64,000 nt of DNA from the NCBI GenBank assembly GCA_946186375.1, contig CAMHMZ010000003.1:86905-150904 (forward strand), in the 5' to 3' direction. Shown in pieces: positions 1 to 64,000 of this stretch (within the stretch, counting starts at the first letter, position 1; every line of letters starts with the position of its first letter). The stretch is from an uncultured Clostridia bacterium (GTDB lineage Bacteria; Bacillota; Clostridia; Oscillospirales; Oscillospiraceae). A model generated the notes under the pieces. That model made no database searches. It saw only the letters and a program-made list of their open reading frames with translations, and had not been told where the DNA came from. The translations under genes were made by a program, and so were the position numbers.

Positions 1-2
1 CC

Positions 3-167
3 CAACTCTCCAAGGGGAACGACATGGACACCTCCATTAAGCTTGCCACGATCGCTGCTTCCTACAGTGTGTCCAAGGAGGGCGTGCAGAACGCAATTAT
101 CAGTCCTGATCTATTGGATGATTTGTTTAGCGGGGATTACTCTCTATCAGCAATAACGAAGGAATAA
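3..167 (+). CDS. 3' end of an unidentified gene (partial)
   Basis: An open frame enters from the left edge and stops at TAA 165-167, leaving about 54 residues. The helical tail (SKEGVQNAIISPDLLDDLF) vaguely resembles the helix-turn-helix found at the C-terminus of large serine recombinases, where an EGVS..Y helix precedes an SPDIVEAI-like segment. That is a weak resemblance only. An internal ATG at 24 with AAGGGG upstream could also start a 47-residue protein. A strong terminator follows directly. The family is not established. Confidence 0.35.
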   Translation, partial: QLSKGNDMDTSIKLATIAASYSVSKEGVQNAIISPDLLDDLFSGDYSLSAITKE

Positions 168-181
168 AGTGTACAAATAGC

Positions 182-222
182 AAGAGCCCGACAAATCTCC
201 ATCGATTTGTCGGGCTCTTTCT
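182..222 (+). terminator. Rho-independent terminator
   Basis: Perfect 16-bp inverted repeat (AAGAGCCCGACAAATC and its complement) around a 6-nt loop, followed by TTTCTTG. It sits 15 bp after the stop of the partial gene at the left edge. Confidence 0.85.
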
Positions 223-282
223 TGTCACTGGTTATTCACAATAATGATATTTGCATGATTATTTATCTCACCTAAATAGGCT

Positions 283-528
283 TCAATCGTTATGATCTAG
301 TCCCGATGCGATTTTCAAATACCCCTCCACATCCCCGCGCAGGACTAGTTCCGCATATTCCAGTGGGGCATTATGGACCAGGTAGTCGAGCGCTGAACGC
401 TGGCGGATGGTTTTGGTATACTCGTCCTCAACGGCATCGCAGTCGATGGCCAGCATGGAGCCGTCGGAGTACTTCAGTTCCACGCGGGCCGTGTCGATGT
501 TGAACTCACAGCTGATCAAAAACTTCAT
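283..528 (-). CDS. DUF6061 family small protein
   Basis: 81 residues beginning MKFLISCEFNIDT. The pattern CEFNIDTARVELKYSDGSMLAIDC followed by a LDYLVHNAPLEYAELVL segment matches what I know of DUF6061, a family of small acidic proteins of unknown function frequent in conjugative and integrative elements of Firmicutes. The start is supported by AAGGAGG 8 nt upstream. No membrane segment or catalytic motif is visible. It may mark the inner edge of a mobile element lying left of the tRNA pair. Family assignment is from memory. Confidence 0.6.
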   Translation of the reverse strand: MKFLISCEFNIDTARVELKYSDGSMLAIDCDAVEDEYTKTIRQRSALDYLVHNAPLEYAELVLRGDVEGYLKIASGLDHND

Positions 529-600
529 AACAAATCCTCCTTACCGTCTTGTTTTCTGCTTTCTCGGTTTCCGGCTGGCGGGAGGAAATTGCCCGAAGAT

Positions 601-657
601 AAAGCAAAATCCGAACCCATCTCCAACTTGGAAGATATGGTTCGGATTTGTATGCTT
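601..657 (-). terminator. Terminator of the tRNA pair
   Basis: Inverted repeat AAATCCGAACCC / GGTTCGGATTT, extended by AAAGCA / TGCTTT, directly downstream of tRNA-Glu on the minus strand and followed by a T-rich stretch. Confidence 0.7.
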
Positions 658-732
658 TGGTGACCCGTACGGGACTCGAACCCATGTTACCGCCGTGAAA
701 GGGCGGTGTCTTAACCACTTGACCAACGGGCC
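658..732 (-). tRNA. tRNA-Glu (anticodon TTC), CCA encoded
   Basis: The minus strand gives a complete cloverleaf: acceptor GGCCCGT paired with ACGGGTC, anticodon loop CTTTCAC in a CCGCC/GGCGG stem, T-arm with GGTTCGAGTCC, and a genomically encoded CCA. The anticodon TTC reads glutamate codons. It lies 33 bp downstream of tRNA-Met with a GC-rich hairpin between them. Confidence 0.95.
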
Positions 733-738
733 AAAAGA

Positions 739-762
739 AGGCGCAGCGCGTGCGCTGCGCCT
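739..762 (-). terminator. GC-rich hairpin between the two tRNAs
   Basis: Perfect 10-bp stem AGGCGCAGCG / CGCTGCGCCT with a 4-nt loop. On the minus strand it is followed by TCTTTT, so it may act as a weak terminator or processing site between tRNA-Met and tRNA-Glu. Confidence 0.5.
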
Positions 763-765
763 GTT

Positions 766-842
766 TGGTAGCGGCACCTGGATTCGAACCGGGGACACTG
801 CGGGTATGAACCGCATGCTCTAGCCAACTGAGCTATGCCGCC
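766..842 (-). tRNA. tRNA-Met (anticodon CAT), CCA encoded
   Basis: Full cloverleaf on the minus strand: acceptor GGCGGCA / TGCCGCT (G1-U72 wobble), D-arm AGCTCAGTTGGCTAGAGC, anticodon stem TGCGG/CCGCA with loop TTCATAC, T-arm GGTTCGAATCC, and encoded CCA. CAT is read as elongator Met; a lysidine-modified tRNA-Ile2 is less likely but not excluded by sequence alone. It is probably cotranscribed with tRNA-Glu. Confidence 0.93.
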
Positions 843-918
843 ATGTGCTGCCTGAACAGCATAAAGGATTTTATCAGACGAAAGCCCAGTTGTCAACATC
901 TTTTTTCGTGATCTGTGC

Positions 919-1644
919 TCAGCCGGGGAGATAAGAGAGCGGATCGGCCGCGACGCCGTCGACCTCGACGGAAAAATGCAGGTGGGTTCCCTGCCCGATC
1001 TCGCACAGCGCGGTGGTCCCCACCGAGCCGAGGATCGACCCGGCCTCCACCCAGTCGCCCACCTTGACGGCGGGCTGCTCGGCCAGATTGGCATAGACCG
1101 TGCGTGTGCCGTCACCGTGATCCACGGTCAGCACCGTTCCGTAGAGCGCGTCCTCCACGATGCTCTGCACGATGCCCGCGTGCGCGGCATAGACCGTCTC
1201 GCCCAGGGCGGCGGTGATGTCCACGCCCTCATGGGTGCGCCAGTCGCGCATGGTCACGTCGTAGCGGAGCGCCGACACGCTGTGCGCGCGCTCGACCGAG
1301 CCGCTCACCGGCCAGGTGTATACCTCGCTGACCGCGCCGACAGGCTCGGCCGTCTCGTCCTGGCCCGGAGCCTCGACAAGACCCTCGCTGCTCAGCTGCG
1401 GCGCCTCGGCGGCGATCTCGTCCTCACGCTGCACGTCCGTGCGGCCGGGGATGACGATGGTCTCGACGCGCTGACTGTCCGTCTCTGCGCTGCTCATGAC
1501 AGGCTCCTCTTCCATAGTCCCGTTTCCCGCCGCCATCGTCCAGGCGGACACGCCGATCACCGCGGCGCACAGGAAAAGGACTATGTAGAAGCCCTTGCCC
1601 GTGAAAAATCTCTCCAGCCTTCCGCCGGAGCTGCTGCTGTTCAT
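919..1644 (-). CDS. M23 family peptidase, SpoIIQ-like
   Basis: 241 residues: short cytoplasmic head, one membrane segment (about 18-39, FYIVLFLCAAVIGVSAW), a Glu-rich linker to about 110, then a C-terminal LytM/M23 domain. Zinc ligands look intact: THEGVDI (HxxxD) and HLHFSV (HxH). The architecture, including KGFYIVL before the membrane segment, matches the forespore protein SpoIIQ of Clostridia, which keeps the metal site unlike B. subtilis SpoIIQ. SpoIIQ pairs with SpoIIIAH across the intermembrane space during engulfment. A general cell-wall endopeptidase is the alternative. ACGGAGGTAAC supports the start. Confidence 0.7.
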   Translation of the reverse strand: MNSSSSGGRLERFFTGKGFYIVLFLCAAVIGVSAWTMAAGNGTMEEEPVMSSAETDSQRVETIVIPGRTDVQREDEIAAEAPQLSSEGLVEAPGQDETAEPVGAVSEVYTWPVSGSVERAHSVSALRYDVTMRDWRTHEGVDITAALGETVYAAHAGIVQSIVEDALYGTVLTVDHGDGTRTVYANLAEQPAVKVGDWVEAGSILGSVGTTALCEIGQGTHLHFSVEVDGVAADPLSYLPG

Positions 1645-1719
1645 AGAAGTTACCTCCGTTTACATGAATTGCTTGCAAGCCTATTGTTGCCCGTAAACGG
1701 AAAAACTATACACAAAAAG

Positions 1720-1749
1720 AAAAACCGCCCGCAGGCGGTTTTTCTTTTC
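1720..1749 (-). terminator. Terminator downstream of enolase
   Basis: AAAAACCGCC - CGCA - GGCGGTTTTT, perfect 10-bp arms with A and T tracts on both sides, 14 bp after the enolase stop. It is symmetrical and could act in both directions. Confidence 0.85.
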
Positions 1750-1762
1750 TGTTAAGCGTTTC

Positions 1763-3076
<1,314 letters not shown>

Positions 3077-3142
3077 TTATTATTCTTTTGAAATCCCTGC
3101 CCGTACCGCCCGTGCGGACGGGCCGGACAATCTTTGCGGGCA

Positions 3143-3148
3143 TATTAT
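3143..3148 (-). promoter_or_regulatory. Candidate -10 box for eno
   Basis: On the minus strand GGGATATAATATGCC gives a consensus TATAAT about 80 bp upstream of the eno ATG. The -35 at 17-bp spacing is poor. The intervening leader contains a small hairpin, GCCCGT-GCGG-ACGGGC (3108-3123). Confidence 0.5.
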
Positions 3149-3299
3149 ATCCCATTTGTGCGCAAAAGGAAAGAGAAAGTTCCGTTCCTGTGAAAAATTT
3201 TACACAATTCCCAAAACTCACATGCACCGCCGCGCCGCGGCAGTATTTGGGCAGTGTATTTTGCCTAAAAGGGCGCAAAATAAGGGCGAGGTGATAAAA

Positions 3300-3473
3300 A
3301 TGAGTCCCAAAGAACTGCTTTATGTCGAGGACGCGCTCGGCCACGCCCAGTTTCTGACCATCCAGTGCCGCGAGGCGGCCTCGCGCCTGACCGATCCCGT
3401 GCTGCGCGAGCAGGCGCAGCAGCTGACGAACAGCAACCAGCAGCTGTTCGACCGCTTTTTCGAACTGGTGTAA
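3300..3473 (+). CDS. Small spore coat-like protein
   Basis: 57 residues starting MSPKELLYVEDALGH, preceded by GGGCGAGGTGATAAAA. It is a short helical protein followed 13 bp later by a CotF-domain protein in the same orientation. Pairs of this kind, a small helical protein of about 60 residues with a CotF-like partner, are common in clostridial spore formers. Read this way it is likely a coat or coat-associated protein, expressed with its neighbour and ended by the shared terminator at 3737. The longer 194-residue ORF in the track has no support upstream of this ATG. Confidence 0.6.
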   Translation: MSPKELLYVEDALGHAQFLTIQCREAASRLTDPVLREQAQQLTNSNQQLFDRFFELV

Positions 3474-3486
3474 AGGAGGAAAAACC

Positions 3487-3735
3487 GTGAACGACAAGGA
3501 GATCATGGAGAACATCCTGCTGACCACGAAGGGCGCGTGCGACCTGTATCTGCACGGCTCGATCGAGTCGGCCACGCCTCAGGTGCACGAGGCCTTCCAC
3601 GCCGCGCTCAACGACGCGCTGTGCATGCAGGAGAACGTGTACAAGCAGATGGAAAGCCGCGGCTGGTACGCCGTGGAGCAGGAGCAGCCCCAGCGCCTGC
3701 AGCAGGTGCGGCAGAAATACGCCGTGCAGGCTTGA
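3487..3735 (+). CDS. CotF-domain spore coat protein
   Basis: 82 residues with a GTG start preceded by AAAGGAGGAAAAACC. The sequence (KEIMENILLTTKGACDLYLHGSIES..., then VHEAFHAALNDALCMQENVYKQMESRGWY) fits the CotF/coat F domain, a short two-helix ferritin-like unit found in spore coat proteins. It forms a two-gene operon with the 57-residue protein upstream and ends just before a strong terminator. Assignment is by motif memory; the family is distinctive. Confidence 0.75.
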   Translation: MNDKEIMENILLTTKGACDLYLHGSIESATPQVHEAFHAALNDALCMQENVYKQMESRGWYAVEQEQPQRLQQVRQKYAVQA

Positions 3736-3736
3736 C

Positions 3737-3781
3737 CAGAAAACGCCCTCCGGCCTTGTGGCCGGAGGGTGTTTTCTGGTC
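3737..3781 (+). terminator. Terminator of the coat-protein operon
   Basis: Long hairpin: CCAGAAAACGCCCTCCGGCC pairs with GGCCGGAGGGTGTTTTCTGG across a TTGT loop. It starts immediately after the CotF-like stop codon. Confidence 0.85.
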
Positions 3782-3962
3782 AGTTTTCAGTTCTCAGAAA
3801 GAGAAACGGAAGTTTAGCGAGGAGTTTGAAATGATGTCGTAGGGGGCGATGCCCTCATCGCCCCGCCTGTACAGGTCGGATTTGCGGGCCGATCAGGGGA
3901 TCGGCCCCTACGACAGCCCTCGTTTCTCTTCATTCCGAACTCCGCATTCCGAATTTGTCTAA
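3782..3962 (+). repeat. Composite intergenic repeat, copy a
   Basis: No gene. It holds modules that recur elsewhere in the window: CAGTTTTCAGTTCTCAG, AAAGAGAAACGGAAGTTTAGC, GTAGGGGGCGATGCCCTCATC, a second palindromic GGGCCGAT unit, and CATTCCGAACTCCGCATTCCG. Related blocks lie near 10.8, 15.9, 21.0, 23.6, 29.6, 34.1 and 36.0 kb. Confidence 0.75.
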
Positions 3963-3966
3963 CGTC

Positions 3967-4614
3967 TCATTTCTCCTTGAGAAGCATTCTCAGCAGCTCG
4001 TCCATGTCCTCGGCGATGGCGGCGGCCCCGGCGCTCTCCAGCTCGCCCTCGGGCGCGTAGCCCCAGCGCACACCGATGCAGGGAATGCCGCAGCGGCGCG
4101 CTCCCTCCACGTCGAAGCGCGTGTCGCCGACGAGGACTGTGTCCTCCGGCCTCGCGCCGCAGTCGGCCATGGCCCAGGTCACGACCTGCCATTTTTCGTT
4201 GTCTATGACCGAGGGATCGCTGCCGCGCACGACGTCGAAGCGCTCCCGCAGCCCGGAGCGGCGCAGCAGCTCCTCGGCCAGAGGCTGCGGCTTCGAGGTG
4301 GCGACGCCGAGAGTCTTGCCCGCCGCGCGAAGCCGGTCGAGCAGCACGTCGATGCCGGGAAAGGGGCGGCTTTCATAGACGCCGATCGGCTCGTAGCGCT
4401 CGCGGAAATCGACGATGGCGCGCGCCGTCTCCTCCTCGCTCAGGCCCGTATAGGCCATGAAGGAATACTGAAGCGGCGGCCCGGCAAAGCGGCGCAGCGT
4501 GTCCATTCCGGCGTCCCTCCCCTGCTTCCGGAGGGCATGGCGCACGCTCTTTGTGATGCCCTCGACCGTGTCGAACACCGTGCCGTCAAAATCAAATAAA
4601 ATCGTCTTTGCCAT
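3967..4614 (-). CDS. HAD family hydrolase, phosphoglycolate phosphatase-like
   Basis: 215 residues from the ATG at 4614, which has GAGGAG 6 nt upstream; the longer ORF adds eight residues without a better site. HAD motifs in order: DFDGTVFD (nucleophile Asp 8 and Asp 10), ATSKP (motif II Thr/Ser), conserved Lys near KPQP, and VGDTRFDVEGA (motif IV). The helical cap between motifs I and II is the Gph/PpaX type. It probably dephosphorylates a small phosphometabolite such as phosphoglycolate or pyrophosphate; the substrate cannot be read from sequence. Confidence 0.85.
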   Translation of the reverse strand: MAKTILFDFDGTVFDTVEGITKSVRHALRKQGRDAGMDTLRRFAGPPLQYSFMAYTGLSEEETARAIVDFRERYEPIGVYESRPFPGIDVLLDRLRAAGKTLGVATSKPQPLAEELLRRSGLRERFDVVRGSDPSVIDNEKWQVVTWAMADCGARPEDTVLVGDTRFDVEGARRCGIPCIGVRWGYAPEGELESAGAAAIAEDMDELLRMLLKEK

Positions 4615-4726
4615 GCGATCTCCTCTTTTTCTGTCCATACTATCCGTATATCATACCCGGTCGGCTCTTTTCTGTCAATCCGGTGCAAGGGGCATAGAAT
4701 GGAGCGATCGGAAAAGAGGTGGGATC

Positions 4727-5764
4727 ATGCCAAAACGATATTTTCTCGGCGCCAACTCCCATAGGGGCTTTTTCTCGCTTTACGGCGGCTTTGCATCCGC
4801 GCCGGGAGAGTGCCTGCACATCATCAAGGGCGGGCCGGGCACCGGTAAATCCGGCTTTATGCGGCGCATCGCCGAGGCGGCGGAAAAGCGCGGGCTGGAG
4901 ACGGAGACCGTCCTCTGCTCGGGAGACCCCGACTCGCTCGACGGGGTCTATATCCCCGCGCTGCGGCAGGGCTGGGCCGACGGCACCGCGCCGCACGCGC
5001 TCGAGCCCGCCGTCTTCGGCGTGACGGGCGATTATCTCGATCTCGGCCGCTTCTGCCGTCTGCCGCTGAAGGAGGCCGATCAGGCCGAGGCGCTGCGGCT
5101 GAACGCCGAATATAAGGCGCTCTATACGCGCGCCTACGCCGCGCTTGCTGCGGCGGACGCCCTGCGCCGCGCGGCGCTGCCGGAGCTCTGGACCGGTGAG
5201 ACGCGCCGCACAGCCGAGACGCGCATCGCCTCTCTCCTGCGGCGCTGCGGCGGCGGAGGCGGCGGGGAAAAGCGCGTCTTTCTCAGCGCGCTCAGCTGCC
5301 AGGGGGAGCTGCGGCTGTCGGAGGAGGCCGCGCGCGGCTGTGAGCGCGTGTACGCCCTCGACGACGGCTTCGGTCTGGCCGCCCCGGCGCTGCGCTTTGC
5401 AGCGGAGGAGGCCCGGCGGCTCGGCGCGGAGCGCGTCCTGTGTCTCTCGCCGCTCGCGCCGGAGGAGCCGGAGGCGCTGCTGCTGCCCGGGGCGGGTCTC
5501 GCGCTGCTGCGGGGCGACTGGGGGCTGGCGCAGGTACGCGGGCTGCATCTCGACGCGCTCCTCTCCCCGGAGACGCGGCGGGCGCTGCGCGGCGAGGCGC
5601 GTGCCGCAGAGCGGCAGGTGCAGCAGGCCAGGGACACGGCGCTCGCCCGGCTGCGCGAGGCCAAGGCCCTGCACGACGAGCTGGAGGCCGTCTACCGCCC
5701 CTATATGGACTTCGACGCTCTCACGGACTTTACTGAGCAGGAGCTTATGCGGATCTTCGGCTGA
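4727..5764 (+). CDS. P-loop ATPase of the PRK06851-like family
   Basis: 345 residues from ATG 4727 (AGAGGTGGG upstream); the longer 421-residue ORF overlaps the divergent HAD gene and is unlikely. It begins YFLGANSHRGFFSLYGGF and has Walker A GGPGTGKS at about 35-42. A second half restarts with an LSGEL-like segment, suggesting a tandem nucleotide-binding layout. I know this family as an uncharacterised ATPase conserved in spore-forming Firmicutes; no substrate is assigned. The region after residue 130 is strongly Ala/Arg-rich, reflecting high GC. The stop codon abuts a hairpin-rich 157-bp insertion-like segment. Confidence 0.65.
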   Translation: MPKRYFLGANSHRGFFSLYGGFASAPGECLHIIKGGPGTGKSGFMRRIAEAAEKRGLETETVLCSGDPDSLDGVYIPALRQGWADGTAPHALEPAVFGVTGDYLDLGRFCRLPLKEADQAEALRLNAEYKALYTRAYAALAAADALRRAALPELWTGETRRTAETRIASLLRRCGGGGGGEKRVFLSALSCQGELRLSEEAARGCERVYALDDGFGLAAPALRFAAEEARRLGAERVLCLSPLAPEEPEALLLPGAGLALLRGDWGLAQVRGLHLDALLSPETRRALRGEARAAERQVQQARDTALARLREAKALHDELEAVYRPYMDFDALTDFTEQELMRIFG

Positions 5765-5921
5765 TACTAGAACCTCATGAAAACCTTTAATCGCTTAATG
5801 GTTTTCATAGCGCCATAGGGCGCGTAGAGGCTCTGTATGAGACGTGTTTTCAGCGTTTTGCGCTGAAAACGCCGCAGAAACTGCGGCGTTCCTGATTAAA
5901 GAATTTAATCAGGAAATAGTA
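5765..5921. repeat. 157-bp hairpin-rich element with TACTA/TAGTA ends
   Basis: Begins TACTAGAACC and ends GGAAATAGTA, flanked on both sides by TGA (5762-5764 and 5922-5924). It contains several stems: ATGAAAACC/GGTTTTCAT, TTTTCAGCG/CGCTGAAAA, AACGCCGCAG/CTGCGGCGTT and CCTGATTAAA/TTTAATCAGG. No ORF. Its length and termini resemble the 159-bp element at 11945, but the interior does not match. Treat it as a possible non-autonomous mobile element. Confidence 0.45.
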
Positions 5922-5934
5922 TGAGAAAAGCAAG

Positions 5935-5964
5935 GGCCGGCCCGGTTTTCCTCCGGGCCGGCCT
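5935..5964 (-). terminator. Terminator of the LRR/Ig surface protein
   Basis: GGGCCGGCCCGG pairs with CCGGGCCGGCC over a short TTTTCCT loop. On the minus strand it is followed by TTGCTTTT. Confidence 0.75.
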
Positions 5965-5979
5965 CAGGTATTCTGTTAC

Positions 5980-6063
5980 TTATTCGACCGTCAGAGTGGC
6001 GGGCGCGCTGAAGGCCGCAGTCTCACCCTTCCAGAGACTCTCACGGCAGGACTGGCTCAGGAT
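5980..6063 (-). pseudogene. In-frame coding remnant after the surface-protein stop
   Basis: Directly after the TAG that ends the 529-residue surface protein, the same frame continues for 27 sense codons and ends SAPATLTVE-TAA. That ending matches the A-x-L-x-V strand closing each Ig-like domain of these proteins. It reads like the decayed end of a longer protein, or an amber readthrough tail. Confidence 0.5.
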
Positions 6064-7653
6064 CTACGATTCGGTGAGCACGGTCAGCTTTGCGACCTTG
6101 CTCTCTGTCGTTCCCGCGGCGTTGGAGACGACGCAGCGGAACTGATAGCCGTCATAGCCGGGCTCCGCGGTCAGCGTTAAAGTCCGTCCGGTGGCTGAGG
6201 CGCCCGGCAGGTAAGCGATCGAGTACCAGCGGTCGAGCGCAGCATAACGGTACTCCCACTGATAGCTGAGCGCCCCGCCCGACGCTTTCACGCTGAGCTT
6301 CACGGTGCTGCCGGCCTCTGCGCTCCGGTTCTTGGGCTGGGTCGTGATCGTCGGCTTGACCAGCATCTTCAGCGTGGCCGCTCTGCTGTATACCTTTCCG
6401 CCCTCAGTGCTGACGACGCAGCGGTACTGATAGCCGTTGCGCTTGGCCGTCACGGGTACGGTCAGCTTCTCGCTCTTATAGCCCTCCAGCTTGCTGCTGC
6501 AGTTATGCCATTTGCCGGTCGAGCTTGTGCGGTACTGCCAGCGGTAGCTCATATGGACACCGGCAGCGCGTATGGAGAAAACGGCGTTGCTGCCTTTTTG
6601 AGCCTCCACATCCGCAGGATACCCGGCCTCCAGCTTGGCCGGGGCACCAATGACCAGAAAGAGGGCCGGCGCGGACGCGTTCTGCTCCTTCCCGTCGGAT
6701 ACCACGCAGCGATAATACGTCCCGTTGCGCTTGGCAGTCGCCTTGACGGAGAGCACCTCCGACTTCGCGCTGGGAAGCGGGGAGTCCTTCCATTGACCTT
6801 TCGAATCCTGATACTGCCACTGATAGCTGAAGCCATGGCAGGGTGACACCGTTCGGATGTTGCAGGTATTGCCCAGAGAGGTCGCGTACTCATAACGCCA
6901 CAGCTTGATGTACAGCTTCGGCGCGTGGGCCGCCTTCGGCGTCGTGACCGTCGAGGCGTCGCACCAGACGCCGTTAAAGCTGTAATACATCTCGCCGGTA
7001 GCGTAATCCCCGTAGATGACCGTGTCGTCGTCCCGCTTGTAGTTCTCCCACCTATGCTCCAGAATATCGACGAGCTCGGGGCTGTCGCTGACGTCCAGCT
7101 TTTTCAGACTGTTTTTATAGCACTGCAGCGCTTTCAGGGCGCTGCAGCCCTTCAGACTCAGCTTTGTCAGTCTGTTATGGTTGCAGTACAGTGTTTTCAG
7201 CGCGGTGAGACCGGACACGTCCAGCGTCTTCAGCTGATTGTAGTTACATTTGAGATATGTCAGCTTCGTGTTCTTCGACACGTCCAGCGTCTTCAGCTTG
7301 CCATAAGACCAATCGAGCGTTGTCAGCTTGGTGTTCTTCGACAGGTCCAGCTCCGTCAGCGAACTGTTGTTGCTGTGGAGATCCTCCAGTGCGGTGAAAT
7401 ACTCGATGCCCCGGAGCGATTTGGCCCCGCCTGCGGAGATCGTTTTCACTGCGTCGATCTCTGCTTTGCTGAGCACGCCGTTGTGGTCTTTGTCAAATTG
7501 CTCTTTGACGTACTCGCGAAATGTTTTGTCCGGGAAGTTTGTCTTGTTGATGGAAACGCTGCCGCTCGCCGCCTGTGCCGGCTCGGCCGGCAGCAGTGCC
7601 AGACAAAGCAGCAGCGCCAGCAGCGCGCAGATCCCTCGTCTCAGGTTCCTCAT
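6064..7653 (-). CDS. Secreted leucine-rich repeat / Ig-like surface protein
   Basis: 529 residues. A signal peptide (about 1-29, LLALLLCLALLPAEPAQA) is followed by an EF-hand-like loop (DKDHNGVLSKAEID, about 55-68). Then come LRRs of the L..LDVS.N.KLT.L.C..N type to about 190, and about three Ig-like domains with YQWQY...W and KRNGYQYRCVVS strands. No LPxTG anchor or transmembrane tail is seen, so attachment is unknown. It shares Ig units with the protein at 16014 and the LRR design with the one at 18657. GAGGAGGCGCCT precedes the ATG. An adhesion or matrix role is inference. The C-terminus may be truncated by an amber codon. Confidence 0.8.
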   Translation of the reverse strand: MRNLRRGICALLALLLCLALLPAEPAQAASGSVSINKTNFPDKTFREYVKEQFDKDHNGVLSKAEIDAVKTISAGGAKSLRGIEYFTALEDLHSNNSSLTELDLSKNTKLTTLDWSYGKLKTLDVSKNTKLTYLKCNYNQLKTLDVSGLTALKTLYCNHNRLTKLSLKGCSALKALQCYKNSLKKLDVSDSPELVDILEHRWENYKRDDDTVIYGDYATGEMYYSFNGVWCDASTVTTPKAAHAPKLYIKLWRYEYATSLGNTCNIRTVSPCHGFSYQWQYQDSKGQWKDSPLPSAKSEVLSVKATAKRNGTYYRCVVSDGKEQNASAPALFLVIGAPAKLEAGYPADVEAQKGSNAVFSIRAAGVHMSYRWQYRTSSTGKWHNCSSKLEGYKSEKLTVPVTAKRNGYQYRCVVSTEGGKVYSRAATLKMLVKPTITTQPKNRSAEAGSTVKLSVKASGGALSYQWEYRYAALDRWYSIAYLPGASATGRTLTLTAEPGYDGYQFRCVVSNAAGTTESKVAKLTVLTES

Positions 7654-7765
7654 AGGCGCCTCCTCTGTTCTTTGCGTCCCCCGTCACAGGGGGGCGATCC
7701 TTTTTCCAAAATATCACAAATATTATATATAGAACGGCGAGCCCCGTCAAGTTCTCCCGTTCGAA

Positions 7766-7816
7766 AAAAGCGCCGGCCCCGTCTCTCCCTCGGGAGATGA
7801 GGTCGGCGCGTTTTCG
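7766..7816 (-). terminator. Terminator of the zinc transport operon
   Basis: Hairpin of about 19-bp arms (CGCCGGCCCCGTCTCTCCC against GGGAGATGAGGTCGGCG) with a TCG loop, followed on the minus strand by GCGCTTTTTTCG. It lies 10 bp after the znuB stop. Confidence 0.8.
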
Positions 7817-7825
7817 CTTTTTTCT

Positions 7826-8659
7826 TCAGGCTCTCAGCCTGCCGAGCAGGGAGAAGAGGCCGAAGGCGACGATATCGACCGCCACGACGGTCGAGCCCAC
7901 GGGCGTGCCCGCGAGGATGGAGACGAGGATGCCGAGCGTGGAGCAGCAGACCGACAGCAGCGCCGAGCAGACCGTGACGGCGCGAAAGCTCTTGAACACG
8001 CGCATGGCCGAGAGCGCCGGGAAAATGACCAGCGCGGAGATGAGCAGCGAGCCGACGAGGTTCATGGCCAGCACGATGATGACCGCGATGATGACCGCAA
8101 TGAGCAGGTTGTAGCGCGCGGCGGGCAGGCCCGTGGCGCGGGCGAAGCTCTCGTCGAAGGTGACGGCGAAGATGCGGTTGTAAAAGAGCACGAACACAGC
8201 CAGCACCAGCGCGGACAGCCCGACGCAGAGCCAGAGATCCGTCTTCGATAGCGTCAGGATGGAGGTCGAGCCGAAGAGCGTGGAGCAGACGTCGCCGGAG
8301 AGGTTCGTGGAGGTGGAGAAGAGGTTCATCAGCAGATACCCGATCGCCAGCGCCCCCACCGAGAACATGGCCACGGCCGCGTCGCCCTTGATCTTGCCGC
8401 GCTGCCCGGTGTGCAGCAGCAGCACGGCGCACAGCACCGTTGCCGGCAGAACGAGCAGCATCCGGTCCGTCAGCCCCACCACGGCGGCCACGGCCAGCGC
8501 GCCGAAGGCCACGTGGCTCAGCCCGTCGCCGAGGAAGGAATAGCGCTTGAGGACGAGCGTCACGCCCAGCAGCGAGGAGCAGAGCGAGATGAGCACGCCC
8601 ACGATGAGCGCATAGCGCACGAAGGGATATTGCAGATACAGGGCAAGCTGAGCGATCAT
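7826..8659 (-). CDS. znuB: Zinc ABC transporter, permease
   Basis: 277 residues from the ATG at 8659, which overlaps the ATPase stop as ATGA; the longer ORF lies within the ATPase gene. Polytopic membrane protein (about eight helices) of the ABC-3 family, with the family loop VTFDESFARATGLPAARYN and LLISALVIFPALSAMR near the coupling region. It forms the membrane channel of the Zn(II) importer encoded by this operon. Mn/Fe import by the same family is possible, but the Zur-type regulator gene and its box upstream favour zinc. Confidence 0.88.
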   Translation of the reverse strand: MIAQLALYLQYPFVRYALIVGVLISLCSSLLGVTLVLKRYSFLGDGLSHVAFGALAVAAVVGLTDRMLLVLPATVLCAVLLLHTGQRGKIKGDAAVAMFSVGALAIGYLLMNLFSTSTNLSGDVCSTLFGSTSILTLSKTDLWLCVGLSALVLAVFVLFYNRIFAVTFDESFARATGLPAARYNLLIAVIIAVIIVLAMNLVGSLLISALVIFPALSAMRVFKSFRAVTVCSALLSVCCSTLGILVSILAGTPVGSTVVAVDIVAFGLFSLLGRLRA

Positions 8660-9399
8660 GCCTCGGCCTCCCTTCCCGCGCGCAGGTAGTTGCGCCCGAC
8701 CGGGGAGCGCAGGTAGTCGGCCTTGCTGCCGTAGAACCAATCCTGCCCGATCTGCAGGATGTGGCTGGCGCGGCGCAGCGCGTAGTGCATGTCGTGCGAG
8801 ATCATGATGACCGTGATCCCCTCGCGGTTGAGCCCCTCGATAAGCGCGTACATCTCCGAGGTCGCGCGCGGGTCGAGCCCGGAGACGGGCTCGTCGAGCA
8901 GCAGGAGCTTTCTTGTGGCGCAGAGCGCTCTTGCCAGCAGCACGCGCTGCTGCTGGCCGCCGGAGAGCTCGCGGTAGCAGCGGCGGGCAAGCTCCGCGAC
9001 GCCGAGCTTGCCCATGCTCTCCTCCGCCAGGCGCTTCTCCTCGCGCCCGTAGAAGGGCCGCCGCCCCAGCCGCCCCTGACAGCCGGAGAGGACGATCTCC
9101 CGCACGGAGGCGGGGAAATCCCGCTGGATGTCCGTCTGCTGCGGGAGATAGCCGATCTCGGTGGCCCGCAGGCCGCCCGAAAGCGTCACCTTTCCCGCCA
9201 GCGGCGGCTGCAGGCGCAGCAGCGTGCGCATGAGGGTGGACTTGCCCGAGCCGTTTTCGCCCACGATACAGAGGTAATCCCCCTCGCGCACCGTAAAGCT
9301 CAGATCCCGCAGCAAGAGCCGATCCCCATAGCCGAGCGTGAGATTATCGCAGACGAGCTGCGGCGTTCTCTGCTGTTCTTTATCTTCCAGAAAATTCAT
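8656..9399 (-). CDS. znuC: Zinc ABC transporter, ATP-binding protein
   Basis: 247 residues with all ABC motifs: Walker A GENGSGKST (about 47-55), Q-loop YLPQQTDI, signature LSGGQQQRVLLARAL, Walker B LLLLDEP, D-loop SGLDP and switch histidine ISHDMHYA. It energises the ZnuB channel. The gene starts 3 bp after the znuA stop and overlaps znuB by 4 bp, so the operon is translationally coupled. Confidence 0.92.
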   Translation of the reverse strand: MNFLEDKEQQRTPQLVCDNLTLGYGDRLLLRDLSFTVREGDYLCIVGENGSGKSTLMRTLLRLQPPLAGKVTLSGGLRATEIGYLPQQTDIQRDFPASVREIVLSGCQGRLGRRPFYGREEKRLAEESMGKLGVAELARRCYRELSGGQQQRVLLARALCATRKLLLLDEPVSGLDPRATSEMYALIEGLNREGITVIMISHDMHYALRRASHILQIGQDWFYGSKADYLRSPVGRNYLRAGREAEA

Positions 9400-9402
9400 C
9401 TC

Positions 9403-10335
9403 TTATCCCAATGCCTCCCTGAGGACCGCGAGGTTATCCCGCATGACCGTCAGATAATCCCGGCCGCCGCTCGGCCCCTGCAGGGAGTGGAGCGTGCGCA
9501 CCGTCTGGTCCTTGTCGCGGCTGGCGTCGATCACCGTCTGCGCGAGCCGTCCGTCCCCGCTCTCGATGATGAGCACGGTCTTCAGCCCCAGCTCGTCGAG
9601 CTTTCCGGCCAGAAAGCTCACGGTCTGGAAGCTGGCCTCGGTCTCGGCCTCGCAGCCGGGGAAGGCCGCGTAATAGCTGAGCCCATAGTCCTCCGTCAGA
9701 TAGCGGAAGGGGAAGCGGTCGGCGAAAAGCAGCGTGTCGCCCGCGCTCTCCGCGACGGCGGCGGCGTAGTCCCTGTCGAGCTGCTCGAGCTCGCGGTCAT
9801 AGCGCTGCTGCGACGCGTCGAGCGTGCGCGCACCGTCCGGGTCGAGCGCGCGCAGATAGGGCAGCAGCGCCGCGCACAAAAGCCTTGCGCGCTTCGGCGA
9901 GAGCCAGACGTGCTCGTCGACGGCGCCGTCGGCCTCGCCCTGCATGCCCTCGCGCAGCTCCTCCGTCAGCGCGCCCTCCCCCAGCAGCGCCAGGAGACTC
10001 GCCCGCTGCTGCTTCGGATTTGTCGGCTGCACGTCGTCGATCCAGGCGTCGCTCTCGCCGCCCACGTAGATCAAAAGCTCACAGTCGGCCACGGCCACCA
10101 TGTCCTGCACGGAGGGCTGAAAGGAGTGCATGTCCACGCCCTCGTCGAGGAGAAGGCGCAGATCGAAGTTCTCCGCGCGCTCGCCGAGGAGGTTTTTCAC
10201 CCAGTCGTACACCGGGTAGATCGTCACCACGACGCGCGGCTTTTCCGGCGTCTCGGGCGCGCTCTGCGCGCCGCAGCCCGCGAGCAGCCCCAGGAGGAGC
10301 AGGCAGGAGAGGATCAGGCAGATCGTTCTTTTCAT
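9403..10335 (-). CDS. znuA: Zinc ABC transporter, substrate-binding lipoprotein
   Basis: 310 residues from ATG 10335, overlapping the zur stop (ATGA). Lipoprotein signal with lipobox LLAGC (Cys about 21). Cluster A-I solute-binding fold: metal ligand candidates are His in DMHSFQPS, His in DEHVWLSPKRA, and an acidic ligand in ESGDGRLAQ. The site that is HDAFGY in typical ZnuA reads ADRFPFRYL, a variant I associate with clostridial homologues. No His-rich loop is present. It captures zinc outside the membrane and delivers it to ZnuBC. Confidence 0.88.
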   Translation of the reverse strand: MKRTICLILSCLLLLGLLAGCGAQSAPETPEKPRVVVTIYPVYDWVKNLLGERAENFDLRLLLDEGVDMHSFQPSVQDMVAVADCELLIYVGGESDAWIDDVQPTNPKQQRASLLALLGEGALTEELREGMQGEADGAVDEHVWLSPKRARLLCAALLPYLRALDPDGARTLDASQQRYDRELEQLDRDYAAAVAESAGDTLLFADRFPFRYLTEDYGLSYYAAFPGCEAETEASFQTVSFLAGKLDELGLKTVLIIESGDGRLAQTVIDASRDKDQTVRTLHSLQGPSGGRDYLTVMRDNLAVLREALG

Positions 10336-10736
10336 CGTCTCTCCCCCCTGCAGTCGCCGCAGACGCCGTAGAGCACGGTCTCGGCCCTGTCGAGCGCGAA
10401 GCCCCCGGCCTCCTCCGCCACGGCGTTGACGAGGCGGTTGGCGTCCGTGCGGCGCAGATGGAAGGTGCGCCCGCAGCGCGTGCACGACAGGTGCAGGCAG
10501 CCCCGGCAGAGTTCGGCGCCGCTGTAGCGGTAGCGCAGCTCCTTCCCGGCGCCCGATGCGCTGCGGTGCAGCCGCCCCTCCTCCTCGAGCGCGCTGAGAT
10601 TGCGGTAGACGGCGCTCACGCTGATCTCCTGCGCCGAGAGCGCCTGCGCGATCTGCGCGGCCGACAGGCTCTCGTCCGCGTGCGCTTCCAGATAATCGAG
10701 CAGCGCGCGGCGCTGTCGCGTCATATATTTTGACAT
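10332..10736 (-). CDS. zur: Fur-family zinc uptake regulator (Zur-like)
   Basis: 134 residues from ATG 10736, supported by TTGGAGG 10 nt upstream. N-terminal winged helix (LSAAQIAQALSAQEISVSAVYRNLSALEEEG) and C-terminal metal-binding domain with two Cys pairs, CTRCGRTFHL and CGDC, plus CRGCLHLSC. First gene of the zur-znuACB operon and directly downstream of a 23-bp palindrome, which suggests autoregulation. PerR or Fur identity is less likely given the zinc-transport neighbours. Confidence 0.85.
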   Translation of the reverse strand: MSKYMTRQRRALLDYLEAHADESLSAAQIAQALSAQEISVSAVYRNLSALEEEGRLHRSASGAGKELRYRYSGAELCRGCLHLSCTRCGRTFHLRRTDANRLVNAVAEEAGGFALDRAETVLYGVCGDCRGERR

Positions 10737-10749
10737 GGCTGTCGCCTCC

Positions 10750-10772
10750 AATTTGCGAAACAATCGCAAATT
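10750..10772 (-). promoter_or_regulatory. Candidate Zur operator
   Basis: Perfect 8-7-8 dyad AATTTGCG-AAACAAT-CGCAAATT, 13 bp upstream of the zur start codon and touching its ribosome-binding site. Fur-family boxes are palindromes of this size. On the minus strand a TATTTTAA -10-like stretch lies just upstream, so binding would block transcript initiation or elongation. Confidence 0.7.
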
Positions 10773-10802
10773 AAAATACTCCAGGCGCGCAGCTTTGTCA
10801 AG

Positions 10803-11035
10803 AGGTGATATTCAGTTTTCAGAAGTCAGTTTTCAGATAAGCGGGGGGAAAAGTTTTTAGTTTTAAGTTTTTAGTTTTTAGGAGAGCGCGATAAATTTAG
10901 AGTTTGAAAACAATGAGGAATGAGGAGTTAGGAGCGAGGAATGAAGGGAAACGAAGGATAGAGCGAGGAAATTGGCGTCTGCGCCGTAGGGGGCGATGCC
11001 CTCATCGCCCCGCGCGGTATGGATGAAAAGTTGAA
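10803..11035. repeat. Composite intergenic repeat, copy b
   Basis: Part of a 541-bp gap (10737-11277) with no convincing gene; the ORFs reported here are repeat-derived. It contains TTCAGTTTTCAGAAGTCAG, AGTTTTTAGTTTTTAGGAG, ATGAGGAATGAGGAG, AACGAAGGATAGAGCGAGG and the GTAGGGGGCGATGCCCTCATC palindrome shared with 3840. From about 11100 to 11220 a second repeat type repeats GACGAGCATTGCTCGTC and GTAGGGACGAG. Confidence 0.7.
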
Positions 11036-11040
11036 TAAAG

Positions 11041-11083
11041 CCCCGGCGAATACGTACCATTCTGCGAATTCGCCGGGGTTTTT
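11041..11083. terminator. Terminator-like hairpin in the gap below spoIIR
   Basis: CCCCGGCGAA pairs with TTCGCCGGGG, then GTTTTTCG on the plus strand and CTTTATT on the minus strand. It could end spoIIR transcripts on the minus strand. Confidence 0.55.
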
Positions 11084-11277
11084 CGTATAATCTTTGGCTT
11101 TTCCTGCCGGGCCGTCGAGGGCGCCGGCCCCTACAAAAGGACGCCCGTACCCCGTAGGGACGAGCATTGCTCGTCCGCCGAGCCTGCATCGTGTCTGCGG
11201 GCGATTCGTGCTCGTCCCTGCGGGGAAAACAAACATATCGCGGCGGGGATCCCGCCGCGGTTTTGATCCTTACAGGC

Positions 11278-11886
11278 TTATCGCGCCCGGTCAAGCAGGG
11301 CTGTCAGCTCGCCCCAGAGCTCTACGAGGCGAAAGCGCAGCTCGTAGCCCTCCTCCTCGCTGATGAGGGCCAGATCCTCCCCGCGCATGACGCTTTTGAC
11401 CTCCTCGCCCTGCGCGGCCGACAGGCACAGCGGCGGGAACACCACGCACCACCAGTTATGCCCCGCGCCCTCGCCCAGCACCACGCGCAGCGACTCATAG
11501 CGCCCCGCGGGCAGGGCGAAGCCCTCGTAGCGCCGCAGGGGGTAGCGCTCCTCCCCCAGCGTGACGCTGACGGCGCGCCCCTCGGCGGCGCTCTCCGCCG
11601 CCGCCCGGATCTGCGGCAGCCGCGCCGCGATGCGCTCGCGCGCCTCAGAAGCGTCCGCCGCCCCCTCGAGCTCCGGCGCGAGATAGCCCAGCACGGCGTC
11701 GCGCACGCGCAGCTTCAGCGTCTGTTCCTCTTCTTCGTCCGACACGGCCAGCACGTGCAGCCGCACCACCTGCCCGCTCAGCGCCTCCTGTCTCCCCTGC
11801 GCCCAGCAGCCCAGGCACAGCGCCGCGCTCAGCGCCAGCAGCGCCGCCAGCTCCCAGGCCCGCAGATGCTTCTCATAATAGCGCAT
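11278..11886 (-). CDS. spoIIR: Stage II sporulation protein R
   Basis: 202 residues from ATG 11886 with GGAGG 11-15 nt upstream; the earlier in-frame ATG would place this site inside the gene. It has an N-terminal membrane segment or signal (LAALLALSAALCLGCW) and the conserved SpoIIR core: VVRLHVLAVSD, LKLRVRDAVL, and ESLRVVLGEGAGHNWWCVVFPPLC. It is made in the forespore under sigma-F and signals to SpoIIGA so that pro-sigma-E is processed in the mother cell. It stands alone, with a hairpin over its leader and a 159-bp element directly upstream. Confidence 0.92.
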   Translation of the reverse strand: MRYYEKHLRAWELAALLALSAALCLGCWAQGRQEALSGQVVRLHVLAVSDEEEEQTLKLRVRDAVLGYLAPELEGAADASEARERIAARLPQIRAAAESAAEGRAVSVTLGEERYPLRRYEGFALPAGRYESLRVVLGEGAGHNWWCVVFPPLCLSAAQGEEVKSVMRGEDLALISEEEGYELRFRLVELWGELTALLDRAR

Positions 11887-11887
11887 G

Positions 11888-11933
11888 AAAAAACCGCCTC
11901 CCATGTTCGATGAACATAGTATCGGCGGTTTTT
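11888..11933 (-). promoter_or_regulatory. Hairpin covering the spoIIR ribosome-binding site
   Basis: AAAAAACCGCC pairs with GGCGGTTTTT, and inside it ATGTTC-GAT-GAACAT forms a second stem. On the minus strand the GGAGGCGG that should bind the ribosome for spoIIR is partly within the outer stem. It could limit translation, or be a terminator for upstream transcripts. Confidence 0.5.
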
Positions 11934-11944
11934 ACCTGATTTAA

Positions 11945-12103
11945 TACTATTATCTGATAAGAAGTAGACAAAGATTTGCGAGATGGATTTGTGTCAGGCG
12001 AGGCATCGTCCGCAGGGAATACTTTGTGTATTGCCAAGGACGATAACGAAGTATGGCGCAAATCCAGCCGCAAAGATTGTCTGCTTTCTATCAGATAATA
12101 GTA
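11945..12103. mobile_element. 159-bp MITE-like element, divergent copy
   Basis: Ends TACTATTATCTGATA / TATCAGATAATAGTA, flanked by TAA on both sides. Arms pair over most of their length (for example AGACAAAGATTTGCG-like ends). The apex GGAATACTTTGTGTATT sits 71 bp from the left end, exactly as in the copies at 37595 and 59085. The flanking stem ATCGTCC/GGACGAT differs from the CACTTTTT/AAAAAGTG of those copies yet still pairs. No ORF. Confidence 0.7.
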
Positions 12104-12108
12104 TAAAC

Positions 12109-12900
12109 TCAGCCGTAGGAGTGCAGGCCCGGCAGGAGCGTATTGACCCCGGCGAAGGTGAAGAACACGACCGGCACCGCGATGATGAGGTACCAGGCCA
12201 TCTTCACGCCCTGCTTTTTCGCGCGCAGGCGCAGGTGCAGATACACGGCGTAGATGATCCAGGTGATGAGCGCCCAGACCTCCTTCGGATCCCAGGTCCA
12301 GAAGGCCGACCAGGCCTGCTCGGCCCAGATGGCGCCGGAGAGGATGACGACCGTCAGAAACAGAAAGCCGAAGGCCACGAGGCGATAGCTCAGAAAGTCC
12401 ATCTGCTGCAAGCGCGCGTCCCCGGCGTCGGCGCCCTTTTTGACCGCGAGCACATAGCGCAGCCCCACGCAGCCGGCGAGCACGAAGGCCGCGTACGACA
12501 GCACCGCCGAGCCGATATGGATGCCGAACCAGCCGCTGCGCAGCGCGGGCATGAGGTCGTGGATCTCCATGGGCTGCAGCGCGGCATAGGTCAGCACGAG
12601 CAGCGCCATGGGCATGGCCGCGACGCTGAGCCAATCGGTCTTCATGCGGCCGCGCAGCACCGCGAGCATGAGCGCGATGCCCCAGGCGAAGGCGTTGGCA
12701 AACTCGAACTGGTTCGACAGCGGCAGCCGCCCGGCGGCGACGCCGCGCACGATGATAAACACCGTGTGCACGGCCAGCGCCCCCAGAAACACAAACCGCG
12801 CCGCCTTGAGAAGCTTTTCTTTTTTAAAGGCCGTACCGGCAAACTGCAGGATCACCGCCGCGGCGTAGATCAGAAACGCGGCAAAAAACAGGATCTTCAT
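12109..12900 (-). CDS. ccsA: Cytochrome c biogenesis protein CcsA (ResC)
   Basis: 263 residues, about eight membrane helices. It carries the haem-handling WWD segment GAIWAEQAWSAFWTWDPKEVWALITW (about 190-215), flanked by conserved histidines (IHIGSAVLSY, and HSYG at the end). With ResB it forms the System II haem exporter and cytochrome c synthase, attaching haem to CxxCH motifs outside the membrane. It overlaps resB by 4 bp, and the pentaheme nitrite reductase gene lies just upstream, its obvious client. Confidence 0.9.
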   Translation of the reverse strand: MKILFFAAFLIYAAAVILQFAGTAFKKEKLLKAARFVFLGALAVHTVFIIVRGVAAGRLPLSNQFEFANAFAWGIALMLAVLRGRMKTDWLSVAAMPMALLVLTYAALQPMEIHDLMPALRSGWFGIHIGSAVLSYAAFVLAGCVGLRYVLAVKKGADAGDARLQQMDFLSYRLVAFGFLFLTVVILSGAIWAEQAWSAFWTWDPKEVWALITWIIYAVYLHLRLRAKKQGVKMAWYLIIAVPVVFFTFAGVNTLLPGLHSYG

Positions 12901-14132
12901 GTTTCTTTCTCCCTTTCAAAAAGCGCCCGGAGCTCCAGGCGCGTGCCCTCCGGCTTCGGCCCGCCGACGGCGTAGCCCTCCCCGTCCACCTTGACCACCA
13001 CGGGCGGCAGGAAGAAGGTGATGAAGAGACCCGCGATCATCAGCACGAAGGAGGCAAAGAGCAGCGTCGTCACCGCGCCCGGCGTCACCTTGATGCGCAA
13101 TCCGGGGTATCTCGCCGGGTCGTTGAAGCGGAAGCTCAGCCCGCCGACCTCGACGACCGTGCCGGGGAAGGCCACCTCCTGGCTGCTCACCCCCTCCTCG
13201 CTGCGCTGCAGGAGGTACACGGGGTTCGGATAGTCGCCGGTGGCCGAGCCCGTCGGCGTCAGCACGCCCTCGGGCGTATAGTAGAAGTCGGGATAGACAG
13301 CCAGCACCCACAGCCCGTTATAGTTGTCGAGCGAGAGGAAGGCCGGGTCGGGCAGGAGAAAATCGTCGCTGCCGCCGGTGGCGACGTTCGTCACGGTGAC
13401 GGAGCCGGCCGTGCCGTAGGTCTGCTGATAGACCTTGTAGTTTCCAAAGGACAGCGGATGGTTGACGCTGATGACGCCGGTGCGGCTGCGCCCGTCGGGC
13501 AGCGTGATGGTGAGGTCGCTCGCGTAGTCGAGCTTGCCCTCGGCGTTCTGCGTGCGGAAGGCGCGCACGGCGAAGTTCGCCCCGTCGGGCAGCGTGACGC
13601 TCTCGCCGGGCATGCAGTCGAGATCCGTTACCTGCGGCAGATAGAGCCCCGCTGCGCCGAAAAGGACGGTCAGCAGGATGGCCAGGTGCGTGATGAAGCT
13701 GCCGCAGCGGCCGATAAGGCGCCGGGTGTAGACGCGCGCGCCGCCCGTCTCGGTTTTGCGGCAGCGCCGGGAGGCGAGAAAGCCCTCGAGCTTGGCAAGC
13801 TCCTCCGGCGTGAGCGCGGCCTCGTTCGGCAGCCGCGCCGCGCTTTCGTGGAGCGTCCGTCCGCCTTTGACGACCGACACGATGCGCACGAGCGAGCAGA
13901 GCGTGAGGTTGAGGCACAAGAGCGCAGTCAAAAGCACGAAATACCAGCTTTTGAAAAGTTCGTTGAGCTGCAGCACCAGCAGCACCGGGTGCGTCGTCGG
14001 GTAATTCTCCGCGTAAAAGGCGATCTCCCGCCCCTGCGGGATCAGCGAGCCGAGCACCGAGCAGACGCCGATCAGCGCCAGCAGCAGGATGCCGAAGCGC
14101 ATGGAGCGCAGCGTTTTCCAGATCTTTTTCAT
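12897..14132 (-). CDS. resB: Cytochrome c biogenesis protein ResB (Ccs1)
   Basis: 411 residues. Starts KKIWKTLRSMRFGILLLALIGVCSVLGSLIPQG, the ResB signature membrane entry; further helices lie at about 65-85 and 145-168, then a large external domain and a final helix near 370. It partners CcsA in System II cytochrome c maturation. The gene begins about 70 bp downstream of nrfA with a terminator hairpin between them, so ResB/CcsA may be expressed by readthrough or from a promoter near 14150. Confidence 0.88.
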   Translation of the reverse strand: MKKIWKTLRSMRFGILLLALIGVCSVLGSLIPQGREIAFYAENYPTTHPVLLVLQLNELFKSWYFVLLTALLCLNLTLCSLVRIVSVVKGGRTLHESAARLPNEAALTPEELAKLEGFLASRRCRKTETGGARVYTRRLIGRCGSFITHLAILLTVLFGAAGLYLPQVTDLDCMPGESVTLPDGANFAVRAFRTQNAEGKLDYASDLTITLPDGRSRTGVISVNHPLSFGNYKVYQQTYGTAGSVTVTNVATGGSDDFLLPDPAFLSLDNYNGLWVLAVYPDFYYTPEGVLTPTGSATGDYPNPVYLLQRSEEGVSSQEVAFPGTVVEVGGLSFRFNDPARYPGLRIKVTPGAVTTLLFASFVLMIAGLFITFFLPPVVVKVDGEGYAVGGPKPEGTRLELRALFEREKET

Positions 14133-14160
14133 GATCGCTCCTTCAAAATGCTATGCAAAA

Positions 14161-14184
14161 ACGCCCGCCCTCTCGGGCGGGCGT
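14161..14184 (-). terminator. Terminator between nrfA and resB
   Basis: ACGCCCGCCC-TCTC-GGGCGGGCGT, perfect 10-bp arms, followed by TTTTTGC on the minus strand. It would reduce readthrough from nrfA into resB-ccsA. Confidence 0.75.
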
Positions 14185-14202
14185 CGGCCTTGAAGCTTGT
14201 TT

Positions 14203-15798
14203 TCAGGCGGCCTTGAACAGGCCCAGCGCCTCGTTGCACAGCGCCTCGGCCTTGTCCAGGCACTCGTGCGTCAGCGTCGGGTTGTGGGCGCCCTCGGCGT
14301 TCTCGACGAAGACAAAGTCCCAGTAGAACTGCGCGTCGCGCGCCAGAGCGCGGATCGCGTCGAGCTCGGCCTCGCTGTATTCGCCGCTCTCCACCGCGGC
14401 GGCCAGGCGCTCGGTGAGGAACTGCAGCTCATAGCCGATGGCGTAGGTGCGGCGCTCCACGGCCTCCTGCGAGGCGCGGACCTCCGCGACGAGGTCGACG
14501 TGGCACTTGGAGCACTCGTTCTCAATGAGCTCGGGGTTGTCCAGGGGGCTGATGAGGTAGTGGCTGGAGAAGGTCCTGCCGCTCTCGGACACGGTCTTGC
14601 CCATGTGGCAGTCGGCGCAGGTGTAAGCGTTGCGGTGCTGGCTGCCCTCGCCGAGGAAGGTCTCGAGCTCGGGGTGCTGCACCTTGATCTGCTTGACGCC
14701 GGTGCGGGGGTTGACGTAGTCATAGAAGGGCTCGCCCGTGGAGAAGTTCGAGCCGTCATTGTAGTAGGCCAGGATGGCGTCCGGGCTCATGCTGCTCAGG
14801 CTGTTGTGCGGCAGCGTGGTGGCGCCGGTGTCGGTGGCGAAGAAGTATTCGTTGTGGCACTGGCCGCAGGAGAGGGTAGCCGCGTCGATGCCCTCAAAGT
14901 CCTCGCCCACGCCGTCGGTCAGGAAGGTCTGGGTGACGACGAGGGTGCCGGGGGTGTTGGCGTGGCAGGTGTAGCAGCTGATGGGCTCGATGACCTTGTC
15001 GCGCACGTCCATGAAGGGCAGCGAGTAGATGCCGACGCCCTCCTCGTTGACGAGGTTCGTGAACTGCGGGGTCTTGCAGGTCCAGCAGCTGGCCTTGGAC
15101 TTTTCGCCGATGCGCTTGGTCTCCAGGATGTCGTCCATGGCGAACATGTGGCCGCGGGCGCTCTTATAGTCCTTGGAGAAGCCGTAGGGCTCATAGAGGG
15201 TCTTGAGCATGGGGTAGTCCACGAGATAATCGGTGGCTTCGCTGTTTTCGCTGTTCTGCGCCCAGGTGGCGTACTCGTCCGGGTACTGCTCGGACCAGTC
15301 GGTCGCCAGCTGCACGACGGCGCCGGAATGCGTCTCGACCTTCTGGGCGACGGTCTCCACCTTGACGAGGGAGCCGCCGAAGATCGCGGGCTTGATGCCG
15401 CCGCTTTCCAGGGCGCTGATGATGGCCGTCTTGATGGCCTCGGAGCTGATGGTCGCACCGCTGACCGCGTCCACCTTCAGGCTCTGCGCCTGGAAGATGC
15501 TCGCGGGCAGGCGCTTGACGGCCTCGGAGCCGATGCCCTGGGTCTCCTGCTGGTCGATGACCTTGATCTGGTAGAGCATGTTTTCGTCCGCCACGACGCG
15601 CACGGTCACGTCGCCGTTGCGGCCGGGAGCGGTGCCCTCCAGCGTCAGCGCGGTCGAGGGGATCTCCTTGTCCTTCACGCCGGCCGAGGCCGGGAGCTTG
15701 CTGACGATGATGCTGATCACGGCGATCAGAACCAGCAAAACGCCGCAGCCGATGCCGATCGTGTCAAGGAGCTTCTGTTTTTTCTTCTTGTCGGTCAT
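14203..15798 (-). CDS. nrfA: FMN-binding domain fused to NrfA pentaheme nitrite reductase
   Basis: 531 residues from ATG 15798 (GGAGGCGGAC upstream); the 747-residue ORF adds nothing plausible. Layout: cytoplasmic Lys-rich head, uncleaved membrane anchor (about 13-34), an FMN-binding domain with flavinylation motif DAVSGAT (Asp 110, Thr 116), then NrfA. Haem motifs: CWTCK (238-242, the lysine-ligated active-site haem diagnostic of NrfA), CYTCH (275), CGQCH (311), CADCH (394), CSKCH (429). Active-site blocks CGQCHNEYFF and KVQHPE match E. coli NrfA (Tyr and Gln/His). It reduces nitrite to ammonium outside the membrane. No nrfH is seen in the window; ccsA/resB follow. Confidence 0.9.
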   Translation of the reverse strand: MTDKKKKQKLLDTIGIGCGVLLVLIAVISIIVSKLPASAGVKDKEIPSTALTLEGTAPGRNGDVTVRVVADENMLYQIKVIDQQETQGIGSEAVKRLPASIFQAQSLKVDAVSGATISSEAIKTAIISALESGGIKPAIFGGSLVKVETVAQKVETHSGAVVQLATDWSEQYPDEYATWAQNSENSEATDYLVDYPMLKTLYEPYGFSKDYKSARGHMFAMDDILETKRIGEKSKASCWTCKTPQFTNLVNEEGVGIYSLPFMDVRDKVIEPISCYTCHANTPGTLVVTQTFLTDGVGEDFEGIDAATLSCGQCHNEYFFATDTGATTLPHNSLSSMSPDAILAYYNDGSNFSTGEPFYDYVNPRTGVKQIKVQHPELETFLGEGSQHRNAYTCADCHMGKTVSESGRTFSSHYLISPLDNPELIENECSKCHVDLVAEVRASQEAVERRTYAIGYELQFLTERLAAAVESGEYSEAELDAIRALARDAQFYWDFVFVENAEGAHNPTLTHECLDKAEALCNEALGLFKAA

Positions 15799-15884
15799 GT
15801 CCGCCTCCAAGATCTGGTCGTATTTGGACGATCCTACAGAATATATCATATCGGATTTCCTGCAAAAAAGCAAGAGCCTTGTTC

Positions 15885-15960
15885 GGTTTTCAGCTTTTAA
15901 AAGAGAAACGGGAATTAATCGCTCTCCTGAAAACTGAAAACTGACTTCTGAAAACTGAAA
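15885..15960. repeat. Composite intergenic repeat, copy c
   Basis: The gap upstream of nrfA (15799-16013) contains GGTTTTCAGCTTTTAAAAGAG, AAACGGGAATTAATCG and CTGAAAACTGAAAACTGAC modules shared with the other intergenic blocks. No gene. Confidence 0.65.
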
Positions 15961-15996
15961 AAAGCGCCCCCGGGCAACCGCCCGGGGACGCTTTTG
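15961..15996 (-). terminator. Terminator of the InlB-repeat/Ig surface protein
   Basis: AAAGCG-CCCCGGGC-AACC-GCCCGGGG-ACGCTTT, with AAAAAA before it, 17 bp after the stop of the 824-residue gene. Confidence 0.8.
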
Positions 15997-16013
15997 TGAA
16001 CTGTATGGATCAC

Positions 16014-18488
16014 CTACTTGACAGCCAGCATAGCGGGCTGACTGTAGACCGTGCCGCTGCTGTCCGAGATCGCGCAGCGATACTCGTAGCCGCTGCGCTT
16101 GGCCGTGGCCTTCACCTTCAGCGTGGCGCTCTGGTAGCCCTCGGTTTTGCTGCTGCAGTTTTTCCAGCTGCCGCTCGACGAGGTACGGTACTGCCACTGA
16201 TAGCTCAGGCCCGTACCGGTCGCCTTGACCGTGAAGCTCACCTTCTCGCCCAGCTTGGCGGAGACGTTTTTCGGCTGCGCCGTAATCTCCAGCTTTGCCT
16301 TCGATACGCTCAGCGTGGCGGCCCTGGTCGTGACCGCGCCTCCCTCGCCGGAGACCACGCAGCGGTACTGATAGCCGTTCTTCTTTGCCGTTACAGACAC
16401 CTTCAGCGTCGCGGTCCTGTTGCCTGCCGCGGGCGAATTCTTCCACGTGCCGCCGTCAGAAGTGCGATACTGCCACTGATAGCTCAGTTCCTCGCCCTTT
16501 GCCGTCACGGTGAAGATCGCCTTGCTGCCGGCCTTGGCGGTGACGCTCTTCGGCTGTGTCTCGATCACGGGCTTGAGCAGGACCGTCAGCGTGACCGCCT
16601 TGCTGTAGACCTTGCCAACGTCGTTTTTGACGATGCAGCGATACTGATAGCCGTCACGCTTGGCCGCCGCGGTCACCTGCAGCGTCGCGGTCTTGCAGCC
16701 CTCCGCAGAGGACTTTTTCCAGGACGCGTCGGCGGATTTCCGGTACTGCCACTGGTAGCTCAGGCCCTCGCCTTCCGCTGCGACCGTAAAGCTGACCGTC
16801 TTGTCTTCCGCCGCCTTGGCGCTCGCCGGCTGGGTCTTGATCACGGGCTTGAAGGCCGACAAGGTCAGTGTCGCCGGCTCAGAGGCAACGCTCCCGGCGC
16901 TGTTCTTGACCACGCAGCGGTACTGATAGCCGTTGCGCTTGACGGTGGCCGGCACCGTCAGCGTTGCGGTCTTGTTGCCCGCCGCGGGCGAAGCTTTCCA
17001 CTTGCCTGTTGAAGAGGTCCGATACTGCCACTGATAGCTCAGCTCCTCGCCCTCGGCCGAGACCTTGAAGCTCAGTTTCTCCCCTTCCTTGGCAGAGGCG
17101 CTCTCGGGCTGCTCTTTGATCACAGGCGCGGTCATCTCTTCCCAAACGGCGTAGAGCGTGACCGTCGCGTTGCCGTTGACAAGCTCCGGGCAGAGGGTCT
17201 CGGGCTTCAGACTCTCGTCCGCCGGGTCATAGACCTTCGCGTCGCTCTTCGTGCTCAGCGCCCAGCCCGCGAAGGTATAGCCGCTGCGGCTCAGACCGAG
17301 AGCGGAAGCGTCGAACAGAACGTCCTTATTGGCCGAGCCGTAGCCCCAGCTCGACTGCAGCTCCGCCGCGTCCTTCAGGATCTTGCCGGAGGGATCCGAG
17401 CTGTACGGAGCCTTGGAAGCGGTGCCGCCGTTGGCGTTGTACTTCACCGTCAGCGTGTAGGCCTCCCAGACGGCATAGAGCGTGACGCTCCTGTTATCGC
17501 TGTACAGCCCGCCCGGCTGATACTGCGCGGTCGCGGCGTTGTTTGTCGTGGCCCAGCCCTTGAAAACGCAGCCGGTGCGCGTCGGACGCACGTTCTGCAG
17601 TACGACGCTCGCGCCGCTCAGCTTATACTGGGCCGCTGGCGCGCCGGTGCCGCCGTTGGCGTCGTAAGAGATCTTGTAGCCCTTGGTAAAGCTGGTGGAT
17701 TTGCTGGCCGTGCTGCCGTTGACGTCGGTAGCCTCGACCGAGTAAATAAAGCTTCCCGCAGCAAGCTTGTCAAAGATAAAGGCGTCGTTCAGGCCGTCTG
17801 TATGGATGTTATAGGTCTTGCTGCTCCAGTTTCTGGCATACAGGAAGCCGGTCTGTACTTCGCCCGTATCGGCGTTCTTCACCGTGGCCTCGATCTTGGC
17901 GAGGTTGACGGTGGAGCTGATCGTGCCGTACAGCCCGAAGATCGTCATCGTCGGGTAATCCCCGCTCGGCCCTCTGAAATCCGCGCCGAAGCTGACGGTG
18001 GAGACCTTCTGCTGATCCCAGATGGCATAGAAGGTGTAGGTGCTGTCGCCGTTATAGCCGTAGGTCCAGGACGCGTCAAAGGTCCGCACCGCCTTGTCGG
18101 GATAGACAGCCTTCTCAAGATTATCGTTGCTGATCTGGGTCTCGCTCAGCCAGCCCTTTCCGATGACGAACCATTTCCCGTCGCCGTTGCGCCTGGCATT
18201 CCAGCCCTGGAACGTGGCGCTGCCATTGGTAAAGCTGTTGGCCGGGAGGGTAAACTGCTTCCCGTAGGCGACAGAGACGGCGTTCATGGTCCCGCTGCCG
18301 CCGTTGGCGTTAAAGTAGAAGGTGTAGCTGGACGCCGAAGGGATGCTGGGCCTGGCCGCCTCCGCAAATGCCGCGGAGGGCAGCAGGGACAGGCACAGCA
18401 GAAGCACCAGCGTCAGGGTCAAAGCGCGCTTCATCCCTGCGCCAACAGGGCTTTTTTCTGTTCTTTGCGATTGAAGAGTAGCCTTCAT
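16014..18488 (-). CDS. Secreted InlB-repeat / Ig-like surface protein
   Basis: 824 residues. The ATG at 18488 has AGGGGGCG upstream; an alternative ATG at 18434 starts exactly at the hydrophobic signal (MKRALTLTLVLLLCLSLLPSAAFA). Domains: about three InlB B-repeat (Listeria-Bacteroides) units with FNANGGSG, YDANGGTGAP and YNANGGTA hallmarks to about 450, then four to five tandem Ig-like domains of about 88 residues with LSYQWQYRTSSTGKW and KRNGYQYRCVV strands. No cell-wall sorting signal. Probably an extracellular adhesin or matrix protein; the ligand is unknown. It ends at its own terminator and is transcribed separately from the LRR/Fn3 gene upstream. Confidence 0.8.
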   Translation of the reverse strand: MKATLQSQRTEKSPVGAGMKRALTLTLVLLLCLSLLPSAAFAEAARPSIPSASSYTFYFNANGGSGTMNAVSVAYGKQFTLPANSFTNGSATFQGWNARRNGDGKWFVIGKGWLSETQISNDNLEKAVYPDKAVRTFDASWTYGYNGDSTYTFYAIWDQQKVSTVSFGADFRGPSGDYPTMTIFGLYGTISSTVNLAKIEATVKNADTGEVQTGFLYARNWSSKTYNIHTDGLNDAFIFDKLAAGSFIYSVEATDVNGSTASKSTSFTKGYKISYDANGGTGAPAAQYKLSGASVVLQNVRPTRTGCVFKGWATTNNAATAQYQPGGLYSDNRSVTLYAVWEAYTLTVKYNANGGTASKAPYSSDPSGKILKDAAELQSSWGYGSANKDVLFDASALGLSRSGYTFAGWALSTKSDAKVYDPADESLKPETLCPELVNGNATVTLYAVWEEMTAPVIKEQPESASAKEGEKLSFKVSAEGEELSYQWQYRTSSTGKWKASPAAGNKTATLTVPATVKRNGYQYRCVVKNSAGSVASEPATLTLSAFKPVIKTQPASAKAAEDKTVSFTVAAEGEGLSYQWQYRKSADASWKKSSAEGCKTATLQVTAAAKRDGYQYRCIVKNDVGKVYSKAVTLTVLLKPVIETQPKSVTAKAGSKAIFTVTAKGEELSYQWQYRTSDGGTWKNSPAAGNRTATLKVSVTAKKNGYQYRCVVSGEGGAVTTRAATLSVSKAKLEITAQPKNVSAKLGEKVSFTVKATGTGLSYQWQYRTSSSGSWKNCSSKTEGYQSATLKVKATAKRSGYEYRCAISDSSGTVYSQPAMLAVK

Positions 18489-18604
18489 ATGATCGCCCCC
18501 TTTATATCTGATTTATTATATATTGCCGTCGAGGGGAAAGTCAAGGGCAGAATGGTATTTCGTGGGAGTTCTTGGGGTTTTGGAACATTTTTTATGACAT
18601 GGAA

Positions 18605-18637
18605 AAAGCGTCCCCGGACAAACGTCCGGGGACGAGG
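18605..18637 (-). terminator. Terminator of the LRR/Fn3 surface protein
   Basis: GCGTCCCCGGAC-AAAC-GTCCGGGGACG, preceded by AAAAA, about 20 bp after the stop of the gene at 18657. Confidence 0.8.
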
Positions 18638-18656
18638 AGCGATCCGTGGATCGTGT

Positions 18657-20369
18657 TTATTTAGCCGTGAGGCTCACGACCGGGCTGTAGGCGCTCTTCA
18701 GCTCCAGCCCATCTCCGGTCACGGCGCGCACTTTATAGTACCAGGTCTCGCCCGCCTTGGCCTTCGTATCCGTATACCAGAGGCTTGCCGTGGTTTTTAC
18801 GCGCTTGAAGCTGCCGTCAGCTCCCGTTTCGCTGCGCCAGATCTGATACTTGACCGCGCCGTCGACATCCTTCCAGCTCAGCGTGGGCTTGCCCTTGTCA
18901 TTCAGGCTTCCTGTCACCTTCGGCGCCGCGGGCCTGATCGTCAGCTGCACGATCTTGCTGTACTCGCCCTTGACGCCGTCCGCTTTTATGGCGCGCACTT
19001 TATAGAAATACGTCGAGCTGACCTCGAGCTTGCGGCTCGTATAGCTCAGGTCTGTCGTGGTCTTGACAAGCTTGAAGGTACCAGCTTCGCCTGAGTCGCT
19101 GCGCCAAACCTGATACTTTGCCGCGCCCTCAACGGCCTTCCAGCTCAGCACGGGACTGCCCTTGTCGTTGAGCTTGCCCGTCACCTTCGGTGCGGCGGGC
19201 TTGGCTGTCTTCGCCGTCAGCTTGACGACCTTGCTGTAGCCGGTCTTCGCGCCGTCGGCGCTGACCGCGCGCACCTTGTACCAATAGGTCTTGCCGGCCT
19301 CAGCCTTGCCGTTCGTGAAGCTCAGCGCAGAGGTCGTAGTGATGCGCTTGAAGGGGCCGCTCTTGCTGGTGGCGCGATAGACCTGATATTTCACAGCGCC
19401 TTCGACCGGATACCAGGTCAGCACAGGCTTGCCCTTGGTGTTGACCTTTCCCTCCAAAATCGTCTTGCGGAAGCTGCCGATGCCGCGCACGACCTCCACG
19501 CCCTTGTCCGTGATGATGTCGTTGTCATGTGCCGGCGCCTGGGGATGCAGATAGAGCTTTTTCAAAGGATTTTTCTCGATGTAGACAATCTCTATCTTGG
19601 GACAAAAGCTGAGATCGAGCGCCTCCAGCTTGTTATCCATGGCGCTGAACTGGAACAAAGCCTTGTTGTGGCTGAAATCCAGTTCGGTGATGGCGTTATA
19701 GTCGCAAAGGACGGTCCCCAGCACGGCATTTTTGCTGACGTCCAGCTTTGTCAGCTCATCGTTGGCGCATTCGAGATACTGCAGCTTCGGGCAGCGGCTC
19801 AGATCGAGGCTCCCGAGCGGGTTATCAGAGCAGCGTAGCTCCTCGAGCGTGGCGCTGTCGGCCTTCAGAGAGCTCATCTGATTATTTGCGCATGCGACAT
19901 GCTTAAGCGATTTCCCCTCGGAAAGGTCGAGCGACTGCAGCATATTCCCGCCGCAATAGAGGATCTCGAGCGCGGGGAAAGCGCTCAGATCCAGCTCGGT
20001 CAGGCGATTATCCATGCAGTAGAGCTCGATCAGCTTATCGTTCTTGTAGGAGCCGAAGGTCGTGATCTGGTTGGCGGCGCAGTAGATCATCGTCACTTCG
20101 GTGAAGTACTCGATGCCCTTCAGGTTTTTGACCCCACTGTCGTAAAAATACAGATCCGTCGCCGCTTCGATCTCCTTCGCGCTCAGCTTTCCGTTGTGAT
20201 CGAGATCCTTGATCGTACGCACATAGGCGCGGAAATTCGCATCCGGGAAGTTTTTCTCGTTGATCGCGATGCTTGTCGCATTGTCCGCCGCGAGCGCCGC
20301 GGGAATGAGCGAGACACACAGCAGCATGGCCAGTGCCAGAGACAACAGCCGTTTGATGGTTTTACTCAT
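18657..20369 (-). CDS. Secreted LRR / fibronectin III surface protein
   Basis: 570 residues. Signal peptide (about 1-28, ending AALAA), EF-hand-like loop DLDHNGKLSAKEIE, about ten LRRs with the L..L.C..N spacing to about 285, then three fibronectin type III domains, each with a VEGAVKYQVYR-like strand and Y.YKVRAV. No anchor motif. The organisation mirrors the protein at 6064 with Fn3 replacing Ig domains. GGAAGGCATCCAC precedes the ATG. Likely a secreted interaction protein; target unknown. Confidence 0.8.
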   Translation of the reverse strand: MSKTIKRLLSLALAMLLCVSLIPAALAADNATSIAINEKNFPDANFRAYVRTIKDLDHNGKLSAKEIEAATDLYFYDSGVKNLKGIEYFTEVTMIYCAANQITTFGSYKNDKLIELYCMDNRLTELDLSAFPALEILYCGGNMLQSLDLSEGKSLKHVACANNQMSSLKADSATLEELRCSDNPLGSLDLSRCPKLQYLECANDELTKLDVSKNAVLGTVLCDYNAITELDFSHNKALFQFSAMDNKLEALDLSFCPKIEIVYIEKNPLKKLYLHPQAPAHDNDIITDKGVEVVRGIGSFRKTILEGKVNTKGKPVLTWYPVEGAVKYQVYRATSKSGPFKRITTTSALSFTNGKAEAGKTYWYKVRAVSADGAKTGYSKVVKLTAKTAKPAAPKVTGKLNDKGSPVLSWKAVEGAAKYQVWRSDSGEAGTFKLVKTTTDLSYTSRKLEVSSTYFYKVRAIKADGVKGEYSKIVQLTIRPAAPKVTGSLNDKGKPTLSWKDVDGAVKYQIWRSETGADGSFKRVKTTASLWYTDTKAKAGETWYYKVRAVTGDGLELKSAYSPVVSLTAK

Positions 20370-20670
20370 GTGGATGCCTTCCTTTCTTTTTCAGTCTTTA
20401 TCCTTTTCACCCGGTCGGATCCCCCGGGTGCATTTTCCATATCTGTCACTTCTTACGTTTCTTATTATACTACTCGTCCTCTCAGAATGCAAGTGCCGAC
20501 CGCGCCGGAGGGACGCTTCACGCAAAGCGCTGCCGTGCACTTTCCGCGAGCTCTGCTGTTTACTATATCCCCTTTTTTCTGGATACCCATGTTTATGATA
20601 TCCCGTTTAATGGGTAATGTCAAGATGGAATTCTGCTGATATAGTTATTCTAATAACAGGGAGGTGCCCA
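20370..20670. other. Divergent promoter region, no gene
   Basis: A 301-bp gap between divergently oriented genes. It contains a small hairpin CACCC...GGGTG near 20411 in the leader of the LRR/Fn3 gene and an AT-rich stretch at 20440-20475. No ORF, repeat or consensus promoter stands out. Confidence 0.5.
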
Positions 20671-20925
20671 ATGGAAGACTATCAAGGAATCGTCAAGACC
20701 TACGTACAGGAGTATGGCCGCATCCGCGTGCTGCTGCGCGAGGCGCTGGACAGTCGGGGCATGACGCGCAACCGGCTGTGCACGCTGACCGGCGTCAAAT
20801 ATGACGTGATCGACCGTTATTACCGCTCGGACAGCGTCCGCATGGTCGATCTGGATCTCTTTGCCAAGATCTGCTGCGTCCTGCATTGCGAGATCGATGA
20901 GCTTCTGCGCTACGAGAAAGACTGA
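20671..20925 (+). CDS. Small XRE-type (Cro/CI) DNA-binding protein
   Basis: 84 residues from ATG 20671 with GGGAGGTGCCC upstream; the longer track ORF starts upstream without support. It contains one helix-turn-helix, LREALDSRGMTRNRLCTLTGVKYDVIDRYYRS, of the HTH_26/XRE type, ending CCVLHCEIDELLRYEKD. Probably a repressor of local genes; targets unknown. Monocistronic with its own terminator. Confidence 0.8.
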   Translation: MEDYQGIVKTYVQEYGRIRVLLREALDSRGMTRNRLCTLTGVKYDVIDRYYRSDSVRMVDLDLFAKICCVLHCEIDELLRYEKD

Positions 20926-20962
20926 GGCTCTTCCGCCGACGAAGGTCGCGGAAGAGCCTCGA
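20923..20962 (+). terminator. Terminator of the XRE gene
   Basis: GAGGCTCTTCCG pairs with CGGAAGAGCCTC around a CCGACGAAGGTCG loop, followed by GATCTTTATT. It overlaps the stop codon. Confidence 0.75.
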
Positions 20963-20969
20963 TCTTTAT

Positions 20970-21128
20970 TCATGAGGAATGAGAAGTGAGGAATCAGGAA
21001 TTGGGCAGCGTCCAACAATGATACAAGAAATGGACGTTTTCCCTCATTCCTAACTCCTCACTCCTAACTCCTCATTCCTAATTTGCCGCTAAACTCTAAT
21101 TTGTCGCTCTTCTAAAAACTAAAAACTT
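20970..21128. repeat. Composite intergenic repeat, copy d
   Basis: Contains ATGAGGAATGAGAAGTGAGG and its near-inverted partner CTCATTCCTAACTCCTCAC, then CTAAACTCTAATTTGTCGC and TAAAAACTAAAAACTTAAAA. No gene. Confidence 0.65.
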
Positions 21129-21132
21129 AAAA

Positions 21133-21372
21133 CTAACACTCCCGGTACATGGCGGGGGCGTCGGCCTTGCCGGCCGTTTCGCTCAGCTGCAGCACCTCCA
21201 CCTTCAGCGTGCGCTGGCCGAAGGCGATCTCGATGATATCCCCGAGCTTGACCTGATAGCTGGCCTTGGCGGGCTTGCCGTTGACGCTCACCCGCGCGCC
21301 GTCGCAGGCGTCGTTGGCCACGCTGCGGCGCTTGATGAGCCGCGTGACCTTCAGATATTTATCCAGGCGCAT
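21133..21372 (-). CDS. rqcP: S4-domain RNA-binding protein RqcP (YabO family)
   Basis: 79 residues from ATG 21372. S4 domain: MRLDKYLKVTRLIKRRSVANDACDGARVSVNGK followed by KLGDIIEIAFGQRTLKVEVL. In B. subtilis RqcP works with RqcH on the large ribosomal subunit during alanine tailing in ribosome-associated quality control. The chromosomal order spoVB - hup - rqcP resembles the conserved yabM-yabN-yabO region, supporting the call over HslR. A terminator separates it from hup. Confidence 0.82.
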   Translation of the reverse strand: MRLDKYLKVTRLIKRRSVANDACDGARVSVNGKPAKASYQVKLGDIIEIAFGQRTLKVEVLQLSETAGKADAPAMYREC

Positions 21373-21400
21373 GGTTTTCCTCCTCCCTCTGTGCGAAAGA

Positions 21401-21434
21401 AAAAGCAGCCGACCGGCGGTCGGCTGCTTTTGTA
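21401..21434 (-). terminator. Terminator of hup
   Basis: AAAGCAGCCGACC-GGC-GGTCGGCTGCTTT, followed on the minus strand by TTCTTTCGC. It lies between hup and rqcP, so rqcP depends on readthrough. Confidence 0.8.
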
Positions 21435-21443
21435 TCGTCAAGC

Positions 21444-21719
21444 TTACTTGTTGACGGCGTCCTTGAGGGCCTTGCCGGCCTTGAAGGCGGGAGCGCGGGA
21501 AGCCGCGATCTCGATGGTCTCCTTGGTGCGGGGGTTGCGGCCCACGCGAGCCTCGCGCTCACGAACCTCGAAAGCGCCGAAGCCGACCAGCTGAACCTTG
21601 TCGCCGGCGACGAGAGCGGAAGTGATGGCATCAAAAGCGGCGCTGACGGCCTTCTCGCTGTCCTTCTTGGACAGACCGGTCTTCTCCGCAACAGCGGCGA
21701 CCAATTCGGTTTTATTCAT
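21444..21719 (-). CDS. hup: DNA-binding protein HU
   Basis: 91 residues, standard HU length. [70 protein letters not shown] contains the GFGxF hinge and RNP arm tip with the intercalating proline. Homodimeric nucleoid protein. GGAGGAAAACAC precedes the ATG. Confidence 0.97.
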
Positions 21720-21935
21720 GTGTTTTCCTCCTGTAATTCGTGGGCCTTGCGGCCCCTGTTATGATGAGTCTGCCCGATGTGCTGGCAGAATACTCATGCG
21801 TTTTCCTCGCTGTTTTCGCAACAGCACAGAAAATCTATCATATTTTGCGCGGATAATCAAGCCTTATTTTTAATTTAACACGATCTTTACAGATTTCTTC
21901 GGGTTTTTTTGCTCTGCGGGCCTGAAAAAGCTCTG

Positions 21936-23543
21936 TCAGCGCATGCGCAGCAGTCGTGCGAGCTTCTCTCCGCCGGGAATGAGCTTCATATCCTCCTTCG
22001 TGATCGTGCGCAGGGCGACGGTCATGAAGAGATAGATCGCCACGGCCGCAAGGATCGCGGCGAGCATGCACAGCATCGTGTGCAGCCTTCCGACGCCGGG
22101 CAGAAAGCGCTCGGCCAGGCCGTTGACAGACCAGGCGAAGGCCGCCATGACGACGGTGCAGACCGCGGGTCGGATGAGGATCTGGCGCAGGCGCGGGTTC
22201 TTGTCGAGAACGACGCACATGAAGACGAAATTCATCACCGCCATCACGACGTAGCTTGCGAGCGTCCCGATGGGCGCGCCGTAGATGTTCACCTCGGGCC
22301 GGGCCACGAGGAAATAGTTGATGACGACCTTGACGACGCCGCCGACGATCATGCTGATCATGGGCAGCAGCTCGTGTCCGGTGGCCTGCAGCACGGCGTT
22401 TTCCATCAGCACCATGCACACGAACACCGCCGCCACGCCGAGCAGCGCCAGCAGCGGCGCGCCCGCGGGATGGCTGCCGCGATAGATGGTCTCCATGATG
22501 GGCCGGGCCAGCACCGCCAGCCCCACGCCCATCGGCAGGCTCAGCACCGCGGCGATGCGCATGGAATCCTCGGAGATCTGGGTCGCCAGATCGTCCTCAT
22601 GGCGCACGATGGCCGCGGAGACGGCCGGCACAACGGAGATCGTCAGGGGCGTGATGATGGCAGCGGGCAGGTTGAAGATCGTCTGCGCCTTACCGTAGAC
22701 GCCGTAGAGCACCTTGGCCTCCATGTAGTCAAAGCCAGCGGCCTGCTGCAGGCGGCCCATGCAGAGGCTGGAGTCGATCAGATTCAGCAGTGCCAGAACG
22801 CTCGAGCCGAGGGCGATCGGCACGCCGATGCGCAGGAAGCGGCGGATGATCTGCGCGGAGGAGTCCGGCTCGTCGGGCGTCTCGGGCTCTTCTTCGCGGT
22901 AGTGTCTTCTCTTGAAGGCCCACATATACACGAGCGCCGCGGCCGAGCCCGCCGTCACGCCGAAGATGGCGCCGGCCGAGCCCATGGGCTTGCCGTATCC
23001 GCGGTGCATGAAGAGCCAGGCCAGCGCCAGGCCCAGCGCGAACTTGATCAGCACCTCCAGCACCTGCCCCACGGTGGTGGGGATCATGTCGCCGAAGCCC
23101 TGGCAGTAGCCCCGGTAGGCCGAGACGAGGCAGACCAGCAGCACTGAGGGCGACATGACGCGGATGCTCAGCGCCGCGTCGGGGTTATGGAGGATCTGTC
23201 CGGCGATAAAGCGCGGGAAGAGCGCCATCACCAGCGAGCAGAGCAGGCCGATCCAGAAGAAGGTCCACCAGGCCACCGTGAAGGTGCGCCGCACCTGCAT
23301 CACGCGGCCCTCGGCGTTGGCCTCGGAGATGAGGCGCGCCAGCGCGATCGGGAGACCCGCCGTGGACAGCGTGAGAAAAACGTTATACACATTGTAGGTC
23401 GCCAGAAACATGGAATAGCCGTCGTCGCCGATGATGTTGCCGATGGGCATCTTGTACAGGAAGCCCAGGAGCTTCATGACGATGACGCCCGCGGTCAATA
23501 TCGCCGCGCCGTGCAGATAGTTCTGGCCTTTTTTCTCGCCCAT
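21936..23543 (-). CDS. spoVB: SpoVB-type MOP superfamily flippase
   Basis: 535 residues with about 14 membrane helices, polysaccharide biosynthesis/MurJ-like fold. It begins GQNYLHGAAILTAGVIVMKLLGFLYKMPIGNIIGDDGYSMF, typical of SpoVB/YabM, and includes YRGYCQGFGDMIPTTVGQVLE. In spore formers SpoVB is needed for cortex synthesis, probably by flipping a lipid-linked peptidoglycan precursor. Being next to hup-rqcP fits. Another flippase of the same superfamily is the alternative. Confidence 0.82.
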   Translation of the reverse strand: MGEKKGQNYLHGAAILTAGVIVMKLLGFLYKMPIGNIIGDDGYSMFLATYNVYNVFLTLSTAGLPIALARLISEANAEGRVMQVRRTFTVAWWTFFWIGLLCSLVMALFPRFIAGQILHNPDAALSIRVMSPSVLLVCLVSAYRGYCQGFGDMIPTTVGQVLEVLIKFALGLALAWLFMHRGYGKPMGSAGAIFGVTAGSAAALVYMWAFKRRHYREEEPETPDEPDSSAQIIRRFLRIGVPIALGSSVLALLNLIDSSLCMGRLQQAAGFDYMEAKVLYGVYGKAQTIFNLPAAIITPLTISVVPAVSAAIVRHEDDLATQISEDSMRIAAVLSLPMGVGLAVLARPIMETIYRGSHPAGAPLLALLGVAAVFVCMVLMENAVLQATGHELLPMISMIVGGVVKVVINYFLVARPEVNIYGAPIGTLASYVVMAVMNFVFMCVVLDKNPRLRQILIRPAVCTVVMAAFAWSVNGLAERFLPGVGRLHTMLCMLAAILAAVAIYLFMTVALRTITKEDMKLIPGGEKLARLLRMR

Positions 23544-23604
23544 GCCGCGCCTCCGGGATCAAAGGATAGTACTACTATATGCGCCAAATGTTACAAAATC
23601 AAGC

Positions 23605-23787
23605 CGTCGAAGTTTTCAGTTTTTAGTTTTTAGTTTTTAGAAAGAGAATCGTCAATTCCTGCGCAGATCTTTCGTTTCCCTTCATTCCGCATTCCGAATT
23701 CTGAATTTTGTCGTTCTCCTGAAAACTGAAAACTGGCTTCTGAAAACTCATGATTCCGAATTCCGCATTCCGAATTCCGCATTCGCC
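23605..23787. repeat. Composite intergenic repeat, copy e
   Basis: AGTTTTCAGTTTTTAGTTTT, AAAGAGAATCG, CTTCATTCCGCATTCCGAAT, CTGAAAACTGAAAACTGGC and a run of CCGAATTCCGCATT. The right end overlaps the last codons of the FAD oxidoreductase gene. Confidence 0.7.
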
Positions 23788-25151
23788 AGGATGTGCCTTG
23801 CGGCGTGGACGCCGCTGGCCGAGGCGTGGCTGAGCGAGTGGGTGACGCCCGAGCAGTCGCCGATCACATAGAGTCCCGGCAAAGCGGTCTGGAGATTTTC
23901 GTCGATGGTGACCTCCATATTGTAAAACTTCACCTCCACGCCGTAGAGGAGCGTGTCGTCGTTGGCCGTGCCCGGCGCGATCTTGTCGAGGGCGTAGATC
24001 ATTTCGATGATGCCGTCGAGGATGCGCTTGGGGATGACAAGGCTCAGATCGCCCGGCGTGGCGGAGAGCGTCGGGGTGACAAAGCTGTCGCGGATGCGGG
24101 AGACCGTGCTGCGCCGCCCGCGCACGAGGTCGCCGAAGCGCTGCACGATCACGCCGCCGCCCAGCATGTTCGAGAGGCGCGCGATGCTCTCGCCGTAGCC
24201 GTTGGAGTCCTTGAAGGGCTCGGAGAAATGCTTGGAGACGAGCAGGGCGAAGTTCGTGTTCTCGGTGTGGCGGGCCGGGTCCTCGTAGCTGTGGCCGTTG
24301 ACGGTGACGATGCCGTTGGTGTTCTCGTTGACGACGACGCCGTGCGGGTTCATGCAGAAGGTGCGCACCAGATCCTCAAATTTCTCGGTGCGGTAGACGA
24401 TCTTGCTTTCGTAGAGCTCATCCGTCAGATGCGCGAAGATCTCCGCGGGCAGCTCCACGCGCACGCCGATATCCACGCGGTTGGAAAGCGTGGGCAGCTG
24501 CATCTCCCGGCAGACAGACTCCATCCACTTGCTGCCGCTGCGGCCGACGGAGATGATGCACCTGGGCGCGGTGAAGCTCTCGCCCGTGGCGGTGTGCAGC
24601 CGGTAGCCGCCCTCGATGCGCTCCACGCGCTCGACGGCGGTGTTGAAGCGAAAGTCCACCTTCTCCTTCAGCTCCTCATAGAGATTGGCGAGCACGACGT
24701 AGTTGATGTCCGTGCCGAGGTGGCGCACCTGCGCGTCCAGCAGGTGGAGGCCGTTTTTGAGGCAGGTGCGCTTGATCTGGGTGTTGGCCGTGGAATAGAG
24801 CTTCGTGCCCGCGCCGCCGTGGCTGACATTGATGTCGTCCACATAGCGCATGAGCTCGATGGCCTGCTCCTTGCCCACGTGCTCATAGAGCGTGCCGCCG
24901 AACTGGTTGGTGATGTTGTACTTGCCGTCGGAGAAGGCTCCGGCGCCGCCGAAGCCGCTCATGATGCTGCAGACCGGGCACTTGACGCAGCTTTTCACCT
25001 TTTTCCCGTCGATCGGGCAGCGGCGCTGCTCCAGGGGGCGGCCCAGCTCCAGCACGCCCACGCGGAGCGAGGACCTGTGCGCCAGCTCCCAGGCGGAGAA
25101 GATGCCGCCGGGGCCCGCGCCGACGATCAGTACGTCATAATCGAAGGTCAT
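23748..25151 (-). CDS. NAD(P)/FAD-dependent oxidoreductase (COG2509-like)
   Basis: 467 residues from ATG 25151 (AAAGGAAGAATACC upstream). Rossmann FAD motif VLIVGAGPGGIFSAWELA at the N-terminus; cysteines CPIDGKKVKSCVKCPVCSIMSGFGGAGAFSDGKYN, typical of the COG2509 FAD dehydrogenase group; C-terminal FAD loop YVIGDCSGVTHSLSHASASGVHAA. Substrate unknown; possibly a ferredoxin or dicarboxylate-type reductase. The last residues (EFGMRNSES) are encoded by the intergenic GAATTCCGCATTCC repeat rather than by family sequence. Confidence 0.8.
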   Translation of the reverse strand: MTFDYDVLIVGAGPGGIFSAWELAHRSSLRVGVLELGRPLEQRRCPIDGKKVKSCVKCPVCSIMSGFGGAGAFSDGKYNITNQFGGTLYEHVGKEQAIELMRYVDDINVSHGGAGTKLYSTANTQIKRTCLKNGLHLLDAQVRHLGTDINYVVLANLYEELKEKVDFRFNTAVERVERIEGGYRLHTATGESFTAPRCIISVGRSGSKWMESVCREMQLPTLSNRVDIGVRVELPAEIFAHLTDELYESKIVYRTEKFEDLVRTFCMNPHGVVVNENTNGIVTVNGHSYEDPARHTENTNFALLVSKHFSEPFKDSNGYGESIARLSNMLGGGVIVQRFGDLVRGRRSTVSRIRDSFVTPTLSATPGDLSLVIPKRILDGIIEMIYALDKIAPGTANDDTLLYGVEVKFYNMEVTIDENLQTALPGLYVIGDCSGVTHSLSHASASGVHAARHILANAEFGMRNSES

Positions 25152-25181
25152 GGTATTCTTCCTTTCTCTTGCAAAACAAAA

Positions 25182-25211
25182 GCCGCGCCCGTGGGAATCC
25201 ACGGGCGCGGC
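25182..25211 (-). terminator. Terminator of the DUF4914 gene
   Basis: GCCGCGCCCGTGG pairs with CCACGGGCGCGGC over GAAT, followed on the minus strand by TTTTGTTTTG. Confidence 0.85.
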
Positions 25212-25282
25212 CCAACAAATATCCTTAATTATTTATACCACGCGCAGCACAGCTCTGTCAAGTGAACAAGCTGTAAATGCGC

Positions 25283-27181
25283 TTATCTAAGGTTCATCGG
25301 GGTGATCTCGAGATACTTCTCAAGCGGGGCGTCGGCAAGGAAGAGCTCGATGATCTTGCGGCCCATCGGGTCGAGATCGTCCGTGAGGAATTCCTTCACC
25401 TGCTCCTTCATGAAGTCGGTGAGGATCTTTGCGCCGGCGTCGTAGCCCTGCAGGCCGAGCTTCGACTGCAGCTCCGGGCGCAGGAAGGTGCGGCGGACGT
25501 ACTGGCCGTCGATCTTCATCTCGTCCAGGGAGAAGCCGAAGATGGGGTTGCGCGCCGGGACGAGGTGGTGCAGGCGCACGGTGCCGTTGCGGCGGGCCAG
25601 GTATTCACGCGTGATCCACTCGCCCATGAAGCCGACGTGGTAGGCGCCGATGTGCTGGTTGGGGATGAGGATGTTGAGCGTGTTGGGCGTGGCGAGCATC
25701 TGCTCGAGCAGGAGATTGGCCTGCCGGACCTTTTTGCCGGTGGCGAAGGGCCAGTAGGAGCCGACGCCCTCGGCCTTGAGGCCGCTGCCGGCGCCGCTGT
25801 CGGCGATGGAGGGGTTCTTGTAGCCGCGCGGGGACACGAGCCGCCACAGCCAGGCGATGCTGGTGGGGACGAACTGCACCATGCCCATCACGCCGTAGTT
25901 GGGCGCGGCGGCCGTGGAGGGCGGCATGCGCACGCCGAAGGAGCGGACATTGACCTCCTGCGGCTTGTTGCCGGGCACGATGTTCTCGATCATGTCGCGC
26001 GGGATGATGACGCGCGGGTTGGAGCAGGGCTTGCCGGTGGAGTCGAGCACGTGCTCCCAGATGAGGCAGGTGGCGCCGGGGGTGCCGTCCATGTTGAAAA
26101 ACTCCAGCGGCTCGGGCGGATGGATGCTGATGCGCTCGTACATGGGGCTGTTGCCGTAGTAGTTGTCGCCGTCCATGCGCAGAAACCAGCCGTCCTCGGC
26201 GTCGGCGATCACGAGATGGCCGCTGCCGTTCTGCAGATCCTTGTGCGCGAGCACCATGTCGTCGGCGATGGGGTGGATCTTGCAGGTCTCGCCCACGGTG
26301 AGGTAATATTTCTCACCGCTGACGGTGTGGGTGCCGAGCAGGACCTGGCCGTTTTCCTCCTTGTGGATCTCTTCGAGCATTTCGCTCTTGCCGCCGCCGG
26401 ACGCGCCCTCGTGCATGAAAACGACCTCGTTTTCATAGGGCGTCTCCAGCACGGCCGCGGAGGCGTGATCGGTGATCCAGCCCTCGTGCTCGCCGATATC
26501 CAGCAGCATCGAGAACACGCCCTTCTTGGCGGAGGGGCCGGGATAGAGGTTGTAGGAGAAGACCTCGTGCACATCCTCGCTGCGCTGGTGGACGACCACC
26601 TGCTTGCCCTCGAAATGCGTGATGCGGAAGGGCGGGGCGACGTAGATGATGCCGCGCGGCTTGTAGCCGGGCTGCACGTCGTGGATGCTCACGAAGCCCT
26701 GCATGTTCGCCAGCGACAGCGCGAAGAAGGCAGCGTTCGTCGGGCAGACCATCAAAGCGTCATAGCCGTAGTGCTTGCCGCCCGCGTGGAAGGGCAGCAG
26801 GATGAGGCCCTGGGTCTCGAGCCAGTCCATGGTCTCCTTGCGGAGCTTGGAAAACTCATAGCCGTACACGTCGCGGAAGCGCGGCTTGTCGGTGGGCTCG
26901 TCGTCGCCGATGCGCATGCAGTCGGGGTCGCGGCGGCGCATGTAGTCCTCCATGAAGTTCACCACGGGGCCGTTCTTGCAGCGCACGACCTCGGCCTCCT
27001 TGACGATGCCGCGGCCGGGGATGTTGTAAGTCACGTCGTAGCGGGAGCTGTGCGTCGGGCCGAAGCAGAGCTCCAGAAGCTGATCCTTGGTCTCCGGATA
27101 GCAGCGCCACTTGCAGTTGGACACGGCGGTCTTGAGATCCTCGGGCAGCTCAAAACGGTTGAAAAAAGAGTCGATAAACAT
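25283..27181 (-). CDS. DUF4914 family protein, PEPCK-like P-loop
   Basis: 632 residues from ATG 27181 with AAAGGTG upstream. A P-loop GASGGGKSE at about 259-267 sits in a sequence context resembling phosphoenolpyruvate carboxykinase (VVFMHEGASGGGKSEM, then HEDGW/AEDGWFLRMDGDNYY). The family is annotated DUF4914 and its reaction is unknown to me. It is cytosolic, with no signal peptide. The gene is monocistronic between two terminators. A nucleotide-dependent kinase or carboxykinase-like activity is inference. Confidence 0.7.
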   Translation of the reverse strand: MFIDSFFNRFELPEDLKTAVSNCKWRCYPETKDQLLELCFGPTHSSRYDVTYNIPGRGIVKEAEVVRCKNGPVVNFMEDYMRRRDPDCMRIGDDEPTDKPRFRDVYGYEFSKLRKETMDWLETQGLILLPFHAGGKHYGYDALMVCPTNAAFFALSLANMQGFVSIHDVQPGYKPRGIIYVAPPFRITHFEGKQVVVHQRSEDVHEVFSYNLYPGPSAKKGVFSMLLDIGEHEGWITDHASAAVLETPYENEVVFMHEGASGGGKSEMLEEIHKEENGQVLLGTHTVSGEKYYLTVGETCKIHPIADDMVLAHKDLQNGSGHLVIADAEDGWFLRMDGDNYYGNSPMYERISIHPPEPLEFFNMDGTPGATCLIWEHVLDSTGKPCSNPRVIIPRDMIENIVPGNKPQEVNVRSFGVRMPPSTAAAPNYGVMGMVQFVPTSIAWLWRLVSPRGYKNPSIADSGAGSGLKAEGVGSYWPFATGKKVRQANLLLEQMLATPNTLNILIPNQHIGAYHVGFMGEWITREYLARRNGTVRLHHLVPARNPIFGFSLDEMKIDGQYVRRTFLRPELQSKLGLQGYDAGAKILTDFMKEQVKEFLTDDLDPMGRKIIELFLADAPLEKYLEITPMNLR

Positions 27182-27309
27182 AGAGACACACCTTTCAGTC
27201 GGGGTGGAGCGGGCGTTGCGCCCGCGTCGGTTTGAGTCTTGTTTCAAACTTAACAATATTTTAGCACAATTTGTGAAATTCATCTATCCGGAATTTTTCC
27301 GAAAAAAAG

Positions 27310-27338
27310 ACCCCCGGGTCTGGAAAAACCCGGGGGCG
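27310..27338 (-). terminator. Terminator of the NAGPA operon
   Basis: CCCCCGGGT pairs with ACCCGGGGG over CTGGAAAA, followed by TCTTTTTTTC on the minus strand. Confidence 0.85.
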
Positions 27339-27365
27339 ATTGGGCATTATGACGGGAAATCCCCG

Positions 27366-27566
27366 TTATTTTCCTCTCGTCTGCTCAACGATGAGCAGGA
27401 CGGAAGTCAGCACGCTCATGCCGCAGAGGAGAAAGATATAGGCCTTGGAGATGCCGCTCGTCAGCCACTCCATCATGGGGTTGAAGCCGTCGAGCACCGC
27501 GAACACGGCCAGGCCCAGCGCCAGCACCAGCGTCAGGTGCGGGATGAATTCAAGGATCCTGCGCAT
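27366..27566 (-). CDS. Small two-helix membrane protein
   Basis: 66 residues from ATG 27566, overlapping the end of the glycosidase gene by 17 bp. Two hydrophobic segments: about 8-25 (LTLVLALGLAVFAVLDGF) and about 42-60 (YIFLLCGMSVLTSVLLIV), with a charged tail EQTRGK. No family recognised. Translational coupling suggests it acts with the phosphodiester glycosidase in the membrane. Confidence 0.6.
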   Translation of the reverse strand: MRRILEFIPHLTLVLALGLAVFAVLDGFNPMMEWLTSGISKAYIFLLCGMSVLTSVLLIVEQTRGK

Positions 27567-28728
27567 CGTCGCTTCCCTCCTCCGTCGGCAGCTCACAGAT
27601 CATCAGAAAGTCGCCGCTGTCGCGGCCGCTGAGATACGGGCGGTTGTACACCTCGCCGTCAAAGCTCATCACCGAGGAGCGGCCGCCGTCCATGTTGTAG
27701 GCCGCCTTGCAGCCGAGATCGGCGAAGAGCTGCGCGAAGCGGTCGATCTCCAGGCCGCGGGAATAGCCGTTCTGCCGCCCGTCGACGAGGATGAAGCAAT
27801 AGTGTCCGGGCTCAAAATAGCCGAAGCCGCTGCGCGGGTTCTCCCAGGAGATCTCGGCGCTGGTGTTGTACTGCGTGAGGGGCTGTCCCTCGGCGTCGAG
27901 GAGCGCCGGGCCGAATTTCCAGACCTGATAGGGCGCGCGGGCGATGATGTCCTCGGCGCTGTACTCGGTCGGGCCGTAGGTCTCCACCGTGCCGTCGTAA
28001 TACATGACGCAGATGTCGTTTGTCGTCTGCTCGGAGAGATAGAGCTCGCCGTTTCGCACGAGAAGGCCGGTGTACTGCGCGTCGGCGTAGTCGCCGTTCA
28101 TGCAGAGGATCGCGTCGTGGCGCTTTGCGGCCGAGACGACGCTCTCCGCCGCCCAGTTGCGGTAGCTGTCCCCGGCGAAGGCGGTCTTGAAGTTTTCAAG
28201 ATGGGCCACGTGGATATCCGCCACAAAATAGGTCGTGGGGATCTTGTCGTCGTTCGTGACCTTCGTCAGCTGGATCGAGATATCGGGGCTGCGGTAATAG
28301 TCCTCGCCCTTTTCGACCGTCTCGCTGAAGTATTCGGCAAACTTCGTCTTCCAGTCCATCGGGTCGGGCGTGGGCTCCGGCGTGGGTTCGGCCGTGGGCT
28401 CGGCCGTCGTCTCCGGATCCGGATCCGGCATCGTGCCGGGCGTCGTTTCCGGCGACTGCGCCTGCGAGGGCGTCGGCGTCACAAGGCTGACCGGCGCGGG
28501 CGCAGAGCGGTGCGAGGCGCTGATGCGCGGGAGCACATGGTGGAAAAAGGCGAAGACAAGGAGGATCAGCCCCAAAAGCAGCAGATCCCGCAGCACGAGG
28601 CGCAGCACCCCGCCCGCTCCGCCGCGCCGACGCCGCCTCGGGCGATAGCCCTGCGGCCGCCGGACGGTCTGGGGCGTCCGGTGCGCGTTCTGCGCCCTTC
28701 CCGAGGGCGCCACATGTCTGCCTTCCAT
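27550..28728 (-). CDS. Phosphodiester glycosidase (NAGPA) family exoprotein
   Basis: 392 residues. Arg-rich cytoplasmic head, one membrane anchor (about 45-66, LVLRDLLLLGLILLVFAFF), a Pro/Thr/Glu-rich stalk with TAEPTPEPTPDP repeats to about 128, then the NAGPA/DUF2233 domain with ILCMNGDYAD, PAYLL-type core GPALLDAEGQP and the closing motif YNMDGGRSSVMSF. The family includes the mammalian uncovering enzyme and bacterial enzymes acting on cell-wall phosphodiester sugars; the exact substrate here is unknown. The start is supported by AGGTGAAGCG. Confidence 0.82.
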   Translation of the reverse strand: MEGRHVAPSGRAQNAHRTPQTVRRPQGYRPRRRRRGGAGGVLRLVLRDLLLLGLILLVFAFFHHVLPRISASHRSAPAPVSLVTPTPSQAQSPETTPGTMPDPDPETTAEPTAEPTPEPTPDPMDWKTKFAEYFSETVEKGEDYYRSPDISIQLTKVTNDDKIPTTYFVADIHVAHLENFKTAFAGDSYRNWAAESVVSAAKRHDAILCMNGDYADAQYTGLLVRNGELYLSEQTTNDICVMYYDGTVETYGPTEYSAEDIIARAPYQVWKFGPALLDAEGQPLTQYNTSAEISWENPRSGFGYFEPGHYCFILVDGRQNGYSRGLEIDRFAQLFADLGCKAAYNMDGGRSSVMSFDGEVYNRPYLSGRDSGDFLMICELPTEEGSDDAQDP

Positions 28729-28828
28729 CGCTTCACCTGCTTTTGATCAGTTTCGCCGCCCATTATAGTCCATTCCGTTTTTTCTGTCAATCGCGGCTCT
28801 TCGTCCGCGCAAAGATCGGAACGCTCGC

Positions 28829-28858
28829 TTGACAGCCGCGGCCCGCAACTTTTATAAT
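28829..28858 (+). promoter_or_regulatory. Sigma-A promoter of the lyxose isomerase gene
   Basis: Consensus TTGACA (28829-28834) and TATAAT (28853-28858) separated by 18 bp, with the start codon at 28896. Confidence 0.85.
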
Positions 28859-28895
28859 GATCATAAGGTTCATCAAGTTCTTCCGGGAGGCGCCT

Positions 28896-29582
28896 ATGAA
28901 ACGCTCTGAGATCAACCGCGCGCTGCGCGAGCTGGAGGAGATGTGCAGCACCCAGCGCTGCTATCTGCCGCCCTTCTGCCATTTCAGCCCCGAGGAGTGG
29001 GGCAGGCTCGGCCATGAGTACGATGAGGTGCGCGACTGTATGCTGGGCTGGGATATCACCGACTACGGGCTGGGCGACTTCGACCGGGTCGGCATGTCGC
29101 TCATCACCATCCGCAACGGCTGCCGGGCCATGCCGGACAAATACCCCAAGGTCTACGCGGAGAAGCTTCTGTATCTGAAGGAAGGGCAGTATAGTCCCAA
29201 CCACTTCCACTGGTACAAGACCGAGGATATCATCAACCGCGGCGGCGGCAACGTCCTCATCCGGGTCTATAACAGTTTGCCGGACGAGGAGATCGATCGC
29301 GATTCGCCCGTCACCGTGCAGACCGACGGCCGTGCTTACACCGTCCCGGCGGGCACGCAGATCCGTCTGACGCCCGGAGAGAGCATCCACATCCGGCAGC
29401 GTCTGTACCACGATTTCAGCGTGGAGCCCGGCACCGGCCCGGTGCTGCTGGGCGAGGTGAGCCAGTGCAACGACGACAAGACCGACAACCGCTTTTATCC
29501 CCCGGTCGGCCGCTTCCCGGTCATCGAGGAGGACGAGCCGCCCTACCGCCTCCTCTGCAGCGAATATCCCGCGGCGGATTAG
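28896..29582 (+). CDS. D-lyxose/D-mannose isomerase-like cupin
   Basis: 228 residues from ATG 28896 (GGGAGGCGCC upstream); the track ORF begins earlier inside the promoter. Cupin fold with probable metal ligands in NHFHWYKTEDIINRGGG and a later His in RQRLYHDFSV, matching the YdaE-type D-lyxose isomerase family (aldose-ketose isomerase for D-lyxose and D-mannose, Mn-dependent). Monocistronic with its own strong promoter, so it is not tied to a sugar operon here. Confidence 0.8.
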   Translation: MKRSEINRALRELEEMCSTQRCYLPPFCHFSPEEWGRLGHEYDEVRDCMLGWDITDYGLGDFDRVGMSLITIRNGCRAMPDKYPKVYAEKLLYLKEGQYSPNHFHWYKTEDIINRGGGNVLIRVYNSLPDEEIDRDSPVTVQTDGRAYTVPAGTQIRLTPGESIHIRQRLYHDFSVEPGTGPVLLGEVSQCNDDKTDNRFYPPVGRFPVIEEDEPPYRLLCSEYPAAD

Positions 29583-29639
29583 TTTTCAGTTTTCAGGAGC
29601 GTGACAAATAAGAGTTTATCGCTGAGTTTATAATGAAGC

Positions 29640-29735
29640 CGTAGGGGCGGCCCTAAAGGACTAGCTTCGCGTCGCTATCAGCCGCCCGCGGACACGGTAC
29701 TGGTTTGACGGGCGGCTGATAGCCGCCCCTACGAC
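29640..29735. repeat. Palindromic GGGGCGG repeat, copy 1
   Basis: A 96-bp unit bounded by GTAGGGGCGGCC and GGCCGCCCCTAC-type ends, containing CTAAAGGACTAGCTTCGCG and two GGCTGATAGCCGCCC units. The segment 36041-36137 is its reverse complement with a few mismatches. It sits in the 283-bp gap between the isomerase and pcp. Confidence 0.8.
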
Positions 29736-29810
29736 GTCATCCTGAGCGAGCGAAGCGAGTCGAAGGATCTTAAGATTCTTCGTCGCTGGCGCTCCTCAGA
29801 ATGACAGCGC
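29736..29810. repeat. GTCATYCTGAG-type hairpin repeat
   Basis: GTCATCCTGAGCGAGCG...AAGGATCTTAAGATTCTTCG...CTCAGAATGAC forms a long imperfect palindrome centred on ATCTTAAGAT. From memory, this GTCATTCTGAGCGAAGCG motif recurs between genes in many unrelated bacteria. Confidence 0.65.
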
Positions 29811-29865
29811 TAAACTCTAATTTGCCGTTCTCCTGAAAACTAAAAACTTAAAACTAAAAACTTTC

Positions 29866-30468
29866 TCATTCCGCCTTCGCCTGCGCGATCGCGCGCACCG
29901 CGGCGGCGACGCCGTGCGTCAGCTCCTGCGCGCTCAGGCCGAAGGCGCCGGGCTTTTCCGCCGCCTGCTCGGTGAGCCAGGGCAGATGCAGAAAGCCTCC
30001 CTTCACCTCCGGGAACCACTCCAGCAGCGCGTACATCACCGCGTTGCAGACGAAGGTCCCCGCCGTGTTGGAGATCTCCGCGGGCAGCCCCGCCTCCCGG
30101 ATCGCTGCGGCCATGGCCCGGATGGGCAGCGTGGCAAAATGCGCGTCCGGCCCGCCGGGCACGAGCGGCTCGTCTATCGGCTGCTGCCCGGCGTTGTCGG
30201 GGATGCGTGCGTCAGCGCAGTTGATCGCCACACGCTCCGGCGTGAGCGCCGTGCGTCCCCCGGCCTGCCCGAGACAGAGCACCGCCTCCGGCTTTTCACG
30301 CCCGACAGCTTCCTTCAGCCTGTCGGGCGCGGCGCCATAGGCCACCGGCAGCACCGCCTTCACGAGCTGTGCGCCGCCGAGCTCGTCCGGCAAAAGCCTC
30401 AGCACCGCGAGCGAGGCGTTGACTGTCTCGCCGCCGAAGGGCTCAAAGGCCGTGACCAGGATCTTCAT
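29866..30468 (-). CDS. pcp: Pyroglutamyl-peptidase I
   Basis: 200 residues from ATG 30468, overlapping nnrD (ATGA). C15 cysteine peptidase: MKILVTAFEPFGGETVNAS start, catalytic Glu in the TPERVAINCADARIPDN region, nucleophile Cys in AGTFVCNAVMYALL, and His in GFLHLPWL. Removes N-terminal pyroglutamate from peptides in the cytosol. The longer track ORF lies over nnrD and is not used. Confidence 0.92.
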   Translation of the reverse strand: MKILVTAFEPFGGETVNASLAVLRLLPDELGGAQLVKAVLPVAYGAAPDRLKEAVGREKPEAVLCLGQAGGRTALTPERVAINCADARIPDNAGQQPIDEPLVPGGPDAHFATLPIRAMAAAIREAGLPAEISNTAGTFVCNAVMYALLEWFPEVKGGFLHLPWLTEQAAEKPGAFGLSAQELTHGVAAAVRAIAQAKAE

Positions 30469-31415
30469 GCTTTTTCCTCCCCGTATTTTACCGTGATCGT
30501 GCGGAAGGCACGCGGGAGCAGGGCGATCAGATCGGACGGGGCGAGCGCGTACTCGCTCCCCTCCTCCGCTGCCAGATCCCCGGCCAGCCCGTGCAGATAC
30601 ACGGCGCGCCGCGCGGCGAGCACAGGCTCCGTCCCCTGCGCCAGCAGCGCGCAGAGCAGGCCGCTCAGCACGTCGCCCGTGCCGCCCCTGGCCAGCGCCG
30701 GGCCGCCGGTCGGGTTGACGAAGGCCTCCCCGCCGCGGCAGACGAGCGTCCCATAGCCCTTGAGGATCAGCGTGAGGCGCGGATGCGAGCGTGAAAAGTC
30801 CAGCGCGCCAGCGAGCCGCCCCTCGCCGAGCTCCCCGCCGAGGCGTCTGAACTCGCCCTCGTGCGGCGTGAGCAGAAGCTCCGCCCGGCTCTCGCTCAGC
30901 AGCGCCGGTTCCTCCGCGCAGGCGTTGAGCCCGTCGGCGTCGAGCACCAGCGGGCAGGTGCATGCGCGCAGCACCGCCTTTACGACGGCCCGCGCCCCCT
31001 CTCCCCGCCCGAGCCCCGGGCCGAGAGCGACGGCGCTCGCCTTTTCCAGAAGCGTGAGGATCGTCGGCACCGCCGCGGCCGAAAAGCCCCCGTCCTCCGC
31101 CGCCGGCAGCGGCGTCATGACGGCCCCGTCGCAGCGCGCGGCCGCGATGGGATAGATGCTCTCCGGCACGAGAAGCTGCGTCAGTCCCGCGCCGCCCCGC
31201 TCGCAGGCATTGGCCGCAAGGGACGCCGCGCCGGAATAGCCCCGCGCCCCGGCGATGAGCAGCGCGCGGCCGCAGCTGTATTTATGGCTGACGCGCGGGC
31301 GCGGCGGCAGCAGCAGATCCTCCCGCTCCGTCTCGCGCAGCCGTGCGGCGTCCTCCGGGCGGGCGGAACGATCCCCGTATCGCCGCGTATAGTCTTCGAC
31401 CGTGATGTTCTTCAT
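30465..31415 (-). CDS. nnrD: ADP-dependent NAD(P)H-hydrate dehydratase
   Basis: 316 residues from ATG 31415 with GAGGGGAGAC upstream. YjeF C-terminal (ribokinase-like) domain: GRALLIAGARGYSGAASLAANACERGGAGLTQL, ALGPGLGRGEGARAV, LVLDADGLNA, LLTPHEGEFRRL, and the catalytic GGTGDVLSGLL. It repairs damaged NADHX and NADPHX using ADP. The N-terminal epimerase domain of the bifunctional form is absent; the first 45 residues are a short extension. Confidence 0.88.
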   Translation of the reverse strand: MKNITVEDYTRRYGDRSARPEDAARLRETEREDLLLPPRPRVSHKYSCGRALLIAGARGYSGAASLAANACERGGAGLTQLLVPESIYPIAAARCDGAVMTPLPAAEDGGFSAAAVPTILTLLEKASAVALGPGLGRGEGARAVVKAVLRACTCPLVLDADGLNACAEEPALLSESRAELLLTPHEGEFRRLGGELGEGRLAGALDFSRSHPRLTLILKGYGTLVCRGGEAFVNPTGGPALARGGTGDVLSGLLCALLAQGTEPVLAARRAVYLHGLAGDLAAEEGSEYALAPSDLIALLPRAFRTITVKYGEEKA

Positions 31416-31434
31416 AGTCTCCCCTCGTCCTGTT

Positions 31435-32193
31435 TCAGTGCAAAAAGCCCAGATACTCGTCAAATACGTTGAACAGCATATCCCCGGAGCAGACCGGCAG
31501 CAGGCGGTCTGCCTTCCCGATCGGCACGAAATCAAACAGTTCCCGCGCCGCCGTCAGGACGAGCACCGGGATGATCTCATACGCCGGGCCGAAGACGGTC
31601 TCGAGGTAGGGGCTGTATTTGGCCGCCTGCAGCACCTCGTCCGGATCGACGCGGTCCTTCATCTTGAATTCCAGCGAGAAGACCCGGTTTTCCGTGATGA
31701 GCAGGACGTCCGCGTAGAGGCGCACCGTCCGCGCGCGCTTGAGGCGCAGCTCGAAGGCGAGCTCCCAGCCGAGGCACTCCTCCCCCAGCATCTCCCGCAG
31801 ATCCTCCAGAAGCCGACGGATCTGCTCCCGGCAGTCCCGGAAGGAATGCAGGAGGCCGCGCGTGTCGTTCAGACTGCGGCCGATCCGGGCACAGCCCTCC
31901 GTTAATTGCGTGAGCCAGGCCTCCTCCGACAGCAGAAGGAAGTCTCCCGCCCGGCCGTACCAGCCCGAAAATTCCTCCAGCCCGAGATGCGGCCGCTCCT
32001 GCCTCACAAGCGCGTGCCAGCGGCAGTCTCTGTCCTGCCAGCAGAGCTCCTTCAATAGCGGGGAGGCGTAGAGAATGTGGTTGACGGTCTTTTTCTCCAG
32101 CCCGGTTCTCGCCGCGATCTCACGCGCCTTGAGTCCGTCCCCGGCGGCGCAGATGGCGGCGCAGACGGCGCGCTCGGCGTCTCTCTCCGTCAT
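31435..32193 (-). CDS. Winged-helix protein with a PD-(D/E)XK nuclease-like domain
   Basis: 252 residues. N-terminus: GLKAREIAARTGLEKKTVNHILYASPLLKELCWQD, a winged-helix of the LexA/ZBTB type. Middle: helical segment around 90-135. C-terminus: LYADVLLITENRVFSLEFKMKDRVDPDEVLQAAKYSPYL shows the D...ExK core with a following Q/K helix, similar to the nuclease domain attached to DUF2075-type helicases, then IIPVLVLTAA. Here it stands without a helicase. Possible DNA repair or defence role; not established. Its stop is 20 bp before nnrD. Confidence 0.6.
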   Translation of the reverse strand: MTERDAERAVCAAICAAGDGLKAREIAARTGLEKKTVNHILYASPLLKELCWQDRDCRWHALVRQERPHLGLEEFSGWYGRAGDFLLLSEEAWLTQLTEGCARIGRSLNDTRGLLHSFRDCREQIRRLLEDLREMLGEECLGWELAFELRLKRARTVRLYADVLLITENRVFSLEFKMKDRVDPDEVLQAAKYSPYLETVFGPAYEIIPVLVLTAARELFDFVPIGKADRLLPVCSGDMLFNVFDEYLGFLH

Positions 32194-32521
32194 GAGGCGT
32201 CCTCCCTGTTCGTCAGCCGGACGGGCTGACCGTTATAGCGTTCCGGTTCCATGCTTTTCCATCCTCCTCGCCTTTGAAAAGCATTATATCACAGCTTCCC
32301 GCCATATTCGAGCCAAGAACGAAAAAAGAAAAGGCACAGGGCCTTTTCAAACCACGAGCAGAGGAAGGCGAGAAAAGGCCGCACAGGCATCAGCCGCCGG
32401 GAGGACATGGCTTATGCCGCTGAATCAGACACCCACACTTGCGCCGGAGGAAAGGCCGTCGCCTTTGACGGCATAAAGAAGACTGATACTAAGTAAACGC
32501 TGATCAATACGCTGCGGCGCT
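32194..32521. other. Gap with a weak hairpin and a 33-bp repeat fragment
   Basis: No supported gene in 328 bp. GAAAAGG-CACAG-GGCCTTTTC (about 32326-32348) is terminator-like. GTAAACGCTGATCAATACGC starting at 32493 closely matches the right terminal repeat of the 159-bp element and ends in TTTAC at 32525, suggesting an internally deleted copy. Confidence 0.5.
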
Positions 32522-32686
32522 TTACAGAAAGTCGTCCGTGGCCGCGTTGAAGCATTCGAGCTCGTCGATCCAGCCGAGCTCGTCTCTGCGCCTGCGCGCG
32601 GCTTTTTTGCGCGCCTTCTCTTTGCGCTTCTCTCCCGCCCTCGAAAGCAGCCAGAACAGCAGCGCCATGGCGATCAGGACTTCCAT
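32522..32686 (-). CDS. 54-residue membrane microprotein
   Basis: Too short for the ORF track. ATG 32686 preceded by AAGGAGAACC. It encodes one hydrophobic N-terminal segment (MEVLIAMALLFWLLSRAG), then a run of Lys/Arg (EKRKEKARKKAARRRRDE) and an acidic, aromatic tail ending FNAATDDFL. The layout suggests a single-pass membrane protein with a basic cytoplasmic face. No family recognised. A hairpin terminator lies beyond the upstream gene, so it probably has its own promoter. Confidence 0.6.
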   Translation of the reverse strand: MEVLIAMALLFWLLSRAGEKRKEKARKKAARRRRDELGWIDELECFNAATDDFL

Positions 32687-32786
32687 TTTTGGTTCTCCTT
32701 TCCGGTCTTTCCCCGTTCCTTTTCTGTTCTGCTTTCATCCTATCACAGCCTCTGTCCGATAAACAGGACTGTGTGCGGCAAACCCG

Positions 32787-32817
32787 CAAAAAGCGGCAGA
32801 TCGCTCTGCCGCTTTTG
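32787..32817 (-). terminator. Terminator of the YwaF-like gene
   Basis: AAAAGCGGCAG-ATCGCT... pairs with CTGCCGCTTTT directly after the stop codon at 32821. Confidence 0.8.
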
Positions 32818-32820
32818 CTT

Positions 32821-33606
32821 TTATTCGGTTTTCGCCGTGTGAAGCCTGTCGGCGAGCGCAAAGCCCCCGGTGATGAGGGCCATGTACGCGCCGAGGATGA
32901 GGCTGCTGGGCAGCAGATAGAGGTAGGGCACGGGGATGAAGCGGTGGAAGAGCTCGAGCAGGAAATTGCCCTCGGTCTCGACCGCGAAGAAGTAATTGGC
33001 CTTGGGGTGCAGCCCGCTCCAGCGCAGCAGCAGGTCGAGGAGAAAAATGCCGAAGCTGATAACGAGCGCGGCCAGCATGGTGCGCGGCAGGTCGCGAAAG
33101 CGCGGCCGGTAGAGCCCGAAGCAGACGATGGCCAGCCCTTCGATGACGATCATGAAATGCGTGCCGTAATAGCCGAGCATGCGCGGCAGCAGCAGCGAAT
33201 AGCCGTCGAAGCCGTTGCCGGGCATGCACAGCGCCATCAGCGCGCCGAGCGGCCCGAGGAAGAAGGAGAAGGCCATCAGCGGCCTGCTCTTGCGCAGCAC
33301 GGCGATGGGGATGAGGATCATGTTGATGTTGCATAGCTGCAGCGGCAGCTCGCCCCACCAGTTGAAGCCGCCCATATTCGCCGTAATAACGTTGTAATCC
33401 GCGTCGAGCGACAGATAAAACTTGTAGATAAAATACCCGATCAAATTCAGCAGACAGGCCGTGACGAGCACCGTCTGCTTTGTCCTCTCGCTTTTGCCGC
33501 GCAGCAGCAGGCTCGCGAGGATCAGCGCCGCGAGAAAGACGGCGAAGGCGATCAGGAAAATCGAGTTGAAGGGTGTGAGCACCCAGACTTCCGTGCCGTT
33601 TTGCAT
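32821..33606 (-). CDS. YwaF/TIGR02206 family integral membrane protein
   Basis: 261 residues, six to seven membrane helices. Conserved features of the family: the ELPLQLCNINMILIPIAV segment, FFLGPLGALMALCMP, YYGTHFMIVIEGLAIV, and a late YLYLLPSSLILG. The function of the family is not firmly known to me. GGAGGCTTACG precedes the ATG. It lies 35 bp downstream of the DUF4234-like gene in the same direction, so the two probably form an operon. Confidence 0.78.
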   Translation of the reverse strand: MQNGTEVWVLTPFNSIFLIAFAVFLAALILASLLLRGKSERTKQTVLVTACLLNLIGYFIYKFYLSLDADYNVITANMGGFNWWGELPLQLCNINMILIPIAVLRKSRPLMAFSFFLGPLGALMALCMPGNGFDGYSLLLPRMLGYYGTHFMIVIEGLAIVCFGLYRPRFRDLPRTMLAALVISFGIFLLDLLLRWSGLHPKANYFFAVETEGNFLLELFHRFIPVPYLYLLPSSLILGAYMALITGGFALADRLHTAKTE

Positions 33607-33641
33607 CGTAAGCCTCCTGTTCTCTCCCGGCGGAGCCGGGG

Positions 33642-34064
33642 TCAGTCCGTCACAGGTCCTGTTTGTGTCCGCGGGGCGTCACCGCGCCGGTTCAGCTCCT
33701 TTTCGACCTTGTTGAGCGTGTCGAAAAAGCGCTGCGTGGCGACGGCCGGGCCCATCAGCGGCAGCCCGAACACGTTCCAGTCGAACATGTGCCGAAAGGA
33801 CGTGAGCTTTCCTTCGATGCCGAGCGAGAGCGCCTTCGCCTTCAGCTCCTCGGCGATGCGCGCCATCCAGACGAGGGTGTAGATAAAAAGCGTCGGGATC
33901 CCGAGCAGATAGGCGATATGGTAGCGCTGCGTGCGGCGGCCCAGGATCGCGTCCAGCTCGTCCTGCAGCCCGCAGCGCATATAGACGAGGAAGAAAAGCC
34001 CCGCTGTAAAAAAGTCGATAAAGCCCAGCAGAAAGCCGGGTCTGTCCGTATGCTTGAATGTCAT
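33642..34064 (-). CDS. DUF4234-like membrane protein
   Basis: 140 residues. Two membrane segments: about 12-28 (FIDFFTAGLFFLVYM) and about 50-68 (YLLGIPTLFIYTLVWMARI), followed by an amphipathic helix and a C-terminal segment with FDTLNKVEKELNRR. The pattern of a first helix ending LVYM, a loop, then YTLVW and a basic helix resembles DUF4234. Function unknown. GAGAGGGAACAGC precedes the ATG. Confidence 0.55.
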   Translation of the reverse strand: MTFKHTDRPGFLLGFIDFFTAGLFFLVYMRCGLQDELDAILGRRTQRYHIAYLLGIPTLFIYTLVWMARIAEELKAKALSLGIEGKLTSFRHMFDWNVFGLPLMGPAVATQRFFDTLNKVEKELNRRGDAPRTQTGPVTD

Positions 34065-34116
34065 GCTGTTCCCTCTCGCCTCCGCTCTGTCGAAGGTTCT
34101 GACATGAGTATAGCAC

Positions 34117-34228
34117 AGTTTGCCGAAATAGTCTTCAGAATTCAGTTCTCAGTTTTCAGAAAGAGAGACGGACGTTTCGCACAAGCTCTTCGTTTTCCTC
34201 ATTCCGAATTCCGAACTCCGCATTCCGA
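34117..34228. repeat. Composite intergenic repeat, copy g
   Basis: TTCAGTTCTCAGTTTTCAG, AAAGAGAGACGGACGTTTCG and CTCATTCCGAATTCCGAACT modules between the DUF4234-like gene and the methyltransferase. No gene. Confidence 0.6.
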
Positions 34229-34233
34229 ATTCA

Positions 34234-34998
34234 TCACTCACTCTGTCTGCGCGCGGCGACGATCGGCTGATAGAAGCCGGTCTCCTCCGGGAAGAGCCAG
34301 TCCGCCGTCCGGCAGCCCGCGGCGAGGAGCAGCTCCGTCAGCTCCGCCCGGCGCAGCGCCCGGTATTCACAGCGAAAGCTCGAGACGCCGAGCTGACCCT
34401 CGTCCTCGATCATGTACTGCGTCAGCGCGTAGCTATCGCCCGTCCAGTCCCAGGTCTGGAAGGAGACGCGCTGTCCCCGGTCGGTCTTGTGGATGTACGG
34501 CGGGGAGTAGGGCGGCTTTGTCTTGAGAAGGCTGTCATAGTCCCGGATGCTGGCGACGAAGAGCCCGCCGGGGCGAAGCCTTTCAACGATGCTCCCGACC
34601 GCCGCGGCCAGCTCCCCTTTTGTGAGCATGTGCGGCAGGGCGTTGTCCATGGCGATCACGAAGTCGAAGTGCTCCGAAAAGGTCTCGGACAGGGCGCGAA
34701 AATCCGCGCGCTCGAAGCGCAGGGCCGCGCCGCTCTCCGCCGCGCGCCTGCGCGCCTCACGGAGGGCGCCCTCGCTGAGATCCGAGGCCGTGACCTCGTA
34801 GCCGAGCGCGGCCAGGCCGATCGCCTGCGTGCCGATGCCGCAGGCGCAGTCGAGCACGCGCGCGCCGCGGTCAAAGCCGCAGCGCTGAAAGATCCCCTCG
34901 AGGATCCGCGCCTGCTCGCGCACCGCGCCCGGCCAGTCGAGGAACAGACTGTCGTACTGCGGCGCCAGCTCGTCATAAAAGCTCTGTGTGATGTCCAT
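34234..34998 (-). CDS. Class I SAM-dependent methyltransferase
   Basis: 254 residues. Motif I VLDCACGIGTQAIGLA (about 47-62), acidic residue after strand 2 (TASDLS), motif IV-like FDFVIAMDNALPHM, then LRPGGLFVASIRDYD. The DNALPHM stretch is typical of small-molecule methyltransferases of the Methyltransf_25 group. Substrate unknown. It starts 12 bp downstream of the U32-like gene, so they are likely cotranscribed. Confidence 0.85.
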   Translation of the reverse strand: MDITQSFYDELAPQYDSLFLDWPGAVREQARILEGIFQRCGFDRGARVLDCACGIGTQAIGLAALGYEVTASDLSEGALREARRRAAESGAALRFERADFRALSETFSEHFDFVIAMDNALPHMLTKGELAAAVGSIVERLRPGGLFVASIRDYDSLLKTKPPYSPPYIHKTDRGQRVSFQTWDWTGDSYALTQYMIEDEGQLGVSSFRCEYRALRRAELTELLLAAGCRTADWLFPEETGFYQPIVAARRQSE

Positions 34999-35010
34999 GG
35001 CGATCCCTCT

Positions 35011-35901
35011 TCAAAACAGATCCAGCGCGCTGTCGAGATAGATCTCCTCCCGCACGCGCAGCTGATACGCGGGCTTTGTGAGGTAGTAGAGCAGAAATTC
35101 CAGCACGACGGCGCTGCCGAGGCTGCGCCCCTCGAGCTTGAACTGGGAAAAGCCCCGCGGCAGATAGACCTTTTGAATGTCCCCGACGCCGATGAAGGCG
35201 GGGTTTTGCATCGCGTCGGAGAAGCGGTAGCCCCTCCCGGCCGTCGGGGAGGCGCAGACGTGTTCGGCGTCCTCGCCGAGACTTCTGCGGCTGACGGCCT
35301 CATAACAGGCCTTCCGCTCCGGGCAGTCGAAGCGGCAGCATTCGTTGCAGAGAAATTCGAGCTTCCCCTTCAGCGTCTCCGGCAGCGCGTCCAGCCGGTC
35401 AAAGGCCTTGTTCAGCCTGAAATCCGGCACGACGAAGCGAAAGTCCTCCCGCTTGAGCTCTTCGCGCAGCTGCCCGAAGTCCGTCAGCACCTTGGTGGTG
35501 GAGGAGACAAAGTAAAACCCGGGATAGCGCTTTTTGAGATAATCAAGCAGCAGATCCGAGGCGAGGATCACGCCGTTTTGCACCGTGCCACTCTTTTCAA
35601 ACATCGCGCATAGGGCGTTGCACTTCGCGTCGCTCAGATGCTCCGTGCGCAGCAGCGAATTGCTGAAGGTGAGCCGCGCGGAGACGCCGTATTCCCGCAG
35701 CAGCTCCGCCGCGTCCTCCGCCGCGTCCTCCCCGAAGCCGACGCGGCCGCCGCCCCAGAGGCAGTCCGCGGGCGCGCCGTAGACCGAGCCGATCTCGCAC
35801 CAGTCGTAAAACCAGTCCCGGTGCGAAAAGAACAGCGGAAAAAACAGGCGGTAGAGCTCGATGAATTCAAAGAGCCCCGGAAGATGATAGATGGCTTTCA
35901 T
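35011..35901 (-). CDS. Uncharacterised protein with a U32-like Cys cluster
   Basis: 296 residues. Segments such as GVSARLTFSNSLL, VQNGVILASDLLLDYLKKRYPGFYFVSSTTKV and FRFVVPDFRLNKAFD resemble the alternating strands of a TIM barrel. The cluster CNECCRFDCPERKACYEAV recalls the Fe-S cysteines of peptidase U32/UbiU-UbiV-like proteins. The rest has no clear match for me. Cotranscribed with a methyltransferase. A weak ribosome site precedes the ATG. A redox or oxygen-independent hydroxylation role would be speculation. Confidence 0.5.
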   Translation of the reverse strand: MKAIYHLPGLFEFIELYRLFFPLFFSHRDWFYDWCEIGSVYGAPADCLWGGGRVGFGEDAAEDAAELLREYGVSARLTFSNSLLRTEHLSDAKCNALCAMFEKSGTVQNGVILASDLLLDYLKKRYPGFYFVSSTTKVLTDFGQLREELKREDFRFVVPDFRLNKAFDRLDALPETLKGKLEFLCNECCRFDCPERKACYEAVSRRSLGEDAEHVCASPTAGRGYRFSDAMQNPAFIGVGDIQKVYLPRGFSQFKLEGRSLGSAVVLEFLLYYLTKPAYQLRVREEIYLDSALDLF

Positions 35902-35929
35902 ACGTTTTGTTAGTTTTCATAAAAGAGAA

Positions 35930-36040
35930 AAAAGTTTTTAGTTTTCAGTTTTCAGTTTTTAGGAGAACGACAAATTGGAGTTTAGTGTCGAATTTGGAAT
36001 GAAGGAAACGAAGGACAGCGCGAGGAAATTGACGTCCACG
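35930..36040. repeat. Composite intergenic repeat, copy h (left part)
   Basis: AGTTTTTAGTTTTCAGTTTT, GGAGAACGACAAATTGGAGT and AACGAAGGACAGCGCGAGG modules; the last matches the block at about 10950. It leads directly into the GGGGCGG repeat copy 2. Confidence 0.65.
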
Positions 36041-36137
36041 TCGTAGGGGCGGCTATCAGCCGCCCACCAAGCCCGTACCATGTCCGCGGGCGGCTGATAG
36101 CGACGCGAAGCTAGTCCTTTAGGGCCGCCCCTACGGC
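36041..36137. repeat. Palindromic GGGGCGG repeat, copy 2
   Basis: Reverse complement of 29640-29735 with few differences, including AGCTAGTCCTTTAGGGCC. Both copies end in GTAGGGGCGG / CCGCCCCTAC. Confidence 0.8.
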
Positions 36138-36193
36138 ATCCTTTCAAACGCAGCGCTAAACTTCCGTTTATCTCTCTGAAAACTGAAAACTGC

Positions 36194-37357
36194 TCAGTCG
36201 ATATACCACAGGTCGTCGGTGTCGTAGGAGTCGGGGAGCTGGATCCAGTTGCCGAAGGATTCCTCGATCCACCAGCCGTCCTCGTCATGCTCCATCCAGC
36301 CGTAATCGCCGAAATCGGAGGAGATGCCCTCGAACCAGTACTGCCAGACGCCGGGCTCGACGTCGGTGTTATACCAGAGCCAGCAGTCGCTCGTCTCGTC
36401 ATAGTAGCTGTCCTCGGCCGCGTCGTACACAAGCAGCCTGTCCGCCCGCAGCGGGTCCGTGACCAGGTGATAGCTGCCGTCGGATTGCTTTTCGAGATGC
36501 AGCGTGTCCGCCTGCGGCGCAGCCGGCTCGTCGAGCTGCGTCACCTCCATGGCAGGCTCGGCATAGGTGAGCTCGTGCTGCTGCCCGCGGAGCACGCTCC
36601 GGGCCGTCTGGAAGATGATCAGCACGACCGCGGCCGTGATCACGAGAAAGAGGGCCGGGCTGCGCTTTTTCTTCGTCCCTCCGAAGGCCTTTTCCAGCGA
36701 GGCCTCGGAGTCGTAGGTATGCGTGTTCTCCGCACCCTGCCCGGCGATCTCGTCCAGCTCGCTCTGGATCTCCATCGTGGCCCCGCAGTTGGGGCACTGC
36801 ATGCTCTGGCCGGAGCCGGCGCTGTTCTGGAGGTTCATGACGGTCTTGTAGTCGCAGTAGGGGCAGTGGCAGACGACGTTCTCGTAGCGGCCGTTCTTCT
36901 GAAAGGCCACGCTGTCATAGAACTTGCCGTTTTCGTCGTAATAGCCCTTCTCGTAGCGTGTGCCGGAGGCAGAGTCCGTCCAGGACTCGGGATAATAGAC
37001 ATAGTCGTGACGGCGGCCGTAATAATAGGTCGGGCGCAGGGTCTGGCTGAGCAGAAAACCGACGGGCTGATTGATGCGCGGCCGACGGGCAGGCTGCGGC
37101 GCGGGCCGGGACGACGAGCTGCTCTGCGAGCGGCCTGTCTGGCGGAAAAAGGATCCGCTTCCGCTGCGGGAGGAGCTGCTGTGGCTGGAGGAGGAATGGC
37201 GGCTCGGCCCGCTGCCGGAGCGGCTCGAGGAATACGACGAGCGGCTGGAGCTCGACGAGGAGCGGGAGCTTGAGGAGCGCGAGGAGCTTGACGAAGAACG
37301 GGAGCTCGACGAGCGCGAGGAGCTCGAATGAGAACTGGAGCTGTGATGACTGGGCAT
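36194..37357 (-). CDS. Ser/Arg-rich, zinc-ribbon membrane protein
   Basis: 387 residues. The first ~95 are extreme low complexity: runs of Ser broken by Arg, His and Gly. Then a Tyr-rich segment (RPTYYYGRRHDYVYYPESWTD), a zinc-ribbon-like pair CHCPYCDYKT ... QCPNCGATME (about 160-195), a membrane segment (about 232-250, PALFLVITAAVVLIIF) and an acidic, Trp/Tyr-rich C-terminal domain. No family recognised as a whole. The GGAGGC before the ATG is clear, so the Ser-rich start is probably translated. Function unknown. Confidence 0.6.
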   Translation of the reverse strand: MPSHHSSSSHSSSSRSSSSRSSSSSSRSSSSRSSSSSSRSSYSSSRSGSGPSRHSSSSHSSSSRSGSGSFFRQTGRSQSSSSSRPAPQPARRPRINQPVGFLLSQTLRPTYYYGRRHDYVYYPESWTDSASGTRYEKGYYDENGKFYDSVAFQKNGRYENVVCHCPYCDYKTVMNLQNSAGSGQSMQCPNCGATMEIQSELDEIAGQGAENTHTYDSEASLEKAFGGTKKKRSPALFLVITAAVVLIIFQTARSVLRGQQHELTYAEPAMEVTQLDEPAAPQADTLHLEKQSDGSYHLVTDPLRADRLLVYDAAEDSYYDETSDCWLWYNTDVEPGVWQYWFEGISSDFGDYGWMEHDEDGWWIEESFGNWIQLPDSYDTDDLWYID

Positions 37358-37553
37358 GGAAGAAGCCTCCTTTTTTCTGCTGAGCGCTTATCGCAAATAG
37401 TTTTTCTTCCGTTTCCCGCGAGGCTTGGCCGGCCGCGGCGGGATCATCTTTCATACCGCGCGGAGCGTCTGCCCCGCCCTTGGCTGCAGCATCCCGATCT
37501 GATTATACCCTATGCGTTCCCGGCCGTAAAGAGCCTGTCGCCCTCCGGAAGGA

Positions 37554-37580
37554 AAAAACCGCCCCGCAGGGCGGTTTTTC
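37554..37580 (-). terminator. Terminator of the radical SAM/MoxR operon
   Basis: AAAAACCGCC pairs with GGCGGTTTTT over CCGCA-type loop. It is the first terminator downstream of the radical SAM gene on the minus strand, with the 159-bp element in between. Confidence 0.75.
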
Positions 37581-37594
37581 TTTCTGAAAACTGA

Positions 37595-37753
37595 GTAAAC
37601 GCTGATCAAATCGCCTGCGGCGCCTCCCGGAAAATTTGCGCCCTGATTTCGTCACTTTTTCTTGAAATACACAAAGTATTCCTGCAAAAAAGTGCCATCA
37701 TCAGAACACAAATTTTCTCGGGATCCGCTCTTGCCGATTTAATCATCGTTTAC
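37595..37753. mobile_element. 159-bp MITE-like element, copy 1
   Basis: Ends GTAAACG / CGTTTAC, flanked by CTGA direct repeats (37591-37594 and 37754-37757), inserted into a CTGAAAACTGA intergenic repeat. The complete 159 bp equals the reverse complement of 59085-59243 with no mismatch. It folds as one long imperfect hairpin with apex AATACACAAAGTATT. No ORF. Confidence 0.88.
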
Positions 37754-37774
37754 CTGAAAACTGACTTCTGAAAA

Positions 37775-38878
37775 CTATTTCCCGGCGAGCAGGGCTTCGA
37801 CCTGGGCGCGCTTTTCGTAGAGGACGCAGCCGCCCTCGTGATCGTCCAGGAGGATATCGCCGCTGCGCAGGGCCGTGAAGAGCGGCGAGTGCATGGCCTC
37901 GCGCAGAGAGATGCTGCGGATATTCACATCGGAATAGGGCGAGAAGGGGCAGGGCTCCGCACCGCCGTGGGAATTGATGTGGAAGAAGCCGCGCCCGGCC
38001 GCCACGCAGCCGCCGGATTCCTTTTCGTCCCCGGGGAAGGAGATATACACCATTTCCGGGTGCTCCTCGCGCAGCCGCGCGATCTCCGCGCGCAAAAACT
38101 CGCGCTCTTCATCGCCGGGAGCCAGCTCCTTCGCCTCCTCCGTGACGGGCACGAACTCCACGAAGATCACGAGCCTGCAGCCCCGGTCGGAGAGCTTTTT
38201 CAAAAAGGCCTCGGAGGAGACCTCGCGCAGGTTCTCCGTCGTCACAGTGACGGAGGCGCCGAAGAGCAGACCGCGCCGGTGGAATTCGTCCATATTGGCG
38301 ATCAGCCTGTCATAGACGCCCCGGCCGCGCCGCGCGTCGGTGGCCTCCCGCTCCCCCTCGATGCTCATGACGGGGACGAGGTTGCGGCAGCGGTCGAAGA
38401 TCTCAAAATAGCGCTTGTCGATAAAGGTGCCGTTCGTGAGGATGGGAAAGAGGATGTTCGGCTTTTTCCCGGCCGCTTCGATGACGCCGCGGCGCAGCAG
38501 CGGCTCGCCGCCCGCGAGGAGGATGAAGCTGATGCCCATGTCATCGGCCTCGTCAAAGACGCGCAGCCATTCCTCGTCACTGAGCTGCTGCACGGGTTCA
38601 CTGTCGACGGTGGCCTTGTTGCAGCGCGAATAGCAGCCCGCGCAGTGCAGGTTGCAGGCGCTGGTGATGCTGGCGATCAGATAGCTGGGGATGTGTTCGC
38701 CCGCGTCCTCCGCCTCGCGGCGCTTCTTCGAGGCGGCGCGGCTGGCCGCGGCAAATTTCAGCAGGAAGGCGCTCTCCCGCGGGTCCCTGAGCGTCGCCTT
38801 CAGCGCGTCTGCGACGACCTGCTCCACGCCCTTTGTCAGATAGGCCTGCAGGTCAAAAGCCTCTTTGTTCTCGATCAT
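37775..38878 (-). CDS. Radical SAM protein
   Basis: 367 residues. Radical SAM cluster CNLHCAGC (CxxxCxxC) at about 76-83, GGEPLLR motif at about 123, and a C-terminal segment with additional cysteines (ESGGCVAAGRGFFHINSHGGAEPCPFSPYSDVNI...GGCVLY) of the SPASM/Twitch kind. Such enzymes often modify peptides or maturate partner proteins. AAAGGAGGAACG precedes the ATG. It is the last gene of the YdeI-VWA-MoxR-DUF6273 operon, 60 bp after DUF6273. No short precursor peptide is obvious in that 60 bp. Confidence 0.82.
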   Translation of the reverse strand: MIENKEAFDLQAYLTKGVEQVVADALKATLRDPRESAFLLKFAAASRAASKKRREAEDAGEHIPSYLIASITSACNLHCAGCYSRCNKATVDSEPVQQLSDEEWLRVFDEADDMGISFILLAGGEPLLRRGVIEAAGKKPNILFPILTNGTFIDKRYFEIFDRCRNLVPVMSIEGEREATDARRGRGVYDRLIANMDEFHRRGLLFGASVTVTTENLREVSSEAFLKKLSDRGCRLVIFVEFVPVTEEAKELAPGDEEREFLRAEIARLREEHPEMVYISFPGDEKESGGCVAAGRGFFHINSHGGAEPCPFSPYSDVNIRSISLREAMHSPLFTALRSGDILLDDHEGGCVLYEKRAQVEALLAGK

Positions 38879-38938
38879 GCTTCGTTCCTCCTTTGGTCCG
38901 GTGCGGATGCGCTTTCGTGCCCGCGGGTCTGCCGCTGT

Positions 38939-40096
38939 TCATTCTGATACCCGGACCCACATGGCCGGGCGCACGGCATAGTCGTCCGTATCCACAAAGC
39001 TGCCGATGCGCATGAGGGCCCCGTCCGGCGTGACCGCGGAGGCAAAGCTGTTGTCAAAGCCCGGCGTGCGCAGCCACCACCAGCTTTTGAGGGCGCGCGC
39101 CCCGTCGTCCGGGAGCGCCGAAGCCTCCTCCGCGCTCAGAAGGAACAGACGATCCTCCGTCTGCGGCCCGCCGGGCGTGCCGAAGTTGTGGTTATCCGGC
39201 GTCGTGACGGCGGTGGGCAGGATGCGCTCGCGCTGCGCGGGGCTGAAGCTGAGCGGCAGAAAGACCGTGTTGAGCCAGCGGCGCAGCGCGCAGCTTTCCC
39301 AGCTGACGTCCTGGAGCTCCTTATGATAGGGCAGCACGGCGACGGCGCTTTCGCACAGGACAAGCGCGCGGCCCGCCTCGCGGCGCAGCACCCGCCAGCG
39401 CAGCGGCCTTTCGGCACTGCCGCGCTTTTGCATGGCGCAGCCGAGCGTGATCGTCTCCCCCTCGTCCGTAAACGCGCCCGTTTCCCCGGCAAAGACGCGG
39501 CTCACGCGCGGCAGGGGCTCGAGCGCGAAGAAGGCCGCGGCGTCCGCTCCGACGACGATCTTGCCGCCGATGGACGCCGGGATCTCGAAGCTCCGCTGCG
39601 GGACCCGGACGCCGCAGACGCACACGCCTTCTCTGACGTAGCGCAGACGGTAGAGCCTGCGCAGTTCTTTTTCGTTCGGCTCGGCCAGGCCGAGCTCCAG
39701 ATCGAGCTGCCGCTGCTCGAGCGCCGTGAACTCCGACGGGCTGTAGTGCTTGCGCCGGTAGTCCAGCAGCAGCGCCGCGGCCTCGGGGCTCTGGCAGCTC
39801 TCCGCAAAGCGAAAAAGCTCTGTGAAGCGCTCCGGCTCCAGCCGCCGCTGCGGCAGCAGAAAACGGAGCGCGTCGAGCCTGTCCGTGCGCACTGCCTCGC
39901 GCAGCAGCTCGTCGCGCCGCCGGGACAGCGTACGCGCGGGAAGCTCCCCCGCCGCCGCCCTTTCGAGCAGGGCCGGGAGCACGGCGGCGGGATCCTTTTC
40001 CTCCAGCTCGTCCTCGCTGACAAAGCAGCACTGGTTCACCATCCCCCCGCCGATGGGCAGATAAAACTGCACGGGGATCTCTTTCTTTTTGCTCAT
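38939..40096 (-). CDS. DUF6273 domain protein
   Basis: 385 residues. The N-terminal ~160 is helical and Leu/Arg/Glu-rich (repeats of RRDELLREAVRTDRLDALRFLLPQ type, resembling ankyrin-like turns). The C-terminal half matches DUF6273: LRWRVLRREAGRALVLCESAVAVLPYH, SWESCALRRWLNTVFLPLSFSPAQRERILPT and a closing LRTPGFDNSFASAVTPDG. DUF6273 is a formylglycine-sulfatase-fold-like domain of unknown activity in my knowledge. It overlaps the MoxR gene by 4 bp, so it is a likely partner or substrate of that module. Confidence 0.7.
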   Translation of the reverse strand: MSKKKEIPVQFYLPIGGGMVNQCCFVSEDELEEKDPAAVLPALLERAAAGELPARTLSRRRDELLREAVRTDRLDALRFLLPQRRLEPERFTELFRFAESCQSPEAAALLLDYRRKHYSPSEFTALEQRQLDLELGLAEPNEKELRRLYRLRYVREGVCVCGVRVPQRSFEIPASIGGKIVVGADAAAFFALEPLPRVSRVFAGETGAFTDEGETITLGCAMQKRGSAERPLRWRVLRREAGRALVLCESAVAVLPYHKELQDVSWESCALRRWLNTVFLPLSFSPAQRERILPTAVTTPDNHNFGTPGGPQTEDRLFLLSAEEASALPDDGARALKSWWWLRTPGFDNSFASAVTPDGALMRIGSFVDTDDYAVRPAMWVRVSE

Positions 40097-41574
40097 AGCT
40101 CTTCTTCGAGCGCGTCGAGCTCGCGCAGGATGGTCTGCTGCCGCTCATGGAGGAGCAGCGCCTCGTTGTGGCGGTAATAGCCCTCGCTTCCGTAGCGGGC
40201 GATGAAATGGGCGCTGTGGCTGTCGGCCGTGAGCTCTGTGACCAGGATCAGCAGCTCCCGCCCCTCACCGAAGGCCCGCTCGCAGAAGGCAAAGCTGTTC
40301 TCCAGCGCCTGCCCGGCCTCGCGGGCGGCCTCGGCCACGGCGGCGCGCCGCTCGGTGAGAAGCGCGCGCAAAAGCTCCGGGAGCTCTTCTCCGGCGGAGA
40401 GAGCGTCCTGGGTCCGCTCCAGCGCGGCGATCGTGCGCCGCCGGATCTGCTGTTCGCTGCGGGAGAGCTTTCCGGCCTGCCTGGCGGCGGCGAGCGCCTC
40501 CTTCTTTTCCCCGATCAGCGCGGCGAGCCCCTTTTCCGGCTCCTCGCGCAGCTCCTTGGCGGCATTGATCAGGCTCTCGTTGACCTTCTCGTCCGTCTCG
40601 ATCGCGGCGAATTTTTCCTCCAGCCCCGAGAGCAGCAGGCCCAGCAGGCTCAGCTTTTCGTCGAATTTCGCCGCGCGTGCGCGCAGCAGGATCTCCTCCT
40701 CGGCTTTCCCGGCGAAGATGCGGTCGACCTGATAGTCCGACTGATATTTGCGGAAGAGATCGTAATAGAGCGCAAAGCCCTTGGCGACCTCCTTGTTCTG
40801 CAGATACTGGATGACGAGCTCGGCGTCGACGGGAAGGCCGTTTTTCTCATAGAGCCGCAGCATGTCGCTTAAGTCAGACCAGCCGCGGGCCGTGACGAAG
40901 GTCTTGCCGTCCACGCTGCTCTCCACGCGGTAGAAATCGCTCTCCTTGATATCGAGATACGAGCGGATGGCCGGGTGCACCATGGTCTCGGCGGCGTACT
41001 CCTTCCAGGCCTTGTAGTCCGGCTCGATGTCGATGCGCTTGAGCCGGTCCCAGGTCACGATGTCGAACTCGCGCACGGAGTTGTTGTACTCGGGCGGGTT
41101 GCCCGCCGTGACCACGATCCAGCCGTCCGGCACATGGTGGCGGCCGAAGATCTTGAACTGCAGAAACTGCAGCATGGCCGGGGCCAGGGTCTCGCTGACG
41201 CAGTTGATCTCGTCGAGAAAGAGGATGCCCTCCCGCACGCCGGTCTCCTCCATCAGATCGTATACCGAGGCGATGATCTCGCTCATCGTGTACTCCGACA
41301 CGCTGTATGCTTTGCCGCCATAGGTCTTCGTGGCGATAAAGGGCAGGCCGATGGCGCTCTGGCGCGTGTGGTGAGTCATGGAATAGCTCACGAGCCCCAC
41401 GCCGAGCTCCTGCGCGATCTGCTGCATGATGGCGGTCTTGCCGATGCCCGGAGGGCCCATGAGGAAGATGGGCCTCTGCCGCTCGAGCGGGATCTCGTAT
41501 TCTCCGAACTCGTCCTTGGAAAAATAGGCGGTCATGGCGTTTTTGACCTGGAGCTTTGCCTCTTTGATGTTCAT
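40093..41574 (-). CDS. MoxR-type AAA+ ATPase
   Basis: 493 residues. Walker A GPPGIGKT (40-47), Walker B ILFLDEIN (117-124), sensor 1 VVTAGNPPEYN, and the MoxR-specific SMTHHTRQSAIGLPFI segment. The C-terminal ~190 residues are a charged coiled-coil-like extension (KEALAAARQAGKL...). MoxR ATPases remodel or activate partner proteins with VWA domains. It overlaps the VWA-like gene before it and DUF6273 after it, each by 4 bp. Confidence 0.88.
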   Translation of the reverse strand: MNIKEAKLQVKNAMTAYFSKDEFGEYEIPLERQRPIFLMGPPGIGKTAIMQQIAQELGVGLVSYSMTHHTRQSAIGLPFIATKTYGGKAYSVSEYTMSEIIASVYDLMEETGVREGILFLDEINCVSETLAPAMLQFLQFKIFGRHHVPDGWIVVTAGNPPEYNNSVREFDIVTWDRLKRIDIEPDYKAWKEYAAETMVHPAIRSYLDIKESDFYRVESSVDGKTFVTARGWSDLSDMLRLYEKNGLPVDAELVIQYLQNKEVAKGFALYYDLFRKYQSDYQVDRIFAGKAEEEILLRARAAKFDEKLSLLGLLLSGLEEKFAAIETDEKVNESLINAAKELREEPEKGLAALIGEKKEALAAARQAGKLSRSEQQIRRRTIAALERTQDALSAGEELPELLRALLTERRAAVAEAAREAGQALENSFAFCERAFGEGRELLILVTELTADSHSAHFIARYGSEGYYRHNEALLLHERQQTILRELDALEEEL

Positions 41575-42929
41575 GCTTCCTCCAAAATCTCCTCCGGCTC
41601 CAGCGTGAGCCGGATGGCCCAGGGCGGAACCTCGTATTGATTGCCTTCGTTTTCCAGAAACACGAAGGCGGCGTCATAATCGGGCTTTTGCTGCGGGTAG
41701 CTGCCGCAGCCGTCGGTGAAGTACAGCAGCCCCTTGAGCTGCTGCAGCTCTCCGGCGCGGCGCTGCCGGTCGATATACTCGAACACCGGGCGAAAATCCG
41801 TCCCGCCGAAGCCCTTGAGCGTCAGCGTCTGCAGCGCCGCGTCCAGATCCCGCTGACTCGTCACGCGCACTTCGTCGCGGATATCTATGTCGCACTGCAG
41901 GATGCGCAGGTCCACGCGGGAAAAGAAGCTCTCGGTGGCCTTCAGGATGTTGAAGGTCTTCTGCAGAAAGGCGTGCGCGAGCTCCTCGGAGATCGAGCCG
42001 GAGGTGTCCACCGCGATCACGAAGGAGCGGATGCGCAGATCCTCCCGCAGCTCCATCGGCTCGATGAGGGGGAGGTTTCCGTACAGGCGCAGGCCGTAGG
42101 TATAGTAGATATAGTCGAACTCCGCCGGGTCGAGCTGCATCACCTCGCCCCGCACGGCGAATTTTTTCAGAAAGGCGGCGTAGTCCCGCTTCTCCCGGTT
42201 GAGCCGTTTGAGCGCCTTGCGAAGACCTGCGGCGGCGTCGCCCGCCTCGCGGGAGAGGGTGTTCATGTCCTCCTCGATGCTGTCGGCCACGTCGCGCCAG
42301 TCCTGCTCGGTCTCCATGGGCGGGGCGTTCGGCTCCGGGAGCTGGGGCGAGTCCTCGTCCCGCTCGTTCTGCCGCTCCTTGTCGTCCTGTTCCGAAAACC
42401 AGCCCCGGTGGTCGTCGGCACAGAAGAGCTCCTCCAGGCGTGAGCGCTCAGCCTCCGGCAGGGGATCGTCGAGAAAACAGCGATAGAGCTTTTCCGCCGT
42501 GAAGGGCTTCACCTTCTCCCGGAAGGGCCGCAGGGCCTCCTGCTGCGCCTCCTGCCGCCTGACCGCGGCGGCGCGCAGATCCAGCTCCGCGATCAGATCC
42601 TCCACGACCATGTCACAGGCGAGCGACCACCACTGCTTTTCCACCGGCGCGTGCAGGTACATGTGCCGGAACACGCAGTGCAGCACGGCGTGCAGATAGT
42701 CCCGGGCGGGGTTTGTCTGCTCCTCCCGGTAGCGCAAAAGCACGTGCATCGGCGCGTAGGAATAGCGCTGCCCGTCTGTCCAGACCGTGCCCTTGGGCAT
42801 CGGCGTGAAGCTCAGCCGCCCCAGCGCGCTCTCCATGAAGCGCAGGCGCAGCAGCAGCGAGGCGCAGGCCATCTGCAATATCTCGCCCGACAGGAGGTCT
42901 GCCTTCAGCTTTTTCGTCTCTTCATCCAT
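41571..42929 (-). CDS. VWA-like domain protein (DUF2201/metallopeptidase-like)
   Basis: 452 residues from ATG 42929; the longer track ORF lies over the next gene. The N-terminal domain is of the DUF2201 putative metallopeptidase type, but the expected HExxH reads HAVLH (80-84), losing the catalytic Glu. The middle is acidic (DDKERQNERDEDSPQLPEP). The C-terminal VWA-like domain has a MIDAS-type DTSGS (308-312) in FVIAVDTSGSIS. These proteins pair with MoxR ATPases. It overlaps the YdeI-like gene by 8 bp. Confidence 0.82.
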   Translation of the reverse strand: MDEETKKLKADLLSGEILQMACASLLLRLRFMESALGRLSFTPMPKGTVWTDGQRYSYAPMHVLLRYREEQTNPARDYLHAVLHCVFRHMYLHAPVEKQWWSLACDMVVEDLIAELDLRAAAVRRQEAQQEALRPFREKVKPFTAEKLYRCFLDDPLPEAERSRLEELFCADDHRGWFSEQDDKERQNERDEDSPQLPEPNAPPMETEQDWRDVADSIEEDMNTLSREAGDAAAGLRKALKRLNREKRDYAAFLKKFAVRGEVMQLDPAEFDYIYYTYGLRLYGNLPLIEPMELREDLRIRSFVIAVDTSGSISEELAHAFLQKTFNILKATESFFSRVDLRILQCDIDIRDEVRVTSQRDLDAALQTLTLKGFGGTDFRPVFEYIDRQRRAGELQQLKGLLYFTDGCGSYPQQKPDYDAAFVFLENEGNQYEVPPWAIRLTLEPEEILEEA

Positions 42930-43482
42930 AATATTTTTCGATCCCGCCATAGCCCATGATCCGTTTGTTCCGGCGCGTTTTTTCGATAAAGCTCCGCAGC
43001 CTCTTCCGAAACTCCTCCGGCCGCTTTCTGGCCGCGTCGATATAAGCGACGCGGATGCGCCGATAAGGCTCGGAAAAGCGGCAGTAGTTTGCCCACACGG
43101 TCTCATCCTGCCGGAGCGCGGCCAGGATATCCTCCGGAAAAACGAAGGGCTTTTCAAGCAGCGGGAGAACGCTCTCGCGGACCGTCGGGTGGAGAAGCCC
43201 CCGCGCGTCCAGCCAGAGCAGCCGCTCGATATTCGGCTGAGAATAGGCGCTGCCCTTTTTCCGAGGCGAGAAGCGCCGGATGCAGTGCGTCTCGTCCAGG
43301 CGGCGGTTCGTGCTGTCGATCCAGCCGAAGCAGAGCGCTTCCTCCACGGCGTCGTTGTAGGAAAGACTCTCCTCCCCCGCCTCGCGCGTGGGAAAGACGA
43401 ACCAGACCTCCTCCGCCGTTTCAAAGTGCTCGGCGAGGTAGGCCCGCCACGCGTCGCGCCGATCGGTGCCAAACAGCTCCAT
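42922..43482 (-). CDS. YdeI/OmpD-associated family protein
   Basis: 186 residues from ATG 43482 (GGGAGGGTGG upstream). Conserved blocks: EVWFVFPTREAGEESLSYNDAVEEALCFGWIDSTNRRLDE, HCIRRFSPRKKGSAYS, and a C-terminal GGIEKYYG. The family is small, cytosolic and of unclear function (named for YdeI and bacteriocin-protection proteins). First gene of the five-gene operon; its promoter is seen at 43521-43550. Confidence 0.8.
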   Translation of the reverse strand: MELFGTDRRDAWRAYLAEHFETAEEVWFVFPTREAGEESLSYNDAVEEALCFGWIDSTNRRLDETHCIRRFSPRKKGSAYSQPNIERLLWLDARGLLHPTVRESVLPLLEKPFVFPEDILAALRQDETVWANYCRFSEPYRRIRVAYIDAARKRPEEFRKRLRSFIEKTRRNKRIMGYGGIEKYYG

Positions 43483-43520
43483 ACGCGGCCACCCTCCCGG
43501 TTTTGTTTTGTATAAAAGGT

Positions 43521-43550
43521 ATTGTATCATATCCGTCCCGGTCATGACAA
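43521..43550 (-). promoter_or_regulatory. Promoter of the YdeI-VWA-MoxR operon
   Basis: On the minus strand TTGTCA (-35, 43545-43550) and TACAAT (-10, 43521-43526) at 18-bp spacing, about 40 bp upstream of the YdeI start. Confidence 0.7.
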
Positions 43551-43646
43551 TCGCTTTTCTGCCCCTCTGCCGTCCTTCCCCCGTAACATATCTGGCGGCG
43601 CCGGCTGGCAGATCCCGAAAGCGGAAGGATACGCCGTGCGATGAAA

Positions 43647-43690
43647 GAAGGCAGAGCCCCGGCTTGATCGGAGCTCTGCCTTCTTCGCGT
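43647..43690 (-). terminator. Terminator of the second AAA/VWA operon
   Basis: GAAGGCAGAGC pairs with GCTCTGCCTTC across a GC-rich loop, followed on the minus strand by TTTCATCG, 31 bp after the VWA stop. Confidence 0.75.
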
Positions 43691-43720
43691 TTCACACGGC
43701 GCGCCCTCTCCCGGGCGCTT

Positions 43721-45298
43721 TCAGCCATAGCTTTTCATCTGGTCTATGATCAGCTTTCCGACTGTATCGGCAAAAGTCGAAAAGTCGCGGATCCTCACAA
43801 AATCCTGTCCGTACACCATTTTTGCCGCGGGCAGGTTCTCGTCCTCGCCGGTAAAGATGCAGAGGACGGCGATCCCGTCAGCGCGCAGACGTCTGACCTC
43901 CTGCGCCGTGTCGTTCAGCGCGCGGATCGAGTCGTAGGGCTGGCCGATGTCCCGCTCGTCCCTGCGGATCCTGGCCGCGGCGTCCAGGGGCTTTACGTCT
44001 GAAAGCACGATGAGCATCCTGTGCTCACAGGGGCTTTGCTTCACCAGTTCTCCCGCCGCGCGCAGGGCAAGCCCGTCCCGGCCGCAGCCCTCGGCATAGT
44101 AGTCGAAGATGCTGCTGTTGTCCCCGGAGGCGGCATAGTCGCTGAACAATCGCAATACGGTAAAGCCGCTCATGGAGCAGAAGCTCATCACCCGGCAGGG
44201 GACGCCGCAGTGCGAGAGCGCCTCGGCGATGATGTAAGCCTGGGAGGAGATCTTGTCCGTCCGGTTCACCTGGGAATGGGACGCGTCCAGCAGGAGGTCC
44301 ACGCTCACGTCCCCGGCGTTTTCGTTCTCTCTTCGTTTGAAAACTCTCTCGTCGCCCAGTCTGTCGGCCCGCCAGACGAGCGCGGGATCCAGCGCGCCGG
44401 CGCCGGCTTTTCTCTCGGTCGGCTGCAGGTGCAGCAGGACCGAATTCATGATGCTCGTGCTGAGCCTTGCGATCAGCAGCCGGTTTTGGCGCAGGTTTTT
44501 CTGATAACCGGCGCGGTTAGACGCGATCACTTCCTGCTGGCGTTTTCGCTGGTGCATCTCGAAGGTACTGTAGATCCCGCTCAGTTCGCCGATCTCGCCC
44601 GCGGTATAGAGCAGATGCGTGAATTTGTGGTTTCCGCTGCAGAGCTTCTTTTCCAGCTGCAGCATGCGCTCCGGCGGAACGATCGACTTGCCGAACTTGG
44701 TCTCCAGAAAGGCGCGCAGTTCCGATTCGCTCAGCTTCGAAGCGGACGTATAGCCGCCGCTGCAGCCGGGGATGTCCCCGTGATAGAGCCCCTGCTCATG
44801 CCGGATGATCGGCCCCCGCTGCAGAAAGCTGTCCACCGACATCCTTCTGAAGCGGGGCAGACGGAATTTCAGCCGGATCTTCCCGTCTCCGGTCAGCCCG
44901 TAGCGCTCATAGAAGAAGCGCCGGGCGGCCTCGACGATCTCCTCCGTCGTCATGCCGTCCTCGAGCTTCAGGTCCGTCTCCGTCGGTTCCGGGCGCATCG
45001 CCTCCAGCACCGGGCGGGCGGAGAGCTCCTTCCGATACAGGACGGGCTCCAGCGCGTTCCAGAAGACGGTCTCGTATAAGGCGGCGTCCCGGTATTTATC
45101 CAGCATGGCGAAGAGCGCTTCCAGCTTCTCGTAGGCGTAGTGGCGCCTGGCGGAGCCGAAGATGATGTTCCAGTAGAGATCCGCGTCGCCGCTGCGGTCG
45201 CAGGCCTTGAAATCCGGCGTAAAGGAGTAGTCCTCCGCGCTCGTCCAGATGATGTTGTCGGCGCGCCTCTTCTGAAGCTCTGTCATGTTCCGGTCCAT
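43721..45298 (-). CDS. VWA domain protein, NorD/CobT-like
   Basis: 525 residues from ATG 45298, 7 bp after the AAA gene stop; no strong ribosome site is visible, so it is probably translationally coupled. The long N-terminal region (to about 325) is helical with no clear domain. The VWA domain has DASHS (338-342) in DVSVDLLLDASHSQ, a MIDAS variant (DxSxS with Ala-Ser-His), and later VLSDVKPLDAAARI. It pairs with the adjacent AAA ATPase, as NorD pairs with NorQ. The target is unknown. Confidence 0.78.
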   Translation of the reverse strand: MDRNMTELQKRRADNIIWTSAEDYSFTPDFKACDRSGDADLYWNIIFGSARRHYAYEKLEALFAMLDKYRDAALYETVFWNALEPVLYRKELSARPVLEAMRPEPTETDLKLEDGMTTEEIVEAARRFFYERYGLTGDGKIRLKFRLPRFRRMSVDSFLQRGPIIRHEQGLYHGDIPGCSGGYTSASKLSESELRAFLETKFGKSIVPPERMLQLEKKLCSGNHKFTHLLYTAGEIGELSGIYSTFEMHQRKRQQEVIASNRAGYQKNLRQNRLLIARLSTSIMNSVLLHLQPTERKAGAGALDPALVWRADRLGDERVFKRRENENAGDVSVDLLLDASHSQVNRTDKISSQAYIIAEALSHCGVPCRVMSFCSMSGFTVLRLFSDYAASGDNSSIFDYYAEGCGRDGLALRAAGELVKQSPCEHRMLIVLSDVKPLDAAARIRRDERDIGQPYDSIRALNDTAQEVRRLRADGIAVLCIFTGEDENLPAAKMVYGQDFVRIRDFSTFADTVGKLIIDQMKSYG

Positions 45299-45305
45299 GG
45301 CGGTT

Positions 45306-46220
45306 TTACGGGCGGAAGAGCTCTTCTCTCCCGAGCTTGCCGTCGATGCGGGCGGAGACGATGTCCTCCACCAGCGTCCTTTCAAAGGCGTCGAAGCTCT
45401 TGTTGATGATCGCGATGCTCAGCGCCTCGCGCAGGCTCAGCCCGTTTTCCACGAGCTTGACCGCCGCGAGCAGGCCGCGCAGATCCAGCGCCTTGGTGGA
45501 GATCTCGGAGCTTTCGCACTTCTTGCGGATCTCCTCAAAGAGCGCTGCGAGCTGGGCGGCGCAGTCCGGTCTGAGCGCCGGGTGCTGCTGCAGCAGCAGC
45601 TTCTCCAGGTTCTCTCCGGAGATCAGCGGCATATTGATGACCATAAAACGCGAGGCGAGCGCCTCGTTGAGCTCGCGCGTGCCCGCGTAGCCGTAGTTCA
45701 TGGTGGCGATGAAGCGGGTCGAGGGGGCAAGGCGGATCCTGCTGTAGCCGGGCACGTCGATGATCCTGCGGTAGTCCAGCGTGGCGTGGAGCACGGCGAG
45801 GGATTCGTTTTTCGCCATGTTGATCTCGTCCAGCACGCCGAAGCCCCCGGCCTCGGCGCAGGCGCAGATGGGCCCCTTCCGGAACGAGACCTCGCCGTTA
45901 CGGAAGGTGTCCGTGCCGATCAGGCTCGAGGCGTCGGTGTTCAGATAGAAGGAGACGTCCCATTCGGGTCTCGAGAAAACGGCGGCGAGGTTTTCGGCCA
46001 GCACATTTTTGCCGGTTGCCTTGGGCCCGACGAGAAGAAGGTTTTCGCCGGACAGGAGGGCCGTGATCGCCAGCGTCCAGATCTCTTTCCCGTAGTATTT
46101 GAATCTGGGCGCCGGGATCCGGATCGCGTCGCTTTCGGCCGCGGGATACTCCCGGCGGAATTGCTCGACGCGAGCGATCAAAGCCCCGTCGATGCCTTCC
46201 TGTTTCAAAAATTCGAGCAT
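45306..46220 (-). CDS. MoxR/NorQ-type AAA+ ATPase
   Basis: 304 residues from ATG 46220, with GAGGAG 8 nt upstream; a GTG at 46229 is possible. Walker A GPKATGKN (about 65-72), Walker B FGVLDEINMA, sensor 1 FIATMNYGYAGT, and the arginine-finger region LNEALASRF. Closest in pattern to NorQ/CbbQ-type ATPases. It forms a two-gene operon with the VWA gene 7 bp downstream and has its own consensus promoter. Confidence 0.87.
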   Translation of the reverse strand: MLEFLKQEGIDGALIARVEQFRREYPAAESDAIRIPAPRFKYYGKEIWTLAITALLSGENLLLVGPKATGKNVLAENLAAVFSRPEWDVSFYLNTDASSLIGTDTFRNGEVSFRKGPICACAEAGGFGVLDEINMAKNESLAVLHATLDYRRIIDVPGYSRIRLAPSTRFIATMNYGYAGTRELNEALASRFMVINMPLISGENLEKLLLQQHPALRPDCAAQLAALFEEIRKKCESSEISTKALDLRGLLAAVKLVENGLSLREALSIAIINKSFDAFERTLVEDIVSARIDGKLGREELFRP

Positions 46221-46258
46221 ATGCTTCACTCCTCACGGTTATAGTCTTTCTGTTTATG

Positions 46259-46287
46259 AGTCTAATGGGAAGAGGTGCATTTGTCAA
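46259..46287 (-). promoter_or_regulatory. Promoter of the AAA/VWA operon
   Basis: TTGACA (-35, 46282-46287) and TAGACT (-10, 46259-46264) at 17-bp spacing on the minus strand, about 40 bp upstream of the ATG. Confidence 0.75.
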
Positions 46288-46667
46288 TCGCAAGCAGTAC
46301 TTCTTTTTTCTCTGCCAAAAAGAGCGGCGTGCATGCGCTCCGCCCTTTTCACAGCCCTGTCATAAGAAGACGGTCTTTACAACGGAGCGTTTCCCATATA
46401 TACTGAAAATAGTTCTCGTAAATGCGTTGATCGCCCGGTTTTTCCGGGATTTGTAAGTTTTTGATCATGGCGCAGTGTGATCCTCTCTACAGGGCGTGAT
46501 GGAAATGAAACAACGCGGCAGATATTCGGCTCTTCTCCGGGCGATCACATGTCCCTGCAGGGCGGCATTATGAAGAGAAACGATATCCGGCCGTTTACCC
46601 TGGAGCTGCTGGAGCTGATCGAAGCATTGCCGCAAACCTGAACACGCCAGGACAAGGAGGAAAACGC
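46288..46667. other. Gap upstream of the redox cluster
   Basis: No supported gene. A 31-codon reading frame (MSLQGGIMKRNDIRPFTLELL...) lies at about 46550-46641 on the plus strand with no clear ribosome site. The upstream part is AT-rich near 46395-46460. No repeat family recognised. Confidence 0.4.
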
Positions 46668-47054
46668 ATGTCCATCACCGCCGAAGAAAGAAAAGTCCTT
46701 CTCAGATCCCAGCAGGGAGAGCTGGACGCCGTCAGGATGTACAACGCGCTCTCGAAGGTCGTGAAGGACCCCAGAGACGCGGAGACCTTCCGGCAGCTCT
46801 CCGCCGAGGAGGGGCGCCACGCAGCCGTCTTCAAGGCCATGACGAACGAGGTGCTCAAGCCGAAGAGCACCAAGGCCATCGTGATCCCGCTCCTCTACCG
46901 GCTCATCGGAAAGAAAAAGCTGTATCCGCTCATTGCCAAAGGAGAATACGACGCGGTGAAGAAATACGAGCCGGTCGCGGCGCGCTTTCCGGAGGTGGAG
47001 AGCGTGAAGGCCGACGAGCAGCGGCACGGAGATACGGTGCTGGCTCTGCTGTAA
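46668..47054 (+). CDS. Rubrerythrin-like ferritin-fold protein
   Basis: 128 residues after AAGGAGGAAAACGC. Four-helix ferritin-like layout with carboxylate/His pairs SQQGELDAVRMY, EEGRHAAVFKAM, KGEYDAVKKYE and DEQRHGDTVLAL, i.e. the two ExxRH motifs of a diiron site. There is no rubredoxin domain. Probably a peroxide or iron-handling protein. First gene of the redox cluster; the aldo/keto reductase follows after 17 bp. Confidence 0.8.
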   Translation: MSITAEERKVLLRSQQGELDAVRMYNALSKVVKDPRDAETFRQLSAEEGRHAAVFKAMTNEVLKPKSTKAIVIPLLYRLIGKKKLYPLIAKGEYDAVKKYEPVAARFPEVESVKADEQRHGDTVLALL

Positions 47055-47071
47055 GAGAAGGAGGGCACCTC

Positions 47072-48280
47072 ATGCAATACAGGAAAGACCGAAACGGGAA
47101 CGAGCTGAGCATCCTGGGCTACGGCTGCATGCGCTTTACCAAAAAGGGCAGCGGCATCGACGTCGACAAGGCCGAGAAGGAGCTGATGGCCGCTTTCCGC
47201 GCGGGGGTCAACTACTTTGACACCGCCTATATCTATCCCGGCAGCGAGGCCGTCGTGGGCGAGATCTTCGAGCGCAACCACATCCGGGACAAGATCAACA
47301 TCGCCACGAAGCTCCCCCAGTATCTGATCGGCAGCCGTGCAGCGCTGGACCGCTATTTTGACGAGGAGCTGAGCCGCCTGCGCACCGACCACGTGGATTA
47401 TTACCTGATGCACCATCTGACTGACGTGGCCATGTGGGAAAAGCTCAAAAAGGTCGGCATCCTCGACTGGATCCGGGAGAAAAAGGAGAGCGGCGCCATC
47501 CGGAACATCGGCTTTTCCTACCACGGGAACACCGAGAACTTTCTGAAGATCCTGGGCGACTACGACTGGGATTTCTGCCAGATCCAGTACAACTATCTCG
47601 ACGAGGTGGCCCAGGCGGGCAAGGCGGGGCTTCAAGCCGCCGCGGCCAGGGGGCTTGCCGTGATGATCATGGAGCCGCTGCGGGGCGGCAAGCTTGTAAA
47701 CCTCCTGCCCGAGGCGGCGAAAAAGGCCATGGCCGACAGCCGGCGCGGCTGGAGCCCGGCCGAGTGGGGCCTGCGCTGGCTGTATGACCAGCCGGAGGTC
47801 ACGGTGGTCCTCTCCGGCATGAATTCGGTGGAGATGGCAGAGGCCAACTGCCGCACGGCCAATGATGCCCAGGCGGGCTCTCTGACAGCCGCGGACTTTG
47901 AGACGCTGGAGAAGGTCAAGCGCGCCATCCGGGAGAAGGAGCGGGTCGGCTGCACGGGCTGCCGCTACTGCATGCCCTGCCCCAGGGGCGTGGACATCCC
48001 GGGCATTTTCCGCTGCTGGAACACGATGTACACCGAGTCCAAAAGCGAGGGGCGTTCCCAGTTCATCCAGACCGTCGGCCTGACCCGCGAGCCGGCCTTT
48101 GCCGACCAGTGCATCCGCTGCGGCAAATGCGAGCAGCACTGCCCGCAGTCGATTCCCATCCGTCAAAAGCTGCAGGAGGCCGACCGGGCGCTGCGTCCTC
48201 TGCCCTATAAGCTCGCCATTTCCGCGGCGCGCGCGTTTATGTTCCGCAAGCCCGGCGTCAAATCACAAGCAAAGGAGTAA
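47072..48280 (+). CDS. Aldo/keto reductase with C-terminal 4Fe-4S domain
   Basis: 402 residues after AGAAGGAGGGC. TIM-barrel aldo/keto reductase (LGYGCMRF; Asp in YFDTAYIY; Tyr/Lys/His region VDYYLMHHL; NIGFSYHG) then a ferredoxin-like tail: CTGCRYCMPCPRGVDIP and CIRCGKCEQHCPQSIPI, two CxxCxxC(P) clusters. This is the COG1453-type oxidoreductase, linking a carbonyl reduction to ferredoxin-level electrons. Ends 5 bp before the OYE-like gene. Confidence 0.88.
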   Translation: MQYRKDRNGNELSILGYGCMRFTKKGSGIDVDKAEKELMAAFRAGVNYFDTAYIYPGSEAVVGEIFERNHIRDKINIATKLPQYLIGSRAALDRYFDEELSRLRTDHVDYYLMHHLTDVAMWEKLKKVGILDWIREKKESGAIRNIGFSYHGNTENFLKILGDYDWDFCQIQYNYLDEVAQAGKAGLQAAAARGLAVMIMEPLRGGKLVNLLPEAAKKAMADSRRGWSPAEWGLRWLYDQPEVTVVLSGMNSVEMAEANCRTANDAQAGSLTAADFETLEKVKRAIREKERVGCTGCRYCMPCPRGVDIPGIFRCWNTMYTESKSEGRSQFIQTVGLTREPAFADQCIRCGKCEQHCPQSIPIRQKLQEADRALRPLPYKLAISAARAFMFRKPGVKSQAKE

Positions 48281-48285
48281 AGCAT

Positions 48286-49260
48286 ATGCTGCTTCAGGAG
48301 CCTGTTCAGATCGGCTCGCTTCCGATCGCCAACCGTCTCGTCATGCCGCCCATGCAGACGAACAAGACACATCACGGCCATGTCACGGAGGAGCTGGTAC
48401 AGTATTACCGGGATCGCGCCGTTTTCAGCCGCCCGGGCCTCATCATCACCGAGCACAGCTGCATCACGGAGAGCGGCCGCGCCGCGGAGGGGCAGCTTTC
48501 GATCGCCTCGGATGCGTTGATCGAGGAGCACCGGCGTCTTACCGACGCCATCCACGAGGGCGGCAGCAGGGCCTTCGTGCAGCTCAACCACGCGGGCAGC
48601 AACGGGATCGGCGAGGCGGTCTCCGCGAGCGCTGTGAGCATCCCCGTAAAAAAGCTGGCGAAGCGCCCCCGCGCGCTCACGGCCGGGGAGATCATAGAGA
48701 TCGAGGAGCAGTTTGCCGCGGCGGCTCTCCGCGCCCTCAGAGCCGGATACGACGGGGTGGAGATCCACTGCGCGCACGCCTATCTTCTCAACCAGTTCTA
48801 TTCCCCGCTGACCAACAAACGCACGGACGAATACGGCGGGAGTCTGGAAAACCGGCTGCGCATCACGGTAGAGACCGTGGAGCGCGTGCGGGAGGCGATC
48901 GGAGGCGAGATCCCCATCGCCGTACGCCTGGGCGGCGCGGATTATCTGCCCGGCGGCTCGAAGGAGGCCGACGCCGCGGAGGCCGGAACGCTTCTGGAGG
49001 AGGCGGGCGCGGATCTGCTGGACCTCTCCGGCGGCATGTGCTTTTACCTGCGCCCCGGCCATCTTGAGGCAGGCTATTTTGCCTCTATGGCCGAGAAGGT
49101 CAGGGCCGCCGTCTCCGTCCCCGTCCTGCTCACGGGCGGCGTGAAAGCGATCGGAGAAGCGGAGGCGCTGCTCCGGGCCGGGAAAGCCGACCTCATCGGC
49201 GTGGGCCGCGCCCTGCTGAAGGACGCCGCCTGGGCGCAGGAGGCCTTCGGCGGGCAATAA
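48286..49260 (+). CDS. NADH:flavin oxidoreductase, old yellow enzyme family
   Basis: 324 residues after AAAGGAGTAAAGCAT. FMN-binding TIM barrel: NRLVMPPMQTNKT, RAFVQLNHAGSNG, the substrate-binding HCAHAYLLNQFYSPLTNKRTDEYGGSLENRLRI signature, and GGVKAIGEAEALLRAGKADLIGVGRALL. Single-domain form, without the NADH-binding domain of 2,4-dienoyl-CoA reductase. Likely reduces an enoate or related substrate; third gene of the redox operon. Confidence 0.88.
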   Translation: MLLQEPVQIGSLPIANRLVMPPMQTNKTHHGHVTEELVQYYRDRAVFSRPGLIITEHSCITESGRAAEGQLSIASDALIEEHRRLTDAIHEGGSRAFVQLNHAGSNGIGEAVSASAVSIPVKKLAKRPRALTAGEIIEIEEQFAAAALRALRAGYDGVEIHCAHAYLLNQFYSPLTNKRTDEYGGSLENRLRITVETVERVREAIGGEIPIAVRLGGADYLPGGSKEADAAEAGTLLEEAGADLLDLSGGMCFYLRPGHLEAGYFASMAEKVRAAVSVPVLLTGGVKAIGEAEALLRAGKADLIGVGRALLKDAAWAQEAFGGQ

Positions 49261-49428
49261 AAAAGGGCTGTTTCAGCCGCCCTTCAGCCTGTTTATCATC
49301 AGGAAGCATCATACCGACGTCTGACAGCAGGCCCTGCGCCTTTGCGCGCGGAAAGTTGCCTTCCGTCGGAAAACCGGGCAGAACAGAGCCTGCGGCTCTG
49401 CCGATCTGCCGCGCGAAGGAGGAGCGCC

Positions 49429-49914
49429 ATGTTTGAAGAACGCTTTATCAAGCTCGTGGAAGAGACCGGCGGCTTTGAGTATTATCAGGCTTACCGGGGC
49501 GACGTCGATCATATCCTCGGCGGCAAGGACGGCGTCTTTTGGTACCTCGTCATGAAAAAGGGCAAGGTCACGGAGTCGTACATCGCCAAACGCAGCGGCG
49601 ACAAGTGGGAGGATATCTGCGTCAAGGGCAGCGGCGCAAGCAAAAAGACGAGCGCCATGCCCTCCGGCAGCACGATCAAAAAGATCGCCGTTAAGGCGTA
49701 TTGGATGCAGAATGAGACCTGGGTCACGCGGCGCACGCCCAAGCCCATCGAGGACGCGCATCCGCACTATCACTATGTGTACGGCTTCGGCGACAAGGGG
49801 CTCGACGTGTCCGTCCGCTACGGCGTGACCATCGCCTACAACGACCTCAAGGACGAAAAGGCGGGCTTTCATCTGAGAACTCTTTACACCGGCAGCGAAG
49901 TGGAGCTGCCGTGA
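49429..49914 (+). CDS. Uncharacterised 161-residue protein
   Basis: Starts ATG 49429 with AAGGAGGAGCGCC; the track ORF extends upstream without support. Sequence has alternating beta-like segments (GGKDGVFWYLVMKKGKVTESYIAKR) and an aromatic middle (AHPHYHYVYGFGDKGLDVSVRYG). No family, signal peptide or catalytic motif recognised. Ends before a strong terminator and is not closely spaced with the OYE gene (about 170 bp). Confidence 0.6.
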   Translation: MFEERFIKLVEETGGFEYYQAYRGDVDHILGGKDGVFWYLVMKKGKVTESYIAKRSGDKWEDICVKGSGASKKTSAMPSGSTIKKIAVKAYWMQNETWVTRRTPKPIEDAHPHYHYVYGFGDKGLDVSVRYGVTIAYNDLKDEKAGFHLRTLYTGSEVELP

Positions 49915-49930
49915 CCTCATGACGCACGAA

Positions 49931-49966
49931 CGCACCGCAGGGGCTCCCTGCGGTGCGTCTTTTTTA
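49931..49966 (+). terminator. Terminator of the 161-residue gene
   Basis: CGCACCGCAGGG-GCT-CCCTGCGGTGCG followed by TCTTTTTTA. Confidence 0.88.
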
Positions 49967-50018
49967 TCCCGGCGTCCTCCGCCGTGCTGCGGAGGCTCAG
50001 TTTTACGCGCGTCCTTCT

Positions 50019-50190
50019 TTATCGCTTCAACTCCATATAAATATGCTCGTCCCTGCGGTCGAATTCCTTGAAGCCGCACTTTTGATAAACATGGATCGCC
50101 CTGCCGTTATCGGGCTTCGTCCGTAAAAAGATCCTTTTCAGCCCTAACCGGCGAAGGCCGTATTCCGTTATCGCAGAAACAGCTCCCGCC
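50019..50190 (-). pseudogene. GNAT acetyltransferase C-terminal remnant
   Basis: An open frame reading EYGLRRLGLKRIFLRTKPDN...AIHVYQKCGFKEF ends at TAA 50019-50021. This is the conserved end of GNAT N-acetyltransferases (LGLKRIFL, then N.RAIHVYQKCGFK). No start or upstream domain remains, and the frame is entered from inside the VanZ-like gene, so it is a gene fragment. Confidence 0.7.
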
Positions 50191-50745
50191 CGGCGAACCG
50201 GGGGTCTGTGCTTTTCCTGTCAATCGGGCCGCCAGCTTATAAAGGCCATATCCGATCGCAGCGCCGGCCGTATTGAGGATCAGATCATCGATATCGGTCA
50301 CACTGCCGGGAAGGAGCAGCTGGATCATCTCGATGGCAAAGGACAGCCCCGCACCGGCCGGCAGCACTTTCCGGAAACGGTCCAGCCGCTTGTACAGGAT
50401 CGGCATGATGACGCCTGTCGGTATGAACAGGCAGGTGTTTCCGATGATATTGATGGCAGCCTCGCGTTTGCTGTCATAATCCAGAATGTTTGCAAGCGGG
50501 AGGAAGTTGACCCGAGGCGGCTGAATACCGCCCCTGTTGATGACAAGCGGCTGGACCTGGCCGTTGACCGTGAAAAAAGGGTAAAAGACAAAGCGGATCA
50601 AAACAGCGAGGTTGATCGCCATCAGGAGCAGAAAAGCCTCTCTTTTCCAGACGATCTTCTTCTGCCGTATCCATATGATCCCTCTGCCGAGGAGCCACAG
50701 CGCGGCGAAAAACAATTCCCCGGTCAGCAAAGATATTTCGATCAC
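50107..50745 (-). CDS. VanZ-like membrane protein
   Basis: 212 residues from GTG 50745 (GAGGAGG 8 nt upstream), overlapping the hydrolase stop as GTGA. About five membrane helices; family motifs RVNFLPLANIL, NIIGNTCLFIPTGVIMPIL, AIEMIQLLLPGSVTDIDDLILNTAGAAIGYGLYKL. VanZ-like proteins are linked to glycopeptide and lipopeptide tolerance, but many are of unknown role. The last ~25 residues (GGSCFCDNG...) come from the GNAT remnant read in another frame, so the C-terminus is likely foreign. Confidence 0.78.
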   Translation of the reverse strand: MIEISLLTGELFFAALWLLGRGIIWIRQKKIVWKREAFLLLMAINLAVLIRFVFYPFFTVNGQVQPLVINRGGIQPPRVNFLPLANILDYDSKREAAINIIGNTCLFIPTGVIMPILYKRLDRFRKVLPAGAGLSFAIEMIQLLLPGSVTDIDDLILNTAGAAIGYGLYKLAARLTGKAQTPGSPGGSCFCDNGIRPSPVRAEKDLFTDEAR

Positions 50746-51524
50746 GCGCCATACCTCCTCACGATCCGTGTCCGGCGCCTGTCCCCCCGAACGATCTGCC
50801 GGACGGCGTTTGCGTACCGGTCCGCGTGGTTGATCGAAAACTCGCCATGCCGCAGCTTCGGAAGGAGGTGCAGGCTGCACGACGGGCGCGCACGGCAGAT
50901 CGCTTCCGCGGAGCGCAGGATCTCGCTATTCTCCTTCTCTCCGACGAAAACATGCACCGCCGCCTCGGTATCCCGAAAAGAGTCCTTCAGGGCATAGGCT
51001 GTGTTCGCCTTCAGAAAGGCGATCATATCCTGTTTCCGGATCCGGCAGGTGTCCCGGTAGTAGTCCTCGAAAAGCTCCGGTTTCATGTGCAGGGACTGAA
51101 ACTGCATTTTGGCAAAGCTCCTGTTTTGGATCAGTCCGTAGCTGCTGCCGAAGGCCGGGCCAATGAGCGCGTTCGTCAGCCGGGACGGGAGCACGGCCGC
51201 GCTCTCGACCAGAGCATACGGACAGACCTCCGCACGCTGTGACAGCATTTCCAGCAGGATCTGCCCGCCCAGCGACAGCCCTCCGATCAGCAAAACGGAG
51301 CCGCCGAGCCGCTCGTCGATGAAGGAGAGGAGCTCTGCGGCGTTGTCCTCGATCGTCGTAAACGGCCGGTCGCTCCCCGCATGCCCGTCCAGGACCGGAA
51401 GGATCACGTGATAGTCTTCCCCCAGCTTCTCCGCGGCCTCCCGATAGTTCCACCAGGACAGGCCTCCGCCGTGGAGCAGCAGGATCGTCTCCTTTTGACC
51501 GGCGCCGTATTCGTGAAATTGCAC
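50742..51524 (-). CDS. Alpha/beta hydrolase
   Basis: 260 residues from GTG 51524. Oxyanion segment LLLHGGGLSWWNY, nucleophile elbow GGLSLGG (GxSxGG), an acidic residue region (VHVFVGEKENSE) and catalytic His in LRHGEFSINHADRY. Cytosolic. Substrate unknown. Coupled by 4-bp overlap to the VanZ-like gene. Confidence 0.85.
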   Translation of the reverse strand: MQFHEYGAGQKETILLLHGGGLSWWNYREAAEKLGEDYHVILPVLDGHAGSDRPFTTIEDNAAELLSFIDERLGGSVLLIGGLSLGGQILLEMLSQRAEVCPYALVESAAVLPSRLTNALIGPAFGSSYGLIQNRSFAKMQFQSLHMKPELFEDYYRDTCRIRKQDMIAFLKANTAYALKDSFRDTEAAVHVFVGEKENSEILRSAEAICRARPSCSLHLLPKLRHGEFSINHADRYANAVRQIVRGDRRRTRIVRRYGA

Positions 51525-51530
51525 GGTTCT

Positions 51531-52196
51531 TCACCCTTCTTTCTGCGGCGGGCTCCACACGAAAAGCCCCTCCGCGGCGGCCAGCGCCCGGAGCTTGTCC
51601 AGCAGCGCCGCGCCCGGATCATAGACCGTCAGATACGTGTCGTTGCGGTCGTAGTCGATCATCACGTTCTGCCGGGCAAACACGGCGCGGAGAAACTCGT
51701 TTCCGCTCAGCCCCGCCACGCGCTCCACAAAGGCCTCCGGGTCGGGATTCATTTCCCAGGACGCGCAGAAGTCGAAGGATACCGCCATATCGGCATAGCA
51801 GTTGAGCCGCAGAAGGAGCTCGGCGTATTTGCGGCGCAGCGGGACGATGCGCGGCCTCTGCCGGAAATAGCGCTCCACGGCGAAGTACTGTCCCGCGGCG
51901 TCTGCGCTCACCTGCTCGGGCAGGATGTCCACGATCCAGAACGGGCCCTCCAGAAGCCGGCCCATCTGCTCGTCATAGCGGCGAGGATCCGTGGCCTCGC
52001 GCACGGCCTTGGGCAGCTCCTCGATACTGCGGATATCAGCCTTGAAGATGACCGCGTCGTCTATCTGGATCCCCTCTTCTTCGCGGTCAAACTCATGAAG
52101 CCCGTAACCGGAGGGAAAGACCTCCGCGAGCCCCGTGAACACGGCTCCGTCCTCGGTCGTGATGTGTACCTCTTTGTTCTGATAGCGCTGCAGCAT
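51531..52196 (-). CDS. Protein with an Sm-like N-terminal domain (A)
   Basis: 221 residues after CGGGGGAGTAAAC. N-terminal ~60: YQNKEVHITTEDGAVFTGLAEVF...YGLHEFDREEEGIQIDDAVIFKADIRSIEEL, which looks like an Sm/LSm-type small barrel. The C-terminal part has segments such as RYFRQRPRIVPLRRKYAELLLRLNCYADMAV and FLRAVFARQNVMIDYDRNDTYLTVY with no recognised family. A second protein at 57311 shares the same N-terminal domain with a different C-terminus. An RNA- or ligand-binding role is inference. Confidence 0.55.
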   Translation of the reverse strand: MLQRYQNKEVHITTEDGAVFTGLAEVFPSGYGLHEFDREEEGIQIDDAVIFKADIRSIEELPKAVREATDPRRYDEQMGRLLEGPFWIVDILPEQVSADAAGQYFAVERYFRQRPRIVPLRRKYAELLLRLNCYADMAVSFDFCASWEMNPDPEAFVERVAGLSGNEFLRAVFARQNVMIDYDRNDTYLTVYDPGAALLDKLRALAAAEGLFVWSPPQKEG

Positions 52197-52291
52197 GTTT
52201 ACTCCCCCGTTTACCGGTCGGCTTCAACCGCCCGGAGCAGATATGTTCGCCGGGCCCAACAGGCCCGTTTCATGGGCTATTCCCTTTGCTT

Positions 52292-52720
52292 TCAGTCGGC
52301 CGTGAAGAACGCGCGGAGCTCCCGCTCATTGTGAAGAACGACTTCCGGCGCGCCGTGCAGCATCACGTTGTCATAGCCGTCGATGAAGCTGCGCGCGTCG
52401 GTCTTATAGCCGATGCAGTCCTTCCCCTTCGCGTAGCAATAGCCCAGCTCGAAGCAGGCGCCCTCGTCCGGCACCCGCCCGTCGAAGAGGAAGAGGATCG
52501 TGTCGCACCAGTCCATATGCTTACAGTCGAGCTTGAAGAGATACTTCCTCTTCGGCAGGCCCTCGATCACGTCCGGCAGATCGGCCACGCAGCCTCCCTC
52601 CCTCTGGGGCAGGAAGGTCTCGTGGCCGCAGTCGCGCAAAATAGCGTCGATGCGCTCGTTGAAGGCGCGCTCGCCCTCGTTGAAGAGCGGCGCCGCGATA
52701 TAGATCTTTCTCTTTTTCAT
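52292..52720 (-). CDS. Nucleoside 2-deoxyribosyltransferase
   Basis: 142 residues from ATG 52720 (AAAGGAGAAACACC upstream). Family motifs: KIYIAAPLFNEGERAFN, MDWCDTILFLFDGRVPDEGACFELGYCYAKGKDCIGYKTDAR, where Asp/Glu of the DEGACFELG block are catalytic. Transfers 2-deoxyribose between bases in nucleoside salvage. Standalone gene. Confidence 0.88.
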   Translation of the reverse strand: MKKRKIYIAAPLFNEGERAFNERIDAILRDCGHETFLPQREGGCVADLPDVIEGLPKRKYLFKLDCKHMDWCDTILFLFDGRVPDEGACFELGYCYAKGKDCIGYKTDARSFIDGYDNVMLHGAPEVVLHNERELRAFFTAD

Positions 52721-52748
52721 CGGTGTTTCTCCTTTGCCCGTCATCCGT

Positions 52749-53159
52749 TTATATCAGCACGCCATTGCAGTGGTCGATCTCGTGCTGGATGATCTGCGCT
52801 GCAAAGCCCGTGTAGGTCTTGAGGCGGGTCTGGAACTGCTCGTTTTGGTACTGCAGCTTGATCGAGCGATAGCGTCTGGCCCTGCGCGTGCCGGGCAGCG
52901 ACAGGCAGCCCTCCTCGGCTTCATACGCCCCGGAGCATTTGACGATCTCCGGGTTGAACATCACGGTCGCGCTGCCCTTGTCGTCGAAGATGATGATCCT
53001 TTTGGCCGCGCCGATCATGTTGGCCGCCATGCCGACGCAGCCCTCCCGGTGCGCCTCGAGCGTGTCCCGCAGATCCTGCGCGAGCGGCAGATCTGCCGTC
53101 GTGGCCGCGGCGGACTTCTGCGAAAGAAAGATCGGGTCTTTCATAATGGGTCTGATCAT
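52749..53159 (-). CDS. Peptide deformylase family protein
   Basis: 136 residues. Three motifs of peptide deformylase are present: GMAANMIG (GxGxAA variant), EEGCLSLPG (Cys metal ligand) and QHEIDHCNG (HExxH). Removes N-terminal formyl groups with Fe or Zn. The first motif deviates (MAANM for LAAPQ), as in the short PDF-like paralogues of Clostridia, so this may be an accessory enzyme rather than the essential one. Overlaps the metallo-beta-lactamase gene. Confidence 0.85.
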   Translation of the reverse strand: MIRPIMKDPIFLSQKSAAATTADLPLAQDLRDTLEAHREGCVGMAANMIGAAKRIIIFDDKGSATVMFNPEIVKCSGAYEAEEGCLSLPGTRRARRYRSIKLQYQNEQFQTRLKTYTGFAAQIIQHEIDHCNGVLI

Positions 53160-53749
53160 GGTGTGCCTCCCAGCTTCTGTTCATTCGCATGGGCGTACAG
53201 GATGCGCTTCGGGTGCCGGCTCAGGATCTGCTCCCAGTCGCTTTTCAGCGCGGGGTTTTCGTCGTAGCCCGCCAGATACGCGAGCGGCTCCAGATCGCCC
53301 ACGAAGCAGCTCCCGTCGTCTAAAAGGAGCGAAACGCTGTCCTCGCTGTGGCTCGGCGTGCGGAGGATCTCCCCGTCGACGCCGAGCGCTTTCAAAACCG
53401 CCCGGCTCTCTCCGCAGGAAAAGCTCGCCGCCGCGCTTTCATCCACCGGCAGGAAAGTCAGCCTCCTGTCGCGGGCAAAGATCCCGTCCGAGGCGTGCAC
53501 GAAGGGGCGCTGCACCTCCGCGAGCAGCAGCTTCACGCCGAACTGCTGGAGCTGGCCGGCCAGACCCATGTGATCCGGGTGGTAATGGGTGATGAGCAGG
53601 GCCGTGATCGCTTGCATCCCGATCCCGGCCGCCTTGATCGCCCTGTAAAACTGCGGCAGCGTCCCGGCCCAGTCCGTATCCACCAGCAGGCCGCCGCTCG
53701 TTCCGGGGATGTAAAACGTATTGGTATTGCCGTATCGGAGCTTTATCAT
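53156..53749 (-). CDS. Metallo-beta-lactamase fold hydrolase
   Basis: 197 residues from ATG 53749 (GAGAGGTGCGCC upstream). Binuclear metal motif THYHPDHMG (HxHxDH), later His in PSHSEDSVS (the GHT-like His) and Asp in FVGDLEPLAY. Small cytosolic MBL hydrolase, glyoxalase-II-like size. Substrate unknown. Overlaps the deformylase-like gene by 4 bp (ATGA). Confidence 0.87.
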   Translation of the reverse strand: MIKLRYGNTNTFYIPGTSGGLLVDTDWAGTLPQFYRAIKAAGIGMQAITALLITHYHPDHMGLAGQLQQFGVKLLLAEVQRPFVHASDGIFARDRRLTFLPVDESAAASFSCGESRAVLKALGVDGEILRTPSHSEDSVSLLLDDGSCFVGDLEPLAYLAGYDENPALKSDWEQILSRHPKRILYAHANEQKLGGTP

Positions 53750-53894
53750 GGCGCACCTCTCACCGTTGATCGTATTTTGCCTTGCCGCCCCGGCCTTTTT
53801 TCTCTCTGACCCGATTTTATCACATTCCTTTTCGCATGAACAGATTGAAATCGGGATGCGGATCCCTTTTTGTCCGATACTGTTTTTCCATGCA

Positions 53895-53923
53895 TTGACT
53901 TTTTCCGCGGCATTTGTTACAAT
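53895..53923 (+). promoter_or_regulatory. Promoter of the MATE leader
   Basis: TTGACT (53895-53900) and TACAAT (53918-53923) at 17-bp spacing, placing the transcript start near 53930, about 100 nt before the MATE start codon. Confidence 0.8.
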
Positions 53924-53929
53924 ACGCAT

Positions 53930-54022
53930 CGCTTGCTCGGAGGGCGAGTCATTCGTGGGAAATGACAAGCCGGATAAGGCTGCAGGCTGAAACGCCTGTT
54001 CTCTTATCCGGCTTTTTCTTTG
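53930..54022 (+). promoter_or_regulatory. Structured leader with attenuator terminator (possible riboswitch)
   Basis: Between the promoter and the MATE start lie two small hairpins (CTCG-GAGGG-CGAG and GTCATT-CGTGGGA-AATGAC). Then comes an intrinsic terminator: AAGCCGGATAAG pairs with CTTATCCGGCTT (53968-54014) and TTTTTCTT follows, just before TGGAGGG and the ATG. Transcription must pass this terminator for expression. MATE genes in Clostridia can be preceded by guanidine-IV (mepA) riboswitches; I cannot confirm that class from the sequence. Confidence 0.65.
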
Positions 54023-54030
54023 GAGGGTTT

Positions 54031-55380
54031 ATGGATACCACAAGAGATTTTACCAGCGGGCCGATCGTCGGGCCGCTGATCCGGTTTTCTCTGCCGATCC
54101 TGGCGGCTCTGTTTCTGCAGGCGCTCTACGGCGCGGTGGATCTGCTGGTGGTGGGCAAATATGCGGCGACAGCCGACGTTTCTGGCGTCGCGGTCGGCTC
54201 ACAGATCATGATGACCGTCACCGGCCTCATCAGCTCCCTCGCCATGGGGAGCACGATCCTGCTGGGGCAGAAGCTGGGCATGCGAGCGGAGAAGGACTGC
54301 GGCAGCGTGATCGGTGTGAGCATCGCCTTCTTCGGGCTGGTGGGGCTTGTGCTGACGCTGCTGCTGCCGGCGCTTTCCGCAGTTCTGGCCAAACTTATGA
54401 ACGCTCCGGAGGAGGCTTTCCTGGAAACCCGGCAGTACCTTGCCATCTGCGGCGGCGGGAGCCTTGCCATCGTCGCCTACAACGTGCTGGGCAGCGTGAT
54501 GCGCGGCCTGGGCGATTCCCGCACGCCGCTCATGACAGTGGCCATTGCCTGCGCGGTCAATATCGCCGGAGATCTGCTGCTGGTGGCGGTCTTCCGTCTG
54601 GGTACGGCAGGGGCGGCGATCGCCACTGTGGCCGCCCAGCTCATCAGCGTTCTTGTCTGCTTTCTCGTGCTGCGCAGACGCGGTCTGCCCTTTCCCTTTT
54701 CGAGGCGGGAGGTCCGCTTTGACGGCGCTTCTCTCCGCCCGATGCTCCGCTTCGGCGCACCCATCGCCCTGCAGGACGTGCTGGTGAGTCTGAGCTTTCT
54801 CGTGATCCTCTCCATCGCCAACAGTCTGGGGCTGGCGGCCAGCGCGGGCGTTGGCGTGGCGGAAAAGGTCTGCGCCTTCATCATGCTGACGCCTGCCGCC
54901 TTTATGCAGGCCATGAGCGCCTATGTGGCCCAGAACCACGGCGCGGGGCGGGACGACCGGGCAATTCGGGGCCTTCGCATCGCCATCGCTCTCTCCACCG
55001 CCTTTGGCCTTGCGATGTTCTATCTGGCCTTCTTCCACGGCGATCTGCTCTGCGGGATTTTCGCCCGGGACGAGAGCGTTATCCTCGCGGGGGCGGATTA
55101 TCTCAAAGCCTACGCCATCGACTGTCTGTTCACCTGTTTCCTGTTCTGCTTCATCGGCTTTTATAACGGGCTGGGCTACACCGGCTTCGTTTCGGTGCAG
55201 GGCGTGGCGGCGGCCTTTCTGGTGCGCATCCCCGTGGCGATCCTCATGCGCCGCGTCCTCGGCACGCTCTTCGGCATCGGTCTGGGCGTACCCGTGGCGA
55301 CCGTGTTCCAGATTCTGGCCTGCTTTGTCTTCCTCGGGCATCTGAACCGGAAGCGATTGTTGAAACGGCAGGTCGGTTGA
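54031..55380 (+). CDS. MATE family efflux transporter
   Basis: 449 residues from ATG 54031 (TGGAGGGTTT upstream). About 12 membrane helices with MATE motifs: FSLPILAALFLQALYGAVDLLVVGKY, GSQIMMTVTGLISSLAMGSTILLGQKLG, VAYNVLGSVMRGLGDSRTPLM and AYVAQNHGAGR. Na+ or H+ driven export of cationic compounds. The attenuator upstream suggests induction by a small molecule. Confidence 0.9.
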   Translation: MDTTRDFTSGPIVGPLIRFSLPILAALFLQALYGAVDLLVVGKYAATADVSGVAVGSQIMMTVTGLISSLAMGSTILLGQKLGMRAEKDCGSVIGVSIAFFGLVGLVLTLLLPALSAVLAKLMNAPEEAFLETRQYLAICGGGSLAIVAYNVLGSVMRGLGDSRTPLMTVAIACAVNIAGDLLLVAVFRLGTAGAAIATVAAQLISVLVCFLVLRRRGLPFPFSRREVRFDGASLRPMLRFGAPIALQDVLVSLSFLVILSIANSLGLAASAGVGVAEKVCAFIMLTPAAFMQAMSAYVAQNHGAGRDDRAIRGLRIAIALSTAFGLAMFYLAFFHGDLLCGIFARDESVILAGADYLKAYAIDCLFTCFLFCFIGFYNGLGYTGFVSVQGVAAAFLVRIPVAILMRRVLGTLFGIGLGVPVATVFQILACFVFLGHLNRKRLLKRQVG

Positions 55381-55488
55381 GAAGGGAGCAGTTCTCCTCG
55401 CCACGGTGGAAAAGCCGCCGAAAACATGATACAATAACGGAGCGATTGCAAGTTGACGAAAGCTTCAAATCTTACAGGAGGGAACGCA

Positions 55489-56142
55489 ATGCTTAGAAAG
55501 ATCATCAAAATCGACGAAGAACGCTGCAGCGGCTGCGGGCTGTGCGCCAAGGCCTGCCATGAGGGCGCGATCGACATCGTAAACGGCAAGGCAAAGCTGA
55601 TGCGGGAGCATTTCTGCGACGGCTTTGGCGATTGTCTGCCCGCCTGTCCGATGAACGCCATTTCCTTTGAGATGCGGGAGGCCCCCGGCTATGATGAGCA
55701 GGCCGTTTGGGAGGCCGGGCGCAGAAAAGAGGCCAAAAAGCCGGAGGACGCAGGCGGAGACGCCCCCAACGCGCTGAACAACTGGCCCGTGCAGCTGTTT
55801 CTCGTCAGCCCCACGTCCCCCGTCTTTCACGGCTGCGAGCTGCTGATCGCGGCTGACTGCACAGCCTACGCCTACGGGAACTTCCACCGGGACTTTGCCG
55901 CCGGCCGGACGACCGTGATCGCCTGTCCCAAGCAGCGGGAACACGATCAGGCCGGGAAGCTGACCGCCATCTTCCGGGAAAACGAGATCCGCTCCGTCAC
56001 GCTCGTGCGCATGTTCGTGCCCTGCTGCGGCGGGCTGGAGTACGCGGTCTGTCAGGCGCTGGCGGAATGCGGGAAGCCGATCCCTCTGCGGATCGTTACC
56101 ATCGGCGCAGACGGCAAGGTACTGAAAGAGGAGATATTCTAA
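55489..56142 (+). CDS. Ferredoxin-like iron-sulfur protein
   Basis: 217 residues from ATG 55489 (AGGAGGGAACGC upstream). N-terminal ferredoxin module CSGCGLCAKACHEGAI and a second set CDGFGDCLPACPMNAI. The C-terminal region has further cysteines (VFHGCELLIAADCTAY, VPCCGGLEYAVCQAL), and the sequence suggests an electron-transfer or small Fe-S carrier protein. Family not pinned down. Convergent with the flavodoxin-like gene; their stop codons overlap. Confidence 0.75.
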   Translation: MLRKIIKIDEERCSGCGLCAKACHEGAIDIVNGKAKLMREHFCDGFGDCLPACPMNAISFEMREAPGYDEQAVWEAGRRKEAKKPEDAGGDAPNALNNWPVQLFLVSPTSPVFHGCELLIAADCTAYAYGNFHRDFAAGRTTVIACPKQREHDQAGKLTAIFRENEIRSVTLVRMFVPCCGGLEYAVCQALAECGKPIPLRIVTIGADGKVLKEEIF

Positions 56143-56828
56143 ATCAAAACCACCGGTTGAATGAACCGGTGGTTTTGATTATATTCGGCGTCTGCCAGCC
56201 GAACCAGCTCTTTGCCCAGCTGCCGGGCTTTTTCCAGATCCAGCGGGAACTGCTTTTCGTGGTGGGCCATCTTGTGCTCGGCGTTGAAGCCCGCCATGCT
56301 GAACTTGCTGTAGTCCTTGACCTGCAGCGTGTCAAAGCTGCAGAGCGTCTGCACCTTGCCGTTGAGACTGCGGAAGGCGTTTGCCTGTTCGGTCAGCCTT
56401 TTCTTATACTGCAGCTGATAATAAGCCTGGGGCGCGTTCATCGTGAAGATCACGCCCACGTTCACCTTGCCGGTGAAATAGTTGCTGTAATCATCGTAGA
56501 ACAGCGTGCAGAAGTGCAGCCTCTCCACGAAGGCGTGGAACTGGCTGGTGGTGTCGCCGAGATAAATGGGCGAGCCGATCAGCAGCACGTCGGCGGCAAA
56601 GACCCGGTCGAGCAGCGGGCTGAGCTCGTCCTTCCAGAAGCACCTGCAGCGCTCTCCGTCCTTGCGCTTGCACAGAAGGCAGCTGCGGCAGCCGGTGAAG
56701 CTCAGATCATAGAGGTCGACGTATTCGGTCTCGGCTCCGGCCTCCTCCGCGCCCTTCCGGGCCGCCTTCAGAAGCTGCGCCGTGTTCCAGTTCTTGCGGG
56801 GACTTGCGTTGAGTATGATGGCTTTCAT
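56139..56828 (-). CDS. NAD(P)H-dependent FMN reductase / flavodoxin-like
   Basis: 229 residues. FMN-binding start KAIILNASPRKNWNTAQLLKAA, a CRSCLLCKRKDGERC cysteine pair, and VLLIGSPIYLGDTTSQFHAFVERL, characteristic of the flavodoxin-like NADPH-dependent FMN reductases. Its last residues (YNQNHRFIQPVVLI) are encoded by the convergent terminator hairpin. It may exchange electrons with the ferredoxin-like neighbour. Confidence 0.85.
   Translation of the reverse strand: MKAIILNASPRKNWNTAQLLKAARKGAEEAGAETEYVDLYDLSFTGCRSCLLCKRKDGERCRCFWKDELSPLLDRVFAADVLLIGSPIYLGDTTSQFHAFVERLHFCTLFYDDYSNYFTGKVNVGVIFTMNAPQAYYQLQYKKRLTEQANAFRSLNGKVQTLCSFDTLQVKDYSKFSMAGFNAEHKMAHHEKQFPLDLEKARQLGKELVRLADAEYNQNHRFIQPVVLI
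56143..56181. terminator. Bidirectional terminator within the flavodoxin 3' end
   Basis: AATCAAAACCACCGGTT-GAATG-AACCGGTGGTTTTGATT: perfect 17-bp arms. Ends the ferredoxin-like gene on the plus strand and codes for the last residues of the FMN reductase on the minus strand. Confidence 0.9.
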
Positions 56829-56860
56829 CGTGTTCTCCTCCCCATAGGGTTCTTGGTGCT

Positions 56861-57280
56861 TTATGCTTTATGATACCCGGAAAGCGTCCCGGTGTCCAGC
56901 CGCCCTGCGGCAGATCTGCGGGCCATAACAGGAGACGCTCCCGACAAGCCGGAGATCAATCGTCTTGTTTTGCTTTTTTGGGGTTTCCTTTCCGGCAGTT
57001 CCGCAAGCATGGCCTCCAGTAATTCTGCGATCAGATCCGCATCTTCAAATCTGTCAAATACGTGCATCAGCGTCTTTGAGCCTTCGTAAGGATAGCGCAG
57101 TTCCGAGCCGGCAAGAAGTCTGTCCGACGTCGGCGTTCTCTTTAAAAACAGTTCCTTACCTCCGATATCGCCGATCAGTTTACCGTTAAGGTACACAAGA
57201 TATCCGCCCATCATGGGTTTGATGACAAGCTCGCCGGCTGCGGAAAAACACTCCCGCACATATTCGTTACATTCATTCAC
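56861..57280 (-). CDS. TfoX/Sxy N-terminal domain protein
   Basis: 139 residues, GTG start with CGGAGGCAGCCATC upstream. The TfoX N-terminal fold is seen in VIKPMMGGYLVYLNGKLIGDIGGKELFLKRTPTSDRLL and PYEGSKTLMHV. The C-terminal TfoX domain is absent, the usual state in Firmicutes. Role unknown; in Proteobacteria TfoX drives competence, which should not be transferred here. Confidence 0.8.
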   Translation of the reverse strand: MNECNEYVRECFSAAGELVIKPMMGGYLVYLNGKLIGDIGGKELFLKRTPTSDRLLAGSELRYPYEGSKTLMHVFDRFEDADLIAELLEAMLAELPERKPQKSKTRRLISGLSGASPVMARRSAAGRLDTGTLSGYHKA

Positions 57281-57310
57281 GATGGCTGCCTCCGCAAATT
57301 CCGCTTGGCC

Positions 57311-57895
57311 TCAGCTCGTATAAGCGCTCTCCGCCGTGCTGCGGAACTTCTGCCCGGAAAGCCGCTCCAGAAGTTCCTTCGCTTCCCGAACGACTTCTTC
57401 ATTCCCGTTGTATCGTACAAGCGTGCCCAGCATATTCTCCAGCTCTCCCCTGTATACGGGTCCGGGCTCATTCTCGTCCTCTTCCGCGCTCCATGTGCTG
57501 TTTCCGCTGCGCCAAGGAGCCATGCCGGGGACAGCTCTTTCTGCAAGGGACGGGAGAGCATCCTTCATACAGGCCAGCATTCTGAGGATCTGGGTATCGT
57601 CTTCCGATTCCAGGATCTCTTCGATCAGGTCGGTCCCCCACTCCAGACACTTTTTCTCTAAAAGCCCATACTTTTCAGAATAATGTCCGAACGGTCCGTC
57701 CACCTCTTCCAGGCTTGTGACGCTTGCGATGTCGTCTTGATAAAACAGCATCGGGTTAAGAAGCAAAGCCTCCTGATCGCGGCCGTATTCATGAAAAACA
57801 TATTCCCGGCCGCAATACGATACGATCCCCTCATAGATCTCTCCCGAGGCGGTGAGGATCCTTACACATTTGTTGTCAAAGCTTTTCAGTTCCAT
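57311..57895 (-). CDS. Protein with an Sm-like N-terminal domain (B)
   Basis: 194 residues from ATG 57895 (the track start is a TTG). N-terminus: FDNKCVRILTASGEIYEGIVSY...EYVFHEYGRDQEALLLNPMLFYQDDIASVTSL, clearly the same type of domain as the protein at 51531. The C-terminal ~120 residues are helical and acidic (TDLIEEILESEDDTQILRMLACMKDA) with no recognised family. No good ribosome site. Next to TfoX, same direction. Confidence 0.55.
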   Translation of the reverse strand: MELKSFDNKCVRILTASGEIYEGIVSYCGREYVFHEYGRDQEALLLNPMLFYQDDIASVTSLEEVDGPFGHYSEKYGLLEKKCLEWGTDLIEEILESEDDTQILRMLACMKDALPSLAERAVPGMAPWRSGNSTWSAEEDENEPGPVYRGELENMLGTLVRYNGNEEVVREAKELLERLSGQKFRSTAESAYTS

Positions 57896-57966
57896 ATCTG
57901 TATCCAAAGAAAACTCATTTCGCTTTCAACCGCATTCCGTTCTTCCTTAACGCCGCGGCGAGTATT

Positions 57967-58674
57967 TCAGCTCTGCAGGACGCGCCTGATGGCGGCCAGC
58001 AGAAGAAGGTGCCCCGGATAAAAGATGTAAAACAACCACTTCAGTCCTTTCCCTTTCTGCCCGTTATACAGGGCAAGGGGGATAAAGCTGAAGCCTGTAG
58101 CGGCATAATAGCCCATCGTCCTCGTGAGGGCAAGAAAGGCCACGCCCACGCCGCTCCGGAGCAGCGGATGCTTCTGCCGGAGCGCGTAAAACAGGAACAC
58201 CGCAAGGACCGCGAAGACGGTGTAATCCGCACGCAGCAGCAGTGCCAGGACGGCGACCCCCGCGACGGCGAACACGCCCAGAGCGGTTTTGACGACGGGT
58301 ACCCGCTCTCCTTCCGGGCTGCTCCCGCCCCGGATCCGGTCGAACAGCATCAGCGCTGCGACGGCGAGAAAGAAGCTCAGCATGATGTTCTGATGTCCCG
58401 GCCCGAGCCTGCCTTCAAAAGCCAGATCAAAGGGGAGCTCACTGATCAGAGCAAAAAGGCCGAGGCGGCCAAGGTATTTCGTTTTGTCCCTTGTATGCGC
58501 AAAGCCTTCCGCGACGCAAAAAGAAAAGATGGGCATGGCCAGCCTGCCGATCATTCTGGGCCACATGAGATCGGGAAAGAACATATCGCCCACGTGATCG
58601 AATACCATGCTGATCATGGCGATGATTTTCAGTGTGGTCCCGTCCAGTATCTGATGTTTTTTCCCGCTGCTCAT
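57967..58674 (-). CDS. TraX family membrane protein
   Basis: 235 residues from ATG 58674 (GGGGCGGTGCAG upstream). Polytopic: ILDGTTLKIIAMISMVFDHVGDMFFPD opening and RLAMPIFSFCVAEGFAHTRDKTKYLGRLGLFALISELPFD are the TraX signature, followed by a series of helices. In plasmid transfer TraX acetylates pilin, but chromosomal TraX in Firmicutes is of unknown role. The open frame extends upstream without a stop into the small conserved gene at 59007. Confidence 0.8.
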   Translation of the reverse strand: MSSGKKHQILDGTTLKIIAMISMVFDHVGDMFFPDLMWPRMIGRLAMPIFSFCVAEGFAHTRDKTKYLGRLGLFALISELPFDLAFEGRLGPGHQNIMLSFFLAVAALMLFDRIRGGSSPEGERVPVVKTALGVFAVAGVAVLALLLRADYTVFAVLAVFLFYALRQKHPLLRSGVGVAFLALTRTMGYYAATGFSFIPLALYNGQKGKGLKWLFYIFYPGHLLLLAAIRRVLQS

Positions 58675-58835
58675 CTGCACCGCCCCGCAAGAAGCATATT
58701 TTCTTGGATTATACCACACTCCCCGGTCTTGCGAAAGCCCGAAACGGTGAAAACAGGCAGGCGGGAGCTTATCCTGCAACAGCCGAGTCGAAACGATCCA
58801 TGAATCCCCCACCGCTCTATGACAACGAAAAGAAG

Positions 58836-58877
58836 AAAGCACAGAACCGGGATCATCCATCCGTTTCTGTGCTTTCC
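58836..58877 (-). terminator. Terminator inside the small-gene/TraX open frame
   Basis: AAAGCACAGAA and TTCTGTGCTTT pair around a CGGATGGATGATCCCGG-type loop, and on the minus strand TCTTCTTTTCG follows. It lies within the open frame that joins the two genes. Confidence 0.7.
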
Positions 58878-59007
58878 TTCTGTTATAGGCTTTCGAGTTT
58901 GCAGGCCTGCGGGTCACCGGGCTGATGGCCCAGAGCGTCCGTCTGCCTGCGTCCAGCTCCCGCTTCTTCTTTTTCGAGAGCTTCGCATACGGGATAAACT
59001 TCTCCAT
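58845..59007 (-). CDS. Small conserved basic protein, no stop before its terminator
   Basis: Starts ATG 59007 with a strong AAGGAGGTACCCCAGC. The first ~52 residues, MEKFIPYAKLSKKKKRELDAG...VTRRPANSKAYNRRKAQKRMDD, match a widespread small basic firmicute protein of unknown role (MDKFIPYEKLSKK... in my memory). Here the frame has no stop at the usual end: it runs through the terminator and on into TraX for 346 codons in total. The coordinates given are the conserved segment only. Confidence 0.6.
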
Positions 59008-59084
59008 GCTGGGGTACCTCCTTCTGTTGTATAAATCAGCGTATCATTTTCCTGGCCGCAAGTCAACATGGAGCGAAATGAAAG

Positions 59085-59243
59085 GTAAACGATGATTAAA
59101 TCGGCAAGAGCGGATCCCGAGAAAATTTGTGTTCTGATGATGGCACTTTTTTGCAGGAATACTTTGTGTATTTCAAGAAAAAGTGACGAAATCAGGGCGC
59201 AAATTTTCCGGGAGGCGCCGCAGGCGATTTGATCAGCGTTTAC
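59085..59243. mobile_element. 159-bp MITE-like element, copy 2
   Basis: Exact reverse complement of 37595-37753. Flanked by AAAG direct repeats (59081-59084 and 59244-59247). Ends GTAAACG / CGTTTAC, apex AATACTTTGTGTATT. No ORF. It is in the 450-bp gap between the small gene and the AlkZ-like gene. Confidence 0.88.
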
Positions 59244-59254
59244 AAAGAAACTAT

Positions 59255-59348
59255 ATAGCAAAAACCGCCTCGAAACAGTATATTTTAAGACGATTTCTGC
59301 CTGCCTTGCGGTAAAGGGCGTCTGTCCCGAGGTTTAGAATTATGTCAA
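59255..59348. repeat. Degenerate palindrome-bearing repeat, copy 1
   Basis: TATATAGCAAAAACCGCCTC ... TTTTAAGACGATTTCTGCC ... ending ATTATGTCAACT. Matches 61540-61650 (TATATAGCAAAAATCGTCTT ... ATTATGTAAACT) with many substitutions. Confidence 0.6.
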
Positions 59349-59458
59349 CTTGATCGCCGTGCGATCCCCAGCTTCCGGGTCTGCATCTGCTCTGCAGAGC
59401 AAGTACCGGCCGGTTCCTTCTTTCGCTGCTCACGGTTCAGACGGGCGTGTGTATTTGA

Positions 59459-60658
59459 TTATTCCAGACCTTCCACAGTCGTGCAGCCGCTAAATCTTGA
59501 AAACCGCGTCACTGCATGATCCATGGCGGTCTGAACTCTTTTGGTCAGACGGATACCGGGTTCAAACCAGATGTTTTTTACACGGAGGGTCCTGCCCTTA
59601 TAATCCGCCGTCATCTCAATTCGCCCGATAAACCGTACACCCCAGAGTATTGGTAAAGTATAGCAGCCATACTTTCGCTTGTCTGCAGGCGTGTAAATCT
59701 CCCAGGAATAGCGGAAGTCCCAGAGCGCGGCGATCATGGCCTTGTCCCAAAGCATGGGATCCAGAGGCGCCATAAACTCCAAACGCGGCTTGCTGTCGAT
59801 CTTTTCCGCAATGACATCCTGCATCAGGGGATCATCCTCTGAACGATAATACAACGGGGATTTGATCCCTTCTACTCGGGCCGGCAGAATTGCGCCGGAG
59901 GCCTCCAGCGCGGAAAAGGCCTGCCTGCGCTGATCCGCCTTCATAGGGATGCCCAAAAAGGCAGATGAATTCTTATCCCAAAGCAATCCAAGCGCACCGA
60001 TACGTCGGAGAACACGCCAGCAAAGAAATGCTTTCTCGTCTTCATACGGAGCGGCTGCCAAAAGCAAGGATGGATCGAGATAACGCTCGGCCAGGTCATA
60101 GAACTTGCGGGAACCGGTTTTATGATGGATCACGAGAGTCCCGTCGGTATAAAGCTGTTCAAGTACAGAACGGGCTGCCTTTGAATTCTTATGCCAGTTT
60201 CCGCTCCAATGCATGGATGAATGCCAGAAAAGCTCCCCATCAAGGGGAAGCGTGTCGCTTGAGACCGGACCGTTTGCCCGAATATAGGTGAGCGCTTCAC
60301 GCTCCAGCTCGGCAAATCCGGGAAAACTTTCCCCATGAATGCGGCTTAACTCTCGAACGGAAGAGAAATACGGCCAATCCTCCGTGGGCCAGATAGAAAG
60401 CTCCTTATCCACATAGTCTACAAGTAATCGGTCCCGGTATAACAACTCTTCCAGCATGGTTTTTTGAAAGCCTTTGACGCGGGACTGAAGTGTTAACTCC
60501 GCATTTTTCCCGCACACGTCAACAGGATCAAACTGAATACATCCTGCCTGCCGGATATAGTCATACGCCCCTTTCTTGCCCGAAAAGCGATACCCGCCCA
60601 ATAAGCCCTGTTTGGCAAGGATGAATTGTCTTGCTTGTGTTATTGTCAATTCAATCAT
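59459..60658 (-). CDS. Winged-helix AlkZ/YcaQ-like DNA glycosylase
   Basis: 399 residues from ATG 60658 (GGAGAAATGTCGGT upstream). HTH_42 (YcaQ/AlkZ) family: ITQARQFILAKQGLLGG opening, IQFDPVDVCGKNAELTLQSRVKGF carrying the catalytic QxD, and late blocks RLEFMAPLDPMLWD and YTPADKRKYGCYTLPILWG. AlkZ-type enzymes unhook DNA crosslinks or excise bulky alkyl adducts, often as antibiotic self-resistance. No biosynthetic cluster is visible here. Lies in the repeat-rich accessory region. Confidence 0.85.
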   Translation of the reverse strand: MIELTITQARQFILAKQGLLGGYRFSGKKGAYDYIRQAGCIQFDPVDVCGKNAELTLQSRVKGFQKTMLEELLYRDRLLVDYVDKELSIWPTEDWPYFSSVRELSRIHGESFPGFAELEREALTYIRANGPVSSDTLPLDGELFWHSSMHWSGNWHKNSKAARSVLEQLYTDGTLVIHHKTGSRKFYDLAERYLDPSLLLAAAPYEDEKAFLCWRVLRRIGALGLLWDKNSSAFLGIPMKADQRRQAFSALEASGAILPARVEGIKSPLYYRSEDDPLMQDVIAEKIDSKPRLEFMAPLDPMLWDKAMIAALWDFRYSWEIYTPADKRKYGCYTLPILWGVRFIGRIEMTADYKGRTLRVKNIWFEPGIRLTKRVQTAMDHAVTRFSRFSGCTTVEGLE

Positions 60659-61068
60659 ACCGACATTTCTCCATTCTGTTCCGGGAGCAGGCAGAATTCT
60701 TCCAAAAGGTTGGACTGAGTATACCATGAGTCGGCAGCTGTAACAACAGAAATCGTCTTGAAGCAAAGCATTTCAAGACGATTTCTGGCAGGGGAAGAAG
60801 GCTTCGAACAGAATTTGGGTATTTTTCGATACTTTTAAACGTCATTTTACGTCAATTTTGCTATTTTTAAGAACTTTTCTAAACCGGTCTGACCACTGCA
60901 TTTTTTTAGGTTCAATAAGTTGGGGGTCAAGCAAGGGGTCGAAACGCACTCTGAAGGCGGTTCGCCGAGTGTCCTGATTTGCATTTGCATATATTCATTT
61001 TTCGGCTTGTTTTCCCCTCCACCACCAAGAACAGAATCAACCATTTGACTTGAAAAGGAGTACTGATT
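60659..61068. other. 410-bp gap with one palindromic repeat
   Basis: Contains the AGAAATCGTCTTGAA / TTCAAGACGATTTCT palindrome (60748-60786), an AT-rich stretch near 60815-60915, and GC-rich text before TnpV. No supported gene. Confidence 0.5.
60748..60786. repeat. AATCGTCTTGAA palindrome, copy 2
   Basis: AGAAATCGTCTTGAA-gcaaagcat-TTCAAGACGATTTCT: 15-bp arms and a 9-nt loop. Same palindrome as in the blocks at 59262 and 61546. Confidence 0.7.
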
Positions 61069-61416
61069 ATGGATCTGGCATATACCCGAAACGGGGACAA
61101 TCTGTTCCCCGCTCTCTACCTCGAAGACGAGAATCTGCCCATCGGGAAATACGGCCTGTTGCGAAAGAGCTACCTGAAAGAACACAAGCGCGGATGGTAT
61201 TCCAGCCTGCTGCTGACCGGCAAGCTGGACGCGCATCTGGCCGAGATCGACCACAGTTGCAATGAACGCATTGAACTTATTATGAATCAACTGGCTAGGC
61301 GCGAGGGCGTGACCGAAGCACTCAAAGCCTCCGATCAGATGGAGTGGGTCAGACGCATGAACAGCATCCGGGCTAGAGCGGAGGAAATCGTTTTGAGCGA
61401 ATTGGTTTACTGCTGA
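61069..61416 (+). CDS. TnpV family transposon protein
   Basis: 115 residues after AAAAGGAGTACTGATT. TnpV motif order: LAYTRNGDNLFPALYL, then PIGKYGLLRKSYLKEHKRGWYSSLLLTGKLDAHLAEIDHSCNERIE, and GVTEALKASDQMEWVRRMNSIRARAEEIVLSEL. TnpV is a small accessory protein of clostridial Tn4451/ICE-type elements. No TnpX recombinase is present in this window near it. Followed by a terminator. Confidence 0.8.
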   Translation: MDLAYTRNGDNLFPALYLEDENLPIGKYGLLRKSYLKEHKRGWYSSLLLTGKLDAHLAEIDHSCNERIELIMNQLARREGVTEALKASDQMEWVRRMNSIRARAEEIVLSELVYC

Positions 61417-61427
61417 TGGAATGGTTT

Positions 61428-61460
61428 GAGCCCGTGACAAATCGTCACGGGCTCATTTTG
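61428..61460 (+). terminator. Terminator of tnpV
   Basis: GAGCCCGTGAC-AAATC-GTCACGGGCTC followed by ATTTTGTG. Confidence 0.82.
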
Positions 61461-61539
61461 TGTGTTTCTTTTTGCGTTCAAACAACGCTTTGTTCAAACG
61501 CCCTATACACGTCACTTTTGGAGGCTAATCTTTCTCATA

Positions 61540-61650
61540 TATAGCAAAAATCGTCTTGAAACGAAACATTTCAAGACGATTTCTGTCTGTGTTGCACCAA
61601 ACGGTGTCCAGACGAGGGTTTTACTACCAGAAGGTGCCTGATATTATGTA
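61540..61650. repeat. Palindrome-bearing repeat, copy 3
   Basis: TATATAGCAAAAATCGTCTT, loop, AAGACGATTTCTGTCTG, then GGTGTCCAGACGAGGG and ATTATGTAAACT. Aligns end to end with 59255-59348. The gap 61417-61733 holds no gene. Confidence 0.65.
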
Positions 61651-61733
61651 AACTATTTGTCGGGCCGTGCGTCTCGTTTTTTGCCGAGATATACAGCCGT
61701 CTATTATCATGTGATTGCTTTTTTCGGAGCAGA

Positions 61734-62645
61734 TCATTTTCTGCGTGTTCCCGTGTTCTCCGAGCCGCGGATCTCCTCGTGATAGAAATAGTCCACGATC
61801 ACAGGATGCCCCTGTGGCACTCTGCCGTAAGGCATCTCGTTGTCCACAAAGGGACAGTCATACCGTTTTGCCATGGCTTCAGCTCTGGCCTCGAGTCCTT
61901 CAAAGTAGCTCCGGTCTTTCTTGTTGTAGATCGCATCGTACAACCCGACCAGTTCCGGCCTCTTCTCCGCGATATAGTCCATGATCGTCTTTTTGAAGCC
62001 TCCGCGCAGATTCAGATTTTCCAGCCAGAACAGATCACACTGATCCTTGACGCGCTCGAAGATCGCCTCAAAGTCCGTGATGCCGGGAAAGACCGGGGAG
62101 ACAAAGCAGACCGTGCGGATTCCCGCATCGTAGACCTTTTTCATGGCGGACAGGCGGCGCTCGATGGAAACAGCGGAATCCATGTCGTCCTTAAACGCCT
62201 CGTCCAGCGTATTGATCGACCAGGAGACGGTGACCTGCCCCAATTCCTTGAGCAGATCGAGGTCCCGCACAACAAGGTCCGACTTGGTGCAGATCAGGAT
62301 ATCCGCACCGCTGCCGCGAAGCTGTTCCAGAAGCTTTCTGGTATTCTGAAAGACCTCCTCCTGGGGATTGTAGCCATCGGTGACAGAGCCGATCACCACG
62401 CGCTGTCCGGCGTATTTCCGAGGATTCTTGATCTCCGGCCAGTGCTTGACATCCAAAAACGTGCCCCATTCCTCCGTATGCCCGGTGAAGCGCTTCATGA
62501 AGCTTGCGTAGCAATACCTGCAAGCGTGGGTACAGCCCACATAGGGATTGACCGAATAGCCGCCCACTGGCAGGCTGGATTTGGTCATGATATCTTTGGT
62601 TTCGACCTCTCCGATCAAAATGCCGTCCATCATCATTTGCGCCAT
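61734..62645 (-). CDS. Radical SAM mobile pair protein B
   Basis: 303 residues from ATG 62645 (GGAGGAACAGAAAGC upstream), overlapping protein A. CxxxCxxC in GCTHACRYCYASFMKRFTGH, then VVIGSVTDGYNPQEEVFQNTRKLLEQL, LICTKSDLVVRD and TVSWSINTLDEAFK, as in SplB-like and Rv2578c-like radical SAM proteins. With protein A and a MarR regulator it forms the mobile pair system known from accessory regions of Firmicutes. The reaction is unknown. Confidence 0.88.
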   Translation of the reverse strand: MAQMMMDGILIGEVETKDIMTKSSLPVGGYSVNPYVGCTHACRYCYASFMKRFTGHTEEWGTFLDVKHWPEIKNPRKYAGQRVVIGSVTDGYNPQEEVFQNTRKLLEQLRGSGADILICTKSDLVVRDLDLLKELGQVTVSWSINTLDEAFKDDMDSAVSIERRLSAMKKVYDAGIRTVCFVSPVFPGITDFEAIFERVKDQCDLFWLENLNLRGGFKKTIMDYIAEKRPELVGLYDAIYNKKDRSYFEGLEARAEAMAKRYDCPFVDNEMPYGRVPQGHPVIVDYFYHEEIRGSENTGTRRK

Positions 62646-63322
62646 GCTTTCTGTTCCTCCAACACCTTGTTGAACGGTTCCGGGAGTTCCTGAACCATGC
62701 TTTCCTCCCCCATGATTGGAAGAAGATCCTCCTTCCAGAACACGGGGATATTCCTCACGTGCGCCTGCTCTGTCAAAGACCTGGCCCAAGCAGGGTCCGT
62801 ATGCACCTTCCGGCTCTGCGCACCAGTCATCGTGCCCACCACGAGCCAGCCAATCCCTTGCAGATCCACCTCGCCGGGATCGTCGAACAGCGGTTCAAAG
62901 GTGACGTGATAGTGCTTCGCGCGGACATTCTTTCGCAGCGCGTCGATCCGCCACAGATCGGCCCGTCTTGTGACCGTCACACCGAACCACGCGTTATCCA
63001 GCTCACAGTCGATGTTCAGCAGATCGGGCCGCTTGGACAGAAACAGAAATTGATGCTGCGGGTTGGCCCGCATTTTGGCGAGCACTTCCTCCAGCCATTC
63101 CGGCTTCCAGACACAGAGGTCGCTCATGCCCGTGAGCAGAAAATTCTGCGGGCGGGGCTTTTCCATCAGCCGCAGCTTTCCCGGATAAAACTCTGGCTTT
63201 GAAAAATCGTCGAGCATGTGATAGCGCTTTACATTATTGCGGGCATAACAGTAGTCGCAGCCCACCGTACAGCCGATCACGAGGTTCATGTTTTGGATCT
63301 GATCCTTGATACAGACGCTCAT
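62633..63322 (-). CDS. Radical SAM mobile pair protein A (DUF5131-like)
   Basis: 229 residues. CTVGCDYCYARN gives the CxxxCxxC cluster near residue 18-25; FLLTGMSDLCVWKPEWLEEVLAKM, FLFLSKRPDLL and NAWFGVTVTRRAD are the DUF5131/Gp37-like blocks. Ends overlapping protein B by 13 bp and starts overlapping the MarR stop (ATGA). The A/B pair is the core of the mobile pair system. Confidence 0.88.
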   Translation of the reverse strand: MSVCIKDQIQNMNLVIGCTVGCDYCYARNNVKRYHMLDDFSKPEFYPGKLRLMEKPRPQNFLLTGMSDLCVWKPEWLEEVLAKMRANPQHQFLFLSKRPDLLNIDCELDNAWFGVTVTRRADLWRIDALRKNVRAKHYHVTFEPLFDDPGEVDLQGIGWLVVGTMTGAQSRKVHTDPAWARSLTEQAHVRNIPVFWKEDLLPIMGEESMVQELPEPFNKVLEEQKAWRK

Positions 63323-63756
63323 GGTCTCTGTCCTCCTTCCAGATTATCCAGAACGCGACGCAGGAAAGACTCAAACAGCCGGATTTCTTCCTCGCTGAAG
63401 CCCTCATAAAAGACCTCGCCCATCTGCGCCGATACGGCCTCGTAATCCTCCCGTAAAGCATAAGCACGATCTGTCAGAAAAAGCAGGGTTTTCCGCTTGT
63501 CTTTCTCGTCACTCTCACGACGGAGAAGCCCCTGCTTTTCCATGCGCTCCAGCATGGAGGTCAGGGAAGTAATTGCCAGACCGCATTGGTCCGACAGGGC
63601 TTTGATGGAAATGCCGTCTCCCTGCCACAAGACATATAGGATGCGGCCCTGTGCGCCGTTGAAAGCGTCGATTTTCTTTTCATTGAGGATCTTCTCAAAA
63701 AACCGGTCACTCAGCTGCTTCACCTTTGTGACCAAAAAACCTCCATTTGTATTCAT
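63319..63756 (-). CDS. MarR family regulator of the radical SAM mobile pair
   Basis: 145 residues. Winged helix ISIKALSDQCGLAITSLTSMLERMEKQGLLRRESDEKDKRKTLLFLTDRA. First gene of the A/B operon and immediately downstream of a 19-bp inverted repeat, so it is very likely autoregulatory. The signal it senses is unknown. Confidence 0.88.
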   Translation of the reverse strand: MNTNGGFLVTKVKQLSDRFFEKILNEKKIDAFNGAQGRILYVLWQGDGISIKALSDQCGLAITSLTSMLERMEKQGLLRRESDEKDKRKTLLFLTDRAYALREDYEAVSAQMGEVFYEGFSEEEIRLFESFLRRVLDNLEGGQRP

Positions 63757-63759
63757 ATC

Positions 63760-63808
63760 AAAAGCTCCTATATAGTAGTTGTTTGCATTCTACTATATAG
63801 GAGCTTTT
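63760..63808 (-). promoter_or_regulatory. MarR operator/leader hairpin
   Basis: AAAAGCTCCTATATAGTAG and CTACTATATAGGAGCTTTT form perfect 19-bp arms around an 11-nt loop, 3 bp upstream of the MarR ATG. The right arm on the minus transcript contains the AGGAG that should be the ribosome site, so the structure could serve as an operator and as an SD-hiding hairpin. Confidence 0.8.
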
Positions 63809-64000
63809 CTGTCAAGCTTTTTAACGGATCCGACCTTTAGGCTTGTCGAACCATATGTCTGGGCGAGTTTTATTGTTTCCGAGACATGTAAAACACCCTA
63901 AGAAGTCCGAACACAAGGGGTTCAGATCTCTCAGGGCATTTCATTCTTTTGGGGATCCATTTAAGCGATCCGTCGTGCTTGTCGTGTTGAGGCGATATAG
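63809..64000. other. Window end, no gene recognised
   Basis: 192 bp with no supported ORF on either strand. It contains TTTTAACGGATCCGACC and a mild inverted pair CACCCTAAGAAGTC/GGTTC-type stretch. Nothing more is claimed. Confidence 0.4.

Follow-up and report, generated by a model that had tools for sequence, protein, structure and literature searches.

Palindromic members of the non-autonomous transposons (MITEs) are usually read as passive transposon relics. Several described systems come close to the elements analysed here. Correia/NEMIS and ERIC are mobile repeats of 100–200 bp whose transcripts fold as long stem-loops (PMC2229807, PMC2649163), and binding or cleavage of Correia/NEMIS transcripts by RNase III has been reported or proposed (PMC2229807, PMC2649163). 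Bcr1 is a repeated stem-loop family of about 150 bp from Bacillota with a predicted common structure (PMC2267715). REP and REPIN sequences with RAYT form many imperfect hairpins, some of them in inverted pairs (PMC3116915, PMC3733652, PMC8266576).

Here we describe a family of rod-shaped repeats that differs from each of these. It shares with Bcr1 its size, type of fold and phylum, but by its description Bcr1 is confined to the B. cereus group (PMC2267715). It resembles REP/REPIN in its imperfect, sometimes paired hairpins; REP sequences, however, measure 20–40 bp and carry end tags such as GTAG, a misfit to elements of about 159 nt with target duplications. Correia/NEMIS and ERIC occur in other taxa (the likeness does not come from sequence comparison), and the literature searched reports for them neither a core common to differently ended transposons nor the strand asymmetry described below. 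IS5-family MITEs are matched by the elements that we call family A, which are short, lack genes and share with a congeneric insertion sequence (IS) the type of terminal inverted repeat and the 4-bp YTAR duplications. They are not known for the full-length strand-specific rod with conserved internal loops seen here, and the element at the centre of this study also departs from them in its ends and its 3-bp duplications. We did not find the rod family described in the open-access literature searched, which does not prove its absence.

Two transposon families with one common fold

The window (the whole stretch of DNA analysed, 64,000 nucleotides of a gut Clostridia genome) contains the apex sequence GGAATACTTTGTGTATT exactly three times, against 0.03 occurrences expected by chance. 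Two occurrences lie in identical 159-mers of family A, and the remaining one lies in the family-B element (Table 1), hereafter the window element. The first-pass annotation had presented the latter as a third element with the same length, loop and 71-bp loop offset as two identical copies, with mostly different arms and with apical stems that still pair. These observations held: the loop starts 71 bases into all three 159-bp elements, ungapped identity to the identical copies is 38% at equal length and loop offset, and the quoted apical stems pair as described. The element is, however, no variant of the same transposon, as its ends and its target-site duplication differ from those of the two copies. 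The sequence evidence places the window element and its two companions in different transposon families with one common fold.

Together with short flanks (11940–12112), the window element has a minimum free energy of −86.8 kcal/mol (z = −14), and none of 200 shuffles was as low. The second covariance model described below (R2) scored the element at 116.9 bits (E = 4.9e-29); this score is not independent, as sequence of the same locus sits in the model-building alignment.

Table 1 Coordinates of the rod elements in the window and of their parts
Feature	Positions	Strand	Basis or remark
Left 3-bp target-site duplication, TAA	11942–11944	no strand	sequence; TNA flanks of related elements
Family-B 159-bp element, TACTATTATC...GATAATAGTA	11945–12103	+	single rod on + strand
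Conserved core rod of about 100 nt, common to family A, B and C elements	11975–12074	+	
Conserved internal loop, 5' strand, GCGAGGC	11998–12004	+	consensus
Sub-apical 3x2 internal loop, 5' side, GCA	12012–12014	+	fold and consensus
Apical hairpin, GGGAATAC-TTTGT-GTATTGCC	12015–12035	+	
Sub-apical internal loop, 3' side, AA	12036–12037	+	fold and consensus
Conserved internal loop, 3' strand, AACGAAG	12045–12051	+	consensus
Right target-site duplication, TAA	12104–12106	no strand	sequence
Family-A copy 37595–37753 with 4-bp duplication TCAG on both sides	37591–37757	−	
Family-A copy 59085–59243 with 4-bp duplication AAAG on both sides	59081–59247	+	identical to 37595–37753

Other repeats are also present in the window. 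A 41-bp imperfect palindrome, CAGAAATCGTCTTGAA...TTCAAGACGATTTCTG, forms another small family with three copies (59259–59299, 60747–60787 and 61545–61585). An inverted-repeat family around GCTATCAGCCGCCC...GGGCGGCTGATAGC (3776–3845, 29598–29737 and 36038–36177) reaches at most 140 bp, its members being 86–87% alike, and intergenic repeats of the AGTTTTTAGTTTTTAG type lie at 10849–10888, 23608–23647 and 35930–35969, among other places.

Family A carries IS5-type ends and duplications

The exact apex occurs in 23 copies in the genome from which the window comes, 22 of them belonging to family A (GTAAACG...CGTTTAC) and one being the window element. Exact 4-bp direct duplications flank 37 of 106 copies, compared with a mean of 5.4 when flanks were re-paired; they are mostly YTAR, and TTAA, TTAG and CTAA are the most frequent in family A. 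These 106 copies are nearly all family A, come from the same genome and its congeners, and include some loci counted twice. A complete IS5-family IS of 1.2 kb with a TTAA duplication was found in the genome of a congeneric sister species (G015, locus L189), and its ends, GGAAACACTGATTTAATC and GGAAACGCTGAATAAATC, match the family-A terminal repeat GTAAACGMTGATNAAATC. It encodes a transposase of 331 amino acids (NCBIfam transpos_IS5_4 and Pfam DDE_Tnp_1; 295 bits against NF033581, cut-off 140) that has relatives in 15 of 102 genomes of the genus.

Family-A copies are thus IS5-family MITEs on sequence evidence, with IS5-type ends and YTAR duplications both present, and because of these two features an IS5-family transposase is their likely mobiliser. 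We found no partner transposase for family A in its own genome, a draft that is about 84% complete, using PF01609 and a protein search, and the core rod was not seen in the sequence of the G015 IS. No clean empty site was recovered for the copy at 37.6 kb; the gene next to it aligns with most of its orthologues no further than about its stop codon.

Family B and its core-less relatives

Family B ends in TACT...AGTA and is more diverged than family A. Similarity to the window element reveals about 20 loci in its own genome, mostly of 156–163 bp. Related elements have TNA flanks in 15 of 15 cases on the left and 14 of 15 on the right. The two flanks are identical in 9 of 15 pairs, against 4.7 expected on re-pairing; with only four possible TNA words, this excess is no more than suggestive. 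Inverted terminal repeats, a duplication of fixed length, many dispersed copies and the lack of a gene fit a MITE in general. B ends are present in 49 of 102 genus genomes; we found no autonomous partner and no pair of B ends about 1 kb apart, in a search that covered only part of the matches.

Dispersed elements of about 57 bp also carry B ends; they consist of two terminal repeats with almost no interior and lack the core (L367, L369 and L371), which argues against plain transposase recognition. Since B-ended elements disperse without it and it was not seen in the IS, the core is more than just a site for a transposase. The first-pass annotation had proposed, as one alternative, that the hairpin is DNA recognised by a transposase. 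This fits the terminal repeats only, as one core lies between different ends and duplication lengths and core-less elements exist.

Stems covary and unpaired bases are kept

Among 20 diverse family-A elements, 94.4% of cells fall in standard pairs and 38 of 52 pairs show two-sided changes. The covariation score of this genus set is 0.558, compared with 0.191 in shuffles (none of 500 reached it), and sliding the structure lowers the paired fraction to 40–53%. Hits from the order and phylum are 91.2% paired, with two-sided changes in 49 of 51 pairs and a covariation score of 0.737 against 0.199; they were not used in building the second model, but were aligned by it, and a few sites enter the set on both strands. 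Common descent inflates two-sided counts; the slid controls, which are equally related, fail. A MAFFT alignment of cores was left out, as it misaligned the variable stem. Covariation therefore exceeds both shuffled and slid controls, by these controls and not by R-scape itself. It had been suggested beforehand that selection acts on a hairpin, and that missing covariation in a larger set or copies without arm pairing would refute this; covariation and pairing are both present, and the suggestion is supported by covariation in two sets and by the asymmetry of G-U and A-C mismatches.

Stems turn over almost fully while unpaired loop bases stay conserved. The latter comprise a GAG bulge after the inner stem, an internal loop of approximately CRAGGC on the 5' and RACGMAG on the 3' strand, and sub-apical GCAG and CAA. 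That the apex does not vary among the first genus copies is in part an effect of how they were chosen, as they were fetched with the apex sequence.

Some other ideas about the fold were set aside. UNCG-type apical loops as evidence for RNA are not general, a hammerhead ribozyme motif in family A (CTGATGA...CGAAA) is lost in other copies, and helical phasing behind the 159-bp length does not fit extended copies of other lengths.

The fold is strand-specific

A mismatch that reads as G-U on one strand reads as A-C on the other, and in a merely symmetric double-stranded palindrome G-U and A-C leftovers are expected to be equal. We counted mismatches by a neutral arm-against-arm alignment, taking only those flanked by matches, and found G-U to A-C ratios of 129:25 in 40 genus representatives, 89:10 in the order set and 44:5 outside the order. 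P values for these mismatches assume an independence that does not hold, and counts per element are safer: 35 elements are biased towards G-U against 1 towards A-C in the genus, 25 against 1 in the order and 13 against 0 outside it. Outer 20 positions, middle and core all show this excess. In 40 of 40 representatives the rod (+) strand folds more stably than its complement, with a mean gain of 21 kcal/mol.

Mutation bias from replication or transcription offers no ready explanation, because copies lie both ways relative to genes. Covariation, strand asymmetry and conserved unpaired bases together indicate that selection acts on a folded single strand, a strand-specific rod. That this strand is most probably RNA is inferred: G-T pairs are tolerated in single-stranded DNA (ssDNA) too, so that the asymmetry demonstrates a strand-specific fold and not RNA as such.

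Distribution and variant forms

A first covariance model, built from the 20 diverse family-A elements, has matches in 76 of 102 genus genomes, and in many of these the copy number exceeds 20. A second, built from 71 genus matches, finds the rod at E ≤ 0.01 in 156 of the 394 genomes sampled from the order, a count that takes in some genomes with weak best scores. Outside the order matches are sparse (13 genomes at E ≤ 1e-4 among 399 drawn from the phylum); their ends differ again, for example CTAG-flanked TACTCTGTTAACC or GGGCGTGTCTGA, and their loops are similar. Copy numbers per genome in the order and phylum samples are lower bounds. Rfam yields only two tRNAs in the window and no match to the element at E ≤ 5.

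Several congeneric genomes contain repeats of about 300 nt in which the core makes up one arm; these repeats also have a long outer stem, a second arm and a tiny hairpin between the two arms. The second arm matches the model on the opposite strand, and thus these are inverted pairs of cores; in Rfam they give sub-threshold matches only. Those at L288–L306 (for example L296, reverse strand) have a REPIN-like layout. Enlarged rods with extra hairpins in the arms or apical loop occur at L190–L195, L373 and L375, and a similar apical insert is present in G021 and G093. Facing cores 1–3 kb apart might have delimited a larger transposon, but in both cases that were checked the genes between them are ordinary or prophage-like.

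Comparison by blastn with phage and plasmid records, with one element in each case, found no similar sequence. Ten IMG/VR contigs contain the exact apex, five of them with a full-length rod and one with a rod cut by the contig end. At L366 (G124:C49:7000–11500), rods flank genes that by eye resemble phage terminase and portal, and one of these rods may thus lie within or next to a prophage.

Genomic context

Genes predicted by a simple ORF caller contain 2 of the 83 genus copies and none of the 40 in the window's own genome. The rod strand of the window element is antisense to both flanking genes, and no promoter was found in or near this copy. Relative to the upstream gene there is no overall bias towards the sense strand (24:15 in the own genome, 30:42 in the genus set). 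Family-A genus copies within 13 nt of a stop codon, however, have an antisense to sense ratio of 29:6 (p = 1e-4), in a test whose ends were chosen after the distances had been seen. This does not agree with a 3'-UTR function on the sense strand; the element might prefer such targets, or strong hairpins immediately after a stop codon might be selected against.

Discussion

We favour the reading that these elements are MITEs whose whole length of about 159 nt is selected as a strand-specific rod, in RNA form and with contacts to a host factor; we give this a probability of about 0.5. Its parts are not equally secure. That an IS5-family transposase moves family A and that a strand-specific rod is under selection are both well supported. 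RNA as the structural form is inferred without expression data, and we prefer it to ssDNA by about two to one. Counting against the favoured reading are the failure to find a promoter at the window element, the antisense position of its rod strand relative to both neighbours and the lack of an overall sense bias among copies. The first-pass annotation had named a structured RNA as its other alternative, and a structured single strand, with RNA favoured over ssDNA, fits everything beyond the terminal repeats. The rod would fold as RNA within transcripts that cross the element, and its conserved internal loops would be contacts for a conserved host factor. Such contact may make insertions tolerable or regulatory, so that the rod would stay intact while copies spread. 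The most economical candidate for the factor would be RNase III or some other double-stranded-RNA-binding protein; recognition of this kind remains a weakly supported guess, made only by analogy with Correia/NEMIS (PMC2229807, PMC2649163), and no factor has been identified.

The strongest rival holds that the structural form is ssDNA: one strand would extrude as the rod, for example in replication, and a protein of the transposon or the host would bind it, much like REP/RAYT or attC. This is possible. Strand-specific G-T pairing agrees with it, the rod ends coincide with the transposon ends and the strand bias extends into the terminal stems, the inverted core pairs of the elements of about 300 nt resemble a REPIN layout, and orientation to genes is not consistent. 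Against it, target duplications of 4 bp and 3 bp favour ordinary double-strand transposition, and in length the rod exceeds a REP about fourfold. A plainer account, an ordinary palindromic IS5-family MITE in which nothing matters but transposase binding at the terminal repeats, suits family A in its outer 18–20 bp and its target duplications. We consider it unlikely, since the core is common to elements with different ends and duplications, has not been seen in the IS and is missing from the dispersed B-ended elements of about 57 bp.

Covariation could also be mutational. Template switching is known for imperfect palindromes and yields paired changes. If one arm of the hairpin were corrected from the other, the paired changes seen here would arise without selection on any folded molecule. 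Such correction would, however, leave G-U and A-C mismatches equal, where 129:25 to 89:10 was observed, and would erase internal loops, whose unpaired bases are kept across genera; we regard this explanation as very improbable.

A bolder version of the RNA reading, which we think more apt to be wrong than right, is that the rod is a mobile, structured noncoding RNA of a new class, handed on between MITEs whose ends differ, both throughout the order and outside it, the RNA fold and not the ends being conserved. A strand-specific fold that is kept through near-complete sequence turnover, and between different ends, offers an opportunity to test for selection on nucleic acid folding within selfish DNA, and a previously unannotated class of repeats gains a searchable model. 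Several rod copies sit at contig ends, and the elements thus probably contribute to assembly breaks in these genomes.

Follow-up and report, generated by a model that had tools for sequence, protein, structure and literature searches.

How does an ammonia-forming nitrite reductase obtain its electrons when its genome offers no recognizable quinol-oxidizing partner? The question arises from a gene in the 64,000-nucleotide stretch of DNA analyzed here (the window), which belongs to an uncultured member of the Oscillospiraceae and joins an FMN-binding domain to a pentaheme NrfA cytochrome. The original prediction described a single polypeptide in which a membrane anchor and an FMN-binding domain with a DAVSGAT motif precede an NrfA with all five heme motifs, including CWTCK, and each of these elements was borne out by the following features.

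14203..15798, minus strand: FMN_bind–NrfA fusion gene, an ORF of 531 amino acids plus stop with its ATG at 15798, domains assigned by Pfam
15808-15804, minus strand: Shine–Dalgarno GGAGG, five bases before the ATG of the fusion gene
15697..15765, minus strand: N-terminal membrane anchor helix, about residues 12–34, from a hydrophobic stretch and AlphaFold2 helix 2–34
15406..15624, minus strand: FMN_bind domain, residues 59–131 (PF04205, E 3.6e-14; Foldseek match to 8p2b)
15451..15471, minus strand: DAVSGAT flavinylation motif, residues 110–116, with predicted acceptor T116, by sequence motif
14227..15300, minus strand: pentaheme NrfA domain, residues 167–524 (PF02335, Cytochrom_C552, E 1.2e-73; matches to PDB 1gu6 and 2vr0)
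15073..15087, minus strand: catalytic heme 1 motif CWTCK, residues 238–242, by sequence motif
14962..14976, minus strand: heme motif CYTCH, residues 275–279, by sequence motif
14854..14868, minus strand: heme motif CGQCH, residues 311–315, by sequence motif
14605..14619, minus strand: heme motif CADCH, residues 394–398, by sequence motif
14500..14514, minus strand: heme motif CSKCH, residues 429–433, by sequence motif

We confirmed that positions 14203-15798 hold one intact gene, and the profile check foreseen for FMN_bind and NrfA was positive for both, with PF04205 and Cytochrom_C552 each exceeding its curated Pfam cut-off. An assembly chimera or a chance junction can be excluded because the same architecture recurs in the 53 fused ORFs listed (45 of them distinct). 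A second apparent flavinylation motif, ETHSGAV, was rejected as a chance match, leaving a single FMN domain. With its acceptor motif and N-terminal anchor, the protein meets the description of an extracytosolic FMN_bind protein, and the source genome contains the apbE expected for ApbE-flavinylated proteins; covalent attachment of FMN to the threonine is inferred. The protein does not qualify as an RnfG, scoring 35 bits against an rnfG model with a cut-off of 102.

The cytochrome portion satisfies the criterion by which an NrfA is recognized, a CXXCK heme together with an active site of Arg, Tyr and His (K242, R229, Y318 and H375). In an alignment with the Escherichia coli enzyme (1gu6), residues R229, K242, E317, Y318, K372, Q374 and H375 align with R106, K126, E215, Y216, K261, Q263 and H264, which we take to be the active-site residues of E. 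coli NrfA and whose spacing we checked on the alignment. The catalytic Lys, Tyr and His are invariant in all 105 homologues, the Arg is present in 103 and the other catalytic and Ca-site residues in 99, while candidate distal histidines at positions 217, 388, 413 and 505 are conserved in 104–105 of the 105. Judged from its sequence, the window protein is an intact NrfA with four bis-His hemes and one Lys-ligated heme, and is probably active. It meets every sequence test for NrfA membership except the narrow NCBIfam equivalog NF008339, against which it scores 195.9 bits, below the cut-off of 595; on the alignment evidence, we read this low score as distance from the proteins behind the model rather than as a loss of NrfA features, and nitrite reduction itself is inferred. 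An AlphaFold2 model built from the 105-sequence alignment (pLDDT 94.3, pTM 0.87), which contains neither heme nor FMN, matches the NrfA structures 2rdz and 1gu6 in Foldseek with an RMSD of 2.5 Å, and its FMN_bind part matches 8p2b with an RMSD of 1.5–2.1 Å and a TM score of 0.85–0.89 (by target length). An earlier model from 13 sequences, with a pLDDT of 61, was discarded.

The absence of NrfH, predicted for the window, holds there and extends to the whole genome and to 30 relatives. No NrfH (PF03264) was detected in the window or in the source genome (a 3.3-Mb assembly of 133 contigs, 84% complete), even at an E value of 0.1. That genome contains one NrfA, two ApbE (PF02424), two RnfD-type and three FMN_bind genes; the genome-wide search proposed for nrfH, apbE and rnf-like genes thus returned no NrfH partner, two apbE and two rnf-type loci. 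Neither computational ground for rejecting the original prediction, a pairing nrfH elsewhere or a missing FMN_bind match, was borne out. NrfA occurs in 31 of the 401 genomes of the family, the source genome included, and PF03264 exceeded its cut-off in 0 of the other 30, several of which are at least 98% complete. The same query found a PF03264 (NrfH/NapC-type) protein in 26 of 30 NrfA-bearing genomes from elsewhere in the phylum, and the four carriers without one all belong to the same class as the source genome. In three of these four, the NrfA has a lipobox-like signal at its start, and resB-ccsA comes next. Loci L199–L202, from Clostridia of the same class, have a lipoprotein-like NrfA and resB-ccsA, with no NrfH. 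Because NrfA without NrfH is found in these other Clostridia as well, the absence is an older clostridial trait and the fusion a later one; loss of NrfH was clade-wide and predates the FMN fusion rather than resulting from it. Weak PF03264 matches in four relatives were rejected as NrfH: two lie inside NrfA itself, and two fall below the cut-off and do not adjoin nrfA.

Partners of the NrfBCD type were assessed through multiheme neighbors of nrfA, PF03264 being the only profile query, and none of more than 100 loci had another multiheme ORF less than ~10 kb from nrfA. By these searches, the window protein fails the test of membership in the NrfH-linked quinol system. Menaquinone marker genes, for which only MenD and MqnA were used, are not convincingly present in the genomes searched, with MenD over its cut-off in 0 of 20 genomes and weak matches to MqnA in three of the 20, none of them in the source genome.

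What accompanies nrfA instead is a pair of cytochrome c synthesis genes, which lie downstream on the same strand, with two terminator-like elements around nrfA:

12897..14132, minus strand: resB (ccs1), cytochrome c synthesis, downstream of nrfA in the same operon (PF05140, E 2.8e-42)
12109..12900, minus strand: ccsA (ResC/CcsB-type), cytochrome c synthesis, overlapping resB by 4 bp (PF01578; TIGR03144 over cut-off)
15960..15995, minus strand: strong intrinsic terminator of the upstream Ig-repeat gene, a 16-bp stem and T tract
14162..14179, minus strand: terminator-like hairpin between nrfA and resB, a 6-bp G+C stem and T5

The order nrfA-resB-ccsA is the constant core of nearly all of the more than 100 related loci, so that resB-ccsA belongs integrally to the nrfA locus. 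NrfI of Wolinella is the only confirmed CXXCK-recognizing System II synthase named in a 2025 review (PMC12285233). Since the System II synthase encoded here must load a CXXCK heme, we infer that the ResB-CcsA pair is likely a split functional counterpart of NrfI. The strong terminator after the Ig-repeat gene indicates that nrfA opens its own transcription unit; a promoter scan found no sigma-70 promoter for nrfA. The hairpin between nrfA and resB may serve in attenuation, a function that is inferred. Upstream of nrfA on the minus strand, the window encodes two neighboring proteins, a secreted repeat protein with Listeria-Bacteroides repeats and four Ig-like domains (16014-18488) and a secreted protein with leucine-rich repeats and fibronectin III-like domains (18657-20369). 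At the g84 locus, the upstream genes (for a competence protein and DNA polymerase III delta) are unrelated. A Crp/Fnr-type regulator (cNMP_binding plus HTH_Crp_2) adjoins nrfA, often divergently, in L046, L057, L060, L086, L119, L144 and about 20 further loci, and is missing beside nrfA in the window.

The fusion belongs to a sizeable family. A contig profile scan recovered at least 80 loci, mostly from rumen and other ruminant-gut MAGs of the Oscillospiraceae and Ruminococcaceae; among the matches listed, the remainder come from other Clostridia, Erysipelotrichaceae/Solobacterium, one Lachnospiraceae and one Treponema. At least 53 ORFs, mostly of ruminant-gut Oscillospiraceae, are fused (45 distinct domain sequences, with identity up to 80–84%), and all 53 fused ORFs listed keep the D..[STGA]GAT flavinylation motif with its acceptor Thr, which lies a median of 122 residues before the first heme Cys. 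In L084, an apparently deviant acceptor site, DAFGGAS, was dismissed as a second match, the true motif being DATSGAT. On the NrfA tree, the NrfH-less FMN-NrfA clade is separate from known NrfA with strong support, and within the tree the FMN domain has been gained or lost several times, and some relatives lack both the fused FMN domain and an adjoining Rnf. L109 and L124 are typed there as unfused, their genes being cut by contig ends, and the NrfA of L149 has a long N terminus without an FMN motif.

Some members carry more than one FMN domain. The NrfA of L106 has two, and in four Oscillibacter-type loci (L115:9332-12776, L116, L118 and L120) a two-FMN NrfA is followed directly by a plain NrfA, the two forms being sister groups on the NrfA tree. 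At L135:8222-11473, a protein of 1083 amino acids combines five FMN_bind domains with NrfA and is possibly a flavin wire with a nitrite reductase at its end; the ccsA/resB order is reversed behind this gene.

A tree of the FMN domains, limited in resolution by its 100 columns and midpoint root, groups the single-FMN domains with those of FMN_bind–FAD_binding_2 reductases, apart from RnfG, and places the multi-FMN domains in a group with RnfG. At least two separate acquisitions of the domain are likely on this tree. A source in RnfG for the single-FMN domain, raised by an NCBIfam match, was dropped after the domain tree. In three loci, a gene for an FMN_bind plus FAD_binding_2 (fumarate-reductase-like) protein stands directly upstream of a fused nrfA (L087:7784-9946, L096:7820-9829 and L107:5397-7397).

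The most direct pointer to an electron donor comes from relatives in which nrfA is unfused. In ten loci, nrfA directly follows rnfB in the order rnfC-rnfDG-rnfE-rnfA-rnfB-nrfA-resB-ccsA (some cut by contig ends), so that in these related genera the respiratory genes of the rnf operon end with nrfA. The spacing between rnfB and nrfA is 24 nt in L044, 12 nt in L127 and −1 nt (a 1-nt overlap) in L061, and in L061 rnfC, the fused rnfD+rnfG, rnfE, rnfA and rnfB all exceed their NCBIfam subfamily cut-offs. The RnfD–RnfG fusion, of 517–527 amino acids, is seen in the nrfA-ending operons of L044, L045, L055, L058, L061 and L062. The NrfAs of these operons fall at two positions on the tree: eight form a fully supported group, and that of L127 stands beside the two-FMN Oscillibacter enzymes. 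This double occurrence makes Rnf or another flavin-based membrane complex the likely donor. In L056, a fused nrfA operon is convergent with an adjoining complete rnf operon. From these arrangements, the FMN fusion and the rnf operon look like alternatives, each connecting this one NrfA clade with flavin-based electron transfer. The suggestion that the enzyme is coupled to such transfer rather than to NrfH is therefore supported by the rnf-nrfA operons in related genera, the flow of electrons itself being inferred.

For the source genome, where nrfA lies outside any rnf operon, the link to Rnf rests by analogy on these relatives. The genome-wide searches for apbE and rnf covered the source genome and not its relatives. 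Contig C18 holds a complete rnf locus with rnfC, D, G (carrying DALSGAT), E, A and B, and a second, Rnf-like cluster lies on the same contig as nrfA (C3, of which the window covers 86905-150904), ~37 kb away:

L042:3894-8600 (G000:C3, ~57.9-62.6 kb): the second, Rnf-like cluster, whose RnfA and RnfE score low

This cluster comprises rnfC, rnfD, a gene for an FMN_bind protein and low-scoring homologues of rnfE and rnfA, with an ApbE gene nearby. No rnfB was seen in it, and it is possibly a one-way flavin electron exporter.

Taken with good though incomplete confidence, our reading is that the product of the window gene is an ammonia-forming nitrite reductase, self-wired and anchored in the membrane, which is fed by a flavin-based complex, most likely Rnf. 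ApbE would attach FMN to T116 outside the membrane, and this FMN would take electrons from Rnf (complete rnfCDGEAB) or from the Rnf-like complex ~37 kb away and hand them singly to the bis-His hemes, whence they would pass to the Lys-ligated catalytic heme, where nitrite would be converted to ammonium. The ResB-CcsA pair of the same operon would attach the five hemes, the CXXCK one included. Such a flavin route would replace menaquinol-NrfH (or NrfBCD), and a fermenting, apparently quinone-free Clostridium could thereby dispose of ferredoxin or NADH electrons on nitrite. The domains, motifs, catalytic residues, operon, lack of NrfH, presence of apbE and rnf and conservation in relatives can be read from the sequences; flavinylation, FMN-to-heme transfer, Rnf as the donor and nitrite as the substrate are inferred. 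On a broader proposal we lean neither way: that ferredoxin to Rnf to covalent FMN to NrfA is a fourth, quinone-independent supply of NrfA, with the rnf-nrfA operon, one-FMN and multi-FMN forms interchangeable among rumen and gut Clostridia. Bacterial Rnf would on this view act as a respiratory ferredoxin:nitrite oxidoreductase.

The donor is the part of this scheme most readily exchanged. A donor other than Rnf could serve the single-FMN domain, given its grouping with the domains of FAD_binding_2 reductases, three genes for which stand upstream of fused nrfA, and the Rnf-like complex near ApbE in the source genome, which has no visible RnfB, also fits a scheme in which electrons enter through the FMN domain from some other membrane flavin or NADH dehydrogenase, as in Gram-positive extracellular electron transfer or with flavinylated fumarate reductases. 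We find this doubtful, albeit worth keeping in mind, since Rnf-nrfA operons occur twice within this NrfA clade and the source genome has a complete Rnf. It is also conceivable that the FMN domain is vestigial or a mere anchor, the hemes being fed directly by Rnf or an unknown donor as in the unfused relatives. Retention of the acceptor Thr in all 53 fused ORFs listed speaks against this, and multiplication of the domain to two and five copies argues for its use in electron transfer; although many close relatives lack the domain, and the tree records several gains or losses, we judge the idea quite improbable.

Nor need nitrite be the main substrate. The complete NrfA catalytic set, with its Tyr, His, Arg, Lys and Ca-site residues, makes it unlikely that the enzyme serves chiefly to convert or detoxify another compound (hydroxylamine, NO or sulfite) rather than in nitrite respiration, but NO and hydroxylamine are additional substrates of known NrfA enzymes (PMC8840924), and the Crp/Fnr-type regulator beside nrfA in many relatives would fit such a role. 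Finally, an ordinary NrfH or NrfBCD partner might be hidden in the missing 16% of the source genome. A partner missed in an 84%-complete genome is possible, less so in the 30 relatives, where even the assemblies of at least 98% completeness have no PF03264 over the cut-off; with the same query positive in 26 of 30 other carriers and no neighboring multiheme gene in more than 100 loci, we give this explanation hardly any credence. We therefore retain the flavin-fed, self-wired enzyme as the preferred reading.

The known redox partners of NrfA, namely NrfH, CymA and NrfB, are all quinol-linked according to the 2025 review, which mentions neither FMN nor Rnf (PMC12285233), and we found no description of an FMN-NrfA or Rnf-NrfA in the open-licence PMC literature. 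The window protein shares with NrfHA (Desulfovibrio vulgaris, 2j7a/2vr0; Wolinella) and with the NrfBCD-linked NrfA of E. coli (1gu6) the pentaheme fold, CXXCK heme, Arg/Tyr/His and Ca-site residues. Unlike these systems, it lacks NrfH, has its own membrane helix and FMN_bind domain and belongs to a separate clade.

Within the literature consulted, the nearest precedents are the pairing of MmcA with Rnf in archaea and a multi-flavinylated, multiheme RnfG noted in 2021. MmcA is a heptaheme cytochrome encoded in the Rnf operon of Methanosarcina acetivorans, and the pair establishes that ferredoxin electrons can travel through Rnf to an extracytosolic multiheme cytochrome; according to the same paper, Bacteria in which Rnf serves ferredoxin/NAD transfer have no MmcA (PMC11024163). 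The likeness lies in a multiheme c-type cytochrome encoded with Rnf and in ferredoxin electrons carried outside the membrane; MmcA, however, is related to octaheme tetrathionate reductases and reduces methanophenazine, whereas in the present case the cytochrome is itself the terminal reductase and in its fused form carries FMN. In the text of Meheust et al. (2021, PMC8238504), Christensenellales are reported to have multi-flavinylated RnfG proteins, some with a multiheme domain, and a bifurcating Rnf side path is proposed. These likewise join FMN_bind domains to a multiheme cytochrome and possibly overlap with the multi-FMN NrfA forms, but in that text the protein is described as RnfG and its cytochrome is not identified as NrfA, whereas here an NrfA is encoded in an operon with its own resB-ccsA. 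Flavinylated reductases that combine FMN_bind with FAD_binding_2, such as the Listeria fumarate reductase, place the same plug-in module on an extracytosolic reductase, but the catalytic part of the present fusion is a pentaheme NrfA rather than a flavoenzyme. Of the solved FMN_bind domains, domain 1 of CbFMN4 (PDB 8p2b) is nearest in both sequence and fold; it belongs to a multi-FMN protein that is not joined to NrfA.

If these enzymes are indeed flavin- and Rnf-driven, nitrite ammonification would be open to quinone-free fermenters, and bacterial Rnf would gain a respiratory outlet like that of MmcA in archaea. The carriers listed are mostly ruminant-gut Clostridia, in a setting where nitrite poisons the host animal and dietary nitrate is given as a hydrogen sink to lower methane; a rumen study counts nrfA genes without describing a flavin electron route (PMC10811737). 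The single-FMN, multi-FMN and operonic versions offer ready material for studies of flavin-to-heme wiring. One further FMN_bind fusion was seen near an unfused nrfA, at a distance of ~9 kb, where the domain is joined to a TSCPD domain (L131:364-1095).
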